A stretch of 62,407 nt of DNA from Planctomycetia bacterium (GCA_021414115.1 JAIOPD010000019.1:1-62407), one strand, 5' to 3'. Counted from the first letter of the stretch, positions 1 to 62,407 are shown. Notes: generated by a model not told the origin, from the sequence alone. Translations and numbers: made by a program.

Positions 1-33
1 GGTTTTCAGTTGCTTTCGTACCTTCACGTTCAC
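1..33 (-). CDS. possible 5' end of a CDS leaving the window
   Basis: On the minus strand a strong Shine-Dalgarno sequence (GGAGGAG) lies about eight bases before a GTG, and the frame stays open to the window edge, reading M-N-V-K-V-R-K-Q-L-K-T. Only eleven codons are visible, so no product can be named. It would lie downstream of purM on the same strand. The ribosome-binding site is the main support; a second in-frame GTG two codons later is an alternative start. The remaining bases up to purM show nothing else recognisable. Confidence 0.4.
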   Translation of the reverse strand, partial: MNVKVRKQLKT

Positions 34-163
34 TCGAAACTCCTCCGTCAGAGACGAGCCGCGTGACCTGGCTCCAACCGTAGTCACGCGATTCGTCGGG
101 GGATTTCGAGTTTTTTATGCGCTCAGCACAAAATGCGCAAGTCCAAACTCGCTTGGCTAAGGT

Positions 164-1234
164 CTAGCGGAGGATGACGCGGTCTTCGGCGGCGGTCGCC
201 GTGGCGACCGTGCCGATGCGGAAGTTCTCGTGGCCGAGGTCGGCGAGCTGCTTCTGGATGCTCTCGGCGACATGGGGTGACACGACGAGCACCATGCCAA
301 TACCCATGTTGAAGACCCGCTCCATCTCGTCGGCCGCGATGTTCCCGAGGCCCTGCACCCACGGAAAAACGCTCGGCACCGTCCATGAGCCCCGCTCGAG
401 GACAATCTGCACGGAGTCGGGAACGATGCGGGCGAGATTCTCGACGAGGCCACCGCCCGTGATGTGCGCGATCCCGTGCACCACCTGCTTCGCGCCGTAG
501 TGTGTGAGGACCGCCTTTACGGGCCTGGCATAGAGCCGCGTCGGCGTGAGAAGCACCTCGCCCACGGTGCGATCGCCCAGCGCCGGCACCCGGTCGGCAC
601 AGGCGAGGCCCCCCATCTCGAAGACCGCCTTCCGCACGAGGCTGTAGCCGTTGGAGTGAAAGCCGCTCGACGCGATGCCGATGGCCACGTCGCCGGACTG
701 GATCTCGCGGCCGTCGACGAGCCGCTTCCGCTCCACGACGCCCACGCAGAAGCCCGCGAGGTCGTATTCGCCCGGATGGTACATGTCCGGCAGGATCGCG
801 GTCTCGCCCCCGACCAGGGCGCAGCCACACTCCACGCAGGCGTCGGCGATGCCCCGGACGATCTGCTCGAGGAGGGCGGGATCGTCCTTCGCCATGGCCA
901 CATAGTCGAGAAAGAAGAGCGGCTCACCGCCGGTGCACAGCGCGTCGTTGACGCTCATCGCCACGAGATCGATGCCGACCGTGTGGTGGATGCCGGTGTC
1001 GATGGCGACTTTGAGCTTCGTGCCCACGCCGTCGGTGCACGACACGAGCAGCGGATCCTCGTAGCCGCGGGCGAAGAGCCCCTTGAAGTCGAGGGCAAAG
1101 AGGGCCGCGAAGCCCCCCTCTTTGCTCATCACCCGCGGACACTGCGTCCGCCGCATGTGCGCGGGGAGCCGCGCCATCCCCTCGCGGTAGAGTTCGAGGT
1201 TCACGCCGGCACTGGAATAAGTCGCACCGCTCAC
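164..1234 (-). CDS. purM: phosphoribosylformylglycinamidine cyclo-ligase (AIR synthetase)
   Basis: PurM closes the imidazole ring of AIR from FGAM using ATP, in cytoplasmic de novo purine synthesis. The 356-residue product starts V-S-G-A-T-Y-S-S-A-G-V, close to the usual PurM N-terminus. It carries the family blocks SCTDGVGTKLKVA, GIDLVAMSVND, GGETAILPDMY, SGFHSNGYSLVRK and ITGGGLVENLARI in the right order, and its length is normal. The GTG start is preferred because no in-frame ATG lies upstream of the conserved AGV segment and a GGAG sits about eleven bases before it. It is divergent from glgX, so both promoters lie in the roughly 100-base gap. The identification is secure; the exact start is less so. 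Confidence 0.95.
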   Translation of the reverse strand: MSGATYSSAGVNLELYREGMARLPAHMRRTQCPRVMSKEGGFAALFALDFKGLFARGYEDPLLVSCTDGVGTKLKVAIDTGIHHTVGIDLVAMSVNDALCTGGEPLFFLDYVAMAKDDPALLEQIVRGIADACVECGCALVGGETAILPDMYHPGEYDLAGFCVGVVERKRLVDGREIQSGDVAIGIASSGFHSNGYSLVRKAVFEMGGLACADRVPALGDRTVGEVLLTPTRLYARPVKAVLTHYGAKQVVHGIAHITGGGLVENLARIVPDSVQIVLERGSWTVPSVFPWVQGLGNIAADEMERVFNMGIGMVLVVSPHVAESIQKQLADLGHENFRIGTVATATAAEDRVILR

Positions 1235-1342
1235 GCCGGTATCATCTCCGCCCTCGCGGGTGCCGCAAGCCCCCGCCCTGCCCTCCGCGGTGCGGTAGCG
1301 GTCGCGGATACGGCAGCCATGGCGGGGTGGTATCATTCCCGC

Positions 1343-3535
<2,193 letters not shown>

Positions 3536-3591
3536 ATTGTACGGTTATGGAAGTCTCGTTATCCCACCCTTGCCCCCGATCGGAGTCCCCC

Positions 3592-4098
3592 ATGTCGGTG
3601 TTGTGCCGTGTCGCGACGATCATGACCATCACGAGCGTCTCCTGTCTCGCCTTGCCTGGCTGCGCGCCCGCCACCACCAAGGCCCCTGCGGCCAAGCCCG
3701 CTGCGGCGAGCCATGATCACGGGCACGATCATGATCACGACCATGACGAACCCGAATCGTTCGCCGACGGCGTCGAGAAGCTCGAATCACTCGCTGAGGA
3801 TCTCGCCAAGAAACTCGCCGACAATGCTGGCGAGGCGGCCGACGATGCCGTCCATGACCTGGGCCATCTCCTGGAGGAGGTCCGCGAGTTCGCCACGAAG
3901 GAAAAGTTTGCAGCCGATGTGGCCGTCACGGTCACCGGTGCCCTCGACGAGCTCGAGGAGTGCTTCGGCAAGGTCGACGAGGCGTTTCATTCCGCCGAAG
4001 AGAAGGCCGATCCGGCGAAGGCGCTGGAGTCGGTCAAGGAGCGGATCGAGGCGGCGTTCAAGGCGTTGAAGGTCAAGGCGACCGGGGAGGACAAGTGA
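3592..4098 (+). CDS. His-rich secreted lipoprotein
   Basis: A short 168-residue protein with a lipoprotein signal: hydrophobic residues 8-22 end in a lipobox LPGC. An Ala/Pro/Lys linker follows, then SHDHGHDHDHDHDE, a cluster of alternating His and Asp typical of metal-binding tails. The rest is acidic and helical with heptad-like spacing (about residues 60-168), suggesting a coiled coil. The start is fixed by CGGAG seven bases upstream; an in-frame ATG 45 bases earlier has no such site. The stop overlaps the next start as TGATG, so the two are probably translationally coupled. Zinc, nickel or copper binding is inferred from the His cluster only. The family was not recognised. Confidence 0.82.
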   Translation: MSVLCRVATIMTITSVSCLALPGCAPATTKAPAAKPAAASHDHGHDHDHDHDEPESFADGVEKLESLAEDLAKKLADNAGEAADDAVHDLGHLLEEVREFATKEKFAADVAVTVTGALDELEECFGKVDEAFHSAEEKADPAKALESVKERIEAAFKALKVKATGEDK

Positions 4099-4631
4099 TG
4101 AACGGCTCCTCGCGTCGCAGGTTCATGGGTGTGGCGGCGATGGCGACGTTCGTCATCGCTGGAATCGAGGTTCGCGCCGAGGTCGATGCAACCGCCGTCC
4201 GCGGCGCGCTCCTTCTGGCTGAGGAACCGGCAGGTGCCATGACGCTCGCGGCCGCGAAGGCGAAGCTCACCCCGACGCCGCAGCCGATCGTGGTGGCTGG
4301 CCGGATCGGCGGCCGGGGCACGGAGCCTTTCGGCAGGAATGAAGCCACGTTTTCTATGCTCGAGATCCCGGCTGACGACCACGCCAAGAAGCCCGGCCAC
4401 AAGCCCGACGACTGCCCGTTCTGCAAGAAGCGAAATGCCAACTCGCCGATCGCGGCGGTGAGTTTCATGGGGGCCGACGGCAAGGTGATTCCGGTCGACG
4501 CCCAGAAGCTCTTCGGCCTTGCCGACGGTCAGGACGTCGTGGTCCGTGGGACCGGGTTCTTCGATCCGAAGCTCGGCATTCCGGTGATCCAGATCACGGG
4601 CGACGGCCTCTTCATCCGCAAGCCCCAGTAA
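4098..4631 (+). CDS. Tat-exported protein with CxxC motif
   Basis: A 177-residue protein that begins with a twin-arginine signal (SSRRRFMG followed by a hydrophobic stretch), pointing to export of a folded and possibly metal-loaded protein. A Cys pair (CPFCKK) sits mid-protein, next to a stretch that reads like a small beta-barrel (VIPVDAQKLFGLADGQDVVV). The start has a good GGGGAGG site and overlaps the stop of the His-rich lipoprotein gene, so the two are probably made together. Metal handling in the periplasm is a reasonable guess from the pair; the family is not recognised. It could also be a redox or nucleic-acid-like OB-fold protein. Confidence 0.8.
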   Translation: MNGSSRRRFMGVAAMATFVIAGIEVRAEVDATAVRGALLLAEEPAGAMTLAAAKAKLTPTPQPIVVAGRIGGRGTEPFGRNEATFSMLEIPADDHAKKPGHKPDDCPFCKKRNANSPIAAVSFMGADGKVIPVDAQKLFGLADGQDVVVRGTGFFDPKLGIPVIQITGDGLFIRKPQ

Positions 4632-4651
4632 CCCGTCACCACTCCCCGCCG

Positions 4652-5146
4652 ATGAACGAGTCTCTGCCGCCGCGCGCCGCGTTCAAGGAATGGGCGGTGA
4701 TCTGCCGGGCCCTGGCCTCCGGCCGGCAGGATGTGATCCTGCGGAAAGGCGGCATCGTGGAGCCCGGCGGGGAGTTTCGCCCGGAGCATTCCGCGTTTCT
4801 CCTGCTGCCGACCTTCGTCCATCAGTCGCCGGAGAGCCTCGTCCCCGAGGCCCGCGACCTGCTCGTTGATATCGACGCTGACCGGCCGCCAGAGGGCACG
4901 GTGGTGTTTCGGCACGGCGCCCGGGTCTGCGAGTCGCGGCGGGTGCTTCGCCTCGCTGACCTCGCCGCCTACCGCGACCGCCACGTCTGGTCCGATGCCA
5001 CGGTCGCCGAGCGGTTTCATCGGTGGAAGAATGAACTGAATGTCCTCGTGGTCGACGTGGCCCCCCTGCCCTCGCCCATCAGCATGCCGTGGCACGAGTC
5101 ATTCGGCGGCTGCAAGTCGTGGGTGGACCTGGGACCGCCGTCCTGA
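4652..5146 (+). CDS. DUF1802 family protein
   Basis: A 164-residue cytoplasmic protein beginning with the features of DUF1802: FKEWAVICRALASGRQDVILRKGGI, then E-P-G-G-E-F and a histidine-containing LLLPTFVHQ segment. DUF1802 proteins are common in cyanobacteria and planctomycetes and have no known function. It follows the Tat-exported protein by 20 bases and may share its transcript, although no clear ribosome-binding site was seen. The length is within the family's usual range. A nuclease-like or regulatory role is sometimes suggested by the neighbourhood of such genes; nothing in this sequence decides it. Confidence 0.85.
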   Translation: MNESLPPRAAFKEWAVICRALASGRQDVILRKGGIVEPGGEFRPEHSAFLLLPTFVHQSPESLVPEARDLLVDIDADRPPEGTVVFRHGARVCESRRVLRLADLAAYRDRHVWSDATVAERFHRWKNELNVLVVDVAPLPSPISMPWHESFGGCKSWVDLGPPS

Positions 5147-5457
5147 ATCTTGCCGTCCGTGGGACTGGGACGGCCCCACTCGAGCCGCGCTTCCGATCGG
5201 GAAGCCCCAAGCGCGAGCGCGGGGTAAACGGATGGCCTCGAAGCCGGCGTGTGCGGAGCCGCGAGACGTTGCCTCGAGGCGGCCCGTCTACCCGTCGCTC
5301 GCGCTCCGGGCTTCCTCGGGACCCCATGCCACGACGCGCGGATCACCGCTCCGCATTCGACTCGCACGCCTTCCCGGCTCTCGGGGCACGGGCAGCCCCT
5401 CGCAGCCATCCTGCGTCGTCGGGTCCCGCCGACATGACGCAGGCTGATTTCATACTT
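5147..5457. other. gene-free gap between convergent genes
   Basis: About 310 bases between the stops of two convergent genes. It holds one copy of the dispersed inverted-repeat element described separately. The remaining bases show no RBS-supported reading frame and no clear terminator with a T-run. Confidence 0.6.
5199..5315 (-). repeat. dispersed asymmetric inverted repeat, reversed copy
   Basis: It begins with the B arm (GGAAGCCCCAAGCGCGAG...) and ends with the complement of the A arm (...CTCGCGCTCCGGGCTTCC). The two arms pair imperfectly. The centre differs from the other copies and makes this copy 117 bp instead of 106. It lies between convergent genes. The same family recurs near 11.1, 24.0-24.4, 29.9, 39.0, 41.0, 42.1 and 50.9 kb. 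Confidence 0.85.
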
Positions 5458-6612
5458 TCAGGACGACATGCCCACGAACCTGACCACGAGCGAGTCGTAG
5501 CCCAGCGGGCGATCGTAGGCGGCGGTGTGCTCGACCCGGGGCGTCGCCGCGACCAGGTCGATCCGCCGCACACGGTCGCAGAACACGTCGAGCAGTCCGC
5601 GGACGATGGCTCGCGAGTGGGCGGCTCCCAGGCAGAGATGGCCGCCGAACCCGAACGCCACGTGGGGATTCGGCCGCCGGTCGAGCCGCACCTCCCGCGG
5701 ACACTCGAACACCGCCTCGTCGAGGTTTGCTGATGCCCAGCCGAGCGACATCCGTCCTCCCGGAACGACCTCGATTCCATGCACATCGGCTCCTGCCGGA
5801 CAGACGCGGCCAATGTGCGTGAGCGGCATGAAGACGCGAAAAAACTCCTCGCCCGCCAGCACGATCCGGTTGCGGTCCTCCCGGAGGAAGTCGAACGCGG
5901 TCGGCTTGGTCGCGAGGTGCCCGAGCATGCTCGCGACCGTGTGGATGATCGTGTCGCGGCCGCCGGCGAACGTCAGATTTCCGAATCCGACCATCTCGCT
6001 TCGCGTCAGCCGCCGCCCCCGAAACTCGACCTTCGTGAGCAGGCTGAAGAAGTCGTCGCCGGGGGCTGCCTCCGCTCGATCGAAGGCGGCATGGAGATAA
6101 GCGTCGAGCGCGGCCGCCTTCGACTCGCCGTCGCCACCGTGGAAGACGTGCACGCCCCAGTCGATCCACCGCTCGGCCTCCGCCTCGGGCACGCCAAGAA
6201 GCACGGCGAGCGCCCGCGACTGGAGGGGGAGCGCAAAGCCCTCCACGATCTCTGTCGTCTCGCGACCGAGCGACTCGTCGAGCAGCCGGTGGACGATCGC
6301 CTCGATCCGCTTCGCATACGCCGGCTCACGGGCCCGCTGAAAGAGCGGCTCGACCAGATCGCGGTAGTCGGTGTGGTCCGGGGGATCGGTCTCGATCGGC
6401 AGCTGCCGATCATGCCGGAGGTGCTCCTCCGAGGGAATCGGCACGCGGAAGGGCGCATCGGAACTGAAGGTTCGCCAGTCCTTGGCGGCGCGGCGTACCT
6501 CGTCGTGCCTTAGCAGCATCGGAATCGTCTCGTCGCCGGCCGGCAGCGGCAGCACGCCGTCTTTCCGGCGGGCGGCGGCAAACGGATCGGGAATCTCGCT
6601 TTTGTCGCTCAT
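5458..6612 (-). CDS. cytochrome P450
   Basis: A 384-residue soluble bacterial P450. The heme-thiolate loop FGFGGHLCLGAAHSR places the axial Cys at residue 327. The I-helix oxygen-binding motif AGGRDT and the K-helix ExxR (EFFR) are both present, and the N-terminal HDRQLPIETDPPDHTDYR block is typical of class I soluble P450s. It needs external electrons from ferredoxin and a reductase, neither of which is nearby. Its ATG overlaps the stop of the upstream sugar kinase as ATGA, so it is the last gene of a sugar or sugar-acid operon. That context suggests oxidation or O-demethylation of a carbohydrate; this is inference, since the substrate cannot be read from sequence. Confidence 0.93.
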   Translation of the reverse strand: MSDKSEIPDPFAAARRKDGVLPLPAGDETIPMLLRHDEVRRAAKDWRTFSSDAPFRVPIPSEEHLRHDRQLPIETDPPDHTDYRDLVEPLFQRAREPAYAKRIEAIVHRLLDESLGRETTEIVEGFALPLQSRALAVLLGVPEAEAERWIDWGVHVFHGGDGESKAAALDAYLHAAFDRAEAAPGDDFFSLLTKVEFRGRRLTRSEMVGFGNLTFAGGRDTIIHTVASMLGHLATKPTAFDFLREDRNRIVLAGEEFFRVFMPLTHIGRVCPAGADVHGIEVVPGGRMSLGWASANLDEAVFECPREVRLDRRPNPHVAFGFGGHLCLGAAHSRAIVRGLLDVFCDRVRRIDLVAATPRVEHTAAYDRPLGYDSLVVRFVGMSS

Positions 6613-7706
6613 CGCACCACCCGTGCTCCTCCGCCCTTGATCTGCCTTTCCACCTCGGCACGGGTGGCCATGGAGGTGTCGCCGGGGGTCGTGCTTGCCA
6701 GAGCGCCGTGGGCGGCACCGTAGTCGACCGCCTTCTGCGGGCAGTTGAACTCCAGAAACCCGAACGCCAGGCCGCTGGCGAAGCTGTCGCCGCCGCCGAC
6801 GCGGTCGAGGATCTCGAGCTCGGGATACTTGCGGCTGTCGTAGAACTTCCCGTCGTGCCAGCAGATCGCACTCCAGTCGTTCTTCGTCGCCGTGATCACG
6901 CGGCGGAGCGTCGTGGCTGCGACCTTGAAGTTGGGGAACTCCCTGACGGCCGTCTCGATCATCTTGCGAAAGGCGTCGGTCTCGATTTCGCTGATGGCAT
7001 GGTCCACCCCGGCGACCTCGAACCCGAGCGACGCCGTGAAGTCCTCCTCGTTGCCGATCATGACGTCGACGTGCGTGGCGATCTCGCGGTTGACCTCGCG
7101 GGCCTTGGCATGGCCGCCGATGCTCTTCCAGAGGCTCGGACGATAGTTGAGGTCGTAGGAGACGATCGTGCCGTACTTTTTGGCGGCCTTCACCGCTTCG
7201 ATCGTGACCGCGGCGGTCGTTTCGGAGAGCGCGGCGAAGATGCCGCCGGTATGAAACCAGCGGACGCCCAGCGTCCCGAAGAGATGGTCCCAGTCGACGT
7301 CGCCCGGCTTCAACTGGCTGGCTGCGGTGTTGCCGCGGTCCGGCACGCCGACGGCGCCGCGGATGCCGAAACCACGCTCGGTGAAGTTGAGCCCGTTGCG
7401 GACGCTCCGCCCGATGCCGTCGTCAGCCCGCCACTGGATGAAGTCGGTGCACACGCCCCCCTGCATGATGAAGTCTTCGACGAGGTGACCGACCTCGTTG
7501 TCCACGAAGGCGGTCACCACGGCGGTCTTGAGGCCGAAGCACTTCCGCAGGCCACGGGCGACGTTGTATTCGCCGCCCCCCTCCCAGACGTCGAACCGCC
7601 GTGCCGTGCGGATCCGCCCCTCGCCCGGGTCGAGCCGGAGCATGATCTCGCCGAGCGAGACCTCGTCGAAGGTGCAGGAATCCTTGGGCTTGATCGGTAG
7701 CGACAT
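6609..7706 (-). CDS. PfkB-family sugar kinase, KDG-kinase-like
   Basis: A 365-residue ribokinase/PfkB-fold kinase. The N-terminal sugar-binding segment contains GEIMLRLDPGEG and a GGGEYNVARGLRK block typical of 2-keto-3-deoxygluconate kinases. The C-terminal signature DRVGGGDSFASG (residues 301-312) supplies the catalytic Asp307 and the anion hole. AAAGG-type spacing and the overall length match 2-dehydro-3-deoxygluconokinase. The start has AAAGGAC six bases upstream. It sits after two dehydrogenases and before a coupled P450, consistent with phosphorylating a 2-keto-3-deoxy sugar acid. The exact substrate is uncertain, as PfkB members vary. Confidence 0.9.
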   Translation of the reverse strand: MSLPIKPKDSCTFDEVSLGEIMLRLDPGEGRIRTARRFDVWEGGGEYNVARGLRKCFGLKTAVVTAFVDNEVGHLVEDFIMQGGVCTDFIQWRADDGIGRSVRNGLNFTERGFGIRGAVGVPDRGNTAASQLKPGDVDWDHLFGTLGVRWFHTGGIFAALSETTAAVTIEAVKAAKKYGTIVSYDLNYRPSLWKSIGGHAKAREVNREIATHVDVMIGNEEDFTASLGFEVAGVDHAISEIETDAFRKMIETAVREFPNFKVAATTLRRVITATKNDWSAICWHDGKFYDSRKYPELEILDRVGGGDSFASGLAFGFLEFNCPQKAVDYGAAHGALASTTPGDTSMATRAEVERQIKGGGARVVR

Positions 7707-7742
7707 CCGGGGTCCTTTCGGAGGGAAGACGGGTGGAATGGG

Positions 7743-8831
7743 TCAGGCGATCGGCAGGGCGGCGGGATCGAGCGGCGTCACGCCCGCCTCGTGGGCGATC
7801 TCGTTCAACGCATCGACCTCGGCGCGGGAAAAGAGCAGGCCGCCGGCCTGCTCGCTCCGCTTCGCCGCCTCGGCCTCGATCTGCCCCGGCAGCATGCACG
7901 CCTCGTTGCCGTGGCCGAGGACGTCGCCGAGCACCGCCTTGATATTCTCCGCCTGCGAGCGGCCCTTCGCGAACGCCCCGCCACTGAGGGCGTCGGGATG
8001 GATCACCTGGAAGAAGAAGGCACAGCCCTGCTTCTCGCCAACCACGGGGGCCCGGCTGCGAAGCGTCGGCAGCGACCCACCGATGAACGCGGCCACGATC
8101 TCGTTGATCAGCGACAGGCCATAGCCCTTGTGATCGCCGAATGGCAGCAGCGACACCGCCTTGTCAGGATCGGTCGTCGGCTTGCCGTCCTTGTCGACGG
8201 CGGCGTTGGGCGGCAGCGGCTTGCCCTCCCGCTTGAGCTGCTGCACCCGTCCCATGGCGATCACGCTCGTGGCCCAGTCGATCACGATCGGGAATCCGAC
8301 CGCCTCGGTGGTCGGGAAACCCCAGGAATGAGGATTGGTGCCGAGCGTCGGAAAGACGCCCTTGAAAGGCACCACTTCCGCAAGCGATGCCGTGCAGTTG
8401 GTGTAGGCGATGTAGCCCTTCTTCGCCGCCTCCATCACGTAGCCGCCGCCCCACAGATAGTGGAAGGCATTGTCGATCGACACCGTGCCGCAGCCGTACG
8501 TGTCGGCGAGCCTCATGCAGGTGTCGATCGCCTCCCAGGCGACGGCCTGACCGAGCTTCTTCCGAGCGTCCCAGACCTCGGCCGCCTTGAACCGGCTCGG
8601 CAGTCGGCGGATCGACGCCTTGGGCACGCAGCCACCCGCCTTCGAGCCGAAGAGCTCGTCGAGGTGAACCGCCTTGATCGCATTGTGGGTGCGGATGCCG
8701 TGCTTCGTGGCGGCCGTGGCAAGCTTCGCCGCGTGCTCGGCCTCGGCCGCATCGAACCCGCGGTGGAGATAGGCCGAGCGGACGAGCGACTCGTGGGCGG
8801 CGACGGGAACGACGTGGAACGTTTCAGCCAT
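7743..8831 (-). CDS. malate/L-lactate dehydrogenase (Ldh2) family oxidoreductase
   Basis: A 362-residue NAD(P)-dependent 2-hydroxyacid dehydrogenase of the Ldh2 family, which includes malate, ureidoglycolate, sulfolactate and 2,3-diketo-L-gulonate enzymes. Family landmarks are H-G-I-R-T-H-N near residue 45, TYGCGTVSIDNAFHYLWGGG, LGTNPHSWGFPT, and FGDHKGYGLSLINEI near the C-terminal third. The start is MAETFHV; residues before it are not family-like. The upstream dehydrogenase stops four bases before this ATG, so they are one transcription unit with the KDG-kinase-like gene downstream. A role in sugar-acid oxidation fits the context; the precise substrate is unknown. Confidence 0.9.
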   Translation of the reverse strand: MAETFHVVPVAAHESLVRSAYLHRGFDAAEAEHAAKLATAATKHGIRTHNAIKAVHLDELFGSKAGGCVPKASIRRLPSRFKAAEVWDARKKLGQAVAWEAIDTCMRLADTYGCGTVSIDNAFHYLWGGGYVMEAAKKGYIAYTNCTASLAEVVPFKGVFPTLGTNPHSWGFPTTEAVGFPIVIDWATSVIAMGRVQQLKREGKPLPPNAAVDKDGKPTTDPDKAVSLLPFGDHKGYGLSLINEIVAAFIGGSLPTLRSRAPVVGEKQGCAFFFQVIHPDALSGGAFAKGRSQAENIKAVLGDVLGHGNEACMLPGQIEAEAAKRSEQAGGLLFSRAEVDALNEIAHEAGVTPLDPAALPIA

Positions 8832-8835
8832 GATG

Positions 8836-9819
8836 TCAGACGACCTTGGTGACGGGGACGGCGGGGTTGACCTGTGCGAGCGGCTTTTCCCCGTGCATGG
8901 CACGGATGAGGTTGGTGACGGCGGCCATGGCCTGCCGCTGCACGCTCTCGTGGGTCCGCGAGCCAACATGGGGTGTGACGAGGCAGTTGGGAAGTTTTGT
9001 GAGCGGATGGTCGGCCTGGGGCGGCTCCTCGTCGAGCACGTCGGTGCCGTAGCCCCGCACCCTGCCCGATGCGAGCGCGGCGGCCATGTCGGCCGTATTG
9101 ACGATCTCGCCGCGGGCGCAGTTCAAGATGATCACCCCGGGCTTCATCGTCGCGATCGTCTCGGCACGGACAAGATCGCGGGTCTCGGGAGTGAGGTTGG
9201 TGTGGAGCGAGAGATAGTCGGAGGCGGCGAAGATCTCCTCGAGCGTGGCCGCCCTGGGGATGCCCTGCTCCTTGGCAAACGCTTCGTCCCAATAGACGTC
9301 GTAGCCGATCGGCTTCATGCCGAACGCCTTGGCTCGGATCGCCACCTCCTTGCCGATGCGTCCCATCCCCACGATCCCGATCGTCTTGTCGAGGAGCTCG
9401 TGGCCGGTTTGCCGCTTCCAGCCGCCGCTGCGGACGGAGTCGGTGTGGAACAGGAGACTCTTCTCGAGCGCGAGAAGCAGGAGAAACGTGTGCTCGGCGA
9501 CGGTCGTGTGGTTGACTCCCGGCGTGAACAGGAGCGGGATGCCAAACTCCGTGCAGGCGGCGACGTCGATCTTGTCGACGCCGATGCCGTATTTGCTGAG
9601 CACTTTGAGCCGCGGCCGGGCCTTCTCCAGCACGGCCCGGGTGATCGCATCGTCGCCGCAGATGTATCCGTCGATCGCGCCGACCTGGGCCAGTGTGTCG
9701 GCTTCGGAGAGCGGTCCGCGGGCGCGGATCACCTCCCAGCCGGTGGCCGCGAGCATGTCGTGATGCGGGCCGGGCGTGTCTTGAAACGAGGTCGTCGTGA
9801 GCAGGATACGCGGCGTCAT
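8836..9819 (-). CDS. D-isomer-specific 2-hydroxyacid dehydrogenase, SerA-like
   Basis: A 327-residue NAD-dependent dehydrogenase. The nucleotide-binding motif GIVGMGRIGKEVA with a downstream Asp is clear. The catalytic Arg (NCARGEIVN), Glu (DVLDEEPP) and His (TPHVGSRTHES) segments follow in order. Similarity is to 3-phosphoglycerate dehydrogenase but there is no ACT or other regulatory C-terminal domain. GAGGAAC lies eight bases before the ATG. It is the first gene of the operon that continues with Ldh2, the PfkB kinase and the P450, so it is more likely a sugar-acid catabolic reductase than the biosynthetic SerA. Confidence 0.9.
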   Translation of the reverse strand: MTPRILLTTTSFQDTPGPHHDMLAATGWEVIRARGPLSEADTLAQVGAIDGYICGDDAITRAVLEKARPRLKVLSKYGIGVDKIDVAACTEFGIPLLFTPGVNHTTVAEHTFLLLLALEKSLLFHTDSVRSGGWKRQTGHELLDKTIGIVGMGRIGKEVAIRAKAFGMKPIGYDVYWDEAFAKEQGIPRAATLEEIFAASDYLSLHTNLTPETRDLVRAETIATMKPGVIILNCARGEIVNTADMAAALASGRVRGYGTDVLDEEPPQADHPLTKLPNCLVTPHVGSRTHESVQRQAMAAVTNLIRAMHGEKPLAQVNPAVPVTKVV

Positions 9820-9878
9820 GCGGGGTTCCTCGGGGGTGCGGACCCCGAAGAGTACGCGGTTTCTCGGGAATCGACAAT

Positions 9879-10475
9879 TCACAAGCCGGGTGCGGCCCGC
9901 TCGGTGACGAAGGCCTCCAAGAGGGTCGCGTGTCGACCGTTCCACTTCCAGAGGTGGCAGTCGCGCCGGTCGAGCGAGCCCGCGCCGGCGATGCCCGTGC
10001 GGTGCAGCCAATACGACTCGGCGGGGCCAAGCGGATATCTCGCGAACTCCGGCAGCCGCTGCGGAGGCAGCCGCGTCTTGATCCAGTTCCAGAGGTTCAC
10101 GTGAAACCGGAAGGTCTCGTCGGGGCAGCGGATGCACCACAGTCGGTATTCAAGTTCGGTGACCGCCACGAGTCGGTCGCCTAGGAGGGCAGCGAGATCG
10201 CCAGCCGACCCGAGCACCGCCTCCGCGGCAGCCATACCGGGGCCGGACGTGGTCAGGACAATCGCCGGATCGGCGTCAGCGCCACGTGCTCGGCGGGCCT
10301 GTCGGATCGCCTCGACCTCGGCCAGACGGGTGGCGAGTGCCACGCCGAGAATCGACCGCTCCGCGGCCCACTGGGCGCCGTTTGCCGGCGGCTCAGGCAG
10401 CGGCTTTGCGACCCGGTGCTCGATCGCGAACGCACGGAGCCCATCGAGCCAGTCGCGAGTGGTGGGAGGGGGCAC
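9879..10475 (-). CDS. hypothetical protein, 198 residues
   Basis: Not recognised. The product has no signal peptide or membrane segment. An Ala-rich helical N-terminal half (residues 1-100) precedes a Trp- and Arg-rich region with YRLWCIRCPDETFRFHV, NLWNWIKTRLP and a CHLWKWNGRHATLLEAF tail. The two Cys of CIRC could bind metal. It is on the same strand as, and 59 bases upstream of, the hydroxyacid dehydrogenase, with a GGGGT-GCGG-ACCCC hairpin between them, so it may be a separate unit. Codon use matches its neighbours, which supports it as a real gene. Confidence 0.7.
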   Translation of the reverse strand: MPPPTTRDWLDGLRAFAIEHRVAKPLPEPPANGAQWAAERSILGVALATRLAEVEAIRQARRARGADADPAIVLTTSGPGMAAAEAVLGSAGDLAALLGDRLVAVTELEYRLWCIRCPDETFRFHVNLWNWIKTRLPPQRLPEFARYPLGPAESYWLHRTGIAGAGSLDRRDCHLWKWNGRHATLLEAFVTERAAPGL

Positions 10476-10504
10476 GGGTCGGCGGGCCTCGGAGTCACAA
10501 CGCG

Positions 10505-10547
10505 AACAGCGGGCCGGCGTGCCGCAATGGCATGCCGACCCGCTGTT
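10505..10547 (-). terminator. long stem-loop, likely transcript end
   Basis: A 19-bp stem with a five-base loop: AACAGCGGGCCGGCGTGCC pairs with its near-perfect complement, with only one mismatch and one wobble. It lies 58 bases downstream of the small secreted-peptide gene (minus strand) and 29 bases upstream of the next gene on that strand. There is no T-run, so it is a GC-type or Rho-dependent terminator, or an mRNA-stabilising hairpin. The pairing is seen directly; the function is inferred. Confidence 0.6.
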
Positions 10548-10605
10548 GCAAATCCTACCGTGTGTCGGAGTTCCACCCGCGGAATGCGTGGGTGGTCGTC
10601 AACGA

Positions 10606-10785
10606 TCAGCGGCTGAGGAACTTCTCGCGGAGCCACTCGTTCTTGCGGCGCTCGAGCTCGACGAGCTTGGCGACCGGACCCTTACGGGCAGCGCCGATTT
10701 CCGAACGGGTGTTCTGGGCCTGCGAGGCCGAGGGAGCGATCACGAGGGTGGCGAGCACGGCGAAGACGACGAGCATCCGTTGCAT
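10606..10785 (-). CDS. small secreted peptide, 59 residues
   Basis: The first 24 residues form a textbook signal peptide (MQRMLVVFAVLATLVIA followed by an A-S-Q-A-Q cleavage region). About 35 mature residues remain, basic and Lys/Arg/Glu-rich (GPVAKLVELERRKNEWLREK), predicted helical. The start chosen has AGGA eight bases upstream; an in-frame ATG three codons earlier has no good site. It stands alone, followed by a strong stem-loop. No family recognised. The signal peptide and RBS support a real gene despite its size. Confidence 0.7.
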   Translation of the reverse strand: MQRMLVVFAVLATLVIAPSASQAQNTRSEIGAARKGPVAKLVELERRKNEWLREKFLSR

Positions 10786-11270
10786 GGTAGGCATCCTGAC
10801 GGGGGAGAGGTGACGACGGGCACACGAGCGACGCGGCCCAAGGGTGGCCCGCCAAATCGCTCCGCCAGAAGTTTCGGCAGCCGGCCACGCCACGCTGCAC
10901 GCCCGGCTCGCCGGCCCCTCCGCGTGAAACAACCGCGATCACGTGCATAGACCGCGCGTCGCGTGCTCGCGACACCACACCACTCCAGGCCCCCCAGTGC
11001 AGGGGTGCGAGAGGCCGATTTTCACCAGCCGGAGATTTGACGCGTCACGATTTGCGTGCATCGCGGGTGGTTCGATCGATCGTTCTGGTTCGACCCGTGA
11101 GGCTGAGCCTCGGGTGCTCGGGAAGCCCGGAGCGCGAGCGACGGGTAGACGGGTGGCAGCCGTGTTGGCTCCGCGGAGCGGGTTGGGTTGGAGAGCGAAT
11201 ACCCCGCGATGGCGCTTGGGGCTTCCTGATCGAGAACCTCCCTCGCCCCACAAAACGCCGGCTCGACCTC
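10786..11270. other. long intergenic region
   Basis: Nearly 500 bases between two minus-strand genes. The hrpB-proximal part holds one dispersed inverted-repeat element. The rest, which should include the promoter of the small secreted peptide, shows no supported gene or clear promoter consensus. Confidence 0.5.
11121..11226 (+). repeat. dispersed asymmetric inverted repeat, 106 bp
   Basis: It starts with the A arm (GGAAGCCCGGAGCGCGAG, then CGACGGGTA) and ends with the complement of the B arm (...GGCGCTTGGGGCTTCC). The centre has the perfect palindrome GCTCCGCGGAGC. The B arm of this copy has decayed slightly (CCCCGCGATGGCG). It sits downstream of hrpB, between two minus-strand genes. Confidence 0.88.
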
Positions 11271-13826
11271 TCAACGAGACGCCTTGCGTGCCGGTGGGGC
11301 CAGCGGGTCGTCGGGCCAGGCGTGCTTCGGGTAGCGGCGGCGGAGCTCCTTCTTGACGCTCGGATAGGTGTTGGCCCAGAAACTGGCGAGATCGCTCGTC
11401 ACCTGCTGCGGCCGATGGTTCGGGCCGAGCAGATGCAGGAGCACGGGCACGCGTCCGCCACCGATCCGCGGTGTCTCGCGCACGCCGAATAGTTCCTGGA
11501 TTCGAATCGCGAGCAGCGGACCGCCGGCCGGGTCGTACGTGATCCGGTGTCGCTTGCCGGTGGGAAGGTCGATGTGCATCGGGGCGAGCCGTTCGATCTC
11601 GGCGACGCGGTCGTGGCCGACAAGTGCGTGCAGATGCGCTGCCCAGTCGGCCGCCTTGACCTCGTCGAGCGACCGCAGGCCCCGACAGAGGTCAGGAAGC
11701 AGGGCCGCGATCGCCGCGTCGTCGAGTCGCGGCAGGGCGAGTTCGGGAAGCGTTGTGGCCAGCCAGCGGCAGCGGGCCAGAAACCCGCCGGCGGTCGTGT
11801 CGGCCGCCGGCATCAGGCGGTCGAGTGTTGCGGCAGCCTCCAGGGCGAGGATCGCCGCCGCGGCCTCATGATCGCGGATCGCCGTCGGTGCCTCATCGAT
11901 CACGAGGTCCATCCACGACGTCCGCAGCCGCGCCTCCACCTGCCGCCGCGACGGGTGATAGAGCAGCTCCTCGGCCGTCGAAAGGTTGGCCGTGGCGAGC
12001 GGTTCGAGATCGAGCCAGGCCCGCTCGACGGCCGACGCCTGCCGTACGCCGGCCTCGCCCGTCGAGTCGTCGAGGTCGACGGCCAGAAACAGCGGCTCAC
12101 CGCGGACCCGCGACGAGTCGAGCCGCAATCCCCTGCCGCCCACGAGCGCTCCTCGATCCTGCGTGCCCGGGCGAAGGCGGGCCAGACGGTCTGGAAATGC
12201 CTCGAGGAGGGCGAGCCTGATCGCCGCGGCGGGATCGGCGGCCCGCGGTGCGAGCGGCACATCCACGAGCCGGTAGAGCTGTTCGGCCACCCGCAGCACA
12301 TTGCGGCCTCCGGCAGGATGCGGATCGAGCGTGGCGTCGCCGCTCGGGATTCCCGCATGCAAGGCCTGAAGCGCCGCGATCCGGTCGACGACGTCGGACC
12401 GCGTCCGCACGGCATGCCGATCGCGGGGACCGCCGCCCCGCGGCACCCGGAAGGGATCGCGCTCGGAAAGCAGCGCCGCCGCGATCGACGCCTCGCGGAG
12501 CACGCCGTGCCCCGCGCCCGCAAGCAGCAGCCGGGCCAGCCGCGGATGCGCCGGGAGCCGCAGCAGATCGGTGCCGAGCGGTGTGACGCGATCTCGGCCA
12601 GTCGCATCGCACTCGATCGCGCCGAGATGGGCGAGCAGCCCGCGGGCGTTGGCGACCGCCTCCGGCGGCGGCGGATCGAGCCACGGAAAGTCGCGGTCTT
12701 CGTTGAGGGCGAGCAGCTGCAGAAGCGGGCCGGCCAGGTCGCCGCGGACCGCTTCGGGCATCTCGGCCGCCGCTCGGTGCTGGTGCGACGATTCGTCCCA
12801 CAGCCGCCAGCAGATGCCGGCGGCCGTGCGGCCCGCGCGGCCGGCCCGCTGGTCCGCGGCCGCCTTCGCGATCGGCACGAGTTCCAGCCGTGGCAGACCG
12901 GTTGCATGCGACACGCGGCTTTGCCGCGCGAGCCCCGAGTCGATCACGGCCGTCACTCCCGGAATCGTCAGCGACGTTTCCGCGACGTTGGTCGAGAGGA
13001 TGACCTTGCGGCGTCCGATGTCGGCCAGCACGCTGTCTTGCTGGTCGGGAGCCAGGTCGCCGTAGAGCACGACCACGGCATGCCCCTGGCGTTCGGCCGC
13101 TGCCGCGATCTCCTGCTGGCAGCGGAGAATCTCGCCGACACCGGGCAGAAAGACGAGCACGTGGCCCGCGGTCGCCCGCACCGCCTCCGGCACGGTCGTT
13201 GTCACAAGGTCGACGAGGTCCCGGCGATCGCCGTGTTTCAGATACCGCATCTCCACCGGAAACATCCGCCCCGTCGCCGAGACGACGCGACACGCCGCGC
13301 CGTCTCGGCCAAGGAGCGCCGCCACCGGCTCCGCGGCAAGCGTCGCACTCATCACGATGATCCGCAGGTCGGGCCGCAGCGTTTCCCGCAGGCGGATGAG
13401 CAGGCCGAGGACGAGATCCATCTCCAGCGTGCGCTCGTGAAACTCGTCGAGCACCACGGCCCCGATCGACTCGAGGGCCACGTCGCCGACGAGCCGCCGC
13501 AGCATGATGCCGGTCGTCTCCACGATGAGCCTCGTGTCGCGGCCGACGCACGACTCGAATCGCACCTGATAGCCGACTTCGCCCCCCGGCTCGCCACCAC
13601 GAAGGTGGGCGATCTGTCGGGCCACCGCGCGGGCCGCGAGCCGCCGCGGCTGGAGGAGCACCACCCTTGACCCTCGCGGTAGATCGTCGAGCACCGCCGC
13701 TGGCACGAGCATCGTCTTGCCGGAGCCCGGCGGCGCCGTGACGACCACGGCACCGCTACGGGAGGCATGCACCACCTCGTCGAGCACGGCAGCGACGGGG
13801 AGATCGGAGGGAAGCCTGGCGGGCAT
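11271..13826 (-). CDS. hrpB: ATP-dependent RNA helicase HrpB
   Basis: An 851-residue DExH-box helicase of the HrpB type. Walker A APPGSGKT is at residues 31-38, the DEFH box at 127-130, with the SAT motif (VMSATLAAEP), a STNVAETSLTIPGV motif and QRAGRAGR motif VI following. The long C-terminal HrpB region ends in the family-typical KRHRITYDPAGGP, VPVLLHLLGPNHRPQQVTSD and RRYPKHAWPDDP segments. In-frame codons before MPARLPSD are not family-like, so that ATG is used. It lies 46 bases after the Gfo/Idh/MocA gene, so co-transcription is possible, although the functions are unrelated. HrpB is widespread and its physiological RNA target is poorly known. Confidence 0.95.
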   Translation of the reverse strand: MPARLPSDLPVAAVLDEVVHASRSGAVVVTAPPGSGKTMLVPAAVLDDLPRGSRVVLLQPRRLAARAVARQIAHLRGGEPGGEVGYQVRFESCVGRDTRLIVETTGIMLRRLVGDVALESIGAVVLDEFHERTLEMDLVLGLLIRLRETLRPDLRIIVMSATLAAEPVAALLGRDGAACRVVSATGRMFPVEMRYLKHGDRRDLVDLVTTTVPEAVRATAGHVLVFLPGVGEILRCQQEIAAAAERQGHAVVVLYGDLAPDQQDSVLADIGRRKVILSTNVAETSLTIPGVTAVIDSGLARQSRVSHATGLPRLELVPIAKAAADQRAGRAGRTAAGICWRLWDESSHQHRAAAEMPEAVRGDLAGPLLQLLALNEDRDFPWLDPPPPEAVANARGLLAHLGAIECDATGRDRVTPLGTDLLRLPAHPRLARLLLAGAGHGVLREASIAAALLSERDPFRVPRGGGPRDRHAVRTRSDVVDRIAALQALHAGIPSGDATLDPHPAGGRNVLRVAEQLYRLVDVPLAPRAADPAAAIRLALLEAFPDRLARLRPGTQDRGALVGGRGLRLDSSRVRGEPLFLAVDLDDSTGEAGVRQASAVERAWLDLEPLATANLSTAEELLYHPSRRQVEARLRTSWMDLVIDEAPTAIRDHEAAAAILALEAAATLDRLMPAADTTAGGFLARCRWLATTLPELALPRLDDAAIAALLPDLCRGLRSLDEVKAADWAAHLHALVGHDRVAEIERLAPMHIDLPTGKRHRITYDPAGGPLLAIRIQELFGVRETPRIGGGRVPVLLHLLGPNHRPQQVTSDLASFWANTYPSVKKELRRRYPKHAWPDDPLAPPARKASR

Positions 13827-13872
13827 CGAACGCTCGGCGGAACGCGGGCCGCGAACCGCTGCAACCGCCGGG

Positions 13873-15297
13873 TCACACCTCGTCGCGATACTCGAACTTA
13901 TACTTGCCCGGATTGGGCACCGGATAGCGGCCCTCCGCGTCGGCGACGAGCGGGGCGGACGATTCCATGGTGAGATGCTCCACGCCGGCCGTGAGATCGT
14001 CCGGGCAGTCGAGCATCTCCTGGTAGGTGACGGGCCGGCCGGTGTGGGCGGAGAACCGGCCCATGGCCGTGACAAGGCTCGCCTCGGCGCCTCGAACCGC
14101 CTCGTTGTAGGGCGTGTCGGCCGCGATCGCCGCCACGAAGTGCTCCCATTCGCGGCGGTACGGGCTCGGCTCCGGCTGCGCTGCCGCCCAGAGAATGTTG
14201 TCCTTGGAGACGTCCTGGGATTTGTAGATCGTCGACTTGGCGGGCGAGTGGCCGCTCGTGGAGATCGTAAACGCCCCCTTCGATCCCTGCCCGTAGACGC
14301 CGAAATGCTGGTGGCAGCCGGGGATCAAGCGATTCTCGTAGAAGAACTTCGCTCCGTCGGCGAACGTGTATTCGATCGCATACACGTCGAAGTTCTGGTC
14401 GGTGATCTTTCCCTTCACGTGCCGGCCGCCGATCGCATCGGCCGTCACCGGCCATGCGCCCTTCATCATCGCGACCTCGTCGATGTGATGGATGCAGTAG
14501 TCGCTGAAGATGCCGCCGCTCGCCCAGAGGAAGTTGTGAAACCGTTTCACCTGCCAGAGCAGTTCGCTCGTGTCCTTCGGCCCGGGCGACAGGTCGAGGT
14601 TGTGCGCGGGGTTCTGGTTGCGGTAGCCCCGAAACGCGATCAGGTCGCCAGCTTCTCCCGCGCGAAGCCGTTCGAGCAGCTCGATGCGGCGATCACAGTG
14701 CCGGCACATCAGCCCCACCGCGACCTTGAGATTCTTGGCGTCGGCCTGCGCGGCGAGCTCGATGATCCGCTTCGTGCTCGGCCCGTCGATGGAGACCGGT
14801 TTCTCCATGAAAACGTGGACACCCTTCTCGATCGCCTGCGCAAAATGGACCGCCCGGAATGCCGGCGGTGTGGCAAAGATCGCGATCCCGCCAGGCGGCA
14901 GCGTGTCGATCGCCTGACGGTAGGCGTCGAAGCCGACGAAGGTGCGGTCGTCGGGAACATCGACGCGATCCTTGAACTGCTCGCCGAGCGACCGCTTCAC
15001 CGCGCTCATCCGCCCGGGAAAGACGTCGGCCATCGCGGTGAGCGTGACCCGCCCGCCGGGAGCGTTGAAGGCGTCTACGATCGCGCCGCCGCCACGGCCA
15101 CCACAGCCGATGAGGGCCGCCTTGATCTCGTCGCTCCCGGCGACATGCACGCCTCCCGGGGGCGTGACCGCAGCCGGAGGCGTGTCGCTGCCCGACTCGG
15201 CGGCGCGGGCAAGGCCACCGGTGGCGAGTGCAGCGCCGACGGAGCCCAGAAAGTCGCGGCGGCTGGCAGCACTGGAACGGGGAGAAACTGGTTTCAT
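13873..15297 (-). CDS. Tat-exported Gfo/Idh/MocA family oxidoreductase
   Basis: A 474-residue NAD(P)-dependent oxidoreductase of the type abundant in planctomycetes. It begins with a twin-arginine signal (SRRDFLG and a hydrophobic, Ala-rich run). The Rossmann motif ALIGCGGRGGG, the EKPVSIDG segment with the catalytic Lys region, and the C-terminal alpha/beta domain (IHHIDEVAMMKGAWP) are clear. Tat export of a cofactor-loaded enzyme is usual for this subgroup. It lies 28 bases after the aldolase-like gene on the same strand, which makes it part of the divergent sugar locus. The substrate is unknown, probably a sugar or sugar derivative; some members use a bound NAD(H) for glycoside cleavage. 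Confidence 0.9.
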   Translation of the reverse strand: MKPVSPRSSAASRRDFLGSVGAALATGGLARAAESGSDTPPAAVTPPGGVHVAGSDEIKAALIGCGGRGGGAIVDAFNAPGGRVTLTAMADVFPGRMSAVKRSLGEQFKDRVDVPDDRTFVGFDAYRQAIDTLPPGGIAIFATPPAFRAVHFAQAIEKGVHVFMEKPVSIDGPSTKRIIELAAQADAKNLKVAVGLMCRHCDRRIELLERLRAGEAGDLIAFRGYRNQNPAHNLDLSPGPKDTSELLWQVKRFHNFLWASGGIFSDYCIHHIDEVAMMKGAWPVTADAIGGRHVKGKITDQNFDVYAIEYTFADGAKFFYENRLIPGCHQHFGVYGQGSKGAFTISTSGHSPAKSTIYKSQDVSKDNILWAAAQPEPSPYRREWEHFVAAIAADTPYNEAVRGAEASLVTAMGRFSAHTGRPVTYQEMLDCPDDLTAGVEHLTMESSAPLVADAEGRYPVPNPGKYKFEYRDEV

Positions 15298-15325
15298 GAC
15301 AGCCTCGTGTTGGTCTCGTGGTGGA

Positions 15326-16384
15326 TCAGCCACCATAGGCGGTGGCATTGTGCGTGATCAGCAGGTCGTCGTCGAGCGAGCGGTGCGGCGCGAGTCCGAG
15401 GCGGGCGAGCGCGGCATGATAGGCCCGCACCCCCTCTGCCGCCGACAGTTCATCGTCGGCGACGGCGCGCAGGCAGCGAACAAACTCCACCTGGTGCTCG
15501 GCGGCGTTGATTTTGCGGCCGAAGAGGGCGACCCGGGCCCCGTGACGCTTCGACTCCGCGACCAGGGAGAAGGCGTCGTGCGTGGTGCCCGCGGCGCCGC
15601 CGAGAATCCCGACGATCAGCGAACGGTCGTATGAGGCCAGCTGTTCCGTCACCTCCGGCCCGAGGTAGGGAATCTTGAGGAACACGGGCCTGCCGGCCCT
15701 GGGCACGCCCGCCAGCGCTCGCACGACATGATCGGCCAAGAACCGCGCCGTGCCGAGCGGCGCGGCGTCGGCCGCTGCCGGCATCGCATTGGGGTAGAAG
15801 ACCTCGAGAAAGTGCCGGAAGCCCGAGAGCTCCGCGTCGCGGCGAAACCGGCCGTAGGCTTCGAGCATGTCGCGGTCGAGGCGGGCGTCGCCGTTGAGGG
15901 TCATGGAGAACAGACCCAGGTCGACGGCCGGCCGGCCGATGCGGGCTGGCTCGAGCCGGCCCCACTGGACGTGGTCGATCGCGGCAGTGGAGAAGGGCAA
16001 AGCCGACTGCCGGGTGTACGAGCCCGACCCCGACGCAAGCCAGATGTCCGTCGTGTCATTCATCCGCACGGCCGGCGTCACGGCCGAGGCGGTGAACAGG
16101 CTTTCGTCGATGGCGAGCACCTCACTGGTGCTCGCGCTCATGAGCATCACGTCGACGAGGCCCTGCTGAACGATCTCCCGAATGCTGGCCCGATACTCGT
16201 CGATCGACCGGAAAGGGCCACGGCTCCGGTCAGCCCCTGTCCGGAGGCCGGGAGCGGCGAGCCCAAACGCCATGTCGGCATCTTTCGCGTCGGCGAGGAT
16301 GAAGTCGCGGCAGCCTGGCGAGTCGAGCAGCCTGCGCAGCTTGAGATCGAGGGATTTGTGAGGCGTGGTGAGAAGTGTGCTCAT
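15326..16384 (-). CDS. class I aldolase-like TIM-barrel protein
   Basis: A 352-residue protein resembling DhnA/LacD-type class I aldolases. The segment GRPVFLKIPYLGPEV offers a candidate Schiff-base Lys, and LIVGILGGAAGTTHDAF followed by GARVALFGRKI resembles the phosphate-binding end of such barrels. ADAKDADMAFG near residues 31-41 is a striking, probably conserved N-terminal block. There is no signal peptide. It is the first gene of the minus arm of the sugar locus, divergent from the xylose-isomerase-like gene. Assignment to a specific aldolase is uncertain, since I compared motifs only; a non-aldolase barrel is possible. Confidence 0.65.
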   Translation of the reverse strand: MSTLLTTPHKSLDLKLRRLLDSPGCRDFILADAKDADMAFGLAAPGLRTGADRSRGPFRSIDEYRASIREIVQQGLVDVMLMSASTSEVLAIDESLFTASAVTPAVRMNDTTDIWLASGSGSYTRQSALPFSTAAIDHVQWGRLEPARIGRPAVDLGLFSMTLNGDARLDRDMLEAYGRFRRDAELSGFRHFLEVFYPNAMPAAADAAPLGTARFLADHVVRALAGVPRAGRPVFLKIPYLGPEVTEQLASYDRSLIVGILGGAAGTTHDAFSLVAESKRHGARVALFGRKINAAEHQVEFVRCLRAVADDELSAAEGVRAYHAALARLGLAPHRSLDDDLLITHNATAYGG

Positions 16385-16542
16385 GCGGAGGAGTCTAGCC
16401 GGGACTCGCGAGCGGGTGGCCAAGGCGACGTGGAAAACGTAAAGCTTTTATGGGATTCTGAAAAGTCGTCGCGGTATGGTCAACGCATCGGGCGAGGTCT
16501 CACTTGTCCTCCCGCCGTCTGATCACCCATCACGAGAACATC
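16385..16542. promoter_or_regulatory. divergent promoter/operator region of the sugar locus
   Basis: A gap between the aldolase-like and xylose-isomerase-like genes. An AT-rich island in otherwise GC-rich DNA spans about 16432-16467: GGAAAACGTAAAGCTTTTA followed by TGGGATTCTGAAAAG. It contains the palindrome AAAGCTTT and two G-A-A-A-A blocks. XylR-type regulators bind such AT-rich sites, so this is a candidate operator for the XylR encoded nearby. The island is seen in the sequence; binding is inferred. Confidence 0.5.
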
Positions 16543-17577
16543 ATGCCCGCCGCCTACCGCTTCTCCATCGGGCCCTGGAACATCCATCCCGGCGCCGATC
16601 CGTTTGGACCTCCCGTGAGGCCGCCCGTTCCGTTCGATCAGGTCCTCGACGCCGCCGTCGCCCTGGGCTTCGAGGGCATTCAGTTTCACGACGACGACGC
16701 CGTGCCCGACCTCGAGAGCCTTGCCCCCGCCGCGATCGCCCGCGAGGCCGAGGCGATGCGCCGCCGTCTCGCCGACCAGGGACTCGTCGCCGAGTTCGTG
16801 GCGCCGCGGCTCTGGGAGCACGCCCACGGCATCGATGGCGGCTACACCAGCAACGACCCGTCCGCCCGGCGGTGGGCGATCGAGCGGTCCAAACGCTGCG
16901 TCGACGTGGCTCTGGCCCTGGGCTGCGACCTCATCGTGATGTGGCCCGCCCGGGAGGGGACGGCCGTGCGTGAGAGCAAGAATCCCGTGCAGGCCTCGCG
17001 GCAAGTGCTGGAGGCCATCGACGCCATCCTGTTGGCGGCGCCGAACGTGCGAATCGCGATCGAGCCCAAGCCCAACGAGCCAGTCGATCACGCGTTCGTG
17101 CCGACGATCGGCCACGCGCTGTCGCTGGGGGCGAGGTCCGTCGCACCAGACCGAGTGGGTGTATTGATCGAGACGGCCCACGCGATCCTCGCGGGCCTCG
17201 ACCCGTCCGACGAGATGGGCTTCGCCCTCGCCGCCGGCAAGCTCTGGAGCGTGCATCTCAACGATCAAAACGGCCTGAAGTTCGACCAGGACAAGGTCTT
17301 CGGAGCCGCCAATCTCCGCGGGGCCTTCGACCAGGTGCGGGTCTTGGAAATGGCGGGCTACGGTGACACGGGGGCGTTCATCGGGTTCGACGTCAAGGCG
17401 CAGCGTACCCAGCGGGCGGACTCGGCCACCGCCCACCTCGCCACGAGCAAGCGGGTCTTTCTGGCGCTCGTGGAGAAGGTGCGTTCTTTTCCGCAGACGA
17501 TCGCCGATCAATGCATTGCCGACCGAGACTACGAGTCGCTGGAGCGACTCGTTCTGGAACACCTCCTTGCCGTGTGA
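16543..17577 (+). CDS. xylA: xylose isomerase-like protein (class I)
   Basis: A 344-residue TIM-barrel protein with the XylA active site. The catalytic His is in QFHDDD (His49). The metal ligands map to Glu174 in EPKPNEP, Glu210 and His213 in IETAH, Asp241, Asp248 and Asp250 in LNDQNGLKFDQD, and Asp283 in GFDVK; Lys176 is also present. MWPAREG replaces the usual WGGREG. It is shorter than the Streptomyces (about 388) or E. coli (about 440) enzymes, mainly at the C-terminus. The family interconverts D-xylose and D-xylulose. The ATG has only a weak GAGAAC site; an upstream TTG lacks support. A xylR gene follows by 18 bases. Another aldose substrate cannot be excluded. Confidence 0.8.
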   Translation: MPAAYRFSIGPWNIHPGADPFGPPVRPPVPFDQVLDAAVALGFEGIQFHDDDAVPDLESLAPAAIAREAEAMRRRLADQGLVAEFVAPRLWEHAHGIDGGYTSNDPSARRWAIERSKRCVDVALALGCDLIVMWPAREGTAVRESKNPVQASRQVLEAIDAILLAAPNVRIAIEPKPNEPVDHAFVPTIGHALSLGARSVAPDRVGVLIETAHAILAGLDPSDEMGFALAAGKLWSVHLNDQNGLKFDQDKVFGAANLRGAFDQVRVLEMAGYGDTGAFIGFDVKAQRTQRADSATAHLATSKRVFLALVEKVRSFPQTIADQCIADRDYESLERLVLEHLLAV

Positions 17578-17595
17578 CCGCGTTGCGTGTGCCGC

Positions 17596-18825
17596 ATGCC
17601 CGATGCCCCGCTCGTCGCCGTGATCCTCGATGCCGCGCGGCCGTATGACCGGCTCATCATCGGCGGCGTCGCCCGCTACGTCCGCGAGCAGGCACCGTCG
17701 TGGAGCCTGTATGTCGAGGAGGATCCACTCGAGAAGCTTCCCGACCTGAAGCGGTGGCATGGCGATGGGATCATCGCCAACTTCGACGACCGCCGGGTCG
17801 CCGCGGCGCTCCGCGACTTGAAACTGCCGATCGTCGGCGTCGGCGGTGGCTACGGCTGGTTCGACCCGGCTTCGGGCATCCCCTACGTCTTCACCGACAA
17901 CCGGGCCATTGGCCGCCTCGGTGCGGCCCATCTTCTGGCCTGCGGCTTTGCGGAGTTTGCCTTCTACGGCTCTCCACGGACGTCGACGGATGGATGGTCA
18001 AAGGAGCGAGCCGTCGGTTTCGAGGCCGCGTGTCGTGAGGCCGGCCGGCCCTGTCACATCCATACGGGCCGTCAGACCACTGCCCGTCGCTGGCAGGAGC
18101 TGCAGCGGGATCTTCGAGCCTGGATCGCGAAGCTGCCGAAGCCGATCGGTCTGATGGCGTGCAACGACGTCAGGGCGCGCCACGTGCTCGAGGCCTGTCG
18201 AACGCTCGGACTACGGGTGCCCGACGACGTCGCCGTGTTGGGCGTCGACAACGACGAGATGATCTGCGAGCTCACCAGCCCGCCCCTTTCCAGCATCGAC
18301 CAGGCAGCGCGACAGATCGGCTACGAAGCGGCGACCCTTCTCGGCAGAATGTTGAGTCGCGGCAGGTCGGCGGCGCGGTCCGCTCGCGTGGTCGTGCCGC
18401 CGATCGGCGTGGTGCCCCGGATGTCGACCGACACCATGGCCACGACCGACGACGCCGTCGCCCACACCCTGCACGCGCTGCGATCCAGGCAGCTCCAGAG
18501 GCCCGATATCACCGCGCTCGCCGAGGAGGTCTGCCTCTCTCGGCCGGGACTCGAGGCCCGCTTCAGGGCCGTGGTGGGGCGATCGATCCACGACGAGTCG
18601 GTGCGCATCCGCGTGGCGGCGATCCGCAGACTCATCACGCAGACCGACCTTCCGCTCAAGGCGATCTCCGCCCGGGCGGGGTTTGGGTCGGTGCAATACA
18701 TGACCACGTTCCTCCATCGTCATACCGGCACCACGCCGGCACGACTGCGACTTCTGGAGCGCAGCCCTGCCAACCCCGCCGCCGAGACGGTGCCCGCGTC
18801 CGATCCTTTCTCACGAGGCCAGTGA
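17596..18825 (+). CDS. xylR: XylR-type AraC-family transcriptional regulator
   Basis: A 409-residue regulator with the E. coli XylR layout: a LacI/periplasmic-binding-like sugar sensor (about residues 1-270, with YDRLIIGGVARYVRE, VFTDNRAIGRLGAAHLLACGF and DDVAVLGVDNDE) and a C-terminal AraC helix-turn-helix domain (about 285-385, SRPGLEARFRAVVGRSI and GFGSVQYMTTFLHRHTGTTP). XylR activates xylose genes on binding the sugar. It lies between the isomerase-like gene and a PfkB kinase; its stop overlaps the kinase start as TGATG. A GTG three codons upstream is an alternative start, and neither has a strong Shine-Dalgarno sequence. Confidence 0.9.
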   Translation: MPDAPLVAVILDAARPYDRLIIGGVARYVREQAPSWSLYVEEDPLEKLPDLKRWHGDGIIANFDDRRVAAALRDLKLPIVGVGGGYGWFDPASGIPYVFTDNRAIGRLGAAHLLACGFAEFAFYGSPRTSTDGWSKERAVGFEAACREAGRPCHIHTGRQTTARRWQELQRDLRAWIAKLPKPIGLMACNDVRARHVLEACRTLGLRVPDDVAVLGVDNDEMICELTSPPLSSIDQAARQIGYEAATLLGRMLSRGRSAARSARVVVPPIGVVPRMSTDTMATTDDAVAHTLHALRSRQLQRPDITALAEEVCLSRPGLEARFRAVVGRSIHDESVRIRVAAIRRLITQTDLPLKAISARAGFGSVQYMTTFLHRHTGTTPARLRLLERSPANPAAETVPASDPFSRGQ

Positions 18826-19775
18826 TGAGTTCACCGACCGATTGCATCGTCTGTGGCACGTGCGTGGCCGACCTCATCGTGCGGCCGGTGCCGCTGGAAC
18901 AGCCCGTCGGCGGCGGTCGGCTGTTTCACGTCGACCCGCTCGCCGTCACGACGGGCGGCATCGTCTGCAACACCGGCGTGGCCATGCGCCGGCTCGGCGC
19001 CACGGTCGAGGTCGCCGCCTTCGTCGGCGATGACCTCTGGGGCAGGGAGATTCGCAGCGGACTCTTGGCCGAGGGAATCGTCGTGGAGGCGCTCGAAGGG
19101 CATCCTTCGGCTGCAAGCAGCACGACGGCCGTGCTGATCGACGCCGGCAGCGAGCGGAGTTTCGCCCACCACGTCGGGGCCGCCGGAATGCTCGACCTGG
19201 CGTTCGTTCGTCGTCACGTCGCCCGCTTCGCCCGCAGCCGGATCGCGGTGGTGGGCTACGTGGGCCTGCTGCCGGCGCTCGAACGTGATCTCGTCGAAGC
19301 CGTCGCCTTGATCCGGGACACCGGCTGTCGCGTGGTGCTCGAAACCGGCGGATCCGGTGGTTCGATTCTGGACGTTGCCCCCGCCCTCCGGCACACCGAC
19401 GTCTTCGTTCCGAGCCACGACGAGGCGCGGCACCAGACCGGGCTCGACGACCCGCGCGACATCATCGCCTGCTACCGGGGCCACGGCGCCGCGGGAATCG
19501 TCGGAGTGAAGTGCGGTACGCGGGGCTCCGTCGTGAGTCCCTCGCCCGGCGTGGTCATCGAGGTGCCGTGCATCGTGCCGCCCGCACCTGTCATCGACAC
19601 CACCGGCGCGGGCGATTCGTTTCTGGCCGGCCTGCTCGTGGGGCTGCTCCGCGGCATGCCCGTGGCCGAGGCCGCGCGGCTCGGCGCGGCCACCGCCGCG
19701 TGCTGCGTGACCAGGGCCGGTGCCACGGCCGGGCTCCGTGGATACGACGAGACGCTGCGACTGGCGCGAGGCTGA
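18825..19775 (+). CDS. PfkB-family carbohydrate kinase
   Basis: A 316-residue ribokinase-fold kinase. It begins with CGTCVADLIVRPVP, carries a GGIVCNTGVAMRRLGA substrate block, and ends with the PfkB signature DTTGAGDSFLAGL containing the catalytic Asp. GAGG precedes the ATG, which overlaps the xylR stop. In the position where xylulokinase (XylB, FGGY fold) is expected, this locus has a PfkB kinase. PfkB kinases often phosphorylate ketoses at C1 or act on ribose, fructose or keto-deoxy sugars, so phosphorylation of xylulose at C1 is a possible but untested role. Confidence 0.9.
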   Translation: MSSPTDCIVCGTCVADLIVRPVPLEQPVGGGRLFHVDPLAVTTGGIVCNTGVAMRRLGATVEVAAFVGDDLWGREIRSGLLAEGIVVEALEGHPSAASSTTAVLIDAGSERSFAHHVGAAGMLDLAFVRRHVARFARSRIAVVGYVGLLPALERDLVEAVALIRDTGCRVVLETGGSGGSILDVAPALRHTDVFVPSHDEARHQTGLDDPRDIIACYRGHGAAGIVGVKCGTRGSVVSPSPGVVIEVPCIVPPAPVIDTTGAGDSFLAGLLVGLLRGMPVAEAARLGAATAACCVTRAGATAGLRGYDETLRLARG

Positions 19776-19778
19776 GGC

Positions 19779-22700
19779 TCACGCACGCCGGGTCTGTCGC
19801 TCCCAGGCATCGCGCCAGGCGAGCCAGGCCAGTGGCGTGACCGGCACCAGAGCGTCGACCGGACGGCCAACACCCAGATCGCTGGTGCCGCCGGGCATCT
19901 CGGCATATCCCGCCGTGGCCTCGTCGGCGGCAGCCAAGCGGTGAAAGCCGGCGATGGCCAGCCGCACGGCGACTTGCTGGTCGGCTCGCACCCGGCCCAG
20001 CCAGCCATCCGAAACGACGCGGGAATCGATCCTGCCCTCGTCCTCGACGAGCGCCAGGATGAGAGAACCCGCCTCGATGGCCGCGGAGTCGATCGCGATC
20101 TCGATCCGGCCGACGGCCAACCGAACGGCGGTCACCCGCAGCGCGAGATCGCGGCCGGCGTCGGTACGCTCGACAAGTCCGAACGCATCCCGCTCCACGA
20201 ACGCGGCGATGTCGCGCTCGAGTTCATGGATCTGATGCTCGAGCCGCCGCATCCTCGTCGCCGATCGGCGCTGCGCTGGATCCCGCCCATGGGTCCGCCG
20301 CAGTCGGGCGAAGAGCCGGGGAATCGTGCCCGAATGAAAGCCCGGCGCGAGCAGGCGACGCATCGTCTCGCCGTGGTGCCCAACCTGCACCGGGCGGAGC
20401 GTCGTCGAGCGGTTGGCCGCGTAGAGCCGCCAGTTCTCCTTCAGCTCCCAGGCGAGGAAGCCGAACACGCCGGGAATGCAGGTCGAGACGAACGTCACCG
20501 CCGTGAGCGCCATCCCCTTCTCCATCCCGGTCGCCGCCACGAGCTGGGAGGCGACCACCGGGATCATCGGCACCAGCAACTTATGCGACACCGTCACCAC
20601 GGGAAAGTGCTTGATGGGGTTGAGCTGCGGCTCGATGAGGAGCGTGATGCAAAACCGCACGAAGGCTTCGATGATCGACCAGCCCGCGCCGAGCACCGCC
20701 TTCACCGCAAGCATCAGGCCCGACTCGTCGGAACGGAACCGGAGGCTCTCGTCGACGGCATAGAGGGTGCCCTCGATGAAGTCGACCGCGCGGCGAAAGG
20801 CGTCGATGATCCAGGCGAACAGCCCCACGATCACGTGCAGGTGAAACTGGTGCAGGGCCCGGCCGGCCGTCTCGACCACCTGTTCCTGCATCTGCCGCCC
20901 GAAACGGGAGTTGAGCAGCACGGCGCTCGCGGCAAACACCAGGGGAGCGACCCAGGGCGTCTGCCGCGAGATCCAGCGGCTGTCGTAGGGCAGCAGGAGC
21001 CAGACCAAGAGTGTGACCACCAGCGGGCTCCAGGCGTGGCGGATGAACCACCGCACCGGCGGACTGCGGACGATCCGCTCGAAGACGGGCAGTCGCAGGA
21101 GCCGGCCTGGCAGGCCGATCACGACGAAGTGGACGGCGGCCACGATGCCACGGAGTGCCTGAATCGCAGCCACGCGAACCGCCGGAAGGTGGATCAGCGC
21201 CCAGAGCGCGATCCCGACGGCGAGCATGCGGCCGCGGGTGTAGACGTGCCACATCTCGCCGAGTGAATACTCGGTGATCGGCTCGATGACGTGTTCGAGG
21301 CCGCGCAGGATGATCCACGCACCACCGAACGGCAGCAGGACATGCGTGGTGATCAGGCGACCGACCGACACGCCGAAAAAGGGAGCGCTCAGACGCTGCA
21401 TGGCCGCGAGATACACGGGGGCCTGCCGGTAGACGCCGTCGAGCGAGGCGGCCAGCCGGTCGTCGAGCTCCAGCAGCTGGTCGCCCGCGAGCCACTGCCC
21501 CGGGCCTCGCAGATCGGGAAGCTTCAACTGGTTGCGGGAGATCGCGTCACGCACGCTGCCGAACGAGACGAATCCCCGCTCGGTGATCCCGTCGAGAAGC
21601 TCGTCGACCAGCTTGTCGAGCGCCGCCTCCTCCACGAGGCAGCCGGGAATGAGTCCTGCGTCGTGGATCGCCGTCTCGACACGCGGGCGGAGCGTCTCCC
21701 GGGCGGCGGCGTCGGTCGTCTCCAGGGCCACGCGCATCAGGCGGTCGGCCCGCCGCCGGAGCGGCTCCGTGAGGCCGACTGCAGGCACACGTGCGGCTGC
21801 ATCGACGGCGTGCCGGTGGATGAGCACGAGTCGCTGGCAGGGCAAGGGCGTGGCGAGCGGTCTCTTTCCCAGCGAGAAGAGCCAGCCGAGGAGCTGCGTG
21901 CGGAAGCTCTCTCGTTCCGAGTCCACGCAGATCTTCTGCAGGTCATAGAGCAGCCGGGCCTGCGGCGTCCACGACGAGCCACCCGTCCGCTCCACCAGCC
22001 CGCGGATCACTTCCGCGGCGTCGTCGATCGTCGCCGCATCGAGGTCGAGTGCCCAGCCGAGCCGCCGTGCAAAGGCGTCGATCTGCCGATCGAGTCGCCC
22101 GGTCGCGGGCCGGGCACCCTCCGGCCGCGCCGATGCGGCCCGCCATTCGTCGAGCGCCGCCCGCACCATGTTGCCCCGGAGTGCGGTGCGGTCGGCCTGT
22201 CGCCGGAGCGCCGCCGGCCGTGGCCGAAACCACTCGGGCCAGCGGAACGATGCCGGCCGCTCCTGGGGAGGAGACTGCGGCACCGCGTCGGGATCATGCC
22301 CGTCCGGCAACGCCCGGTCGAGCAGGTCTTCGGCGCCGATGAGCTCGGAGAGCCGGCCCGCGAGCCCGTCGGGGTCGTCGATCGACGGAAACCACGCCCA
22401 CACCGAGTCGGGTGCGAAGCAGCGGAGCTCGAGAAACACCGCGATGAACTCGGCGAAGGTCTCACGCTGGTCGGCTCCAGGCCGCAGCAGGCCCTCCTGC
22501 ACGAGCACCGTCGCCGCCTCGGCCGATGTCGGTCCGAGCCACGTCGCGATCCGCTGCCGGGCGGCCGCGGCCTCCGCCGGATCATCGAGCAGCCGACGGC
22601 TCGCAAGGTCGAGCAGCGCATGGAAGCACAACCGCCAATACTCGCGAAGCAGCGGCTGCACGTCGGCGGTTTCGAATCGCTCGGCATCGGGGCGGGCGAC

Positions 22701-22946
22701 CACCGCGACCGTGTCGGGGAGGTCGGCGGGAAATGCCAGCACGTCGTCCGTGAGCGACGCCAGTCGGCGGGTGCTCATGATCGCGATGTCGCGGTGCGGT
22801 AGCCGGGCCAGACCCAGCGGGAGCTCGTGCTGGGCACGAATGATCCGGCGGACCATCCGCGGCGAGGCAAACACGATCTCCGGCACCGCCGCGCGGATCG
22901 ACTGTTCGACGTGAAACACGTCGAACGCTGGTGGCCGCCCGCTCAT
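19779..22946 (-). CDS. large integral membrane protein of unknown function
   Basis: A 1055-residue protein, not recognised. Residues about 1-520 are soluble, acidic and Arg-rich with an FDVFHVEQSIRAAVPEIVF start. Residues about 525-850 hold several hydrophobic spans (VGRLITTHVLLPFGGAW, MLAVGIALWALIHLP, SPLVVTLLVWLLLP, WVAPLVFAASAVLL, and more). The C-terminal 200 residues are soluble and helical with a coiled-coil-like stretch (RMRRLEHQIHELERDIAAFVE). The ATG overlaps the PPK2 stop by four bases, so the two are translationally coupled. Convergent with the PfkB kinase. A link to polyphosphate or phosphate handling is suggested by context only. Confidence 0.8.
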   Translation of the reverse strand: MSGRPPAFDVFHVEQSIRAAVPEIVFASPRMVRRIIRAQHELPLGLARLPHRDIAIMSTRRLASLTDDVLAFPADLPDTVAVVARPDAERFETADVQPLLREYWRLCFHALLDLASRRLLDDPAEAAAARQRIATWLGPTSAEAATVLVQEGLLRPGADQRETFAEFIAVFLELRCFAPDSVWAWFPSIDDPDGLAGRLSELIGAEDLLDRALPDGHDPDAVPQSPPQERPASFRWPEWFRPRPAALRRQADRTALRGNMVRAALDEWRAASARPEGARPATGRLDRQIDAFARRLGWALDLDAATIDDAAEVIRGLVERTGGSSWTPQARLLYDLQKICVDSERESFRTQLLGWLFSLGKRPLATPLPCQRLVLIHRHAVDAAARVPAVGLTEPLRRRADRLMRVALETTDAAARETLRPRVETAIHDAGLIPGCLVEEAALDKLVDELLDGITERGFVSFGSVRDAISRNQLKLPDLRGPGQWLAGDQLLELDDRLAASLDGVYRQAPVYLAAMQRLSAPFFGVSVGRLITTHVLLPFGGAWIILRGLEHVIEPITEYSLGEMWHVYTRGRMLAVGIALWALIHLPAVRVAAIQALRGIVAAVHFVVIGLPGRLLRLPVFERIVRSPPVRWFIRHAWSPLVVTLLVWLLLPYDSRWISRQTPWVAPLVFAASAVLLNSRFGRQMQEQVVETAGRALHQFHLHVIVGLFAWIIDAFRRAVDFIEGTLYAVDESLRFRSDESGLMLAVKAVLGAGWSIIEAFVRFCITLLIEPQLNPIKHFPVVTVSHKLLVPMIPVVASQLVAATGMEKGMALTAVTFVSTCIPGVFGFLAWELKENWRLYAANRSTTLRPVQVGHHGETMRRLLAPGFHSGTIPRLFARLRRTHGRDPAQRRSATRMRRLEHQIHELERDIAAFVERDAFGLVERTDAGRDLALRVTAVRLAVGRIEIAIDSAAIEAGSLILALVEDEGRIDSRVVSDGWLGRVRADQQVAVRLAIAGFHRLAAADEATAGYAEMPGGTSDLGVGRPVDALVPVTPLAWLAWRDAWERQTRRA

Positions 22947-23839
22947 TCGGCCTCGAGCTGCTTCCGCGCCGCCTCGATCGCCCGCTGCTTCTCGGCATCG
23001 ACTTTCGGCCACTCGAGGCCGAGGTTGCGGATCGTTCCGGCGAGCACCGCGGCCACCACCGCCCGGCTGACCCATTTCTTATCGGCCGGAACGATGTACC
23101 ACGGTGCGTACTCCGTGCTCGTGGCGGCGATCGCCTCCTGGTAGGCCTTCATGTAGTCATCCCAGTGCTGCCGTTCGGCGACGTCCGATGGCGAGAACTT
23201 CCAGTGCTTGTCGGGCTCCTCGATCCGGTCGAGAAACCGCTTCTTCTGCTCTTTTCGCGAGATGTTGAGGAAGAACTTCACGATTGCCGTGCCGTTGCGG
23301 GCGAGGTGCCGCTCGAAGGCGTTGATGTCGTCGAACCGGTCGGCCCAGGTCTTTTTCGAAGCCGCGATGTCCGGGATCCGCTGCGCTTCGAGGAGCTGTT
23401 CGTGCACCCGCACGATCAACACCTCCTCGTAGTAGGAGCGGTTGAAGATGCCGATCCGCCCGCGTTCGGGGAGCCGCTTCATGCACCGCCAGAGAAACGT
23501 GTGATCGAGCTCTTCGGCCGATGGATGCTTGAAACTCGTCACCTCGACGCCCTGCGGGTTGATCCCCGACATGACGTGCTTGATGGCACCGTCCTTTCCG
23601 GCGGCGTCCATCGCCTGAAAGATCACCAGCACGCTCCAGCTGTCGGCCGCCCAGAGGAGTTCCTGCGTCGTCGCGAGATCGGCGACGTCGCTGGCGAGAA
23701 TCTCGGCTGCCGTCTCCTTCCGCTTCTTCTCGGGGATATCGCCGTCACCGGTCCAGGCCGGATCGTGGTCGGCGAGGCGAAACCGCGAGCCCGCCGCGAC
23801 GCGAAACATCTTCTCCACCTGCTGGAAGTCAACTGGCAT
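22943..23839 (-). CDS. ppk2: polyphosphate kinase 2 family protein
   Basis: A 298-residue PPK2 transferring phosphate between polyphosphate and nucleotides. The Walker A loop AMDAAGKD (residues 77-84), the lid block NPQGVEVTSFKHPS and the Walker B region NRSYYEE (133-139) match the family, as do the C-terminal WDDYMKAYQEA and WYIVPADKKWVSR segments. One PPK2 domain and this length suggest class I or III. The chosen ATG begins just before conserved helix 1; an upstream ATG in the same frame runs back towards repeat DNA and is unlikely. It is followed by a coupled large membrane protein. Confidence 0.93.
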   Translation of the reverse strand: MPVDFQQVEKMFRVAAGSRFRLADHDPAWTGDGDIPEKKRKETAAEILASDVADLATTQELLWAADSWSVLVIFQAMDAAGKDGAIKHVMSGINPQGVEVTSFKHPSAEELDHTFLWRCMKRLPERGRIGIFNRSYYEEVLIVRVHEQLLEAQRIPDIAASKKTWADRFDDINAFERHLARNGTAIVKFFLNISRKEQKKRFLDRIEEPDKHWKFSPSDVAERQHWDDYMKAYQEAIAATSTEYAPWYIVPADKKWVSRAVVAAVLAGTIRNLGLEWPKVDAEKQRAIEAARKQLEAE

Positions 23840-23952
23840 GCGTGGTCGCTCCAAGGACTCGCGTCGCCCGTGGAACACGAGGACACGGGAGACTGCAATC
23901 GCCGGCATCATACCGCCCCCCAGTCGCCAAGGGCCACGCCGCGTCTCACTCG

Positions 23953-24368
23953 GGAAGCCCGGAGCGCGAGCGACGGGTAAACGGGTGGCGACCGTGTTGG
24001 CTCCGCGGAGCGGGTTGGGATGGAGGGCGTATCCCCCGCGTTGCCGCTTGGGGCTTCCTGACCGGGAACGGTGCATTTCGTTGCGTGGCAGCGCGGCGTC
24101 CTCGCCGGGAAGCCCGGAGCGCGAGCGACGGGTAAACGGGTGGCGACCGTGTTGGCTCCGCGGAGCGGGTCGGGGTGGAGGGCGTCTACCCCGCGCTCGC
24201 GCTTGGGGCTTCCTGACCGGGAACGGTGCATTTCATTGCGTGGCAGCGCGGCGTCCTCGCCGGGAAGCCCGGAGCGCGAGCGACGGGTAAACGGGTGGCG
24301 ACCGTGTTGGCTCCGCGGAGCGGGTCAGGGTGGAGGGCGTCTACCCCGCGCTCGCGCTTGGGGTTTCC
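23953..24368 (+). repeat. three tandem copies of the 106-bp inverted-repeat element (155-bp unit)
   Basis: Elements start at 23953, 24108 and 24263, exactly 155 bases apart, each 106 bp long and separated by a conserved 49-base spacer (CTGACCGGGAACGGTGCATT... GTCCTCGCCG). Each element has the A arm, the central GCTCCGCGGAGC palindrome and the complement of the B arm. Differences between units are few: the first has CCCCGCGTTGCCG in the B arm, and the third ends in GGGTTTCC. This looks like a recent local duplication of element plus spacer. The array sits in a divergent promoter region. Confidence 0.93.
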
Positions 24369-24440
24369 TGACCGGAACATGGCATTTCGCCGCCAGAGAA
24401 TGCGCACGATCCTTGGGAAGCCACCGGGGTCATCTCCGTT

Positions 24441-24446
24441 TATAGT
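24441..24446 (+). promoter_or_regulatory. possible -10 box of the fused redox gene
   Basis: TATAGT lies 45 bases before the start codon in a GC-rich region. A TTGGGA upstream is 22 bases away, longer than the usual 17, so a -35 element is not convincing. Confidence 0.3.
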
Positions 24447-24491
24447 AGAGCGTCGCCCGGTCGCATGATTCATCGCGAGGAGAATGCACCC

Positions 24492-27400
24492 ATGCCCTGT
24501 ACCCACGTCGCTGACTGCCGTCGTCAGATAGCACAGGCGCTCCTGGCGATCGCCGCCACGTTTGTCGCCGCGCCGGCTACCTTCGCCGTCGATCCGGCGC
24601 TCACGCTCGAGAAGGGCGACCACATCGCCATCATCGGCAACACGCTCGCCGACCGGATGCAGCACTCAGGATGGCTCGAGACCTACGTGCACGCGCTCCA
24701 TCCGGACCTCGACCTCGTATTCCGCAATCTTGGGTTCTCCGGCGACGAACTGAAGAACCGCGTGCGCGAGGACAACTTCGGCACCCCCGACCAATGGCTC
24801 GAGAAGGTGCAGGCCAGCGTGGTCTTCTGCTTCTTCGGCTTCAACGAGGCGTGGCGCGGGCCGGCGGGCCTCGACGGCTTCAAGAAGGACCTCGCCGACA
24901 CGATCGACGGCATGCGGGCCCAGAAATACGACGGCCGGTCGGCACCGCGGCTCGTCTTCTTCTCGCCGATCGCCCACGAAGACTTGAAGAGTCCGCACCT
25001 GCCGGACGGCTCGGCCAACAATACGAACCTCGCCCTCTATACGGCCGCGATGCAGGAAGTCTGCCAGGCCAAGGGCGTTGCCTTCATCGATCTCTTCGCG
25101 GCCACCAAGGAACTTTACGCCAAGGCTGCGAAGCCGCTGACGATGAACGGCATCCACCTCCTCGAGCACGGCGACCGGGCCGTGGCCGAGGTGATCGTCA
25201 AGGATCTCTTCGGGGCCGCGAAGCCGGCCGCCGACGAGCCTGCGGTCGAGAGGCTCCGTCAGGCGATTCTCGACCGCAACTACTACTGGTTCAGCCGCTA
25301 CCGCGTCGTCGATGGCTACAACGTCTTCGGCGGCCGCTCGAAGCTCGCCTGGTTCGGCCAGTCGAACGCCGACGTCATGATGCGCGAGATGGAGATCTTC
25401 GACGTCATGACCGCCAACCGCGACGCGCGGGTATGGGCCGTGGCGAAGGGGGGCGACCTGGTCGTGAAGGACGACAACATCCCGGCGGAGTTGGAAGTGA
25501 AAACCAACATTCCCGGCAAGCTCGAAGGGGGTAAACACGAATACCTCGGCGGTAAGGAGGCGATCGGAAAGATGAAGATCGCCGAGGGGATGGAGGCAAA
25601 TCTGTTCGCCTCGGAGGAGATGTTTCCCGAGCTGGCGAACCCCGTGCAAATGGCGGTGGACACCGACGGACGGATCTTCGCCTCCGTCTGGCCGTCCTAC
25701 CCCCACTGGAACCCGACCGAGCCGCGGCGGGACCGGATCGTCTGCCTGCCCGACGACGACGGCGACGGCGTGGCGGACCGCTGCGTGACGTTCGCCGACG
25801 AACTCAACAGCGTCACCGGGTTCGAGTTCTGGGGAGGCGGCATGCTCGTGGCCGCGCTTCCCGAGATCTGGTTTCTCAAGGACACCGACGGCGACGACAA
25901 GGCGGACGTCAAAATCCGCATGCTGCAGGGGCTCGACAGCGCCGACTCCCATCACTCGGCCAATGCGATGCTCGTCGGCCCGGACGGTTGGCTCTACTGG
26001 TCCCGCGGCGTGTTCAATGTCTCCGCCATGGAGACGCCCACGAAGACGGTCCGCTCGGGCGCTACCGGCGTCCACCGCTTCAATCCACGGACGTTCGAGG
26101 TGGAGTTTCATTTCCCGATCGGCCCCAATCCCCACGGCGACGTCTTCGATCAGTGGGGCTACCAGTTTGCCAACGACGGCACGTCCGGGACGGGCAACTA
26201 CGTCAATATCGGCAAGGGCGTCGGCAACAAACAGTGGTTTCGGAAGCGGGTGCGACCGGTCCCGGCCACAGGGCTCCTGTCGAGCAGCCACTTCCCCGAG
26301 AAGAACCGGGGCAACTTTCTGATCTGCAACTCGATCGGATTTCTCGGCGTGCTCCAGCACGAGATCACGTATGACGGCGCCGACATCACAGCCCGGGAGA
26401 TCGAGCCGATTCTCGTTTCCGACGACCCCAACTTCCGGCCCACCGACCTCGAGATCGGGGCCGATGGCGCGCTCTACGTTTCGGACTGGGCCAATGCGAT
26501 CGTCGGTCACATGCAGCACAACATGCGGGATCCCAACCGCGATCATTCCCATGGCCGCATCTACCGCATCACCGCCACGGGTCGGCCGCTCGTGCCGCCG
26601 GTCAGACTCAAGGGAAAGCCGATTCAAGACGTCTGCCAGCAGGCCTTCTTTGCCAAGGAAAACACGACCCGCTATCGCGGCCGGCTCGAGCTCAGTGGCC
26701 GGCCCGCGGACGAGGTGGTGTCGCAGGTCGGCTCGTGGACGAAGTCGCTCGATCCGGCGAAGCCGGACGACGCCCAGGCGCTGCTCGAATGCCTCTGGGT
26801 GTTCGAGGAACAACGCGTGCCGAACGAGGATCTGTTGAAGCGGGTCTTCGCCGCCGGCGAGCCGCGGGTGCGTGCCGCCGCGATCCGGACGCTTGGTCAC
26901 TGGGGACCGCAGATTGCCGGCTGGGAGCCACTCTTGCTCGCCGCGGCCACGGATTCCGCGGCGCTGGTGCGGGCGGAGGCCGTGAAGGCGGCTGTCTCGT
27001 TCGAAGGGGCCGCCCCGGCCGAGACGATCTTCGAAGTCGCCACGCGTCCGCTCGACCCGGAGCTCGACACGGTCCTGAAATACGCCCGTGGCAAAATCAA
27101 CGTCGATAAGGTCGTGGCCGACGCGCTCGCCGCGAAGCAGCCGCTCTCGAAAGCGGCGCGGGCCTTTGTCCTCGCGAACTCAAACGCCGACCTTCTGCTC
27201 AAGCTCGAGCGTACAGAGGACGTCTGTCAGGCGATTCTCAGTCGTCAGGATGCGTCGGTCGATGCCCTGCGGCAGGCCCTCGCCGGCCTCGCGGATATCC
27301 GTAAAACCAGTTCCCTGCCCACGCTCCTGCAGCTGATCCGTGACCGCGACGCGGCGGGCAAGCCCGACTCACTCGACGGGCTCTCGAAGCTGCTCGCCGA

Positions 27401-29435
27401 GCAGCCAGCCGCAGACCTCGCGCAGGCGCAGCGCACGATCGAGGAGCTCGCGGCGACCGCCAAGAGCCCACGGACCAGGCAGATTGCCTATGCCGCCTGG
27501 ATCAAGGCCGACGGCTCGGGAGACGGGGCGTTTCTTGCAGCCTCCAAGGGCAAAGAGAGTCTCCGCGACGTGCTCGCCGCGGTTCCGCTGATTGCCGATG
27601 AGAAACTCCGCTCGGGCCTCTACTCCGTCGTGCGACCGCTGCTCTTTGAACTGCCACCGGGTATCGAGAAGGAGTCGGCCAGCGGACTCCAGCAGTCCGG
27701 CTTGAGAGTCGCTTTCTACCATCCGAACCCGCCGAACGCGGCGATCGAGACGTTCGCCGGACTCACTCCGAAAGCGACGGGCATCGCGAGCCAGATCACG
27801 CTCGACGTTCCCCAGAAGACCCAGCGTGAGGCGTTTGGGCTCACGTTCAGCGGGTTTCTCCAGGTGCCGATGAACGGAAAATACACGTTCTTCCTCGCCT
27901 CCGACGATGGCTCGCGGCTGTATCTCGATGGGAAACTCGTGGTGAACAACGACGGCCTCCACGGCATGGGCGAGAAGGCCGGCGGCGTCGACCTCACTGC
28001 CGGCTCCCATCCGATCGCGGTCACCTACTTCGACAACGGCGGAGGCAACGGCCTCTCCCTCGCCTGGACTGGCCCCGACCTCCCAAGGCAGCCGCTGGGA
28101 GCCGACCGCCTCGCGACGGTCGTCGGTGTCGATACCGTGCACGACGTGGCGATCCGGTCGCTGCGATCGATCCCGGGCCACGGGGCCGAGAAGTTCAGGG
28201 ATCTGGACGCTCTCATCAAGGCCGGCCGCTCGCGGGCCACCGCGATCGAGGCACTCGGCGGCATTCCCGAAAAGGACTGGTCGCAGGCGGAACTGCCAGA
28301 ACTCGCCGACAATGTCGTCGGCTTTCTGACGTCGATCCCCGCGGCGGGAAGGACGAGCGGTGTGGCCCTCGAGGCGATGACACTCGCCCGGGCGATCGCC
28401 GCAAAGCTCCCCTCCGACAAGGGCAAGGCGATCACCGAACGGCTCCAGAATCTGGACGTGCCCGTGATCGCGATCGGAACGGTGCTCGAGCGGATGATCT
28501 ACGACAAGGAGAGCCTGGCGGTGCAGGCGGGCAAGCCCGTGGAGTTTCGGTTCTCGAACAGCGATGCCATGCCGCACAACTTCGTGCTCGTGCGGCCAGG
28601 ATCGCTCGAGGAGGTGGGGCTCGCGGCGGAAGCCAGCGCCCGCGACGCCGACGCGAAAGATCGTCACTACGTGCCGAAGTCCGACAAGGTGCTGCTGGCA
28701 AGCCGGATGCTCGAGTCGGGGCAGAGCCAGACGATCGCCTTCGAAGCCCCGCAGGAGCCCGGCATCTATCCCTATGTCTGCACCTACCCCGGGCACTGGC
28801 GGCGGATGTACGGGGCGCTCACGGTGGTGGCCGACATCGACGCCTACGAGGCGAATCCGGACGCCTACCTCGCCTCCCACCCCCTGCCCCTCCGCGACGA
28901 ACTGCTCGCGAGCGTGGGCCGCAACAAGGAGTGGGCCTACGACGACCTGATCACCGCCGTCAAGGCGATGCCCTCGGGCCGCTCGTTCGATGTGGGCAGG
29001 AAGGTGTTTGCCGTCGCCAACTGCGTCGGCTGCCACAAGCTCGGCGGCGCAGGGCAGGAAGTGGGGCCCGACCTCACGAAGATCGATCCCGCCAAGCACA
29101 CGGCCGAGCACCTCCTGAAATCGATCTGCGAGCCGTCGCAGGAAATCGCGGAAAAGTTTCAGTCGAATGTGTTCGTGCTCGACTCCGGCAAGGTGGTGAC
29201 GGGCATGGTCGTCGCGGAGACGGCGGACGAATGCCGGGTGATGGTCGATCCGCTGGCCCGATGTGAGCCGGTCGTGGTGGCCAAGCCGACGATCGACGAA
29301 CGAACGAAGTCGCCCGTCTCGATCATGCCGAAGGGAATGCTCAACCGGCTCTCGCAGGAGGAGATTCTCGACCTGATGGCCTACCTGCTGGCCAAGGGCG
29401 ACAAGTCCCATCCGGTGTATGCAGCCAAGCCCTGA
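24492..29435 (+). CDS. fused SGNH / PVC dehydrogenase / PA14 / cupredoxin / cytochrome c protein
   Basis: A 1647-residue secreted multidomain protein. After a signal peptide (about residues 1-32) come an SGNH-hydrolase-like domain (about 35-265; IGNTLADRM, NLGFSGDE, NGIHLLEHGD, lacking the usual GDS serine); a PVC-type membrane-bound dehydrogenase beta-propeller (about 360-720); HEAT-like repeats (about 790-1060); a PA14 domain (about 1070-1195); a cupredoxin domain with all four type-1 copper ligands (His1362, Cys1430, His1435, Met1439); and a C-terminal cytochrome c with CVGCH at 1511-1515. The GAGGAGA site nine bases upstream selects this ATG over one 27 bases earlier. Such proteins are typical of Planctomycetes and Verrucomicrobia and are thought to oxidise sugars or alcohols in the periplasm. 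Electrons probably pass from the propeller to the copper and heme domains. The substrate is unknown. Confidence 0.92.
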   Translation: MPCTHVADCRRQIAQALLAIAATFVAAPATFAVDPALTLEKGDHIAIIGNTLADRMQHSGWLETYVHALHPDLDLVFRNLGFSGDELKNRVREDNFGTPDQWLEKVQASVVFCFFGFNEAWRGPAGLDGFKKDLADTIDGMRAQKYDGRSAPRLVFFSPIAHEDLKSPHLPDGSANNTNLALYTAAMQEVCQAKGVAFIDLFAATKELYAKAAKPLTMNGIHLLEHGDRAVAEVIVKDLFGAAKPAADEPAVERLRQAILDRNYYWFSRYRVVDGYNVFGGRSKLAWFGQSNADVMMREMEIFDVMTANRDARVWAVAKGGDLVVKDDNIPAELEVKTNIPGKLEGGKHEYLGGKEAIGKMKIAEGMEANLFASEEMFPELANPVQMAVDTDGRIFASVWPSYPHWNPTEPRRDRIVCLPDDDGDGVADRCVTFADELNSVTGFEFWGGGMLVAALPEIWFLKDTDGDDKADVKIRMLQGLDSADSHHSANAMLVGPDGWLYWSRGVFNVSAMETPTKTVRSGATGVHRFNPRTFEVEFHFPIGPNPHGDVFDQWGYQFANDGTSGTGNYVNIGKGVGNKQWFRKRVRPVPATGLLSSSHFPEKNRGNFLICNSIGFLGVLQHEITYDGADITAREIEPILVSDDPNFRPTDLEIGADGALYVSDWANAIVGHMQHNMRDPNRDHSHGRIYRITATGRPLVPPVRLKGKPIQDVCQQAFFAKENTTRYRGRLELSGRPADEVVSQVGSWTKSLDPAKPDDAQALLECLWVFEEQRVPNEDLLKRVFAAGEPRVRAAAIRTLGHWGPQIAGWEPLLLAAATDSAALVRAEAVKAAVSFEGAAPAETIFEVATRPLDPELDTVLKYARGKINVDKVVADALAAKQPLSKAARAFVLANSNADLLLKLERTEDVCQAILSRQDASVDALRQALAGLADIRKTSSLPTLLQLIRDRDAAGKPDSLDGLSKLLAEQPAADLAQAQRTIEELAATAKSPRTRQIAYAAWIKADGSGDGAFLAASKGKESLRDVLAAVPLIADEKLRSGLYSVVRPLLFELPPGIEKESASGLQQSGLRVAFYHPNPPNAAIETFAGLTPKATGIASQITLDVPQKTQREAFGLTFSGFLQVPMNGKYTFFLASDDGSRLYLDGKLVVNNDGLHGMGEKAGGVDLTAGSHPIAVTYFDNGGGNGLSLAWTGPDLPRQPLGADRLATVVGVDTVHDVAIRSLRSIPGHGAEKFRDLDALIKAGRSRATAIEALGGIPEKDWSQAELPELADNVVGFLTSIPAAGRTSGVALEAMTLARAIAAKLPSDKGKAITERLQNLDVPVIAIGTVLERMIYDKESLAVQAGKPVEFRFSNSDAMPHNFVLVRPGSLEEVGLAAEASARDADAKDRHYVPKSDKVLLASRMLESGQSQTIAFEAPQEPGIYPYVCTYPGHWRRMYGALTVVADIDAYEANPDAYLASHPLPLRDELLASVGRNKEWAYDDLITAVKAMPSGRSFDVGRKVFAVANCVGCHKLGGAGQEVGPDLTKIDPAKHTAEHLLKSICEPSQEIAEKFQSNVFVLDSGKVVTGMVVAETADECRVMVDPLARCEPVVVAKPTIDERTKSPVSIMPKGMLNRLSQEEILDLMAYLLAKGDKSHPVYAAKP

Positions 29436-29462
29436 GTGCCCGGTCGCGAGGAGAAGACTTCC

Positions 29463-29924
29463 ATGGCCCAGATCGCAGTCGGAGACCGGGCACCCGTGTT
29501 TACGGCCGTCCTTCAAGACGGCAGCACGTTCGACTCGTCCTCGGTGATCGGGAAGAAGTGGCTCGTGCTCTTCTTTTATCCCAAGGACGACACGCCGGTC
29601 TGCACGAAGGAGGCGTGTGCGTTTCGCGATTCCTACGCCCGGTTCGTGGACGCCGGTGCCGAGGTCGTCGGCGTGAGCAGCGATACCGCCGCCAGCCACG
29701 CGAAGTTCGCCGCCAAGCATCGGCTGCCGTTCCCGATCATCGCCGACCAGGATCGCGCGGTGCGGCGGCTCTTCGGCGTGCCCAACACGCTGGCGATCTT
29801 TCCGGGTCGGGTCACCTACGTGATCGACCGTGAGGGCGTCGTTCGGATGGTTTATTCCGCGATGCTCGCCTCCGACGAGCACGTCACCCGCGCGCTCGCC
29901 GCGATCACGCCGTCCCGCGGTTGA
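29463..29924 (+). CDS. bcp: peroxiredoxin, Bcp/PrxQ type
   Basis: A 153-residue thiol peroxidase. The active-site block DDTPVCTKEACAFRD gives the peroxidatic Cys47 and a resolving Cys52 five residues later, as in two-Cys PrxQ/Bcp enzymes. FPIIADQDRAVRRLFGV is the usual C-terminal landmark. It reduces peroxides with thioredoxin-type donors. GAGGAG lies before the chosen ATG; the codons upstream of it are not family-like. It starts 27 bases after the large redox protein and is probably co-transcribed, which would pair periplasmic oxidation with peroxide defence. Confidence 0.94.
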   Translation: MAQIAVGDRAPVFTAVLQDGSTFDSSSVIGKKWLVLFFYPKDDTPVCTKEACAFRDSYARFVDAGAEVVGVSSDTAASHAKFAAKHRLPFPIIADQDRAVRRLFGVPNTLAIFPGRVTYVIDREGVVRMVYSAMLASDEHVTRALAAITPSRG

Positions 29925-29937
29925 ACGACCCCGTCAG

Positions 29938-30043
29938 GGAGCCCCAAGCGCGAGCGCGGGGTATACGCCCTCCACCCCGACCCGCTCCGCGGAGCCGCCA
30001 CGGACAGCTACCCGTCTACCCGTCGCTCGCGCTCCGGGCTTCC
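29938..30043 (-). repeat. dispersed asymmetric inverted repeat, reversed copy, 106 bp
   Basis: The B arm leads (GGAGCCCCAAGCGCGAG..., one A missing from the usual GGAAGC) and the complement of the A arm closes it (...CGCTCGCGCTCCGGGCTTCC). The centre keeps GCTCCGCGGAGC. It fills the gap between the convergent bcp and cation-exchanger genes. Confidence 0.88.
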
Positions 30044-30075
30044 CGGGCACCCGGTGCCACGGCACCCGCAGGTCC

Positions 30076-31119
30076 TCACTCGGGGAGATGGAAGAAGCCG
30101 ATCGCGAGGATGGTGTAGACGCCGAGGAGCAGAAACCCTTCGAACCAGTTTGCCTTTCCGTCCTCGATAAGATCCCGAGTGATGACGGTGGCGAGCACGA
30201 TCGCGACGACTTCGAAGCCGGTGAAGGCCAAGTCCATTGGCTGCCCGATGATCCGTCCGGTGAACACCAGCAGCGGCGCGACGAGGAGCACGAGTTGGAT
30301 CGTCGAGCCAACCGTGGCGGCGAGCACGAGCGCCGGCCGTCCGCGTCTGGCGAAGTGAAACCCGGACAGAATCTCGCCGAGGCTGCCCGCGCCGCCGAGA
30401 AGCACCAGGCCGCTGAAGGTGTTGGAGAGCCCGAGCTGGCGGGCTGTCGGCTCGAGGGCGTGCGACAGGAGTTCGGTCATGACTCCCAGCAGCCCGCCTG
30501 CGATCACCAGGTTGAGAAGACTTCGCCACGCCGGCATGTCGGGATGCCGATCATCCATCGACTCTTCGGCTGGAAGACCCGTGCCGTGCCCGCCAGAGGC
30601 CATCGTTACGACCACGTTCATGCAGTACATCGCGATCAACACGAACGACATCTCGAGCGACAGGTCGCGGGTTCCCTCGGGCGTGCCGAGGTTGAACATG
30701 GCCGGCACGATGAAGCAGAACGCGCAGATCATCAACATCGATCCGCTCACGGCGAGCCGCCGCGGATCAAACTTCTGCTCGCCATAGCGCACGCCACCGG
30801 CGATGAGCGCCACCCCCATGCTTACGAGGAGGTTGGCGAGGATCGCACCGGTCAGCGACGCCTTCACCACGCTCGTGAGGCCATTGGACAGGGCGACGCC
30901 GCCGATGATCAGCTCCGGCAGGTTGTTGAGCGTCGAGTTGAGCAGTCCGCCGACCGTCGGCCCGAGCCGTGCCGCGAGGCTCTCCGTGGCCCCTCCCATC
31001 ATTCCGACGAGCGGCACGATCGCGAAGAGTGCCGCCGAAAAGACGACGAGGGGCGGCGCCTCGTTCCATGCGAGCCCCAGGGCCAGCGAAACCGCCGCGA
31101 GCAGCCAGGGTCCGGTCAT
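30076..31119 (-). CDS. calcium/proton exchanger, CaCA superfamily
   Basis: A 347-residue inner-membrane antiporter with about ten hydrophobic spans. Both alpha-repeats of the CaCA fold are seen: GGATESLAARLGPTVGG with LLNSTLNNLPELIIG near residues 42-73, and LLGGAGSLGEILSG in the second half, each with the acidic residue used for cation transport. A short acidic loop (EESMDDRHPDMP) divides the halves. Length matches Cax-type Ca2+/H+ exchangers. Its ATG overlaps the stop of the ABC substrate-binding gene by four bases, so it is the last gene of the STAS/ABC operon. Ca2+ is the most likely ion but not proven. Confidence 0.9.
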   Translation of the reverse strand: MTGPWLLAAVSLALGLAWNEAPPLVVFSAALFAIVPLVGMMGGATESLAARLGPTVGGLLNSTLNNLPELIIGGVALSNGLTSVVKASLTGAILANLLVSMGVALIAGGVRYGEQKFDPRRLAVSGSMLMICAFCFIVPAMFNLGTPEGTRDLSLEMSFVLIAMYCMNVVVTMASGGHGTGLPAEESMDDRHPDMPAWRSLLNLVIAGGLLGVMTELLSHALEPTARQLGLSNTFSGLVLLGGAGSLGEILSGFHFARRGRPALVLAATVGSTIQLVLLVAPLLVFTGRIIGQPMDLAFTGFEVVAIVLATVITRDLIEDGKANWFEGFLLLGVYTILAIGFFHLPE

Positions 31120-32252
31120 GGCCGACTCCCTTCCGAGGTCGGGTCGTGCGGTTCATCGAACGGCCCCTGAAGCACGGCATCGGGCTGATCGCGGCGACCC
31201 TCCGATCCGATCACGATCTTTGCCTGCCGCAGGATGGCCTCGGGTACCCGCCACCGCGAGTGGTCGTAGCCCGGCGCCCGGAGGTTGACCATGAGCCGGG
31301 GCGGGATGCTCTGCGATGTCTCGCCGATAGGAATGGCCGCGGGATCCGCGCCGGAGAGCAGGTCGCCCGCGGTGTGGCCCGCGAGCAGGCCCACCTCGTG
31401 AAAATCGAAGCCGACGTCGAACAGGGTGCCCCGGTCGGGTTTGCCCGGGATCACGGTGAACGTCGGCAGGTCCGCCTTGGCGGCGGTCGCCACCACCGAC
31501 TCGATCACGCTGGCGATGGTCGTGTCGCCCGGCACGAAGATCACGTCGGCGCCCCGGGAGATCGTCGACTGGATCGCCTCGACGACGCCCGACGAGTTTT
31601 CCACGGCCGCTTCGAGGAGCACCAGGCCGCGCGCCTTGCAGACGCCGCGTGCGAGCTCCATGAAACGCCGCGAGTTACTCTCGGCCGGGTTGTGGGCCAC
31701 GCCCACGCGGACCACCTGCGGGTTGATCGCGAGGAGAATCCGAAACGTGGCATCCACAGGAGCCAGACTGCCGTAGCCGACGAGGTGTCGGGGATGCGTC
31801 AGGGGCTCGCCGCGGACGAGCCCCACTCCGGCTGAAAAGGGATCGGCCACGGCGGCGAAGACGTGGAGGACGCGCCCCCGCTCATTGGCGTTGGCCAGCG
31901 CCTGCAGCGACGGCGTGCTCGAGGTGAGTGCGAGATCGAAGCCACCGCCGACGATCTCCCGCGCGATGGCATTGGCCTGCGCCAGATCGCCCTCGGCGTT
32001 GTAGCGGCGAACGGTGCAGGTGCGACCCTCGACGAAGCCCCTGTCGGCAAGGCCGTCGATCATCCCGCGCACCGCGTCATCGAGCAGCGTGGAACTCACC
32101 TGCTGGAGCACCGCCACTGCCGGAAGCGACCGCTGTGTCGAGGCCCGGTCGGTGAGAAGCAGGAGCCCCGACGCGGCCGACACCAGCGCGATCAGCGGCA
32201 TCCAGCGGCGGACGACAGACACGGAAGTGGCATTCATCGGGGCAACGGCCAT
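31116..32252 (-). CDS. ABC transporter substrate-binding protein (PF04392/TrpX-like)
   Basis: A 378-residue protein with an N-terminal signal anchor (WMPLIALVSAASGLLLL) and the ABC_sub_bind fold: VAVLQQVSSTLLDDAVRGMIDGL, FDLALTSSTPSLQALANA, NPQVVRVGVAHNPAESNS and GADVIFVPGDTTIASVIES. This family pairs with TrpX/Y/Z-type transporters that import tryptophan, tyrosine or similar small molecules. No lipobox was seen, so it may stay membrane-anchored by its signal. It begins three bases after the ATPase gene, and its stop overlaps the Ca2+/H+ exchanger start. A start 15 bases downstream is possible but lacks a ribosome-binding site. The ligand is unknown. Confidence 0.88.
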   Translation of the reverse strand: MAVAPMNATSVSVVRRWMPLIALVSAASGLLLLTDRASTQRSLPAVAVLQQVSSTLLDDAVRGMIDGLADRGFVEGRTCTVRRYNAEGDLAQANAIAREIVGGGFDLALTSSTPSLQALANANERGRVLHVFAAVADPFSAGVGLVRGEPLTHPRHLVGYGSLAPVDATFRILLAINPQVVRVGVAHNPAESNSRRFMELARGVCKARGLVLLEAAVENSSGVVEAIQSTISRGADVIFVPGDTTIASVIESVVATAAKADLPTFTVIPGKPDRGTLFDVGFDFHEVGLLAGHTAGDLLSGADPAAIPIGETSQSIPPRLMVNLRAPGYDHSRWRVPEAILRQAKIVIGSEGRRDQPDAVLQGPFDEPHDPTSEGSRP

Positions 32253-32255
32253 GGC

Positions 32256-33068
32256 TCAGACATAGGCCTCCGCAAGGGTCTGTGCGGCCGCGTCGTCGAG
32301 TTGATCATCGCGGCGAAGTCGGTCGAACCGGGCGGCCAGATCGTCCGCCGTGAGCCGCCGCTTGGCGGGCCCGTCCACATCGAGTTCTACGCGTCCGCGG
32401 TGGATGAGGATCAGCCGGTCACCGAGCGACGCCGCCTGAGCTAGCGAGTGGGTGACCATGAGCGCCGTGAGCCGCTCCTCGCGGATCAGCCGCGCGGTGG
32501 CCTGCACCACGCGGTCGGCGGCCGCCGGGTCGAGTGCGGCGGTGTGCTCATCGAGCAGCAACAGTTCGGGGCGGTGCCAGGTTGCCATCACCAGCGTGAC
32601 GATCTGCCGCTGGCCTCCGGAGAGCGATCCGATCGGCTGATCGAGCCGGGCCTCGAGCCCGGGCACGATCCGCGCCAGCCGCGCGGCCGCCTCTGCGCGG
32701 AGCGCCGCGGTCGTCGCCCACCCCAGCCCGGCGGGCCGCCCGCGACAGGCGGCGACGGCGAGATTTTCGAGCACCGTCAGGCTTCCTGCCGTGCCCGCCC
32801 GTGGATCCTGAAACACGCGGCCGATCAAGGCCGCACGGGCATGCTGGGTCCAGGCCGTGATCTCGTGACCTGCAAGCCGGATACTTCCGCCGGTGAGCCG
32901 CACCGTGCCCGCGATCGATCCAAGCAGCGTACTCTTACCCGAGCCATTGGTACCGATCACCACCACGAACGTTCCCGCCGGAATCGTCAGCGAGACGTCG
33001 TCCACGGCCCGCACCCGCGGCCCTCCGGCCGCTGCAAACTCGACGCTGGCGTGGGTGAGTTCGAGCAT
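32256..33068 (-). CDS. ABC transporter ATP-binding protein
   Basis: A 270-residue ATPase with Walker A GTNGSGKST (residues 39-47), Q-loop (VFQDPRAGT), signature LSGGQ (149-153), Walker B LLLLDEHTAALDP and H-loop (MVTHSLAQA). The DEH after Walker B, in place of DEP, is typical of the subgroup that pairs with PF04392 binding proteins. It starts one base after the permease stop and is followed three bases later by the binding protein, so the three form one transporter. It energises import of the unknown ligand. Confidence 0.94.
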   Translation of the reverse strand: MLELTHASVEFAAAGGPRVRAVDDVSLTIPAGTFVVVIGTNGSGKSTLLGSIAGTVRLTGGSIRLAGHEITAWTQHARAALIGRVFQDPRAGTAGSLTVLENLAVAACRGRPAGLGWATTAALRAEAAARLARIVPGLEARLDQPIGSLSGGQRQIVTLVMATWHRPELLLLDEHTAALDPAAADRVVQATARLIREERLTALMVTHSLAQAASLGDRLILIHRGRVELDVDGPAKRRLTADDLAARFDRLRRDDQLDDAAAQTLAEAYV

Positions 33069-33069
33069 C

Positions 33070-33972
33070 TCAGGTCGCCTGCCTCCGCGCGAGGAACCGG
33101 GGGGCGACGAGCGCCGCGAGCACGACGACTGCGGTCGCGGCCTTGAGCCAGTCGGGATCGAGGCCGGCACGCAGCGCCGAGGCGACGAGCAGCCGGAACG
33201 TGACACTCCCCGCCGCAGCGGCGATGAGGGCCGCCCCCAGCCGCACCGGCCCGACGAGCGCCGCGCCGAGAAACACGCTCGCCATCCCCCACACGACCAT
33301 CCCGATGCCCATCTGCACGTCGGTGAAGCCCTGGTATTGGGCTACGAGCGCCCCCGAAGCGGCCGTCAGCGAGTTGGCGAGCGCCAATCCCGCCACGGTC
33401 ATCAGCCCCGTGTTGCGGCCGAGGGCGCGGGCCATCGACGGGGTGTCGCCGCCAGCCCGCATCGCGGTGCCGAGCTGCGTGAGAAAAAAGAGGTAGAGCG
33501 CCATGATCGCCCCCGCGGCGAACACGACCACCAGCGCGAGCCGGGCCGCTTCGCCGGCGACGGCCTCCTCCATCCCCAGGCGGATGAAGGCGGGACCGCA
33601 GGCCGCCTCGGCCTTGTCGAAGAGCGTGGTCGTGCCGCTCAGCGGCACGTTACTGCGGCCCAGGCTGACGAGGCTCACGCTCGCCAGCGCCGTGCTCACG
33701 AGGATGCCCGAGAGCAGCCGCTCGACGCCGAGGAAGGCATGAAGGATCGCCGTCACGCTGCCGGCCGCCGCGCCCGCTCCCATGCCTGCGGCCGTGGCGA
33801 CGAACGGGTCGACGCCCTTCGTGAGCAGCACGGCCGCGACCACCGCGCCGAGCGTGAACGACCCGTCGGTCGTGATGTCGGGGAAGGAAAACAGCTTGTA
33901 ACTCACATACACGCCGAGCGCCACCAGCGCCAGCGCGATGCCGAAGGTCCACGTGGAGAGCAGCGTGATCAT
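33070..33972 (-). CDS. ABC transporter permease (branched-chain/sugar type)
   Basis: A 300-residue inner-membrane permease with eight or nine hydrophobic spans, including FGIALALVALGVYVSYKLF, VVAAVLLTKGVDPFVAT and LALVVVFAAGAIMALYLFF. The LFSFPDITTDGSFTLGA motif and the AMRAGGDTPSMARALGRNTG coupling loop are typical of the permease partners of PF04392 binding proteins. The ATG overlaps the stop of the STAS-domain gene by four bases. It is part of one operon with the ATPase, binding protein and Ca2+/H+ exchanger. Confidence 0.93.
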   Translation of the reverse strand: MITLLSTWTFGIALALVALGVYVSYKLFSFPDITTDGSFTLGAVVAAVLLTKGVDPFVATAAGMGAGAAAGSVTAILHAFLGVERLLSGILVSTALASVSLVSLGRSNVPLSGTTTLFDKAEAACGPAFIRLGMEEAVAGEAARLALVVVFAAGAIMALYLFFLTQLGTAMRAGGDTPSMARALGRNTGLMTVAGLALANSLTAASGALVAQYQGFTDVQMGIGMVVWGMASVFLGAALVGPVRLGAALIAAAAGSVTFRLLVASALRAGLDPDWLKAATAVVVLAALVAPRFLARRQAT

Positions 33973-35243
33973 CGCGCTGCCTCTGCCGTGGCGAGATGGA
34001 CGTCGAGCGGGGCGAACCAGGCGGCCCCGCGCACGAACTCCGAGCGGCCGCTGCCGAGCACCGGCTGCGGGTCGGCGACGAGGTGCATCACCGCCAGAGG
34101 CTCCGACGCGGCGAGATCGGCGACCGTCGTGCGGAGATCGACGGCACCGCGGCGGATCGGCCGGTAGGGGAAGACGACCGCATGAAAGTGGCCGGAGGCG
34201 TCGTGCCCTGGAATCGGGCGGACGAATGCCGCCAGTCTCCTGCCGGCTCCGCGACAGCAGACGCCCACGACCAGGGCCGTGTGCCGTGCGTAGACCGGCT
34301 CCCGCGAGAAGCTCAGCCACCGCACCGCCACGTCACGCCGACCAGCGAGCGGCGAGTCGCCACCGGCGACCTCCGCGAGCGGCCTGATGAGCTCGGCACC
34401 GACGAGTCCGTGCACCTCGGCCGCGACCACGACGGCGATCGCGTCGGCCTCCGTCTGGGAGAGCAGGCTGACCGCGAGGTCGTCGATGAGGATCGTCGGC
34501 TCGTCGGCCATCGGCTCGAAGCCGCAGCGACCGCCAGGGATGCCCTGCCAGACGAGCCCCGAGAGGATGTCGGCCTCGGCCTGGAGGTCACCGGTCGGGA
34601 GCACGAAATCGATCGCTGCATGGTGATGGGGTGGCCGATGAAAGACGGCGCCGTCGAGGGCGGCAAACTCGCCGGCGCGACGGGCCGGCGGAGCATCGTC
34701 GGCGATGCCGCCGAGGCCGAAGGCGAACGTGCTCCTTGGGAGCGTCCGCCGGGGATGTGCGGGAGCCCGCCCTGACACGGCCTCGACGGCCGCCCCGATC
34801 AGCTCAGCAGGCAACGGGCCGCGTGGCGGCTGCTCCAGGGCGACGAGCCTCACGCCACGGGCCTCGATGTCGGCGACCGGCCGCCGTAGCGCCGCCCGGC
34901 CAGTGGGCTGCTCGCCCCCGGCAGCCGCGCCCATGAGGATCGGCGTGAGCCGAGTGAGATCGAGCACTCGGCGAACCGTCGGGCTGGCCGTGCTGACGAG
35001 GCATGAGCCGCCGGCGGCCTTCACTGACCGCTGCACGTCGAAGAGCCCGCGAATACCCGCCGAGCTCAGAAAGGTCACGGCGTCGAGATCGAGTCGGATG
35101 GCGTGCATTCCACGGCGAAGCTCGCCGTCAACAGCGTGCTGCAAGTCATCGCAGGTTTCCGAGTCGAGCCGCCCGACGAGCACGAGATCGACCGCGTCGC
35201 CGTCTTCCGTTCGTGCGATGGTGAGATCCACGCGGTCATCCAT
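33969..35243 (-). CDS. STAS-domain protein with a large uncharacterised C-terminal region
   Basis: A 424-residue protein. Residues 1-100 form a STAS (anti-sigma-factor antagonist) domain with LVLVGRLDSETCDDLQ and TFLSSAGIRGLFDV, where Ser60/Ser61 are candidate phosphorylation sites. The remaining 320 residues are not recognised: a Pro/Arg-rich linker (to about 200) and then an alpha/beta region (HHHAAIDFVLPTGDL, EPTILIDDLAVSLLSQTEADAIAVVV, AVMHLVADPQPVLGS). The HHH may bind metal. It opens the operon and overlaps the permease start, so it is presumably made with the transporter. STAS domains regulate some transporters, for example the SulP/SLC26 family, so a regulatory or signalling role is likely. 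The ATG before MDDRVDL is the best start. Confidence 0.85.
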   Translation of the reverse strand: MDDRVDLTIARTEDGDAVDLVLVGRLDSETCDDLQHAVDGELRRGMHAIRLDLDAVTFLSSAGIRGLFDVQRSVKAAGGSCLVSTASPTVRRVLDLTRLTPILMGAAAGGEQPTGRAALRRPVADIEARGVRLVALEQPPRGPLPAELIGAAVEAVSGRAPAHPRRTLPRSTFAFGLGGIADDAPPARRAGEFAALDGAVFHRPPHHHAAIDFVLPTGDLQAEADILSGLVWQGIPGGRCGFEPMADEPTILIDDLAVSLLSQTEADAIAVVVAAEVHGLVGAELIRPLAEVAGGDSPLAGRRDVAVRWLSFSREPVYARHTALVVGVCCRGAGRRLAAFVRPIPGHDASGHFHAVVFPYRPIRRGAVDLRTTVADLAASEPLAVMHLVADPQPVLGSGRSEFVRGAAWFAPLDVHLATAEAAR

Positions 35244-35336
35244 GGGTTCATGGCGGCTGGTGCGTTCGCGCCGCCGCTGCGCCGCGTATTCTCGCGACCC
35301 TCCCCGGATTCCGTCCACTGCCCGGCTCGCTCGGGC

Positions 35337-35438
35337 TTAACGCTCCCGATTGGCTCGCGGCCATGTCGAGCCGATGATCAGCCATCCACCGGCAACTCCC
35401 CAGATCAGAATCAGCCACAGCGCAATCGATTCAGACAC
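35337..35438 (-). CDS. small single-span membrane protein, 33 residues
   Basis: A GTG start with GGAGAG about nine bases upstream opens a 33-residue frame: a hydrophobic span (residues 5-23, IALWLILIWGVAGGWLIIG) followed by a basic tail (WPRANRER). It follows the positive-inside rule, with the C-terminus inside. It lies 93 bases upstream of the STAS gene on the same strand and may belong to the same transcript. No family recognised. Support comes from the RBS, the strongly membrane-like composition and its isolation; such a short frame could still be chance. Confidence 0.55.
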   Translation of the reverse strand: MSESIALWLILIWGVAGGWLIIGSTWPRANRER

Positions 35439-35536
35439 GGCTCAGGTCTCTCCAGGTGGGGCTCTCGCCTCGCTCTGGAAAACTTTAGGCCACGATTTCA
35501 AGTGCCGCTTATTCCGCCCGTGCCGGTCGTAGAGGG

Positions 35537-36160
35537 CTACGGCGGGTCGTGGGTGCCGAAGGTGTCGATGTAGACCAGGTCCGCCACCGAGCCCTCTTCG
35601 GTCCAGAACCGGGCCCGGATGGCGTATAGCCTGTTGCGCTCGACAATGCAGGCGAAGGGCTCGCGATACCGTACGCCGGGGTTCAGCTGGTAACGGCGAC
35701 AGCGGAAGTCTTCATTCGAGGCGAGCAGGTTGCGTTTGACGAGAATCGCCTTGGGATCGCCGTCTCCGGCGGTCCAGTCGAACCACGGCACTCCCGGATC
35801 GGGTCCGGCAGCGCTCGCTGCCGCTGCCTGACCTCCGGTGCTGAGCGGCTCGATCTCCACGATCGAGATCTCGAGGCCCACGTCGCGGTCACCCTCGCTG
35901 GCAGGAAACCTCGGCGCGATCGCCACCTTGCCGATGTTCTGCAGGAATACGTCCACGTTGAGCAGCATCTGATCGTCGCGGAGCGGGTGTACGCTGGGGG
36001 CCACGCTCACCTCCATGGTCGGATCGTGGGTGCGCTCGACCGTGAAGTTGGTGTAGGTCCACCACGCGGCCACGACGAGCGCAATGCCGCCGATCACCTT
36101 GCTGAAGAGGTCGGCCCAGAGGTGGGCGGTCTGGAGTCGCTCGTGACGGATGTCGTGCAT
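35537..36160 (-). CDS. membrane-anchored hypothetical protein
   Basis: A 207-residue protein with one N-terminal membrane span (VIGGIALVVAAWWTYTNF, about residues 22-40) and a soluble, mostly beta remainder outside the cytoplasm (SVAPSVHPLRDDQMLLNVDVFLQNIG, VGLEISIVEIEP, RRYQLNPGVRYREPFACIVERNRLYAI). Two Cys are present. The domain resembles the single-span, beta-sandwich envelope proteins seen in many planctomycetes, but I do not recognise the family. It is divergent from an EamA-type gene, and the STAS operon lies downstream on the same strand. Function unknown. Confidence 0.78.
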   Translation of the reverse strand: MHDIRHERLQTAHLWADLFSKVIGGIALVVAAWWTYTNFTVERTHDPTMEVSVAPSVHPLRDDQMLLNVDVFLQNIGKVAIAPRFPASEGDRDVGLEISIVEIEPLSTGGQAAAASAAGPDPGVPWFDWTAGDGDPKAILVKRNLLASNEDFRCRRYQLNPGVRYREPFACIVERNRLYAIRARFWTEEGSVADLVYIDTFGTHDPP

Positions 36161-36278
36161 GGGGGCGATCCTCGCGTGGAACGGGCCTTCATTGTCGTGG
36201 CCACCGCGGGTCGGTGGCTAGTGCGCTATTCGGCTACACTCGACCAGTCCATCTTCGTCGTCCGCTGGAATCTCTTCG

Positions 36279-36719
36279 ATGAACAGTACCGCCGGCTTCG
36301 TCCTTGCCATTCTCGCGTCGGTCCTGTGGGGCCTGACCTACTGTCTCGACGAGCGGGTGCTTGCAAGCCTCTCGGTGTGGAAACTCTATTTCCTCCACTG
36401 TGCGGTCGGAGCGGTGGTCGCGGGCCTGATTCTGCTGGCGCAGGGGCACTCGCCCGCTTCGCTCTTCAGGCTCAGCGCCTCGGAGGCCAGCCTGCCGCTG
36501 GTGGCGATCACGCTTGTCACCGCCACGGCGGCAGCGTTCTCGATCCTCGCGTCGATCCAACTCCTCGGCGCGGCGAAGTCGTCGGTCCTCGAGATCTCCT
36601 ATCCGCTGTTCGTGGCGGTGTTCTCGTGCCTGTTTTTCGGCGGCCAGTTGCAGCTGCCGGTGGTGATCGGCGGCGGGTTCATCTTCGTGGGCGCCGCGAT
36701 CATCGCGCTGGCGAAGTGA
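36279..36719 (+). CDS. EamA-type half-size transporter
   Basis: A 146-residue protein that is almost wholly hydrophobic, with four or five membrane spans (GFVLAILASVLWGLTYCL, LYFLHCAVGAVVAGLILLA, LPLVAITLVTATAAAFSIL, SYPLFVAVFSCLFFG, VVIGGGFIFVGAAIIAL). This is one EamA unit, half of a standard DMT-family exporter, so it probably works as a dimer like small multidrug resistance proteins. The substrate is unknown. Its last 20 bases overlap, tail to tail, the end of the peroxidase gene on the other strand. Confidence 0.85.
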   Translation: MNSTAGFVLAILASVLWGLTYCLDERVLASLSVWKLYFLHCAVGAVVAGLILLAQGHSPASLFRLSASEASLPLVAITLVTATAAAFSILASIQLLGAAKSSVLEISYPLFVAVFSCLFFGGQLQLPVVIGGGFIFVGAAIIALAK

Positions 36720-38829
36720 GGAGTGGTCCGATCGGCCGGGCCCCCGTTCGGTTCGGCATGTCCGACCCGAGCGCGGCAAAGGCGGCCGGTGCCGGCGGCA
36801 AGGGTCTTGGCCCCGTCGGCCCTTGCAACGGCTTTGGCGGCAACGGCTTCGCCGGCGGCGGCGCGAGCCCAAGGTTGATCTCGCGGAGGGCGCCGCCCCG
36901 GCTGATCACGACCGAGCGGCTGGTCACCGCGGCGCTACCAACGGGCGTGACGACGACCCGGAACGACCCGAGATCGAGGTGCGCAAACGTGAACTCGCCC
37001 CGCTGGTTTGTCCGTGTCGAGGCCACCGTCGTGCCCGCCGCGTTGACGAGCGTCACGGCGACGTTGGCCAGGCCCGCCTCGAGCGACTGCCGCTGCCCGT
37101 CACGGTTGCCGTCCGCAAACACGCTGCCGCTGATCGAGGCCTGAAACACGAACACCTTCGGCTGAAGGTTCGTGAGCTGCGTGTTGCGGCGGATGACGTC
37201 GGCCAGGGTCGTGGTCTGCACCCCGCGCAGCAGGTCGGCGGGGAGCGAGCTCTGATACCAGAAGCGGTCGCCGTCGCGGAGTCGTGTGAATTGATCGACG
37301 ATAATCCGGGTGAACGTCGCCCCGAGACTGGAGCCGGGGAGGTGCGTTTCGGCGAGTCCACCCACCCAGGGGTCGATCGTGTCGACGCTGCCGTACGCCT
37401 GCTGGAGCGCCCGCTGCACCGTCACGTCGGTCGTGATCTCCGTAAACGACGTCACCTGCGGCAGCCCGTAGGCGAGTCGCACGGCGTTGTAGGTTCCGAT
37501 TCCATGGTCGCGTCCACGCTGGATGTTGAGGGCCGCCAGGTCGAATCCCCCCTGCCCCGGCGCACCGAAGAGGAAGTTTCGCACGTCGTCGACGACCTTC
37601 GTGTCGATCTCCTGCCCGCGGACGCTGGCGAGGTATTTGAGGATCGGGTCGATGCCGACCTCCGAGAGCGGCGTCGGATTGAAGAAGGCGTCGCGGAGCG
37701 AGAGTGGGGCTCGGACGGCGGTGCCGTCGCCCGCCAGAAAATCGATGTCTTCGCCGAGCATGCTGTGGCCCACGCGAAACGCCACCGTGGAAAACTCGGT
37801 GGCGATCCCCGGATTCACGTCGGCCCGGTAGCCCCGATAGGCCGCGATCCCGTTGGCCCCGGCCTTGGGCGATCCGAGCAGCGCCGGCAGAAACTCGTCA
37901 AACGTGATCTTCTGCAGTTCCGCGATCACCAGCCGTCGGGCGTGCTGATAGAGCTGCTCGTCGGTGAGCGCGGGGTTTCTGCGGGCCGCCTCGTCAGCGA
38001 GCCGGTTGTGCTCCCGCACGAACAGCGTCTGCAGCGACAGGAGCTCGGGGTTTTCATTCGCCCGCACGTCGCCGGCCAGAAAGAGTTGCGAGTCGGCGAC
38101 CCGATGGGCATCGTTGGCGTTGGCGAGGCCGGCGGTGTTGAAGGGAAGCAGGTTGCCGGCGCTCGTGGCAAGCCGCCCGCCGACGAACGTCCGTAGCGCC
38201 GCCGCCCGCTCGACATCGCTGCCATAGATCTGCGAGCCGTCGATGAAGGCGGTGATCTCGTTGGTCTGCTGCCGCGGGTTGGCGATGCTGGTGCCCGTGC
38301 CCGGAGCGGAGGCCGATCGCGACAACGAGATCGTCATCGTCCCCGTGCCGGCCGGGTCGAACCACGGATCGCCGACGGGCACAGTGATCGGAAATCGCTC
38401 CCGCGGAGAGGCCGTGTCGGTGAGGCCGATGTCGTGGTCGAGGAACTGCCCCCATGCGTAGACGAAGGCACTCCAGTCGCGGTCGTTGAAGACTCCGCCG
38501 GCAGGGTTTTGCGAGAGGAGGTTGCTCACGAGCCGGGCGCTGGGGCGATCGGCCCCCGAGGGCGCGGACACGCCATCGGCATAGGCGGCCGCGGAATGCC
38601 GCAGGAGTTGCTCGTCGGTGCTGCCCCATTCCGGGTGGAGGGCGTTGTTGCCCGTGCCGTCAAGCGAGCGAACCTCGATGGCGGTCGGTGCGGAGGGAGG
38701 CGGCAACGCTGGGGCGAGCGGCGCGGCGGTCATCAGCGACCGTGTCTCGAGCCGCTCGATGCCGGTGCGGCATTTTGCAACGCGCGACGCAGGATTGCAC
38801 AGGCGACGGCGGGGGGCGCGGCGGCTCAT
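36700..38829 (-). CDS. animal-type heme peroxidase with LEPR-XLL-like N-terminus and SdrD-like domain
   Basis: A 709-residue secreted peroxidase. Residues 24-35 (IERLETRSLMTA) resemble the LEPR-XLL motif of large planctomycete surface proteins. The peroxidase domain has distal His132 in FLDHDIGLTD, proximal His355 in FRVGHSML and the family block ALNIQRGRDHGIGTYN. A C-terminal SdrD/Cna-B-like domain (ISGSVFADGNRDGQ, about residues 570-640) and a Pro-rich tail follow. Animal-type peroxidases oxidise halides or phenols with H2O2. GGAGGTT lies before the chosen ATG. A surface-located oxidative or cross-linking role is inferred. Confidence 0.93.
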   Translation of the reverse strand: MSRRAPRRRLCNPASRVAKCRTGIERLETRSLMTAAPLAPALPPPSAPTAIEVRSLDGTGNNALHPEWGSTDEQLLRHSAAAYADGVSAPSGADRPSARLVSNLLSQNPAGGVFNDRDWSAFVYAWGQFLDHDIGLTDTASPRERFPITVPVGDPWFDPAGTGTMTISLSRSASAPGTGTSIANPRQQTNEITAFIDGSQIYGSDVERAAALRTFVGGRLATSAGNLLPFNTAGLANANDAHRVADSQLFLAGDVRANENPELLSLQTLFVREHNRLADEAARRNPALTDEQLYQHARRLVIAELQKITFDEFLPALLGSPKAGANGIAAYRGYRADVNPGIATEFSTVAFRVGHSMLGEDIDFLAGDGTAVRAPLSLRDAFFNPTPLSEVGIDPILKYLASVRGQEIDTKVVDDVRNFLFGAPGQGGFDLAALNIQRGRDHGIGTYNAVRLAYGLPQVTSFTEITTDVTVQRALQQAYGSVDTIDPWVGGLAETHLPGSSLGATFTRIIVDQFTRLRDGDRFWYQSSLPADLLRGVQTTTLADVIRRNTQLTNLQPKVFVFQASISGSVFADGNRDGQRQSLEAGLANVAVTLVNAAGTTVASTRTNQRGEFTFAHLDLGSFRVVVTPVGSAAVTSRSVVISRGGALREINLGLAPPPAKPLPPKPLQGPTGPRPLPPAPAAFAALGSDMPNRTGARPIGPLLTSPAR

Positions 38830-39153
38830 GGGAACCTCCAAACGGCGGGAGTTTCAGTTCAATTCGTTCTCTCACGCTTCAACGGCGGAGCTGATCCGGA
38901 GTTGCGTGAGTCTGCAGGAGCAATCGCCATGCCATCGGGTGCTCAATGAGAACCACGGCATCCCGAAGCGGCGCCGCAGCGCCGATCGAGGTGGGAAACG
39001 TATACCCCGCGCTCGCGCTTGGGGCTTCCCGAGCCCGAACCGCTCACCATCTTCAGGAAGCCCGGAGCGCAAGCGACGGGTATACGCGCGGCATCCCAAA
39101 GCGGCTCCGCAGCGCCGATCGAGGTGGAGAACGTATTCCCCACGCTGACGCGG
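38830..39153. other. intergenic region with degraded repeat elements
   Basis: About 320 bases between two minus-strand genes. It should include the promoter of the peroxidase gene, but no clear consensus was seen. Its distal part is occupied by two related, decayed copies of the inverted-repeat element described separately. Confidence 0.5.
38956..39150 (+). repeat. two degraded copies of the inverted-repeat element
   Basis: The first copy (to about 39029) has lost its A arm but keeps the complement of the B arm (TACCCCGCGCTCGCGCTTGG). The second (from 39056) has a good A arm with one change (GGAGCGCAAGCGACGGGTA) and a badly decayed B end. The two share a centre (GGCATCCCRAAGCGGCKCCG), which differs from the other copies, so they are probably a local duplication. 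Confidence 0.75.
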
Positions 39154-40527
39154 TCAGTCCCCCGGCGTCTCGATTGCGGCCGGGGATGCCGTGAGATCCT
39201 CCAGGCAGTAGAGCCGTCGGTCGGTCCGCACGAGCAGCCGGCCACCGGCGACCGCGGGTGAGGCCATGATCATGTCGTCTTCGGCGAGCAGGTTGCGGTG
39301 CACGAGTTCGAACTTCGGGCCCGCCCGGAGCACGAAGGTCTCGCCATATTCATTCGCACAGAAGACGAGTCCGTTATAGGCCCATGGGGAGGCGGTGAAC
39401 GCGCGGCCCTCCGGCAGCCGCTCCTTGCGGTAATGCTGGCTTCCGGTGCGGGCGTCGTAGCAGGCCATGAGGCCGCGATCCGAGAGCACGTAGAGTTCGT
39501 CGCCGTAGACGAGCGTGCCCGGGTTGTAGGGGGCGGCATCGCCGCGGGTCCAGGCGATCGTGGCGGTGCTCGTCACGCCATCGTCGGGCGTGATGTCGCC
39601 CGAGCCGCCGGGGCGGATCGCCCAGATCGGCCGCGACCGGTCGAGCACAAACCCCGAACTGACATACAGCAGACCGTGCGCGGCATAGGGAGTGGCGATC
39701 GTGATCGCCGATGCACCGCCAAACTCGTAGAGCAGCCGCCCGCTGAGATCGTATGACCGCGTCTTGCCGGTTCCGGGCGTCACGATCTCGGTCCGCAGGC
39801 CGTTGTTCCAGACAAACGGCGTCGACCAGTTGCTCTTTTCCTCCCGAGGCACCCGCCACACCTCCGCCCCGGTGCGGCAGTCGAGCGCCACGAGCGACGA
39901 ATCGTCCTCGTTGTCGTTGACGACGTAGAGCCGGTCGCCGTGCAGGGCGGGCGATGCCGCCGGGCCCCAGCCCGACCGCATCCCGCGCGGCAGCCGGCGG
40001 TGCTCCCAGACCCGATTGCCGGCGAAGTCGAGACAGAAAATCCCGAGGTTTCCGAAGGCGGCATAGACCCGCTCGCCATCGGTCACCGGCGTTTCAGAAG
40101 CGTAGCTGTTCTTCAGATGGATCGGCCCCGGCGGCTTGCCACGGGCCACCTGTGTCTCCCAGAGCGTCAGCCCCGTATTCACATCGAGGCAGGTCACGAT
40201 CCAGCGGATCTCGGTCTCGGGCGGCTCTTCACGGTTGCCGCCGAAGTAGATGCCCTTCTGCGGGTCGTCGAGGGGCTCCGAGGTGATCGCCGACGTGAGG
40301 AAGACACGATTCCCCCAGACGATCGGCGACGACCAGCCGCGGCCCTCGAGGTCAGCCTTCCAGCGAACGTTTCTGGTGTCGCTCCACTCGGCCGGCAGCC
40401 GCGGATCGTCGGCGGCGACGCCCCGCGCACCCGGACCGCGGAGCCCGGGCCACTCGCCGTCGGCCCATGCGGTGGCGGCGGCCATGATGACGGCGGCGCA
40501 GGCAACCCGCTGAAGCAGCGTGGACAT
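39154..40527 (-). CDS. secreted PQQ-like beta-propeller protein
   Basis: A 457-residue secreted protein. The signal peptide is RVACAAVIMAAATAWADGE at the N-terminus. The body has the planctomycete outer-membrane-biogenesis-like or PQQ-propeller pattern: EWPGLRGPGARGVAADD at the start, then blades such as WETQVARG, NLGIFCLDFAGNRVWEH, SLVALDCRTGAEVWRV and LMACYDARTGSQHYRKERL. These proteins are very common in planctomycetes, usually without demonstrated PQQ binding or enzyme activity. GGGAG lies eight bases before the ATG. It is divergent from the GIY-YIG gene. The precise role is unknown. Confidence 0.9.
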   Translation of the reverse strand: MSTLLQRVACAAVIMAAATAWADGEWPGLRGPGARGVAADDPRLPAEWSDTRNVRWKADLEGRGWSSPIVWGNRVFLTSAITSEPLDDPQKGIYFGGNREEPPETEIRWIVTCLDVNTGLTLWETQVARGKPPGPIHLKNSYASETPVTDGERVYAAFGNLGIFCLDFAGNRVWEHRRLPRGMRSGWGPAASPALHGDRLYVVNDNEDDSSLVALDCRTGAEVWRVPREEKSNWSTPFVWNNGLRTEIVTPGTGKTRSYDLSGRLLYEFGGASAITIATPYAAHGLLYVSSGFVLDRSRPIWAIRPGGSGDITPDDGVTSTATIAWTRGDAAPYNPGTLVYGDELYVLSDRGLMACYDARTGSQHYRKERLPEGRAFTASPWAYNGLVFCANEYGETFVLRAGPKFELVHRNLLAEDDMIMASPAVAGGRLLVRTDRRLYCLEDLTASPAAIETPGD

Positions 40528-40635
40528 GGTGCACTCCCTTGCACGAATCGATCGACCGGAGATCACGATCAGGTATAGATTCTTCCCTCGGAAGCTGCCT
40601 ACCGTACGCAGGCCCCGAGCGAGCCACCGTCACCG

Positions 40636-40950
40636 ATGCCGCCGAAAACGCCACGATCGAAGAAGGGCTCGCCATCCGGGGCCTCGGCCCCGTGGACGGT
40701 CTACCTGCTGCGGTGCCGCGATGGCTCGCTCTACTGCGGCATCACCAACGATCTCGTGCGGCGGCTTGCGGCCCATGCCGCCGGAAAAGCCTCCCGGTAC
40801 ACGCGCAGCCGGCTGCCCGTGAAGCTCGCCTATACCGAGCCGCAGCCGACACGCTCAGCCGCTTTAAAGCGTGAAGCCGCGATCAAGCGGCTCCCGCGCC
40901 GGCAGAAGCAGGCGCAACTGATACGGGCCACACGTGAGCCTTGCGCGTGA
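40636..40950 (+). CDS. GIY-YIG nuclease family protein (UPF0213-like)
   Basis: A 104-residue single-domain GIY-YIG endonuclease-like protein. WTVYLLRCRDGSLYCGITNDLVRR carries the diagnostic Y-L and Y-C-G-I elements and Arg, ARYT-like SRYTRSRLPVKL follows, and the Glu in REAAIKRLPRRQKQAQL fits the catalytic position. The basic C-terminus suits DNA binding. UPF0213 members are widespread; cellular role is unclear and probably DNA repair or processing. It is divergent from the PQQ-propeller gene, with an inverted-repeat element directly downstream. Confidence 0.92.
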   Translation: MPPKTPRSKKGSPSGASAPWTVYLLRCRDGSLYCGITNDLVRRLAAHAAGKASRYTRSRLPVKLAYTEPQPTRSAALKREAAIKRLPRRQKQAQLIRATREPCA

Positions 40951-40963
40951 CCCATCGCGATGA

Positions 40964-41070
40964 GGAAGCCCGGAGCGCGAGCGACGGGTAGACGGGCGGC
41001 GACCTCGTTGGCGGCGCGGAACCGCTCGATACGGCGACCCGTATACCCCGCGCTCGCGCTTGGGGCTTCC
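40964..41070 (+). repeat. dispersed asymmetric inverted repeat, 107 bp
   Basis: Well-preserved arms: A (GGAAGCCCGGAGCGCGAG...) and the complement of B (...CTCGCGCTTGGGGCTTCC), followed by the TGACCGG flank seen at several copies. The centre has lost the GCTCCGCGGAGC palindrome. It begins 13 bases after the GIY-YIG stop codon. Confidence 0.88.
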
Positions 41071-41271
41071 TGACCGGAGGCATCGCAAAGGGGCATTACG
41101 TCACCGTCTCGAGGCAGTTCGTATTCCTCGTGCTCGCGCGAGTCTCAAGTGGGAGCCGTATGACTTCTCGGTATGAACTGCGAAACTGTCCTCGGGCTCG
41201 ATCACGGCCGCAAGCCGGGTCGCGGCTCGCTGCAAGGCGTGACCGCGGATGATCGTGCGAGAGGCACGATC

Positions 41272-42033
41272 ATGATCGAATGCATCCGGCCCATCGCCCA
41301 TGCCGCCGCAGTCGCGCTGCTCGTCGTCAGGGCGTTGCCGCTTCATCCAGCGACTGGCGGCGAGCCGCCGTCACCGCCCGAGGCTCAGGCGAGGGCCCAA
41401 GCCGAGTTCGAGGAGCGGTCGCGAAAGGTTACGTTGTTCGCCAGCGATCGGTGGCGTCGGGCCGTGTTCGAGCTCGACGAATGGCTCGCGGTGCAGCCGG
41501 TCTACACGCCGGCGCAGGTCGCGGCCATCAGGAACGACTTCGCCGCACGGGTTGCGGCGATGTCGTCGTACGAACTCGACTACCTCCTCGACACCCTGGA
41601 GTTCAAGCTGAAGGTGCTCGACACTCCCGAGGCCATCGAGGCTCGTGAGTGGCTGGGCCGCTATCTCTCGGTGATGGCTGATCGTAAACGGGCTGCGGTG
41701 CTCGCGGACCTGCCCAATGTCGTTGACATGTCCTCCGGCGAAATGATCGAGGCTTTGCGAGAGTTGGAGGCGAGGCGGTCGGCCGTCGAGAAGCGGGCTC
41801 GCGACACGCTCCGCAGCCGCCGGGAGTTTGCCGCGTTTCAGGAGCGATCGCGCCGGGCGGACGAGCGGCTCCGGGCCAGCCTCCGCCGCATACGCCGGGG
41901 AGACGTGTCGTTTTCTCCCTACCGGGGTCAGCCCGTCGGCGACCCGCCGTTCGCCGATGCCCAAGACAGTCCGACGGTCATCGGCGTCGGACCGTGGGGC
42001 ACGTTCATCGGCACGGCCATCGGCGCGTTTTGA
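41272..42033 (+). CDS. secreted coiled-coil hypothetical protein
   Basis: A 253-residue protein with an N-terminal hydrophobic signal (HAAAVALLVVRALPLHPATGG). The mature part is helical and rich in Arg, Glu and Ala (RSRKVTLFASDRWRRAVFELDEWL, LDYLLDTLEFKLKVLD, EMIEALRELEARRSAVEKRARDTL), suggesting a coiled coil to about residue 210. A short glycine-containing tail ends TVIGVGPWGTFIGTAIGAF. The start is the ATG next to the signal; 33 in-frame codons upstream are not supported. Not recognised; similar secreted, coiled-coil proteins of unknown function are common in planctomycetes. Confidence 0.75.
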   Translation: MIECIRPIAHAAAVALLVVRALPLHPATGGEPPSPPEAQARAQAEFEERSRKVTLFASDRWRRAVFELDEWLAVQPVYTPAQVAAIRNDFAARVAAMSSYELDYLLDTLEFKLKVLDTPEAIEAREWLGRYLSVMADRKRAAVLADLPNVVDMSSGEMIEALRELEARRSAVEKRARDTLRSRREFAAFQERSRRADERLRASLRRIRRGDVSFSPYRGQPVGDPPFADAQDSPTVIGVGPWGTFIGTAIGAF

Positions 42034-42338
42034 CCGCGGCGCGGAGCGGATGGAGGAGGCGTCCCGGTTTCGCTCGCCCTGCGGCGGTGCCTCAGGGAAG
42101 CCCGGAGCGCGAGCGACGGGTATACGGGCCGCCACCGAGCCAGCGCCGAACATCGGATGAGGTGGCTTCGACATGCCTGCTCCCAGACCCGAGCCAACCA
42201 CCCCCCCCCCGACGCCTCCACGTCGGCCTGACCCGTTGGTCACGCTCGACTGGCTCTCCATGGGGATTCTCCGGCTGCTGTCCAAGCTCCGCAGTCGAAA
42301 CGGAATCGTGCTGCGGGAGACCCGCGGCATCAACGGCC
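42034..42338. other. convergent intergenic region with a half repeat and poly-C tract
   Basis: It holds an isolated A arm of the inverted-repeat element (42096-42122) without its B partner, then a ten-base C tract at 42201-42210. Tail-to-tail position between the coiled-coil protein gene and the response-regulator gene. The C tract is a hotspot for length errors, but no frame depends on it. Confidence 0.6.
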
Positions 42339-43013
42339 TCACCCGATTGGGCCTTCGTCCGTCGGTCGCGTCGCGTTGTAGAGGGTGGCCAGCCGTACGA
42401 GCTCCGCGCCGACGGCGGCCAACTTCGATACGATCGACTTGCGATGGCTGTTGACCGTGTGGACCGTGATTCCGAGCGACTCGGCGATCTGCCGCGTGGT
42501 CATTCCTCTGCCGATCTGCTTGAAGACCTCGAGTTCCCGCGGCCGCAGCAAGCGTGCAGGATCCAGCGTTGCCCGTGACATCTCGCCGCCCAGCCGCCGT
42601 CGCACGACGCCCTCGACCTCGCGCCTGAGCGTGTCGAGCGGCTCGGATTTATCGATCAGGGCGACGACCCGCCGCGACAATTCCTGGGGGCAGACAAACT
42701 CGTCTGCCGCACTCGACAGCACGATGCAGACGGCCTCGGGATGCCAGGCGGCGACCGCCTCGAGCACGGTCCGGCCGTTCCCGTCGGGAAGCATGAGATC
42801 GAGGATCACGAGATCGAGATCGCGTTCAGCCGCTTCAGCCACTCCCTCGGCGACCGTTGATGCCAGGATCACACTCCCGATGCCTGGAACCGCCCGCAGG
42901 GCCCCTGCGAGGAGTTGCGCGATGAGCGTGTGGTCCTCGACAAGGAGACAGGCGAGCTGCCGCGGGGGCGGGTCGATCGCGGCGGTTTCTGCTGGAAGAA
43001 GCTTCGCCATCAT
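42339..43013 (-). CDS. response regulator, receiver plus LuxR-type HTH
   Basis: A 224-residue NarL/FixJ-type regulator. The receiver has the acidic pair Glu26-Asp27, phosphoacceptor Asp72 in LDLMLPDG, switch Ser100 and Lys122 in LIDKSEP. The DNA-binding domain (about residues 155-205, LRPRELEVFKQIGRGMTTRQIAESLGITVHTVNSH) is a LuxR/GerE helix-turn-helix. The kinase gene overlaps its start by four bases, so the two are a coupled two-component system. Dyad sites found upstream of the pair are possible targets. Confidence 0.93.
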   Translation of the reverse strand: MMAKLLPAETAAIDPPPRQLACLLVEDHTLIAQLLAGALRAVPGIGSVILASTVAEGVAEAAERDLDLVILDLMLPDGNGRTVLEAVAAWHPEAVCIVLSSAADEFVCPQELSRRVVALIDKSEPLDTLRREVEGVVRRRLGGEMSRATLDPARLLRPRELEVFKQIGRGMTTRQIAESLGITVHTVNSHRKSIVSKLAAVGAELVRLATLYNATRPTDEGPIG

Positions 43014-44179
43014 TCAGACCTTCCTGTTCTCTGACGAGGCAGAATCAGCCGGACCTCGGCGCCGCCCAGCGGTGAGCGGCCGACCGAGACCGACCCGCCG
43101 TGGTTTTCCATGCAGGTACGCACGAGGTAGAGGCCGAGCCCCGTGCCGTCGGGCTTCGACGAGGCGAGCGGTCCTGCGGCGAGTTTCTCGGCCGACATTC
43201 CCGGGCCGGCGTCGCCTACGATGATCTCGGCCCGATCGTCGCCCGACACGACTTCGACCGAGATCAGACGCCGGTCCGCCGGCTCTTCGGCGAGGGCCTC
43301 GGCCGCGTTGCGGATCAGGTTGATGACGGCCGTCTGCAGTTGCACGCCGTCGCCAAGGATTTCGAGGTTCTGGTCGAGGCCTCTTTCGCGGAGCGTGATC
43401 TCGTGCCGGGTGAGGAGCGCCCTGGAGAAGAGGATCGCGCTCGCCACCACCTCGGGGAGTGCGACGATGGAATGCGTCGACTGCACGTTTCGTAGCAGCG
43501 ACCTCATGCGGCCGAGCATGTCGACCACATGCCGCGACTCCGTAAGCATGTCCTCGAGGTATCTTCCCACGTCCGCGGGCTCGAACGACCGCTCACGCAG
43601 CCGCTCGAGGGCCACCTGGGTCTCCAGGAGGATGCGGCTGAGCGGCTGCTTGATCTCGTGGGCCGCGGCCGCGGCAGTGAGGCTCGTCTTGAGTTTCTCC
43701 TCGAGGTCGCGGCGATGGGCCTCCTCGTGCCGACGCTCCTGCTCGCGGACCTCCGCAACCGCCGCCCGCAGTTCCTTCTCCGCACGCCTCCGCTCGGAGA
43801 CATCGATGAGCGTCACCATCAGAAACTCGTCGGCCACGACGGCGCTGATGACGACATCCCGAATGGTGCCGTCACGACACGAGACCCGCAACTCCATCGA
43901 CTCCACCCGCCCCGTCTCGGCTTGCGCCTTGGCGACGGCAGCCCCCCAGACGGCAAGCGTCTCCCGGCGGTAGGTCTCGTCCGGATAGGCCTTCTTGGCC
44001 CAGTCACCGACCGTGGGGATGTCGTCGACCGTGTACCCGAACGTCTGCACGAAAGCTTCGTTCACGAGCAGGATGCGCGGTGACTCGTGCAGCGTATTCA
44101 ACACCGTCGGGAGCGGCAGCCGCTCGACGAGCTGCCGCAGGTCGTGATTGATGGTCGAGGACGTGGGGGCGCGAAGCAT
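43010..44179 (-). CDS. cytoplasmic PAS-domain histidine kinase
   Basis: A 389-residue kinase without a membrane span. A PAS domain occupies about residues 15-128 (LPTVLNTLHESPRILLVNEAFVQTFGYT, a PAC end at VTLIDVSERR). A short coiled coil leads to the H-box AAAAHEIKQPLSR (phospho-His174). N-box INLIRNAAEALAEE, G1 VGDAGPGM and G2 GTGLGLYLV follow. A soluble PAS sensor suggests an internal signal such as redox state or a small ligand. Its stop overlaps the LuxR-type regulator start by four bases. The upstream region has paired dyads that may mediate autoregulation. Confidence 0.93.
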   Translation of the reverse strand: MLRAPTSSTINHDLRQLVERLPLPTVLNTLHESPRILLVNEAFVQTFGYTVDDIPTVGDWAKKAYPDETYRRETLAVWGAAVAKAQAETGRVESMELRVSCRDGTIRDVVISAVVADEFLMVTLIDVSERRRAEKELRAAVAEVREQERRHEEAHRRDLEEKLKTSLTAAAAAHEIKQPLSRILLETQVALERLRERSFEPADVGRYLEDMLTESRHVVDMLGRMRSLLRNVQSTHSIVALPEVVASAILFSRALLTRHEITLRERGLDQNLEILGDGVQLQTAVINLIRNAAEALAEEPADRRLISVEVVSGDDRAEIIVGDAGPGMSAEKLAAGPLASSKPDGTGLGLYLVRTCMENHGGSVSVGRSPLGGAEVRLILPRQRTGRSE

Positions 44180-44348
44180 GGTCGGGCGGGATCGGTGAGA
44201 GGATGAAGGGTCGCCGGCCACCGGGATCCAACAGTCGTAGTATCCGGATTTTCTCGCCGGCTGACTGCAAATAGGCACTCGGCCTGTGGTTAAGCGCGGG
44301 CCTTTGGCCCGGGTCACCACCACAAACGGTGAAGTGATTCGCCCCGCC

Positions 44349-44366
44349 ATCACTAGCACTAGTGAT
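44349..44366. promoter_or_regulatory. perfect-arm dyad, candidate operator site 1
   Basis: ATCACTAGCACTAGTGAT: seven-base arms (ATCACTA/TAGTGAT) around a GCAC spacer. It lies 170 bases upstream of the kinase start. The arms and a highly similar site at 53.5 kb make it a likely protein-binding site. Confidence 0.6.
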
Positions 44367-44381
44367 CCGGATTGCCCCGCG

Positions 44382-44399
44382 ATCACTAGGCTTCGTGAT
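44382..44399. promoter_or_regulatory. imperfect dyad, candidate operator site 2
   Basis: ATCACTAGGCTTCGTGAT. The outer arms ATCAC/GTGAT pair; the inner bases are degenerate. It begins exactly 33 bases after site 1, about three DNA turns, which would put two bound proteins on the same face. Confidence 0.5.
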
Positions 44400-44711
44400 T
44401 CAGTTCGCCCCAGCGATGCGGCCCGAAGGCGCGCATCCCCTCCCCCCACGGCGGTAGGTCTGCGCCGATGGCTTTTGCGGATTCTGCCGGCGGTTCTCAA
44501 GGAAACGGTGAACCCTCAAAAGAATCCCAGGTGCTCGGGTGAGCTTTTGGCACGCGACGTGCACTCTTCTCCAACTGGTCGCTGTGCAGATGCAGTGACC
44601 GCCGCATCGGATCGGAGTGCCAAGTCCGTTGGCAGTTCGTCCGTCTGCGCAGTGAGCGACAGATGAACTCCCGCCCAACGGAGGCTGACGGCCTTGCGCC
44701 GCAACTTGGTC

Positions 44712-45179
44712 ATGAACGACTCAACCGCGTTGCTCCCGCCCGAGATGGCCTTGGGCGGGCGGCCGATAGCGCCGCCTGATCGCGCCCTCGCGGAGGGACG
44801 TCGGGCTATTCCCCACATCGTAATCGTCGATACCGACTTTACGCGGCATGACTGCCTCATCAGGGCGGCGGAGGAGGGCCGGATCAGGCTGCAGGTCTGT
44901 CTCGACGGCCGGGCTGCCGTGCGGCTGGCGAGGCGGCACGAAGCCGATGCCTGGTTCGTCGCCTCCGACCTCGCTGACATTGCCGGGCTGGATCTCGTCG
45001 GCATGCTCGTCGCGCGACGCGGGGGCGATGGCCGTCGCCGTCAGGGGGTGTATCTCGTGACCCGCCGGTATCGCCTGGAGGAAGAACAAGACGCACTCGC
45101 AGCGGGTGTCACCGGCTATCTCGTCCAGCCCGACGGCGCGGAACTGGCGATCGAGAGCCTCTTGAGCCGGCCTGTGTGA
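44712..45179 (+). CDS. degenerate receiver-domain protein
   Basis: A 155-residue stand-alone receiver-like protein with an N-terminal extension of about 40 residues. The fold is seen in HIVIVDTDFTRHDCLIRAA, ADAWFVASDLADIAGLDLVGML (the Asp is present), VYLVTRRY (Thr) and GYLVQPDGAEL. In the last block Gln replaces the invariant Lys of the KP motif, so phosphorylation or signalling is probably altered. No output domain. No clear RBS; a TTG 18 bases upstream is an alternative start. It sits between the two-component system and the PEP-CTERM protein. Confidence 0.8.
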   Translation: MNDSTALLPPEMALGGRPIAPPDRALAEGRRAIPHIVIVDTDFTRHDCLIRAAEEGRIRLQVCLDGRAAVRLARRHEADAWFVASDLADIAGLDLVGMLVARRGGDGRRRQGVYLVTRRYRLEEEQDALAAGVTGYLVQPDGAELAIESLLSRPV

Positions 45180-45181
45180 CT

Positions 45182-45226
45182 CCGGATTTCGCTGAAGAAC
45201 CAATGAACGGATTCTGCTGAAGACCC
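45182..45226 (+). promoter_or_regulatory. two direct repeats before the PEP-CTERM gene
   Basis: GGATTTCGCTGAAGAACC (from 45183) and GGATTCTGCTGAAGACCC (from 45209) agree at 15 of 18 bases, 26 apart. The first is preceded by CC, giving CCGGATTTCGCTGA, which recurs inverted at 53.58 kb before the methyltransferase gene. It is immediately downstream of the receiver stop and just upstream of the PEP-CTERM gene, so it may be an activator site or a promoter element. Confidence 0.5.
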
Positions 45227-45250
45227 ACCTCGATAGGATCTCCTCTGCCC

Positions 45251-47938
45251 ATGAACACCTCGTTCACTCCGCACCCTCAGGGTGCAGGAAGCCGCTTTGC
45301 AGGCTTCTTCTCCGCGCTCACGCATATGTCTGGTGTGTACGAGCACAAGGTTCGGGAGGCTTCGCATGCGCAGCGTCGAAGAAGCAGCAATGCGTGGGCA
45401 GGGATCTTCGCGGCGCTGCTGTTCGCCGTGGGTGCCACATCGATGGCGTCTGCGGAGATTATCGAGAGCGGCTCGGCTTTCAGTGGCTCGATCGCTGCCA
45501 ATGAGGTGATCAACCTCATCGGTCCCGACGGTTCGATCGACGGCGACGTTATCAACGATGGAGAGTTGTGGTTCAACAATCCCGACATCGCTAGCCAAAC
45601 AGTGGCTTCGTCGATCTCGGGAAGTGGTCTGGTCGTCGTATGGCAGCCGGTAACGGTCACGTTTTCTGGAACGAATACCTACGCGGGCGGCACGATTCTC
45701 TATGACGGAACGACAGCGATCGCCAGCGGTGGATCGATCTCGCACTCCTCCGCCAACTTCGACATCGATGGCGTGGCTGGCACGCTGTTGACCATCAACG
45801 GTTCCTTGTCGAACTTTGACGCAAATCTGGGCGTTTCTGCCAGGTTTTTCGGCGACGCCATCGTTGGGCCCGGCGCCTCGTGGACCACCGCTAGAACTCT
45901 CTATGCCGGCGTGAGTGGCACGTCAGTCGTCACGATCACCGGCGGCACGACCTCCGCCAACCAGGTCTATTTTGGCTACAACGGCGGAAGTTCTGGCACA
46001 TTGTCATTGAGCGATGGGACGCTTGTTTCCACTGACAGCATGTTCTTTGGCTATTTCGGTGACGCTTCTTTCCAGGTGACCGGCGGCAGCCTGGCCTCGG
46101 CGAATGATCTCTTCGTGGGATACGGCCCAGGTTCAGCGAGCGGCAGTGTTACCAGTGGCACGCTCTCCGCAGCCAAAACTCTCACGGTCGGCAATAGCAC
46201 GAGCGGCACCGGGACCTTGCTGATCAACGGTGGCTACGTCACGGGCAGCACCGTACTCCTCGGCCAGAGCAGTGGTGGTGTTGGTACGGTCACCGTCACG
46301 ACCGGCACTCTCGCGGCGATCAGTGACCTTCAGGTCGGATCAACGACCAACGGCGTGGGCACACTGAACCTGAACGGGGGCGTGGTCACAAGTCCGGTCG
46401 CCTATATCGGTAATCTCGGTGGATCGAGGGGCACGGTCAATGTATCCGCCGGTTCGTTGACACTCTCGAGCACCATCCCCGACGGCAATCTCCAGGTCGG
46501 GTATTCGGGCAACGGCTTTCTCAACGTCACGGGTGGAACCGTCTTCGCCATTGGCGGCAACATAGGCTGGAGTTCCAGCGGCAGCGGAACGGCCTCCGTG
46601 TCGGGAGGCAGCCTGACGATCACCGACCTGCTCAACATCGGCAAATCCGGTAACGGCACGCTGCTGGTCAGCAGCGGCACGCTCACGACCGGCCAGGTCA
46701 TCCTGGGCGATGGAAATCACCTCGGAATCGTCGGCAGCGGGTCCGCGCAAATCACCGGAGGCCGGTGGAGCAACTCCCTGAGTCTGACGGTCGGGAATCT
46801 GGGCAATGGCACCATGAATGTCTCCGGCGGATATGTGACGGCCGCCAACGGTTTCGTCGGCTCATCCGACACGCTCGCGACGGCAGGCGTCGGCAGTCTC
46901 ACCGTCACGGGAGGCACGGTGGCGTTTGCCGGCAACCTGACCGTTGGCAATGACCGTGCCGGCAGCACGGGTGCCGGAACGCTCACGGTCTCAGGCAGCA
47001 GCGGCCTGGTCACGGTCAACGACACACTGAGCCGTGCCGCCAACGGCGCCATCAACCTCAACGCGGGCGGAACGCTCTCCATCGGGACGGGCGGCCCGAC
47101 GGGCTCGCTCACCACCGGCCTCGTCAATAACGGGCTGCTCATTTTCAACCGCTCCACCAACTACACCTACGGGTCTGTGATCAGCGGTTCGGGAAGCTTC
47201 ATCAAGCGGGGAGCAGCCGCGCTGACGCTCACGGGAACGAGCACGTATTCGAGTACCACGACCGTCGAAGCCGGCACGCTCGTGCTCGCCGGGGCGCTCG
47301 GCCTCACCGAGATGACCGTTCAATCGGGAGCCACGTTGGCCGGTGGCGGCTCGAGCCTCGGAGGCGTATCTATCCTCGACGGAGGCTTGATCACGCCGGG
47401 AGCGAATACCATCGCCACGCTGACGCTCGGAAGCCTGAGCCTGAGCGGCAGCGGCGCGACGAGTGCCATGCAGATCACGGGCAGTTCCCTGGGTGGATAC
47501 GATCAGATCCTCGCCCAGAGCGGCAGTTCTTCGTCCCTGTCCTGGGGCACCAGCACGATCCAGATCAGCATGTCCACGACCCCGTCGTATGACGAGGGGA
47601 CGCTCTTCTATCTCTATCAGGGCTTCTCGCAATACACGGGCAATCTGTCGGGGATCACCCTCAATGCCGTGGGCACCGACTTCGCCGGCCTGACATTCGT
47701 CGATACGCTCGGCAACGGCATCTGGCAGACGGGCCGAAATGCGAGCAACCTGGGTCTGAAGTTCGATACGACGACGGGAATCCTGGCCGTGGTTCCCGAA
47801 CCGTCGACCCTGGTGCTCTGCTTCGCGGGCCTGGGAGTCGTCGGATTCCTGCGGCATCGCCAACGCCGCAGGGCCAAAGCCGCCTCTCAGTCGATGAGAA
47901 TCGGATCCCTGCCCGGCTGCCGCGACAGCTCATCGTGA
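45251..47938 (+). CDS. beta-helix surface protein with PEP-CTERM sorting signal
   Basis: An 895-residue surface protein. A long basic N-region precedes a hydrophobic signal (about residues 50-68, GIFAALLFAVGATSMASAE). The body has about a dozen 22-28-residue repeats of the form V-G-x-x-G-x-G-T-L-x-V-x-G-G, as in autotransporter-associated beta-strand repeats (PF12951: GAAALTLTGTSTYSSTTTVEAGTL), pointing to a right-handed beta-helix. The C-terminus has VPEPST at 848, a membrane span and an Arg-rich stop (RHRQRRR), the PEP-CTERM signal processed by exosortase. A 20-residue tail follows. The last 52 bases overlap the next gene on the other strand. Likely an extracellular matrix protein. Confidence 0.93.
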   Translation: MNTSFTPHPQGAGSRFAGFFSALTHMSGVYEHKVREASHAQRRRSSNAWAGIFAALLFAVGATSMASAEIIESGSAFSGSIAANEVINLIGPDGSIDGDVINDGELWFNNPDIASQTVASSISGSGLVVVWQPVTVTFSGTNTYAGGTILYDGTTAIASGGSISHSSANFDIDGVAGTLLTINGSLSNFDANLGVSARFFGDAIVGPGASWTTARTLYAGVSGTSVVTITGGTTSANQVYFGYNGGSSGTLSLSDGTLVSTDSMFFGYFGDASFQVTGGSLASANDLFVGYGPGSASGSVTSGTLSAAKTLTVGNSTSGTGTLLINGGYVTGSTVLLGQSSGGVGTVTVTTGTLAAISDLQVGSTTNGVGTLNLNGGVVTSPVAYIGNLGGSRGTVNVSAGSLTLSSTIPDGNLQVGYSGNGFLNVTGGTVFAIGGNIGWSSSGSGTASVSGGSLTITDLLNIGKSGNGTLLVSSGTLTTGQVILGDGNHLGIVGSGSAQITGGRWSNSLSLTVGNLGNGTMNVSGGYVTAANGFVGSSDTLATAGVGSLTVTGGTVAFAGNLTVGNDRAGSTGAGTLTVSGSSGLVTVNDTLSRAANGAINLNAGGTLSIGTGGPTGSLTTGLVNNGLLIFNRSTNYTYGSVISGSGSFIKRGAAALTLTGTSTYSSTTTVEAGTLVLAGALGLTEMTVQSGATLAGGGSSLGGVSILDGGLITPGANTIATLTLGSLSLSGSGATSAMQITGSSLGGYDQILAQSGSSSSLSWGTSTIQISMSTTPSYDEGTLFYLYQGFSQYTGNLSGITLNAVGTDFAGLTFVDTLGNGIWQTGRNASNLGLKFDTTTGILAVVPEPSTLVLCFAGLGVVGFLRHRQRRRAKAASQSMRIGSLPGCRDSSS

Positions 47939-49680
47939 TGAGCCAACAGGTGGTCGACGGCCCTCACGAAGGCGGGCACGTGTTCGTGACTCAACACCGT
48001 CGTTGACAGATCGGCGATCTTGAGCCGTCGCACCATCCGGTCGCGGAACGCGACGTCATCGATCATCCGCACGCCCAGTTCGATGTACTCCTCCGCGTTG
48101 GCCGCGATGAGTTCATCGAGTCCGACTCGCCGGAGCAGATAGGCCGTCGAGCGGTTGTAGAACCTGTTGCCCTCGAGCGTCACGATCGGCTTCCTCAGCG
48201 TCAGGAGGTCGACCGCCGTGTTGTATCCGCCGAACGGGTGTGCATCGAGCGCGAAGTGGGCCTGCTCCAGCTCCGTCATGTAGGTTTCGTAGCCGATGCT
48301 GCCGAACACCTGCACCCGATGGGCTCCCAGCACGGCCTCGATCGACTTCTTGAGGGGGAGGTAGCGGTTTTCCAGGATCGAACCGCCGGGGAAAAACTTG
48401 AATCGCACCGGCGTTCGTACCCGGCGCACCATCTCGGCCAGCCGCCGCAGGTGATCGTCGTTGATTTTCTGCCCCGCCCAGGAGCAGTCGATCAGGACGG
48501 GCGTGTCCGGCAGCTGCGGATAGGAGAGCGGATGCGTGATCGGTACGGGAGCCTGCGCGCACCCCGGGATCAACACCAGCCGTTCCGAGTAATGGTCCCG
48601 CGCCCGGTCGGGATCCTCGGTGTCGCGGCCCCCGATCCAATAATCGATCTTCGCGCCGAATGTGCTCACGGGATGGCCATAGTTGCTCACCTGGATGGGC
48701 GCGATCCGCATGTTGGCCAGGATCAGGCTCTCGATGCTCATGCCGATGTCGGGAAAATACGCCATCGCGAAGTCATTCGGATCGATCGCGGAGAGGTCGC
48801 TGGCGTTGGCTGAAGCGCTGTAGTGCCGCACCTCCGAGAACACGCTGGTGTCGAGGTCAGGCCTCTTGTGGCCGAGATGCACGAGCACGAGCTCGTGCGT
48901 CTTCGCGAGATGATTGATGAACGGCTGCTGGGACCGGTAGACCGACTGGCCGGGCCACCACATCGAGGTCAGGACCGCGATTTTCCCAGCCTTGGGCCGG
49001 TTGACGATCTGCCGTCGCGAGATCGGTGTCGATTGGAAGAGGCGATTGATCCGCTGTTTCACGAGGTAATCGTGCTCGTGGTCGATGTACGTGGCGCCGA
49101 AGTAGGTGTGATGACTCGCGCCGAGCTCACCGCTCATGCGGTCGTCTTCATACCGAATGTGACGCCGCAACTTCTCCAGCGTTGCCTGGTCAGCGCAGTC
49201 TGATCGATAGTTTTCGACGCATGCGAAATACCACTTCGTCGCCAGCGTGCTGTTGGTGTTGAACAGAGCGCGCGGCTCCACGTGCAGCCGATTGCGCGGT
49301 GAGTAGATGGCCAGGAGTTTGAGGAAGTTGCGGCTCTGGCCCAGGAGGATCTGCACGAACGGGTCGGTCGAGCCAAACTCGGTCATCGCTGCGAGGTTCG
49401 CGATCACGGCGTTGCGGGCGATGAAGTGCTCCAGGTGGGCATCGCTGGGACTGAAGTCTTCCTGCGTGAAAAAGTAGAAGAAGTGCTTGGCGAAGGCGTT
49501 GAGCGCGTGCACCGTCTTGGCGTCGAGGCCCTGGAAGGTCGTGTCGCGCAGGTAGTCGAGCACGGCGAGCAGTTGCTTCGACATGGCGTCGTAGTCGCGT
49601 TGCTGATACGACGCGAAGAGGTCTTGGGCTGAAAAATCGAGCAAGACGCTCATTGGATTCGCGGCGGGGGCATCGGGCAT
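47887..49680 (-). CDS. SPINDLY/OGT-like glycosyltransferase (GT41-type)
   Basis: A 597-residue protein. The C-terminal half has the O-GlcNAc transferase/SPINDLY landmarks: GHPVSTFGAKIDYW (His336), VLIDCSWAGQKINDDHLRRLAEMVRRV, and GGYNTAVDLLTLRKPIVTLEGNRFYNR with AYLLRRVGLDELIA. The N-terminal half is helical (HALNAFAKHFFYFFTQEDF) and lacks clear TPR repeats. OGT-family enzymes add a sugar to Ser/Thr of proteins. The surface proteins on both sides are very Ser/Thr-rich, so protein O-glycosylation is a fair inference. A start nine codons later is possible. Converges on, and overlaps, the PEP-CTERM gene. Confidence 0.85.
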   Translation of the reverse strand: MPDAPAANPMSVLLDFSAQDLFASYQQRDYDAMSKQLLAVLDYLRDTTFQGLDAKTVHALNAFAKHFFYFFTQEDFSPSDAHLEHFIARNAVIANLAAMTEFGSTDPFVQILLGQSRNFLKLLAIYSPRNRLHVEPRALFNTNSTLATKWYFACVENYRSDCADQATLEKLRRHIRYEDDRMSGELGASHHTYFGATYIDHEHDYLVKQRINRLFQSTPISRRQIVNRPKAGKIAVLTSMWWPGQSVYRSQQPFINHLAKTHELVLVHLGHKRPDLDTSVFSEVRHYSASANASDLSAIDPNDFAMAYFPDIGMSIESLILANMRIAPIQVSNYGHPVSTFGAKIDYWIGGRDTEDPDRARDHYSERLVLIPGCAQAPVPITHPLSYPQLPDTPVLIDCSWAGQKINDDHLRRLAEMVRRVRTPVRFKFFPGGSILENRYLPLKKSIEAVLGAHRVQVFGSIGYETYMTELEQAHFALDAHPFGGYNTAVDLLTLRKPIVTLEGNRFYNRSTAYLLRRVGLDELIAANAEEYIELGVRMIDDVAFRDRMVRRLKIADLSTTVLSHEHVPAFVRAVDHLLAHHDELSRQPGRDPILID

Positions 49681-49825
49681 GGCGTGGACTCTGTCGGGTG
49701 AGTGGGAGTTGTTCTGCCGGGGCCTGATGCCCGACATGGCAGGAGATATGCAAAACAATCGGCTCGGATAAAGAAGCGTGCACGGACGTCCGGCAGTTTA
49801 GCAATCCCCCGTTCCAGGAGCCGAT

Positions 49826-50845
49826 CTACGGCATCGGGACCCGTGAACGCAGGTGTCCAACCTCTTCACCATTCCAGTTCCGCAGGACCGGATTGGAAAA
49901 CTCCTCGAGCATGCTGCGGGCTGAGGCCTGGCCTTCGAGCCAATCGGTGGCAAGCCTTATCAGGAGGGATGCCATCGCGGCTGTCGCAGCCCGGCCCGCC
50001 CCGTCGTCGATCTTGACGGCGATTCCCAACCCGAGAGCCGGGATTGCCGCACATGCCACTCCCTCGGCCCCGGATTTCACGAGGATCGCCTCCCCGCACT
50101 CCTCGGCCACGCGGGTGTCGAATCTGCCGGCTCCCGCCAGCATGACTGGCTGAGCCGCGATGGCCGAACGGATTCGGACGGTGGCGGCCTTCAGCGAGTC
50201 GGGCAAGCCCACCGCCGTTCCAATGCGGGCGAAGCCGAGCGCAAGAGACTCCAGTGGCATGGCGAAGGCCGGGATCGAGCAGCCGTCCGTCGCCGCGGCG
50301 GCCGGGTCCAAATCAGCGCCTGTGACCGCGGCCAGGGCAGCCGTCACTTCCCTCATGGCCGGGTGGTCTGGACGGGTGTAGCCCGTCGGGCTGTGTCCGA
50401 GAAAGCAGCTCGAGCAGATGATGCCAGCGTGTTTGCCGGAGCAGTTGTTATGGAGGGCAGATGGGCTTTCGTGACGAGCGGCCAACGCTCTGGCCTCAGC
50501 TTCGTCAAACGGCCAGTGGGCGCCGCATTCGAGGCAGCCGCTCGTCTGCCCCGCCCTGCGGAGTAGCGACTCGGCTGTCGCGGCATGCAGCGGGCTCCCC
50601 ACATGCGATCCGCAGGCGAGGGCGATCTCCGCATCCGTCGCCCCAATCGCATCGGCCGCCCCGCTGGCAACGAGCGGCAGGGCTTGGATCGGCTTCACCG
50701 CTGACCGAGGGTAAACCAGGGCTTTGGTGTCGCCGACCAAGAAGACCGCCGCTCCGCGGCAATCCACGACAGCCACGCTCCCGCGGTGGATTGACTCGAC
50801 CCGTTGTCCGCGGGTCACTTCGACGATGAGTGGATGCGGTGACAT
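49826..50845 (-). CDS. asparaginase II family protein
   Basis: A 339-residue protein of the PF06089 asparaginase II family. Landmarks are VEVTRGQRVESIHRGSVAVVD, YPRSAVKPIQALPLVASGAAD, LACGSHVGSPLH, ALHNNCSGKHAGI and GLGIAVKIDDGAGRA. The family includes plant-type L-asparaginases that release ammonia from asparagine, and some inactive members. The start at MSPHPLIV is preferred to an upstream ATG 39 bases earlier because family similarity begins there. It shows no functional link with the surface genes around it. Confidence 0.92.
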   Translation of the reverse strand: MSPHPLIVEVTRGQRVESIHRGSVAVVDCRGAAVFLVGDTKALVYPRSAVKPIQALPLVASGAADAIGATDAEIALACGSHVGSPLHAATAESLLRRAGQTSGCLECGAHWPFDEAEARALAARHESPSALHNNCSGKHAGIICSSCFLGHSPTGYTRPDHPAMREVTAALAAVTGADLDPAAAATDGCSIPAFAMPLESLALGFARIGTAVGLPDSLKAATVRIRSAIAAQPVMLAGAGRFDTRVAEECGEAILVKSGAEGVACAAIPALGLGIAVKIDDGAGRAATAAMASLLIRLATDWLEGQASARSMLEEFSNPVLRNWNGEEVGHLRSRVPMP

Positions 50846-50890
50846 GCATTCATGATAAGTTCCCGGCATCCGTCGCGTCGTCACTCGTCA

Positions 50891-50925
50891 GGAAGCCCCA
50901 ATCGTGAGCGCAGGGAATCCGCTAC
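50891..50925 (-). repeat. decayed B arm of the inverted-repeat element
   Basis: GGAAGCCCCAATCGTGAGCG, then CAGGGAAT, is recognisable as a B arm with several changes. No partner arm follows. It lies between two minus-strand genes. Confidence 0.55.
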
Positions 50926-50958
50926 TACCCGCAAAATAGAGAAGGGTCCAATGGCATC

Positions 50959-52761
50959 TCATCCCCGACTCACGTCAAACCGTTCCAAGTGTGCGGGCAG
51001 GGGCAACTCCGCGATCGCCGCATCGGGCGTATGCCGCACGGGCTGAACCGAACCACGCCAGGCCACGCCCATAATTTGCGATGTCAGGTACACCATAGTG
51101 TTCCAACCATCGTCCTGAAGTCGCACGAGGCCCTTGGCAACGTCCGGACTGATGAGGTCATGGAAAAGAAATACGCAGTCTTGAGCTGCGTGTTCCATGC
51201 ACGCCAACGTGTCGTTGAGAACGGCATCACCTTCAGGATCGCCGTCGATGAAGAAAAAAGGCCACTTTTCACCAATCGCATTTGCGACACCCCGGACTGC
51301 TGACGGGCTGGAAAGTGCGTAAAGGGAAACAGTCTCCCAGACGCCAGCCTTTTTCAGGCTCTGTTCGATCGTCGGGCGAAAGGAGGTGTGCGCCAAGATC
51401 GGATCAATCACGTCGAGTTGCAAGCCGGCGCTGGCGATGTGACAGGCAGACCACCCCTGCCAACACCCGATCTCGAGGCCCCGCATTCCTTTAAAAGGAA
51501 GCGCCGAGCTGTAAAGGATGGCGCTTTCGTCACGACTCACGAAGCCGATCGTGGGAAAGCGGCGGTCAACATACCATCGGTGTGGGCTCGTTCGACGAAG
51601 AAAAGGCCACTGGCAGTCGGCCGGATTCCCCTCGATCATGTGCGGAAAGGCCTTATCCGGCCATATCGTCACCAACCCAGGTGATACATAATCGTATGCT
51701 TGCACCGGTGCTCGGCGATGCGAGGTCGTTCGTCTTGTAGCATCGGCCGGGAACGCGCAACGCGCTATCGAGTTCGCCTCAGTGCGATCTGATCGAAATA
51801 GGCTGGCGACGACATTGCCGCCTTCGGTCGTCTCCAGTCGGCACTGCTTGTAGAACTGCTTACCATTCGCCATCGGGGGCACCCTACGACTGCGTCGCTC
51901 ATGGGCATGCGGTAGCGCGGCCACTTCCCCTCCCCATGGGTTTGTCAGGTGGAGGATACCGATGGGAGCGTGGGGCGAGTAGGGCTCGACGAATTGTTTT
52001 CGCCTCTCGTCGAATGCGGGAAGCGCGAGATGGCACGCCCAGTTACATGAGAAAGGCAACAAATCGATCGCCGTTTCGAGACCGCCTGAGCGAAGGCCAA
52101 CATTGAGAGCGATCTGATCGATCAGCCCAAACACGGCAGTCATTTGTTCAGTCGATGGCGATCTCGCAAGAAAATGATCGATTGCGGAATGCAGCGATGT
52201 TTTCCATAGGCTCCAGACATGGGAGTCGCGATGGCCGCAAAATACACCCGCGTTCATATTCACAAAATGAAAGTTCTGCGCCTCCGGCAACGAGCCATAC
52301 ACCTGACCGTAAAGATTTTTCATGCACTCCAGATAAAACTCGAGCCCCCCGTTCATAAACTTACTGGACCGCTCCAGTTCCGGAACAATCCCCCAGCCTC
52401 GAGAAATCGCGGCGTTCAAAAAAAGATCAATCGCGCTCGGGTCCTGCACCCAAGCATCGGCATCAATCCAGAAAAATAACTCGTGATCGGGAAAGTACTC
52501 CGGCAGGAATGGACGGGAGATTTGACCCTTCCGGCACTCAATCGCTGGGATTGTATTGCGAATGCCGAACTCCCATCCCGCGTGATGGATGCGACAGCCG
52601 AGATGTTCCATCGTTCGGCATTCAGAAGCGGAACACCCGAGGTCGAAAAACGCTATGTCATGCGGGATATGTGACGCGCATTCCCGTAGAGAGTCGATGC
52701 AATCGACGGCCAGCGAAAACTGGTTGGAATCGGACCCGGTGATGAATAGAAGGCGAGTCAT
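50959..52761 (-). CDS. glycosyltransferase-methyltransferase fusion protein
   Basis: A 600-residue protein of two enzymes. The N-terminal GT-A-like domain (about residues 1-330) has LLFITGSDSNQFSLAVDCIDSL, a D-x-D in FFWIDADAW near residue 98, and FVNMNAGVFCGHRDSHVW. The C-terminal domain (about 395-600) is a class I SAM methyltransferase with GLEIGCWQGWSACHI near residue 425 and FFFIDGDPEG, the Methyltransf_24 pattern. The gene is visibly more AT-rich than its neighbours, with codon choice to match, suggesting transfer. It may build and methylate a surface glycan. Two earlier ATGs are in frame and the start is uncertain. Confidence 0.85.
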   Translation of the reverse strand: MTRLLFITGSDSNQFSLAVDCIDSLRECASHIPHDIAFFDLGCSASECRTMEHLGCRIHHAGWEFGIRNTIPAIECRKGQISRPFLPEYFPDHELFFWIDADAWVQDPSAIDLFLNAAISRGWGIVPELERSSKFMNGGLEFYLECMKNLYGQVYGSLPEAQNFHFVNMNAGVFCGHRDSHVWSLWKTSLHSAIDHFLARSPSTEQMTAVFGLIDQIALNVGLRSGGLETAIDLLPFSCNWACHLALPAFDERRKQFVEPYSPHAPIGILHLTNPWGGEVAALPHAHERRSRRVPPMANGKQFYKQCRLETTEGGNVVASLFRSDRTEANSIARCAFPADATRRTTSHRRAPVQAYDYVSPGLVTIWPDKAFPHMIEGNPADCQWPFLRRTSPHRWYVDRRFPTIGFVSRDESAILYSSALPFKGMRGLEIGCWQGWSACHIASAGLQLDVIDPILAHTSFRPTIEQSLKKAGVWETVSLYALSSPSAVRGVANAIGEKWPFFFIDGDPEGDAVLNDTLACMEHAAQDCVFLFHDLISPDVAKGLVRLQDDGWNTMVYLTSQIMGVAWRGSVQPVRHTPDAAIAELPLPAHLERFDVSRG

Positions 52762-52929
52762 GGAACTATTGGACGATAGCATCGTCTCGATGAAATTCGC
52801 AAGAATCTTGAGGCATGGCCCTTCTTTGCCCATGCACGCTGCGGCGGCGCCACGCAGGGGCTTCTCACCCGCTACACTTCTCGGCTGTTGCCACCGACGA
52901 TCGACCGGTAGTCTTTGGACTCGATTGCC

Positions 52930-53511
52930 ATGTCAGAAGAATCTCATTCGAATGCGGGCGATCAGCCACTGGAGCGAGTCTCTGCCTCGGACCTCACCGC
53001 CCGAGTGCCGGAAGGCGTCGGGCACGGGGTTTTCGCGACGGGCGTGATCGTGCTCCACAGCCCGACCGAGGTCACGATCGACTTCGTCCAGGCCGTGGCC
53101 AATCCGCGGCGGTTGGTGGCTCGCGTGGTCATGTCGCCGGTCATCGCTCTCCAGTTCCTCGACGCACTCGAAACGAATCTGGGTCGGTACACGGAAACGT
53201 TCGGTACGGAGCCTCGAGAGCCTGCGCCGAACGCTGGGCTGGGATCCTCAAAGGAGGGTTCGTCGCCCGCGGCGTCGCCTGCACCTGCCCCGCCCATTTC
53301 AGATGCATACGACCAGATCAAGGTGCCGGATGACGTTCTGTGCGGCTCATATGCCAATACCGTGTCGATCATGCACACCGGCAGCGAGTTCACCTTCGAT
53401 TTCATCCACCGTGGCTTTCCCAGATCGGTGGTGACCTGCCGGGTCTGCATGGCCGCGCCGCGAGCGCCGGGATTGCGCGAATCGTTAAGCCGCTCACTGC
53501 GAATTGGCTGA
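52930..53511 (+). CDS. tandem DUF3467 protein
   Basis: A 193-residue protein with two DUF3467-like domains. The first (about residues 25-95) has VPEGVGHGVFATGVIVLHS, EVTIDFVQAV and RVVMSPVIALQFLDALETNL. The second (about 125-190) has VPDDVLCGSYANTVSIMHTGSEFTFDFIHR and VVTCRVCMAAPRAPGL. A Ser/Pro/Ala-rich linker joins them. DUF3467 is usually a single small domain of about 100 residues with no known function. The second copy lacks the last helix block and seems shortened. An upstream TTG is less likely than the ATG used. Divergent from the fusion glycosyltransferase. Confidence 0.85.
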   Translation: MSEESHSNAGDQPLERVSASDLTARVPEGVGHGVFATGVIVLHSPTEVTIDFVQAVANPRRLVARVVMSPVIALQFLDALETNLGRYTETFGTEPREPAPNAGLGSSKEGSSPAASPAPAPPISDAYDQIKVPDDVLCGSYANTVSIMHTGSEFTFDFIHRGFPRSVVTCRVCMAAPRAPGLRESLSRSLRIG

Positions 53512-53532
53512 ACTCTGGCAATCGTGGCCAGG

Positions 53533-53550
53533 TTCACTAGCAGTAGTGAG
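53533..53550. promoter_or_regulatory. dyad before the methyltransferase/adhesin genes, operator site 3
   Basis: TTCACTAGCAGTAGTGAG: six-base arms TCACTA/TAGTGA around GCAG. It differs at one base in 16 from site 1 at 44.35 kb. It lies 22 bases after the DUF3467 stop and about 210 bases before the methyltransferase start. Confidence 0.6.
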
Positions 53551-53573
53551 GCAGTTACTGGGGCTTTGCGATA

Positions 53574-53595
53574 GATTCTTCTCAGCGAAATCCGG
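53574..53595 (-). promoter_or_regulatory. inverted copy of the CCGGATTTCGCTGA box
   Basis: The minus strand reads CCGGATTTCGCTGAGAAGAA, nearly identical to the sequence before the PEP-CTERM gene (CCGGATTTCGCTGAAGAA) apart from one inserted G. It is close to dyad site 3, so both intergenic regions share two motifs. Confidence 0.5.
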
Positions 53596-53757
53596 AAACG
53601 GCTCTCGCTCGGCATCCCACTCGTTGACCACACCGAATCCTTTTTAATTCGGACGTACCGTTCAGAATCAAGGGCTCTCAATCGAGGAAACGGTTGAGGT
53701 GTATTCGGCAGGGATTCGCGGTTCACCAAAGCGCACAGAGAGGAACTCTTGAAAAGC

Positions 53758-55308
53758 ATGGACTCAGCTGAAGGTTACGTGACGGATGTTTCCTACATCG
53801 CCGGCTTCTATCCCAACATGGCGCCGCTGGCGATGCGATACGTCGCCGCACTGAACAAGGTCACGCCGCCGCAGGTCGGGAAGGGGTTCCGCTACCTCGA
53901 ACTTGGATGCGGTCTCGGCCGCTCGCTGACCACCCTCGCAGCCGCCAATCCCCACGGCGACTTCGTCGGTGTCGATGTCAACCCGCTGCACACGGCCGCG
54001 ATCGAGAAAGACGTCGCCGCCGGCAAGCTGAAGAACGTCCGGGTGGTGAACGCGGACTTCGCCCACGTGCCGCGCGACATCGGCAAGTTCGACTTCATCA
54101 CCATCCATGGTGTGCTCAGTTGGGTCACCGCGAACGTGCGTGAGCAGGTGCTGCAGGTCGCCAAGAAGCACATCGCTCCGGGTGGGCTGCTGCTGGTGAG
54201 CTACAACGCGATGCCGGGCTGGGCCCATCTGCAGCCGATTCGAGCGATCCTTCGGCAGTATGCACAGCTGCGACAGGGCGCCAGCCCCCAACGGCTCCGC
54301 GAGGCGCTGGCCTACCTCGTCTTCATTCGCGACAAGCAGGCCAAGTATTTCGAGGACAACCCTCGGGCTGCCGCCTACGTCGACTCGCTCCTGCAGCAGG
54401 ACGTCAACTACCTCGTCCATGAATACCTGCACGAGGACTGGAAGTGCTTCTACGTCGCGGAGGTCGCCGAGATGATGTCGGCGTCGGCCAATCTCGGGTT
54501 CGTCGGCAGCCTACCGGTCTTCACAAACTTCTGGGATCTCTGTGTTCGGCCCGAGTTCCACGAACTGTTCCGCACCACGTCCAATCGGCTCGTCACCGAG
54601 TCGCACAAAGACTTCTGCGCCAACACGGCCTTCCGCTGGGATATTTACGGCAACAACCCGAAGCCGATGGTCACGCTTGCCGAGCGGCTGAAGGAGGTCG
54701 ATGATTTCCACTACCGGGTGGCTCGCAAGGGGATCACGCTCCCCTATCAGGCAAACCTGGGCGTGGTCACATCGACCGTCCAGGGCGCACTCTATCAGGC
54801 GTTGCTCGGCGTGCTCGGCGACAGGAGCATGCGGCTCTCCGAAATCATCGCGTCTGACGAGATGAAGGGCACTCCCGCCGAAGAGGTGATGCGGGCAGTC
54901 GATGCGGGCGTGGCGATGGCGATGTTCGACGTCACCAGCGGCCCGGTGGCGACGGCTACCGCGGTGCCGGCGAAAGTGCAGGTCTCCAACGCCTTCAATC
55001 GGGCGCTGATGGCGACCGAATCGCTCGGCGGCAGGGCGGTGTCGCTGGCGAGCGAAGCGACGGGCACGGGCCACGCGCTGAGCGACTTCGACGCGGCGAT
55101 CCTGCATGAGTTGGTCGAACGTGGCCGCGACGGGCTGGCAGACCGGGTTGAAACCCGCCTGTCTGGCAGCGGCCGATCGCTGCTGCAAAACGGCCAGCCG
55201 GTCGTCGATGCGGCAGCCCGCAAGGAGATCGTGGCGAAGGCGGTAGACGCTTTCCTCACCACCACACTCCCACTGCTCGGGCAGTTGGGAATCGTGACCC
55301 AGGCATGA
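53758..55308 (+). CDS. methyltransferase with regulatory domain (PF10119-type)
   Basis: A 516-residue protein. The SAM-binding class I domain opens with YLELGCGLGRSLTTLA (residues 46-61) and GVDVNPLH, followed by FDFITIHGVLSWV and GGLLLVSYNAMPGW. Residues about 220-310 form the methyltransferase regulatory domain (YLVHEYLHEDWKCFYVAEVAEMMSASANLGFVGS), typical of proteins beside bacterial surface or polysaccharide genes. The C-terminal part resembles further members of that family. AGAGAGGA lies 13 bases before the ATG and four bases before an in-frame TTG at 53749, so the start is ambiguous. The giant adhesin begins 99 bases later and is probably co-transcribed. Confidence 0.9.
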   Translation: MDSAEGYVTDVSYIAGFYPNMAPLAMRYVAALNKVTPPQVGKGFRYLELGCGLGRSLTTLAAANPHGDFVGVDVNPLHTAAIEKDVAAGKLKNVRVVNADFAHVPRDIGKFDFITIHGVLSWVTANVREQVLQVAKKHIAPGGLLLVSYNAMPGWAHLQPIRAILRQYAQLRQGASPQRLREALAYLVFIRDKQAKYFEDNPRAAAYVDSLLQQDVNYLVHEYLHEDWKCFYVAEVAEMMSASANLGFVGSLPVFTNFWDLCVRPEFHELFRTTSNRLVTESHKDFCANTAFRWDIYGNNPKPMVTLAERLKEVDDFHYRVARKGITLPYQANLGVVTSTVQGALYQALLGVLGDRSMRLSEIIASDEMKGTPAEEVMRAVDAGVAMAMFDVTSGPVATATAVPAKVQVSNAFNRALMATESLGGRAVSLASEATGTGHALSDFDAAILHELVERGRDGLADRVETRLSGSGRSLLQNGQPVVDAAARKEIVAKAVDAFLTTTLPLLGQLGIVTQA

Positions 55309-55407
55309 CGAACGAGGGCCGGCCACGGTCCTCGCACGCGACAACTTCAGTACAAGACTCTTGAATCACCAGCGACCTTCCTTGTTGCAAGTACGGAGAG
55401 ACCCCTG

Positions 55408-58400
55408 ATGGTCTGGACTATTTTTTCACGGACGTGGCTTCGTCGTCGGCCGGCCTTGCGGGCACTCCGCAAGCAGCGGGCCCAGCGGAGAAGCGATCGC
55501 TGGACGCGGTTTTTCGGCAGTGAGCCGCTGGAACTTCGCCGGCTGATGGCGGCGTTCACCTACGACTCGGTCAACGACCGGCTCTCGATCGATCTCAACA
55601 CGTCGAGTGAGCAGCTCACGCTCACGAGTTCGGGCGACGGTAACTACGTCTTCACTTCGTCGGGCACGTTCACGGGCACGAATGAGAGCGGACTTTCGGG
55701 CGCTGGCACCAACACGCTGACGATCACGAGTTCGCTGGCCCTCACGGACGTGGCGATCGGTGATTCTGCCGCCGGTACGAAAGTCACCTTCGGCTCAAAT
55801 ACTGGCAGCTACGTCGACAACTTCGAGATCACGCTCGACGCGACGGCAGCGGCAGCGTCCCTCGCGCTCTCCGCTGACACCTCGTTCTCGACGGCTTCCT
55901 TGACGGCCACCGTGGACTACGGCATCAGCCTCACGGCCAATCTCTCGGCCACGTCCGGTTCGCTCTCGCTCACATCGACTGCAGGGGCCATCACGCTGTC
56001 GGCGTCAAAGTCCATCACCACGACCACGGCGGGCGACATCACGCTCTCCGCGAGTGGCGCCATCACCAACATCGCTTCCGTGACTTCCATCACGGCGGCC
56101 GGCAACGTGTCGATCGACGCGACGGGCGCGCTCAACCTCCCGGCGATCACGTCGGGAGGCACGCTCGAGGTGCAGGCCACCGGCGGCCTGACGCAGGCCG
56201 CAGCGATCAACGCCGGCGGCGACTCGTTCTTCGGCGGGGCGTCGGTCACGCTCTCCAACGCTACGAATAACTTCCAGGGCGCCGTATCGGCCCAATCGTC
56301 GTCGTCCGGCAACATCACGCTCGTCGATTCCGGTGATCTGCAACTTGGCGCGATCTCGCAGGCGTCGAACCGTGCTGGCAGCCTCAACGTCACAGCCGGT
56401 GGCAGCATTACCCAGGCCGCGAGTACGACGATCGTGACTGGCACGGGCGCCATCACGTTCACGGCCGGCAGTGGCAAGAACATCCTCATCGGCAACACGG
56501 GCAATCAGCTCAGTAACGCCACCACCACGTTCAAGGCCTCGAGCGGCAACCTCGCCGATCTCACGATCACCGACATCACCGCCTTCACGATCCAGCCGGA
56601 TCTCGCCATCACCGGCGATCTGGCGATCACGGCGGGCGGGGCGATCACCGACGCGGGCAACGTGGCAGTAGGCGGCGCGGCGGCGTTCACCACCACGGCT
56701 GCGAATGGCGCGATCACGCTCGACGGTACCAGCACCTACGGCGGCGCCCTGAGCGTATCGACGCATGGCACCGGCAACGCCACGGTCACCAACGTCGTCG
56801 GCGACCTCGACCTGGGCGCCAGCACGGTGGGCGGCAGGTTCGTCGCGTCGGTGGCCGGCAACATCACCGACTCCGGCCCCGTCGCCGTCACGGGAACGAC
56901 CGCCATTACCACGACGGCCAACAATGGCTCGGTGGTCCTCAATGAGCCGGGCTCCAAGTTCACCGGCGCCGTCAACGTCACCACCAACGGCAGCGGTAGC
57001 ACGACGCTCACCGGGCTGCAGACGGCGATCAATCTCGGCAACGTCACCACCAACAACCTCACGATCTCCGCTACTGGGGCAATCACCGACTCCGGCGTGC
57101 TCAACGTGTCGGGCGCCTCCTCCTTCACCACCACGGCCCTCGGCTCGTCGATCACGATCAACAATCCCGGCAGTTCGTTCGTGGGCCCGATCAAGGCGGC
57201 TGCCGACGGCGCGGGCAGCGTCACGATCTCCGGCTTCACGAACGACATCGCGTTGGGTCAGGTGACCTTCGGCACCAGCCTGACGGTGTCGACGACAGGC
57301 AACATCTCCGTGACGCCGTCGTCCAATCTCACGTCCACCGGGTTCGGCTTGGGCTCGATCGCGCTGACATCGACGGCCGGCAACATCACACTCAACTCGA
57401 CGCTCGCCACGTCGGGCGGCGGTCTGACGCTCACTGCTGCGACGGGCATCGCGGGTGATGCCAATGGCATCCTCTCTTCCGTCGCCCCGATCAATACCGG
57501 CCTCGCCTCGGGCGGCATCGTGCTGAACGTCACCGGCACCGGAAACGTCTCGATCGGCGGCCACATCAACGCCCGCGGCGCGAACAGCAACATGTCGCAG
57601 GGCGGTCAGGGCGGTGCCGTGCAGATCACCACGAGCGATGGCACGATCGCCGTGATGGCGATCGACACGTTCGGCGGTGACGCCACCCCCGGTGCCGGCA
57701 AGGTCAACGGTGGCAACGGCGGCCTGATCAGCATCGACGCCAACACGGGCGTGAGCCCAACGTCGGCCGGTACCATCTCGATCGGCGGCGACTTCAACAG
57801 CGCAGGCGGTACGGGCAACGACGGGAATCCGCAGGGTCCCGGCGGCAACATCCTGATCTACGACAACGTCATCCTCACCAATAGCGTCACGCTGGCCACC
57901 GGGGCGACCACCGGCAACATCTTCTTCAACAAGCGGATCGACTCCGACGCCACGCCCCGCGCGCTGACGCTCGTGGCCGGCGAGGGCGGCATGGAGATGA
58001 ACGGAGCCGCCGGCGACTCTCAGCCACTCCTGAGCCTTACCTCCACGAGCACTGGCGGCATCATTCGGCAAAACATCGCCACGGTCGGCTCGGGTGGCAT
58101 CTCGGTGTCGGCCGGTGCCGGCCTCACGATCGGCGGCCAGGGCACCACGGTGAATTTCAATACGATCGCCAACGGCACGCCGGCCCAAAACGGCCCCGTC
58201 TACCTGAGCGCCACGACCACGACGGTGGACGACGACTTCGTGATCACCCGCGGCAACGGTGCCGTGACGTTCACGAAGTATCTGACCGGCGTCGGCACGC
58301 CGAACCTCACGATCACGACCAACGGCACGGTGGCCCCGAACCGCTACGGCGACGTCAACTTCGGCGACAGCGCCACGGGGCTCGGCAACATCACGATGAC

Positions 58401-61400
58401 GAATGTCGACGACCTCACGGCAAGCTCGTCCGGCGGCGCCTCGGGCACGTCGATTTCGGCACAAAGCCTGGTCTATACGAATCGCGGCACGGGCAACGTG
58501 AGTTTCACGGGATCCCAGTCCTACAGTGCGGTGGGCGGCGTCAACGTCGAGACCTATGGCTCGGTGTCGATCGGCAGCTCCGTCACGACTTCGGCGACCG
58601 GGGCCCCGATCAAGTTTTTCGCCGAAACCCTGCCGCTGACGATCGCCGGCACCTACGGCAACATCAACACAGTGAACGGCGTCGTCGAACTGACCGGCAA
58701 GGGCGTAAATCAGGGCAGCCAGATCAGCGTCAACGCCGGCAATGAGACGATTCTGCTCGATGGGCAGGGCACGACGATCGTGCTCTCCGGCACGCTCACC
58801 ACGTCGAGCGCCTCGAACACGGCGATTCTCATCCGCGACGCGTCGACGGTGTCGCTGCGGGGCACGAACGTTCCCAACGGCCAGCTCCAGATCGGCACTC
58901 CGGGAATTTCGCCAGCCGACGTCACGGGTGACGTGTCGCAGAGCAATGAATACGGCGTCGGTGTCATCGCCAAGTACGTGTCGGCAAACACGGGCGGCAA
59001 CATCACCATCTACTCGGCTTACAACCAAATCGAGAATCTGCGCACGTTCAAGCTCGGCGGCGCCCTGGCCATCAATGACTCATCGGGCGGCCTGAACGTC
59101 CTCGAGGACCTCACGGCCACGTCGATTGACCTCGCCACGAATGGCGGCGCGCTCAACATCAGCACGAGCAACATCACTTCCACGGCGGGCAACATCATCC
59201 TCCGCGGCGCAGGGGTCACGCAGGCGACCGGCTCCAACGTCAGCTCCGGCTCCGGCACCATCTTCCTGTCCGGCGCGCCCTATAACGGCGGCAGCGGCAA
59301 CGTGTCGCTGGCGGGCACGCTCCACTCGACCAACAACAACACGTGCTCGGCCATCGACATCCGGAACGCCTGGCCGCTGCAGCTCGGCGACATTCGGGTG
59401 TTGGACGGCGGAATCTCAATCCAGCCCATCGAGGGCTGGCTCGCACCAGTGGGGCCGGTCACCCAGGCCGCCGGCACCGTGATCAAGGCCAGAAATCTCT
59501 CAGTCCGAGCGGCCGGCTCGGTCACGCTGACTAACGACAACGAGATCGATTTCGTGGGCAGCACCTGCCTCGACACCTTGGCGGACGGCACGATCAACAT
59601 CAGGGACGTGACCGGGAATCTGACGCTCGCTCGCGACGTCACGACGGCAAACTACGGATCCTCGATCACGCTCAATGCCACCGGCGGCACGCTCGACCTG
59701 GCCGGCTACAACGTCCGCGGAACCGGTGTTTCTCTCTTGGGCGTCGGCGTCAAGAGCACGGGCGGCACGATCGGCATCTATGGCAACATCCTCGTCGATG
59801 CCAACGACGGCGCCATCGACCTGACAGGATCCTCGATCACCACGACAAGTACATCCTCGACCGCCGTGCAGTTGATCGACTCGGCTTTCAGCGTGGTGCT
59901 CGGCAGCATCACGACTGGCACCGGCGGCACGCTCGTCCTCGGCGGCAGCGGCGGCGACGTGCTGGGCGGCAATGTCTCGCAGGGCTCGGGGTCGATCAAC
60001 GTCGGCACGGTCACGGGCAACGCCAACGGCTCGGTGATCCTCGACAAGACCGGCAATGTCGTCACGACGCTGTCGAATCTCACCGCCGGTGGCGCGATCA
60101 CGCTCTATGACAGCGATGCCGGCCTCGCGGTAACTGGCGTTGTTACGAACGGCGACAAGGGGCTGATAAACCTCACCACACAGACGACGCTCTCGCTGAC
60201 CGGCAGCCTGAACGGCTCGGGTGCTACACTCCGGGCACTCGATCTAGGGTTAGGCCAAGTGACGCTGGCCGGTGACGTCACGGCCAACACCGGCAACGTG
60301 ACGCTGGTCGCCGCCGCCAAGACGGTGACCCAGACGGCCGGCATCATCTCCACCACCGGGTCGGTCACGGGTTCCGCCTACTCCGGGCTCACGCTCAACC
60401 AGAACAACACGATCGGTGGCCTGGGGCCCTACACGGTCGATGTGACCGGCAACATTTCCGTGAACGACGTTTCCGGGGGTCTGAATCTCACCGGTGACGT
60501 CAAGGTGGTCGCCAGCGGCACTGTCACCATCACCACGGCAGGTGGGCCTTTGAACCTCTCCACCTACGACGTGACGACGTCCGGCAACGTGACGCTCACG
60601 GGTGTCGGCATCAACCAATCCGCCGGCTCGCTCGTGGATGCGACGGGCAGCCTGATCGCGATCGACGCCAACGGCGGGCCGATCGCCATGACGGGCAACC
60701 TCACGACAACGAGCCCGCTGGCCACGGCCCTCGTGATCCGGGACGCAACAACGGCAGCGCTCGGCAACATCAGCGTGACGTCGGGCACCGTCACGATCGG
60801 CGTGTCGAAGGACATCACCGGCGCAGTCACGCAGTCTGTGGGCACGACGATCGCCGCGCAAAATCTCACGATCTCGGCCAACGATTCCGTCACGCTCGAC
60901 AGTGCTGGTAACGCCATCGACAACCTTCTCGCAGTCTCGACGGGTGGAAACTTCACGCTCGTCGACGGGTCCGGGGGTCTGATCTTCAAAGGCAACACGA
61001 CGTCCGGCGGGGGCGTCACGATCACGACCGCCGAGCAGGCGCTGTCGCTGGGCATCTACGACATCGCGGCCTCCGGCGACGTCAGCCTCACCGGCTTCGG
61101 GATCATTCAGGGTACATCGGCGTCCGACATCGACGCCGGCGGCGGCAACATCACGCTGACTGGTCTAGGCGACCAGTTCGTGCTTCCCGGAACGATCAAG
61201 ACGACGAGCAACTCTTCGCTGGCCGTTCTCATCCAAAACGGCACGAATCTGCAGTTCAACAGCATCGTCACCGGAGCGAACGGCACCACGACGTTTGGTG
61301 GAGCGGGCGCCAACGGGCTGGACGGAACCGTGACCCAAACGCTGAAGAGTTCGATCCTCCAGACCGGCACGCTTGTCGGCAACTCGGGCCAGGTCGCGCT

Positions 61401-62407
61401 CTCCAACGCCAATAACACCCTGGCGTTTCTCGGCCCGTACACGAGCAGCGATGCCTTCGCCCTCAACGACAGCACCGGCGGGATCACCTTCTCGGGTGAT
61501 GTGACCACCGGAGGCACGACGACGATCACCACCCCCGGCAATCTGTCGATGGGCATCTACGATCTGCTCGCCACCGGCTCGCAGGTCACGCTCACCGGCG
61601 TGAATGTCACGCAGGACTCGACGTTCGGCCGCGTCCTCGCCGCCACGACGCTCGTCGCCGCGGGCTCGGGCATCATCGACCTCGCCAGCGCTGCGAACGA
61701 CTTCACTGGCCGCGTCACGCTCATGGCCACCGGCGCCTACGCGTCGATCCGCGACGCCAACAACCTCCTGCTCGATAACCTGAGCGGCAACATCGGGCCC
61801 AACACGTCCATCAAGGCCGTCGCCGGCGGCACGCTGTCGCTGGCGACCGAGCCGCTCAACACCGGCACCGGTTACATCTGGCTCGAGTCGCAGGGGGGCA
61901 ATCTGCAGCCCACGGGCTCGCTGACCACCTCGACGGGCAACATCGACCTGCGGGCCCGCGACAACCTGCAGGTGTATTTCGCCGTGGAGTCGACGTCGGC
62001 GGGCAACATCACGCTCGTCGGCGGCAGCATCGACCAGACCGGCAACGCCGACCTCACGACCACCGGCGCGGGCACGATCAGCGTGACCGCCGATGGCACC
62101 GGCTCCCGGGGCAACATCACGATGGTGCCGGGCACCGTCTACTCGACCGGCTCGGGCGATATCACGCTCTCCGCCGCCACGTTCATCGACGTGGGCAAAG
62201 TGGTGACTACTGGCAACATCACCGCCACGGCGACCTCCGGCGCGATCACCGACGTCTGGACGGGTGACGAGGCGAATTTCAACGGCAGCGTCGTGGCCCT
62301 GTCGGCCGGTAGCGGCATTGGCACGTCGGGCGACCCGATCGAGACCGATTCGAACGTGCTCCGCGCCACGACCGGCACCGGCGGCATCTTCATCAACGAG
62401 CTCGGCG
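55408..62407 (+). CDS. giant Ser/Thr/Gly-rich adhesin, incomplete at the 3' end
   Basis: At least 2333 residues, still open at the window end. GGAG lies before the ATG. A basic N-terminus (RTWLRRRPALRALRKQRAQR) precedes EPLELRRLMA at residues 39-48, a LEPR-XLL-like motif that marks very large planctomycete surface proteins. The body is almost all beta-strand repeats rich in Gly, Ser, Thr, Asn and Val, with ITLTG/GNITL/TTSGNV units as in filamentous-haemagglutinin-type beta-helices. From about 59 kb there are modules of about 165 residues carrying an NDSSGGL-like block and a GIYDIAASGDVSLTGFGI-like block. Only a few Cys are present. It is likely a cell-surface or matrix adhesin, and a candidate target of the glycosyltransferase upstream. 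Confidence 0.9.
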   Translation, partial: MVWTIFSRTWLRRRPALRALRKQRAQRRSDRWTRFFGSEPLELRRLMAAFTYDSVNDRLSIDLNTSSEQLTLTSSGDGNYVFTSSGTFTGTNESGLSGAGTNTLTITSSLALTDVAIGDSAAGTKVTFGSNTGSYVDNFEITLDATAAAASLALSADTSFSTASLTATVDYGISLTANLSATSGSLSLTSTAGAITLSASKSITTTTAGDITLSASGAITNIASVTSITAAGNVSIDATGALNLPAITSGGTLEVQATGGLTQAAAINAGGDSFFGGASVTLSNATNNFQGAVSAQSSSSGNITLVDSGDLQLGAISQASNRAGSLNVTAGGSITQAASTTIVTGTGAITFTAGSGKNILIGNTGNQLSNATTTFKASSGNLADLTITDITAFTIQPDLAITGDLAITAGGAITDAGNVAVGGAAAFTTTAANGAITLDGTSTYGGALSVSTHGTGNATVTNVVGDLDLGASTVGGRFVASVAGNITDSGPVAVTGTTAITTTANNGSVVLNEPGSKFTGAVNVTTNGSGSTTLTGLQTAINLGNVTTNNLTISATGAITDSGVLNVSGASSFTTTALGSSITINNPGSSFVGPIKAAADGAGSVTISGFTNDIALGQVTFGTSLTVSTTGNISVTPSSNLTSTGFGLGSIALTSTAGNITLNSTLATSGGGLTLTAATGIAGDANGILSSVAPINTGLASGGIVLNVTGTGNVSIGGHINARGANSNMSQGGQGGAVQITTSDGTIAVMAIDTFGGDATPGAGKVNGGNGGLISIDANTGVSPTSAGTISIGGDFNSAGGTGNDGNPQGPGGNILIYDNVILTNSVTLATGATTGNIFFNKRIDSDATPRALTLVAGEGGMEMNGAAGDSQPLLSLTSTSTGGIIRQNIATVGSGGISVSAGAGLTIGGQGTTVNFNTIANGTPAQNGPVYLSATTTTVDDDFVITRGNGAVTFTKYLTGVGTPNLTITTNGTVAPNRYGDVNFGDSATGLGNITMTNVDDLTASSSGGASGTSISAQSLVYTNRGTGNVSFTGSQSYSAVGGVNVETYGSVSIGSSVTTSATGAPIKFFAETLPLTIAGTYGNINTVNGVVELTGKGVNQGSQISVNAGNETILLDGQGTTIVLSGTLTTSSASNTAILIRDASTVSLRGTNVPNGQLQIGTPGISPADVTGDVSQSNEYGVGVIAKYVSANTGGNITIYSAYNQIENLRTFKLGGALAINDSSGGLNVLEDLTATSIDLATNGGALNISTSNITSTAGNIILRGAGVTQATGSNVSSGSGTIFLSGAPYNGGSGNVSLAGTLHSTNNNTCSAIDIRNAWPLQLGDIRVLDGGISIQPIEGWLAPVGPVTQAAGTVIKARNLSVRAAGSVTLTNDNEIDFVGSTCLDTLADGTINIRDVTGNLTLARDVTTANYGSSITLNATGGTLDLAGYNVRGTGVSLLGVGVKSTGGTIGIYGNILVDANDGAIDLTGSSITTTSTSSTAVQLIDSAFSVVLGSITTGTGGTLVLGGSGGDVLGGNVSQGSGSINVGTVTGNANGSVILDKTGNVVTTLSNLTAGGAITLYDSDAGLAVTGVVTNGDKGLINLTTQTTLSLTGSLNGSGATLRALDLGLGQVTLAGDVTANTGNVTLVAAAKTVTQTAGIISTTGSVTGSAYSGLTLNQNNTIGGLGPYTVDVTGNISVNDVSGGLNLTGDVKVVASGTVTITTAGGPLNLSTYDVTTSGNVTLTGVGINQSAGSLVDATGSLIAIDANGGPIAMTGNLTTTSPLATALVIRDATTAALGNISVTSGTVTIGVSKDITGAVTQSVGTTIAAQNLTISANDSVTLDSAGNAIDNLLAVSTGGNFTLVDGSGGLIFKGNTTSGGGVTITTAEQALSLGIYDIAASGDVSLTGFGIIQGTSASDIDAGGGNITLTGLGDQFVLPGTIKTTSNSSLAVLIQNGTNLQFNSIVTGANGTTTFGGAGANGLDGTVTQTLKSSILQTGTLVGNSGQVALSNANNTLAFLGPYTSSDAFALNDSTGGITFSGDVTTGGTTTITTPGNLSMGIYDLLATGSQVTLTGVNVTQDSTFGRVLAATTLVAAGSGIIDLASAANDFTGRVTLMATGAYASIRDANNLLLDNLSGNIGPNTSIKAVAGGTLSLATEPLNTGTGYIWLESQGGNLQPTGSLTTSTGNIDLRARDNLQVYFAVESTSAGNITLVGGSIDQTGNADLTTTGAGTISVTADGTGSRGNITMVPGTVYSTGSGDITLSAATFIDVGKVVTTGNITATATSGAITDVWTGDEANFNGSVVALSAGSGIGTSGDPIETDSNVLRATTGTGGIFINELG

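Follow-up and report, generated by a model that had tools for sequence, protein, structure and literature searches.

A XylR-linked planctomycete locus with a PfkB kinase and an unannotated class I aldolase-like protein: a probable ketose-1-phosphate cleavage module

The window analyzed here, a 62,407-nucleotide stretch of DNA from a Planctomycetia bacterium (GCA_021414115.1, JAIOPD010000019.1:1-62407), contains a locus that we think is probably a XylR-type-regulated module for the cleavage of a ketose-1-phosphate. An isomerase of the XylA superfamily would convert an aldose into a ketose, a PfkB kinase would phosphorylate this ketose, most likely at C1, and a class I aldolase would split the resulting ketose-1-phosphate, via a Schiff base at K237, into dihydroxyacetone phosphate (DHAP) and a short aldehyde. 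The isomerase, found in about half of the genomes with the kinase-aldolase pair, would act as a feeder, and a XylR-type protein would control both transcription units by binding to a palindrome that lies between them. The order of the reactions, the phosphorylation at C1 and the DHAP product are what we infer; the sugar may be xylose, glucose/fructose or another. No characterized close homologue was found for any enzyme of the module. Cleavage by the kinase and aldolase is nevertheless well supported, by inference from the protein folds, the co-occurrence and linkage of the genes and the operator that they share.

Gene order, regulator and operator

The source genome has a size of 4.35 Mb and is 95% complete; its closest named relatives are mostly planctomycete MAGs. 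Five genes make up the locus, at the positions already given in an earlier note on this DNA. The aldolase-like reading frame (positions 15326 to 16384, minus strand) encodes 352 residues of an unannotated family, predicted from its modeled structure to be of the class I DHAP type. Directly downstream on the same strand lies a Gfo/Idh/MocA oxidoreductase gene with a twin-arginine-type N-terminus (13873 to 15297), on the divergent side together with the aldolase as had been noted. It is kept as a neighbor in only part of the window's family and is therefore probably accessory. On the plus strand, the isomerase (16543 to 17577, 344 residues), which forms its own subfamily of the xylose isomerase superfamily, is followed by the XylR-type regulator (17587 to 18825, starting at GTG 17587 or ATG 17596) and by a PfkB/ribokinase-fold sugar kinase of 316 residues (18825 to 19775). 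The kinase ATG overlaps the xylR stop codon (TGATG), in agreement with the coupling of the two genes proposed earlier.

The regulator combines a LacI-like ligand domain with an AraC-type HTH. It shares 134 of 377 aligned residues (36%) with E. coli XylR (4fe4) over the full length, with an E-value of 2e-78, and matched PF22177 with 86.8 bits (cut-off 27) as well as HTH_18, which is the XylR architecture. This bears out its earlier identification as a XylR at the level of regulator type. The genome encodes five XylR-type regulators, however, so the XylR type alone does not mean xylose.

The AT-rich, operator-like region described between the divergent genes was recovered as a GC dip (0.48) with a palindrome, CGTAAAGCTTTTATG, at positions 16438 to 16452 in the divergent promoter, of the form CGTAAA-N3-TTTAYG. 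Adjoining it is a sigma-70-like promoter directed towards the aldolase (16455 to 16483, minus strand), assigned by consensus match only. With at most two mismatches, CGTAAA-N3-TTTACG was present at 10 of 12 loci with a linked xylR and at none of the 13 loci without one (Fisher P 2e-5); the latter are partly related to one another, and the motif was first spotted by eye in the very sequences counted, so that the contrast between loci with and without xylR is the real test of the operator. Shuffled sequences would give 0.4 matches per group at up to three mismatches. A slightly relaxed pattern, CGTAMANNNTTTAYG, matched a single place per genome in six whole genomes, always this promoter, where base composition predicts 1.7 matches across all six together. 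No second site indicative of a wider regulon was found across these six genomes, and single-strand folding of the operator revealed nothing notable. We presume that the XylR-type protein is the binder of the palindrome.

The kinase-aldolase core

Of the 72 genomes in the window's family, 51 have the aldolase, 50 the kinase and 28 the isomerase. When only genomes at least 90% complete were considered, 27 had both aldolase and kinase, two the aldolase only, one the kinase only and four neither (P 0.0015 for co-occurrence, uncorrected for relatedness). The two genes lay within 12 kb of each other in 23 of the 44 genomes having both and were far apart or on different contigs in 21. Across 392 genomes of the phylum, five of the seven with a close kinase also carry the aldolase (hypergeometric P 4e-5). 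The isomerase occurred only together with the aldolase (28 of 28 genomes, within 8 kb in 26 of them) and was missing from about half of those in which kinase and aldolase are both present. The gene cluster is not due to chance, and the core of the module is the kinase and the aldolase.

Independent pairings were also seen. Loci L139 and L147 have, in a row, the aldolase, a PfkB kinase of a second type, a protein of the lyxose isomerase family and a GH38 alpha-mannosidase, and in L160 the isomerase, the aldolase and a kinase of this second type follow one another. At L238-L240, L242 and L243, the isomerase subfamily has as neighbors another class I aldolase, of the true DhnA type (PF01791, closest to ADH synthase), and a Gfo/Idh gene. 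The combination of this isomerase with a class I aldolase therefore seems to have arisen more than once.

The aldolase had been called class-I-aldolase-like. Sequence libraries did not support this label and the predicted fold did. None of the 62 family members matched any Pfam entry, the PF01791 (DeoC/LacD) profile found none of them even at E 0.1, a sequence search of the PDB with the family profile gave nothing, and NCBIfam yielded one weak match, to ADH synthase (E 0.004). In contrast, the best 50 structural matches of an AlphaFold2 model (pLDDT 87) were all class I aldolases. The best of them was ADH synthase with bound DHAP (2qji; Z 23.2, rmsd 3.0, 253 residues aligned), and the matches included archaeal FBP aldolase (Z 22.1), LsrF (22.0), sulfohexulose-1-phosphate aldolase (20.8), YihT (20.7), LacD (20.6) and human aldolase B (19.0). 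Class I aldolases carry their Schiff-base lysine on the sixth barrel strand, and the superfamily binds the phosphate of DHAP after strands 7 and 8. K237 is invariant in the 62 sequences and lies on the predicted sixth strand, with E194 on strand 5, GG262-263 after strand 7 and GR289-290 after strand 8. In the model, K237 would thus take the place of the Schiff-base lysine, and the protein has the predicted structure of a class I (Schiff-base) DHAP aldolase, with catalysis as a prediction.

Barrel, strand-6 lysine and phosphate motifs are common to this family and to the DhnA/LacD-type class I aldolases of PF01791 (archaeal FBP aldolase, ADH synthase, LsrF). Unlike these, the family has no sequence match to PF01791 or to a solved structure, and it carries an ADAKDADM motif of its own on strand 1. 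Comparison of its profile with that of a true DhnA family gave a weak match (probability 6.5%) located mainly in the phosphate-motif region; the class and substrate of the aldolase consequently rest on the predicted structure and the conserved residues. Relatives of this family, which lacks a Pfam entry, are widespread in planctomycetes, with 561 found in one scan.

The kinase matched PF00294 with 138.8 bits (cut-off 25.8), and its motif D258-T-T-G-A-G-D264 is invariant. It has the ribokinase fold, and the closest sequence in the PDB was that of E. coli YdjH (profile E-value 4e-42), an enzyme that phosphorylates C1 of keto-sugar acids. In the fold search ribokinase was the top structural match and YdjH, YihV, IolC and KDG kinase were also close, a range of matches from which a C1 kinase cannot be told apart from a C5/C6 kinase. 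Phosphorylation of a ketose at C1 is the most likely activity.

The isomerase and the nature of the sugar

The isomerase had been described as XylA-like with every metal ligand in place, which the alignment contradicts. By the curated NCBIfam cut-offs for XylA, it missed both models, scoring 202 bits on TIGR02631 (cut-off 447) and 62 bits on TIGR02630 (cut-off 533). Aligned to a Streptomyces-type xylose isomerase, it keeps six of the seven metal ligands (E181, E217, H220, D245, D255, D257 and D287 in xylose isomerase numbering). The exception is Asp245, replaced by His238, and T90, N92 and F94 are changed to A87, R89 and W91. All four replacements are invariant in the 46 sequences of the subfamily alignment, the identity of which goes down to 40%. 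The catalytic H54, D57 and K183 of XylA are present as H49, D52 and K176, and E174, E210, H213, D248, D250 and D283 are kept as well. Because A87, R89, W91 and H238 are all invariant, the isomerase is, on sequence grounds, a separate subfamily of the xylose isomerase superfamily, and its sugar cannot be assumed.

Nor did the genome bear out the idea that the organism has no other xylose route. Outside the window it encodes a canonical XylA (706 bits on TIGR02630, cut-off 533) and four FGGY kinases, comprising GlpK, which is above its own cut-off, one rhamnulokinase-like protein and two XylB-like proteins. For the latter two, XylB was the best NCBIfam model, with 249 and 219 bits and thus below the cut-off of 380, and the best PDB matches were E. 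coli XylB (2itm) and a xylulokinase (5vm1). The reported absence of an FGGY xylulokinase consequently holds for the locus, within which no FGGY gene was found, and does not extend to the genome. With a canonical XylA and two XylB-like kinases encoded elsewhere, a conventional xylose route outside the window is plausible.

These results divide the earlier proposal of a natural xylulose-1-phosphate route. A route by kinase and class I aldolase is upheld by fold, co-occurrence, linkage and operator; xylose as its substrate is called into question by the isomerase subfamily, the canonical XylA and the XylB-like kinases, and the findings agree just as well with fructose-1-phosphate or some other ketose-1-phosphate. 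The full sequence from xylose via xylulose and xylulose-1-phosphate to DHAP and glycolaldehyde is therefore a tentative reading. It draws on the full-length likeness of the regulator to E. coli XylR, on the membership of the isomerase in the XylA superfamily and on the kinase-aldolase pair, and it is opposed by the score of the isomerase far under the XylA cut-off, its four invariant active-site changes, the xylose enzymes encoded elsewhere and the presence of five XylR-type regulators.

We are as doubtful, and no more so, of a route in which an aldohexose (glucose, mannose) or fructose itself would give fructose-1-phosphate, to be cleaved into DHAP and glyceraldehyde. Absence of the isomerase from about half of the genomes that carry the pair would be expected if a common ketose entered directly, the lyxose-isomerase-family protein and GH38 alpha-mannosidase of L139 and L147 suggest conversion of mannose to fructose, and the structural matches of the aldolase include human aldolase B. 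The XylR-type regulation in the window points to a pentose, however, and the window kinase scored below the fructokinase and 1-PFK cut-offs.

Possible to the same degree is a rarer or charged sugar, for example a uronate-, deoxy- or sulfo-sugar, reflected in Arg89 and His238 of the isomerase. The Arg and Trp that are new and invariant in the subfamily, at places where xylose isomerase has residues of its substrate pocket, would agree with such a substrate, although the pocket position of Arg89 comes from alignment only. The kinase is nearest to YdjH, YihV- and YihT-like folds are among the matches, and a GntP-type permease adjoins the aldolase in some relatives, whereas no dedicated transporter or hydrolase was found in the window's own module.

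An ordinary xylose operon, with the PfkB protein as a non-standard C5 xylulokinase and an unrelated aldolase, is improbable: PfkB kinases often phosphorylate a terminal carbon and ribokinase was the top structural match, but aldolase and kinase co-occur, their core is also found without the isomerase, the aldolase promoter has the XylR-linked operator, and canonical XylA and XylB-like kinases are present in the genome.

Relation to known pathways and to microcompartments

A ketose-1-phosphate cleavage module, which remains our preferred reading, has counterparts in several known systems. The xylulose-1-phosphate pathway is a synthetic one, engineered in E. coli and yeast (PMC5029101, PMC4918971, PMC4559361). 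Like the module as proposed, it relies on phosphorylation of a ketose at C1 and subsequent cleavage by a DHAP aldolase; it differs in being built from unrelated parts, and the planctomycete genome also appears to encode a normal xylose route. If the chemistry is as proposed, bacteria naturally run the ketose-1-phosphate split that was hand-built for xylose conversion, and the natural version has its own regulator and operator. In vertebrate liver, fructose is metabolized via fructose-1-phosphate by ketohexokinase, which has the PfkB fold, and then by the class I aldolase B, giving DHAP. This pair resembles the module in its PfkB-fold kinase and class I aldolase, and aldolase B matches the aldolase model with about 9% identity in the structural alignment. 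Unlike it, the module is bacterial, is linked to a XylR-type regulator and has an isomerase added. The sulfo-EMP pathway (YihS, the PfkB kinase YihV and the class I aldolase YihT) likewise consists of isomerase, PfkB kinase and class I aldolase, and structures of YihV and YihT came up as matches for the models of the kinase and the aldolase, respectively. Its isomerase type and regulator differ from those of the module, and YihT has no sequence-level match to the module aldolase.

Outside the window's family, homologues of the aldolase are mostly 385 to 431 residues long and have a variable linker followed by a conserved C-terminal tail (for example PDFSKMTPAEKxxWNLxRWKRILG). The tail was present in all homologues counted that are linked to bacterial microcompartments (BMCs), including two tails that were missed by the pattern and read by eye, and it was absent from 40 of 40 sequences in the window's family and from 8 of 12 kinase-linked aldolases outside it. 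As it is conserved behind a variable linker and linked with BMC loci, we call the tail targeting-like. Its hydrophobic moment resembles that of two BMC-type tails of the same genome, with single sequences not going beyond shuffles. In distant planctomycetes, the aldolase lies in or beside BMC shell or aldehyde-dehydrogenase genes at no fewer than 10 distinct loci. At one of these, L155, shell proteins and an aldehyde dehydrogenase near the aldolase were confirmed with Pfam, and a search of the genome, itself of unknown completeness, turned up no class II aldolase.

One scenario, which we regard as rather unlikely, is that the aldolase family began as BMC cargo with its own targeting tail and as the sole aldolase of some BMCs, and that in one family it moved from the organelle to the cytosol, shed this tail and took on the aldolase step of a natural xylulose-1-phosphate pathway under XylR control. 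With the predicted chemistry, the family would link sugar cleavage at BMCs to the same step outside them, so that the role of the BMC shell could be tested directly by comparing tailed and tail-less enzymes. The signature of PVM-type BMCs is a class II aldolase, PF00596 (PMC4207490, PMC8217296). Homologues of the module aldolase occur in such loci, where an aldehyde-releasing aldolase provides the signature step. The window aldolase lacks the tail of these homologues and lies outside a BMC locus, as no shell proteins were found at the window locus; a PVM-type BMC locus that includes a class II aldolase is present in the same genome on another contig (C65).

Aldolase homologues in other genomes

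Homologues of the window's aldolase lie within or next to bacterial microcompartment loci (L155, L165, L140, L143, L144, L113, L176, L178, L182 and L183), and in these microcompartment-linked proteins a variable linker is followed by a conserved C-terminal tail. No class II aldolase was found in the genome carrying L155. Many relatives showed a gene for a RidA-family protein after the aldolase or the Gfo gene (L042:10363-12154, L044, L047 and others), with a GntP-type permease behind the RidA-family gene in three relatives.

Aldolase and isomerase with other partners

At L139 (8007-13429) and also at L147, consecutive genes encode an aldolase, a PfkB kinase, a lyxose-isomerase-family protein and a GH38 alpha-mannosidase, with a DeoR-type regulator divergent from the row. 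This arrangement possibly represents a mannose route via fructose-1-phosphate. The XylA-like isomerase subfamily is part of a conserved set with a GntR-like regulator, a DhnA-type class I aldolase and a Gfo/Idh protein in L238-L240, L242 and L243, and no kinase was found near the set in these loci.

Further genes of the genome and the window

Four more XylR-domain regulators, all above the Pfam cut-off, were found in the window's own genome (G000), on contigs C45, C70, C78 and C79. In the window itself, a second PfkB-like kinase (6609-7706, minus strand) has two dehydrogenase-like genes upstream, and this minus-strand group (6609-9819) is also kept in L041. Finally, a very long plus-strand ORF of at least 2287 aa (55546-62406) reaches the window end.
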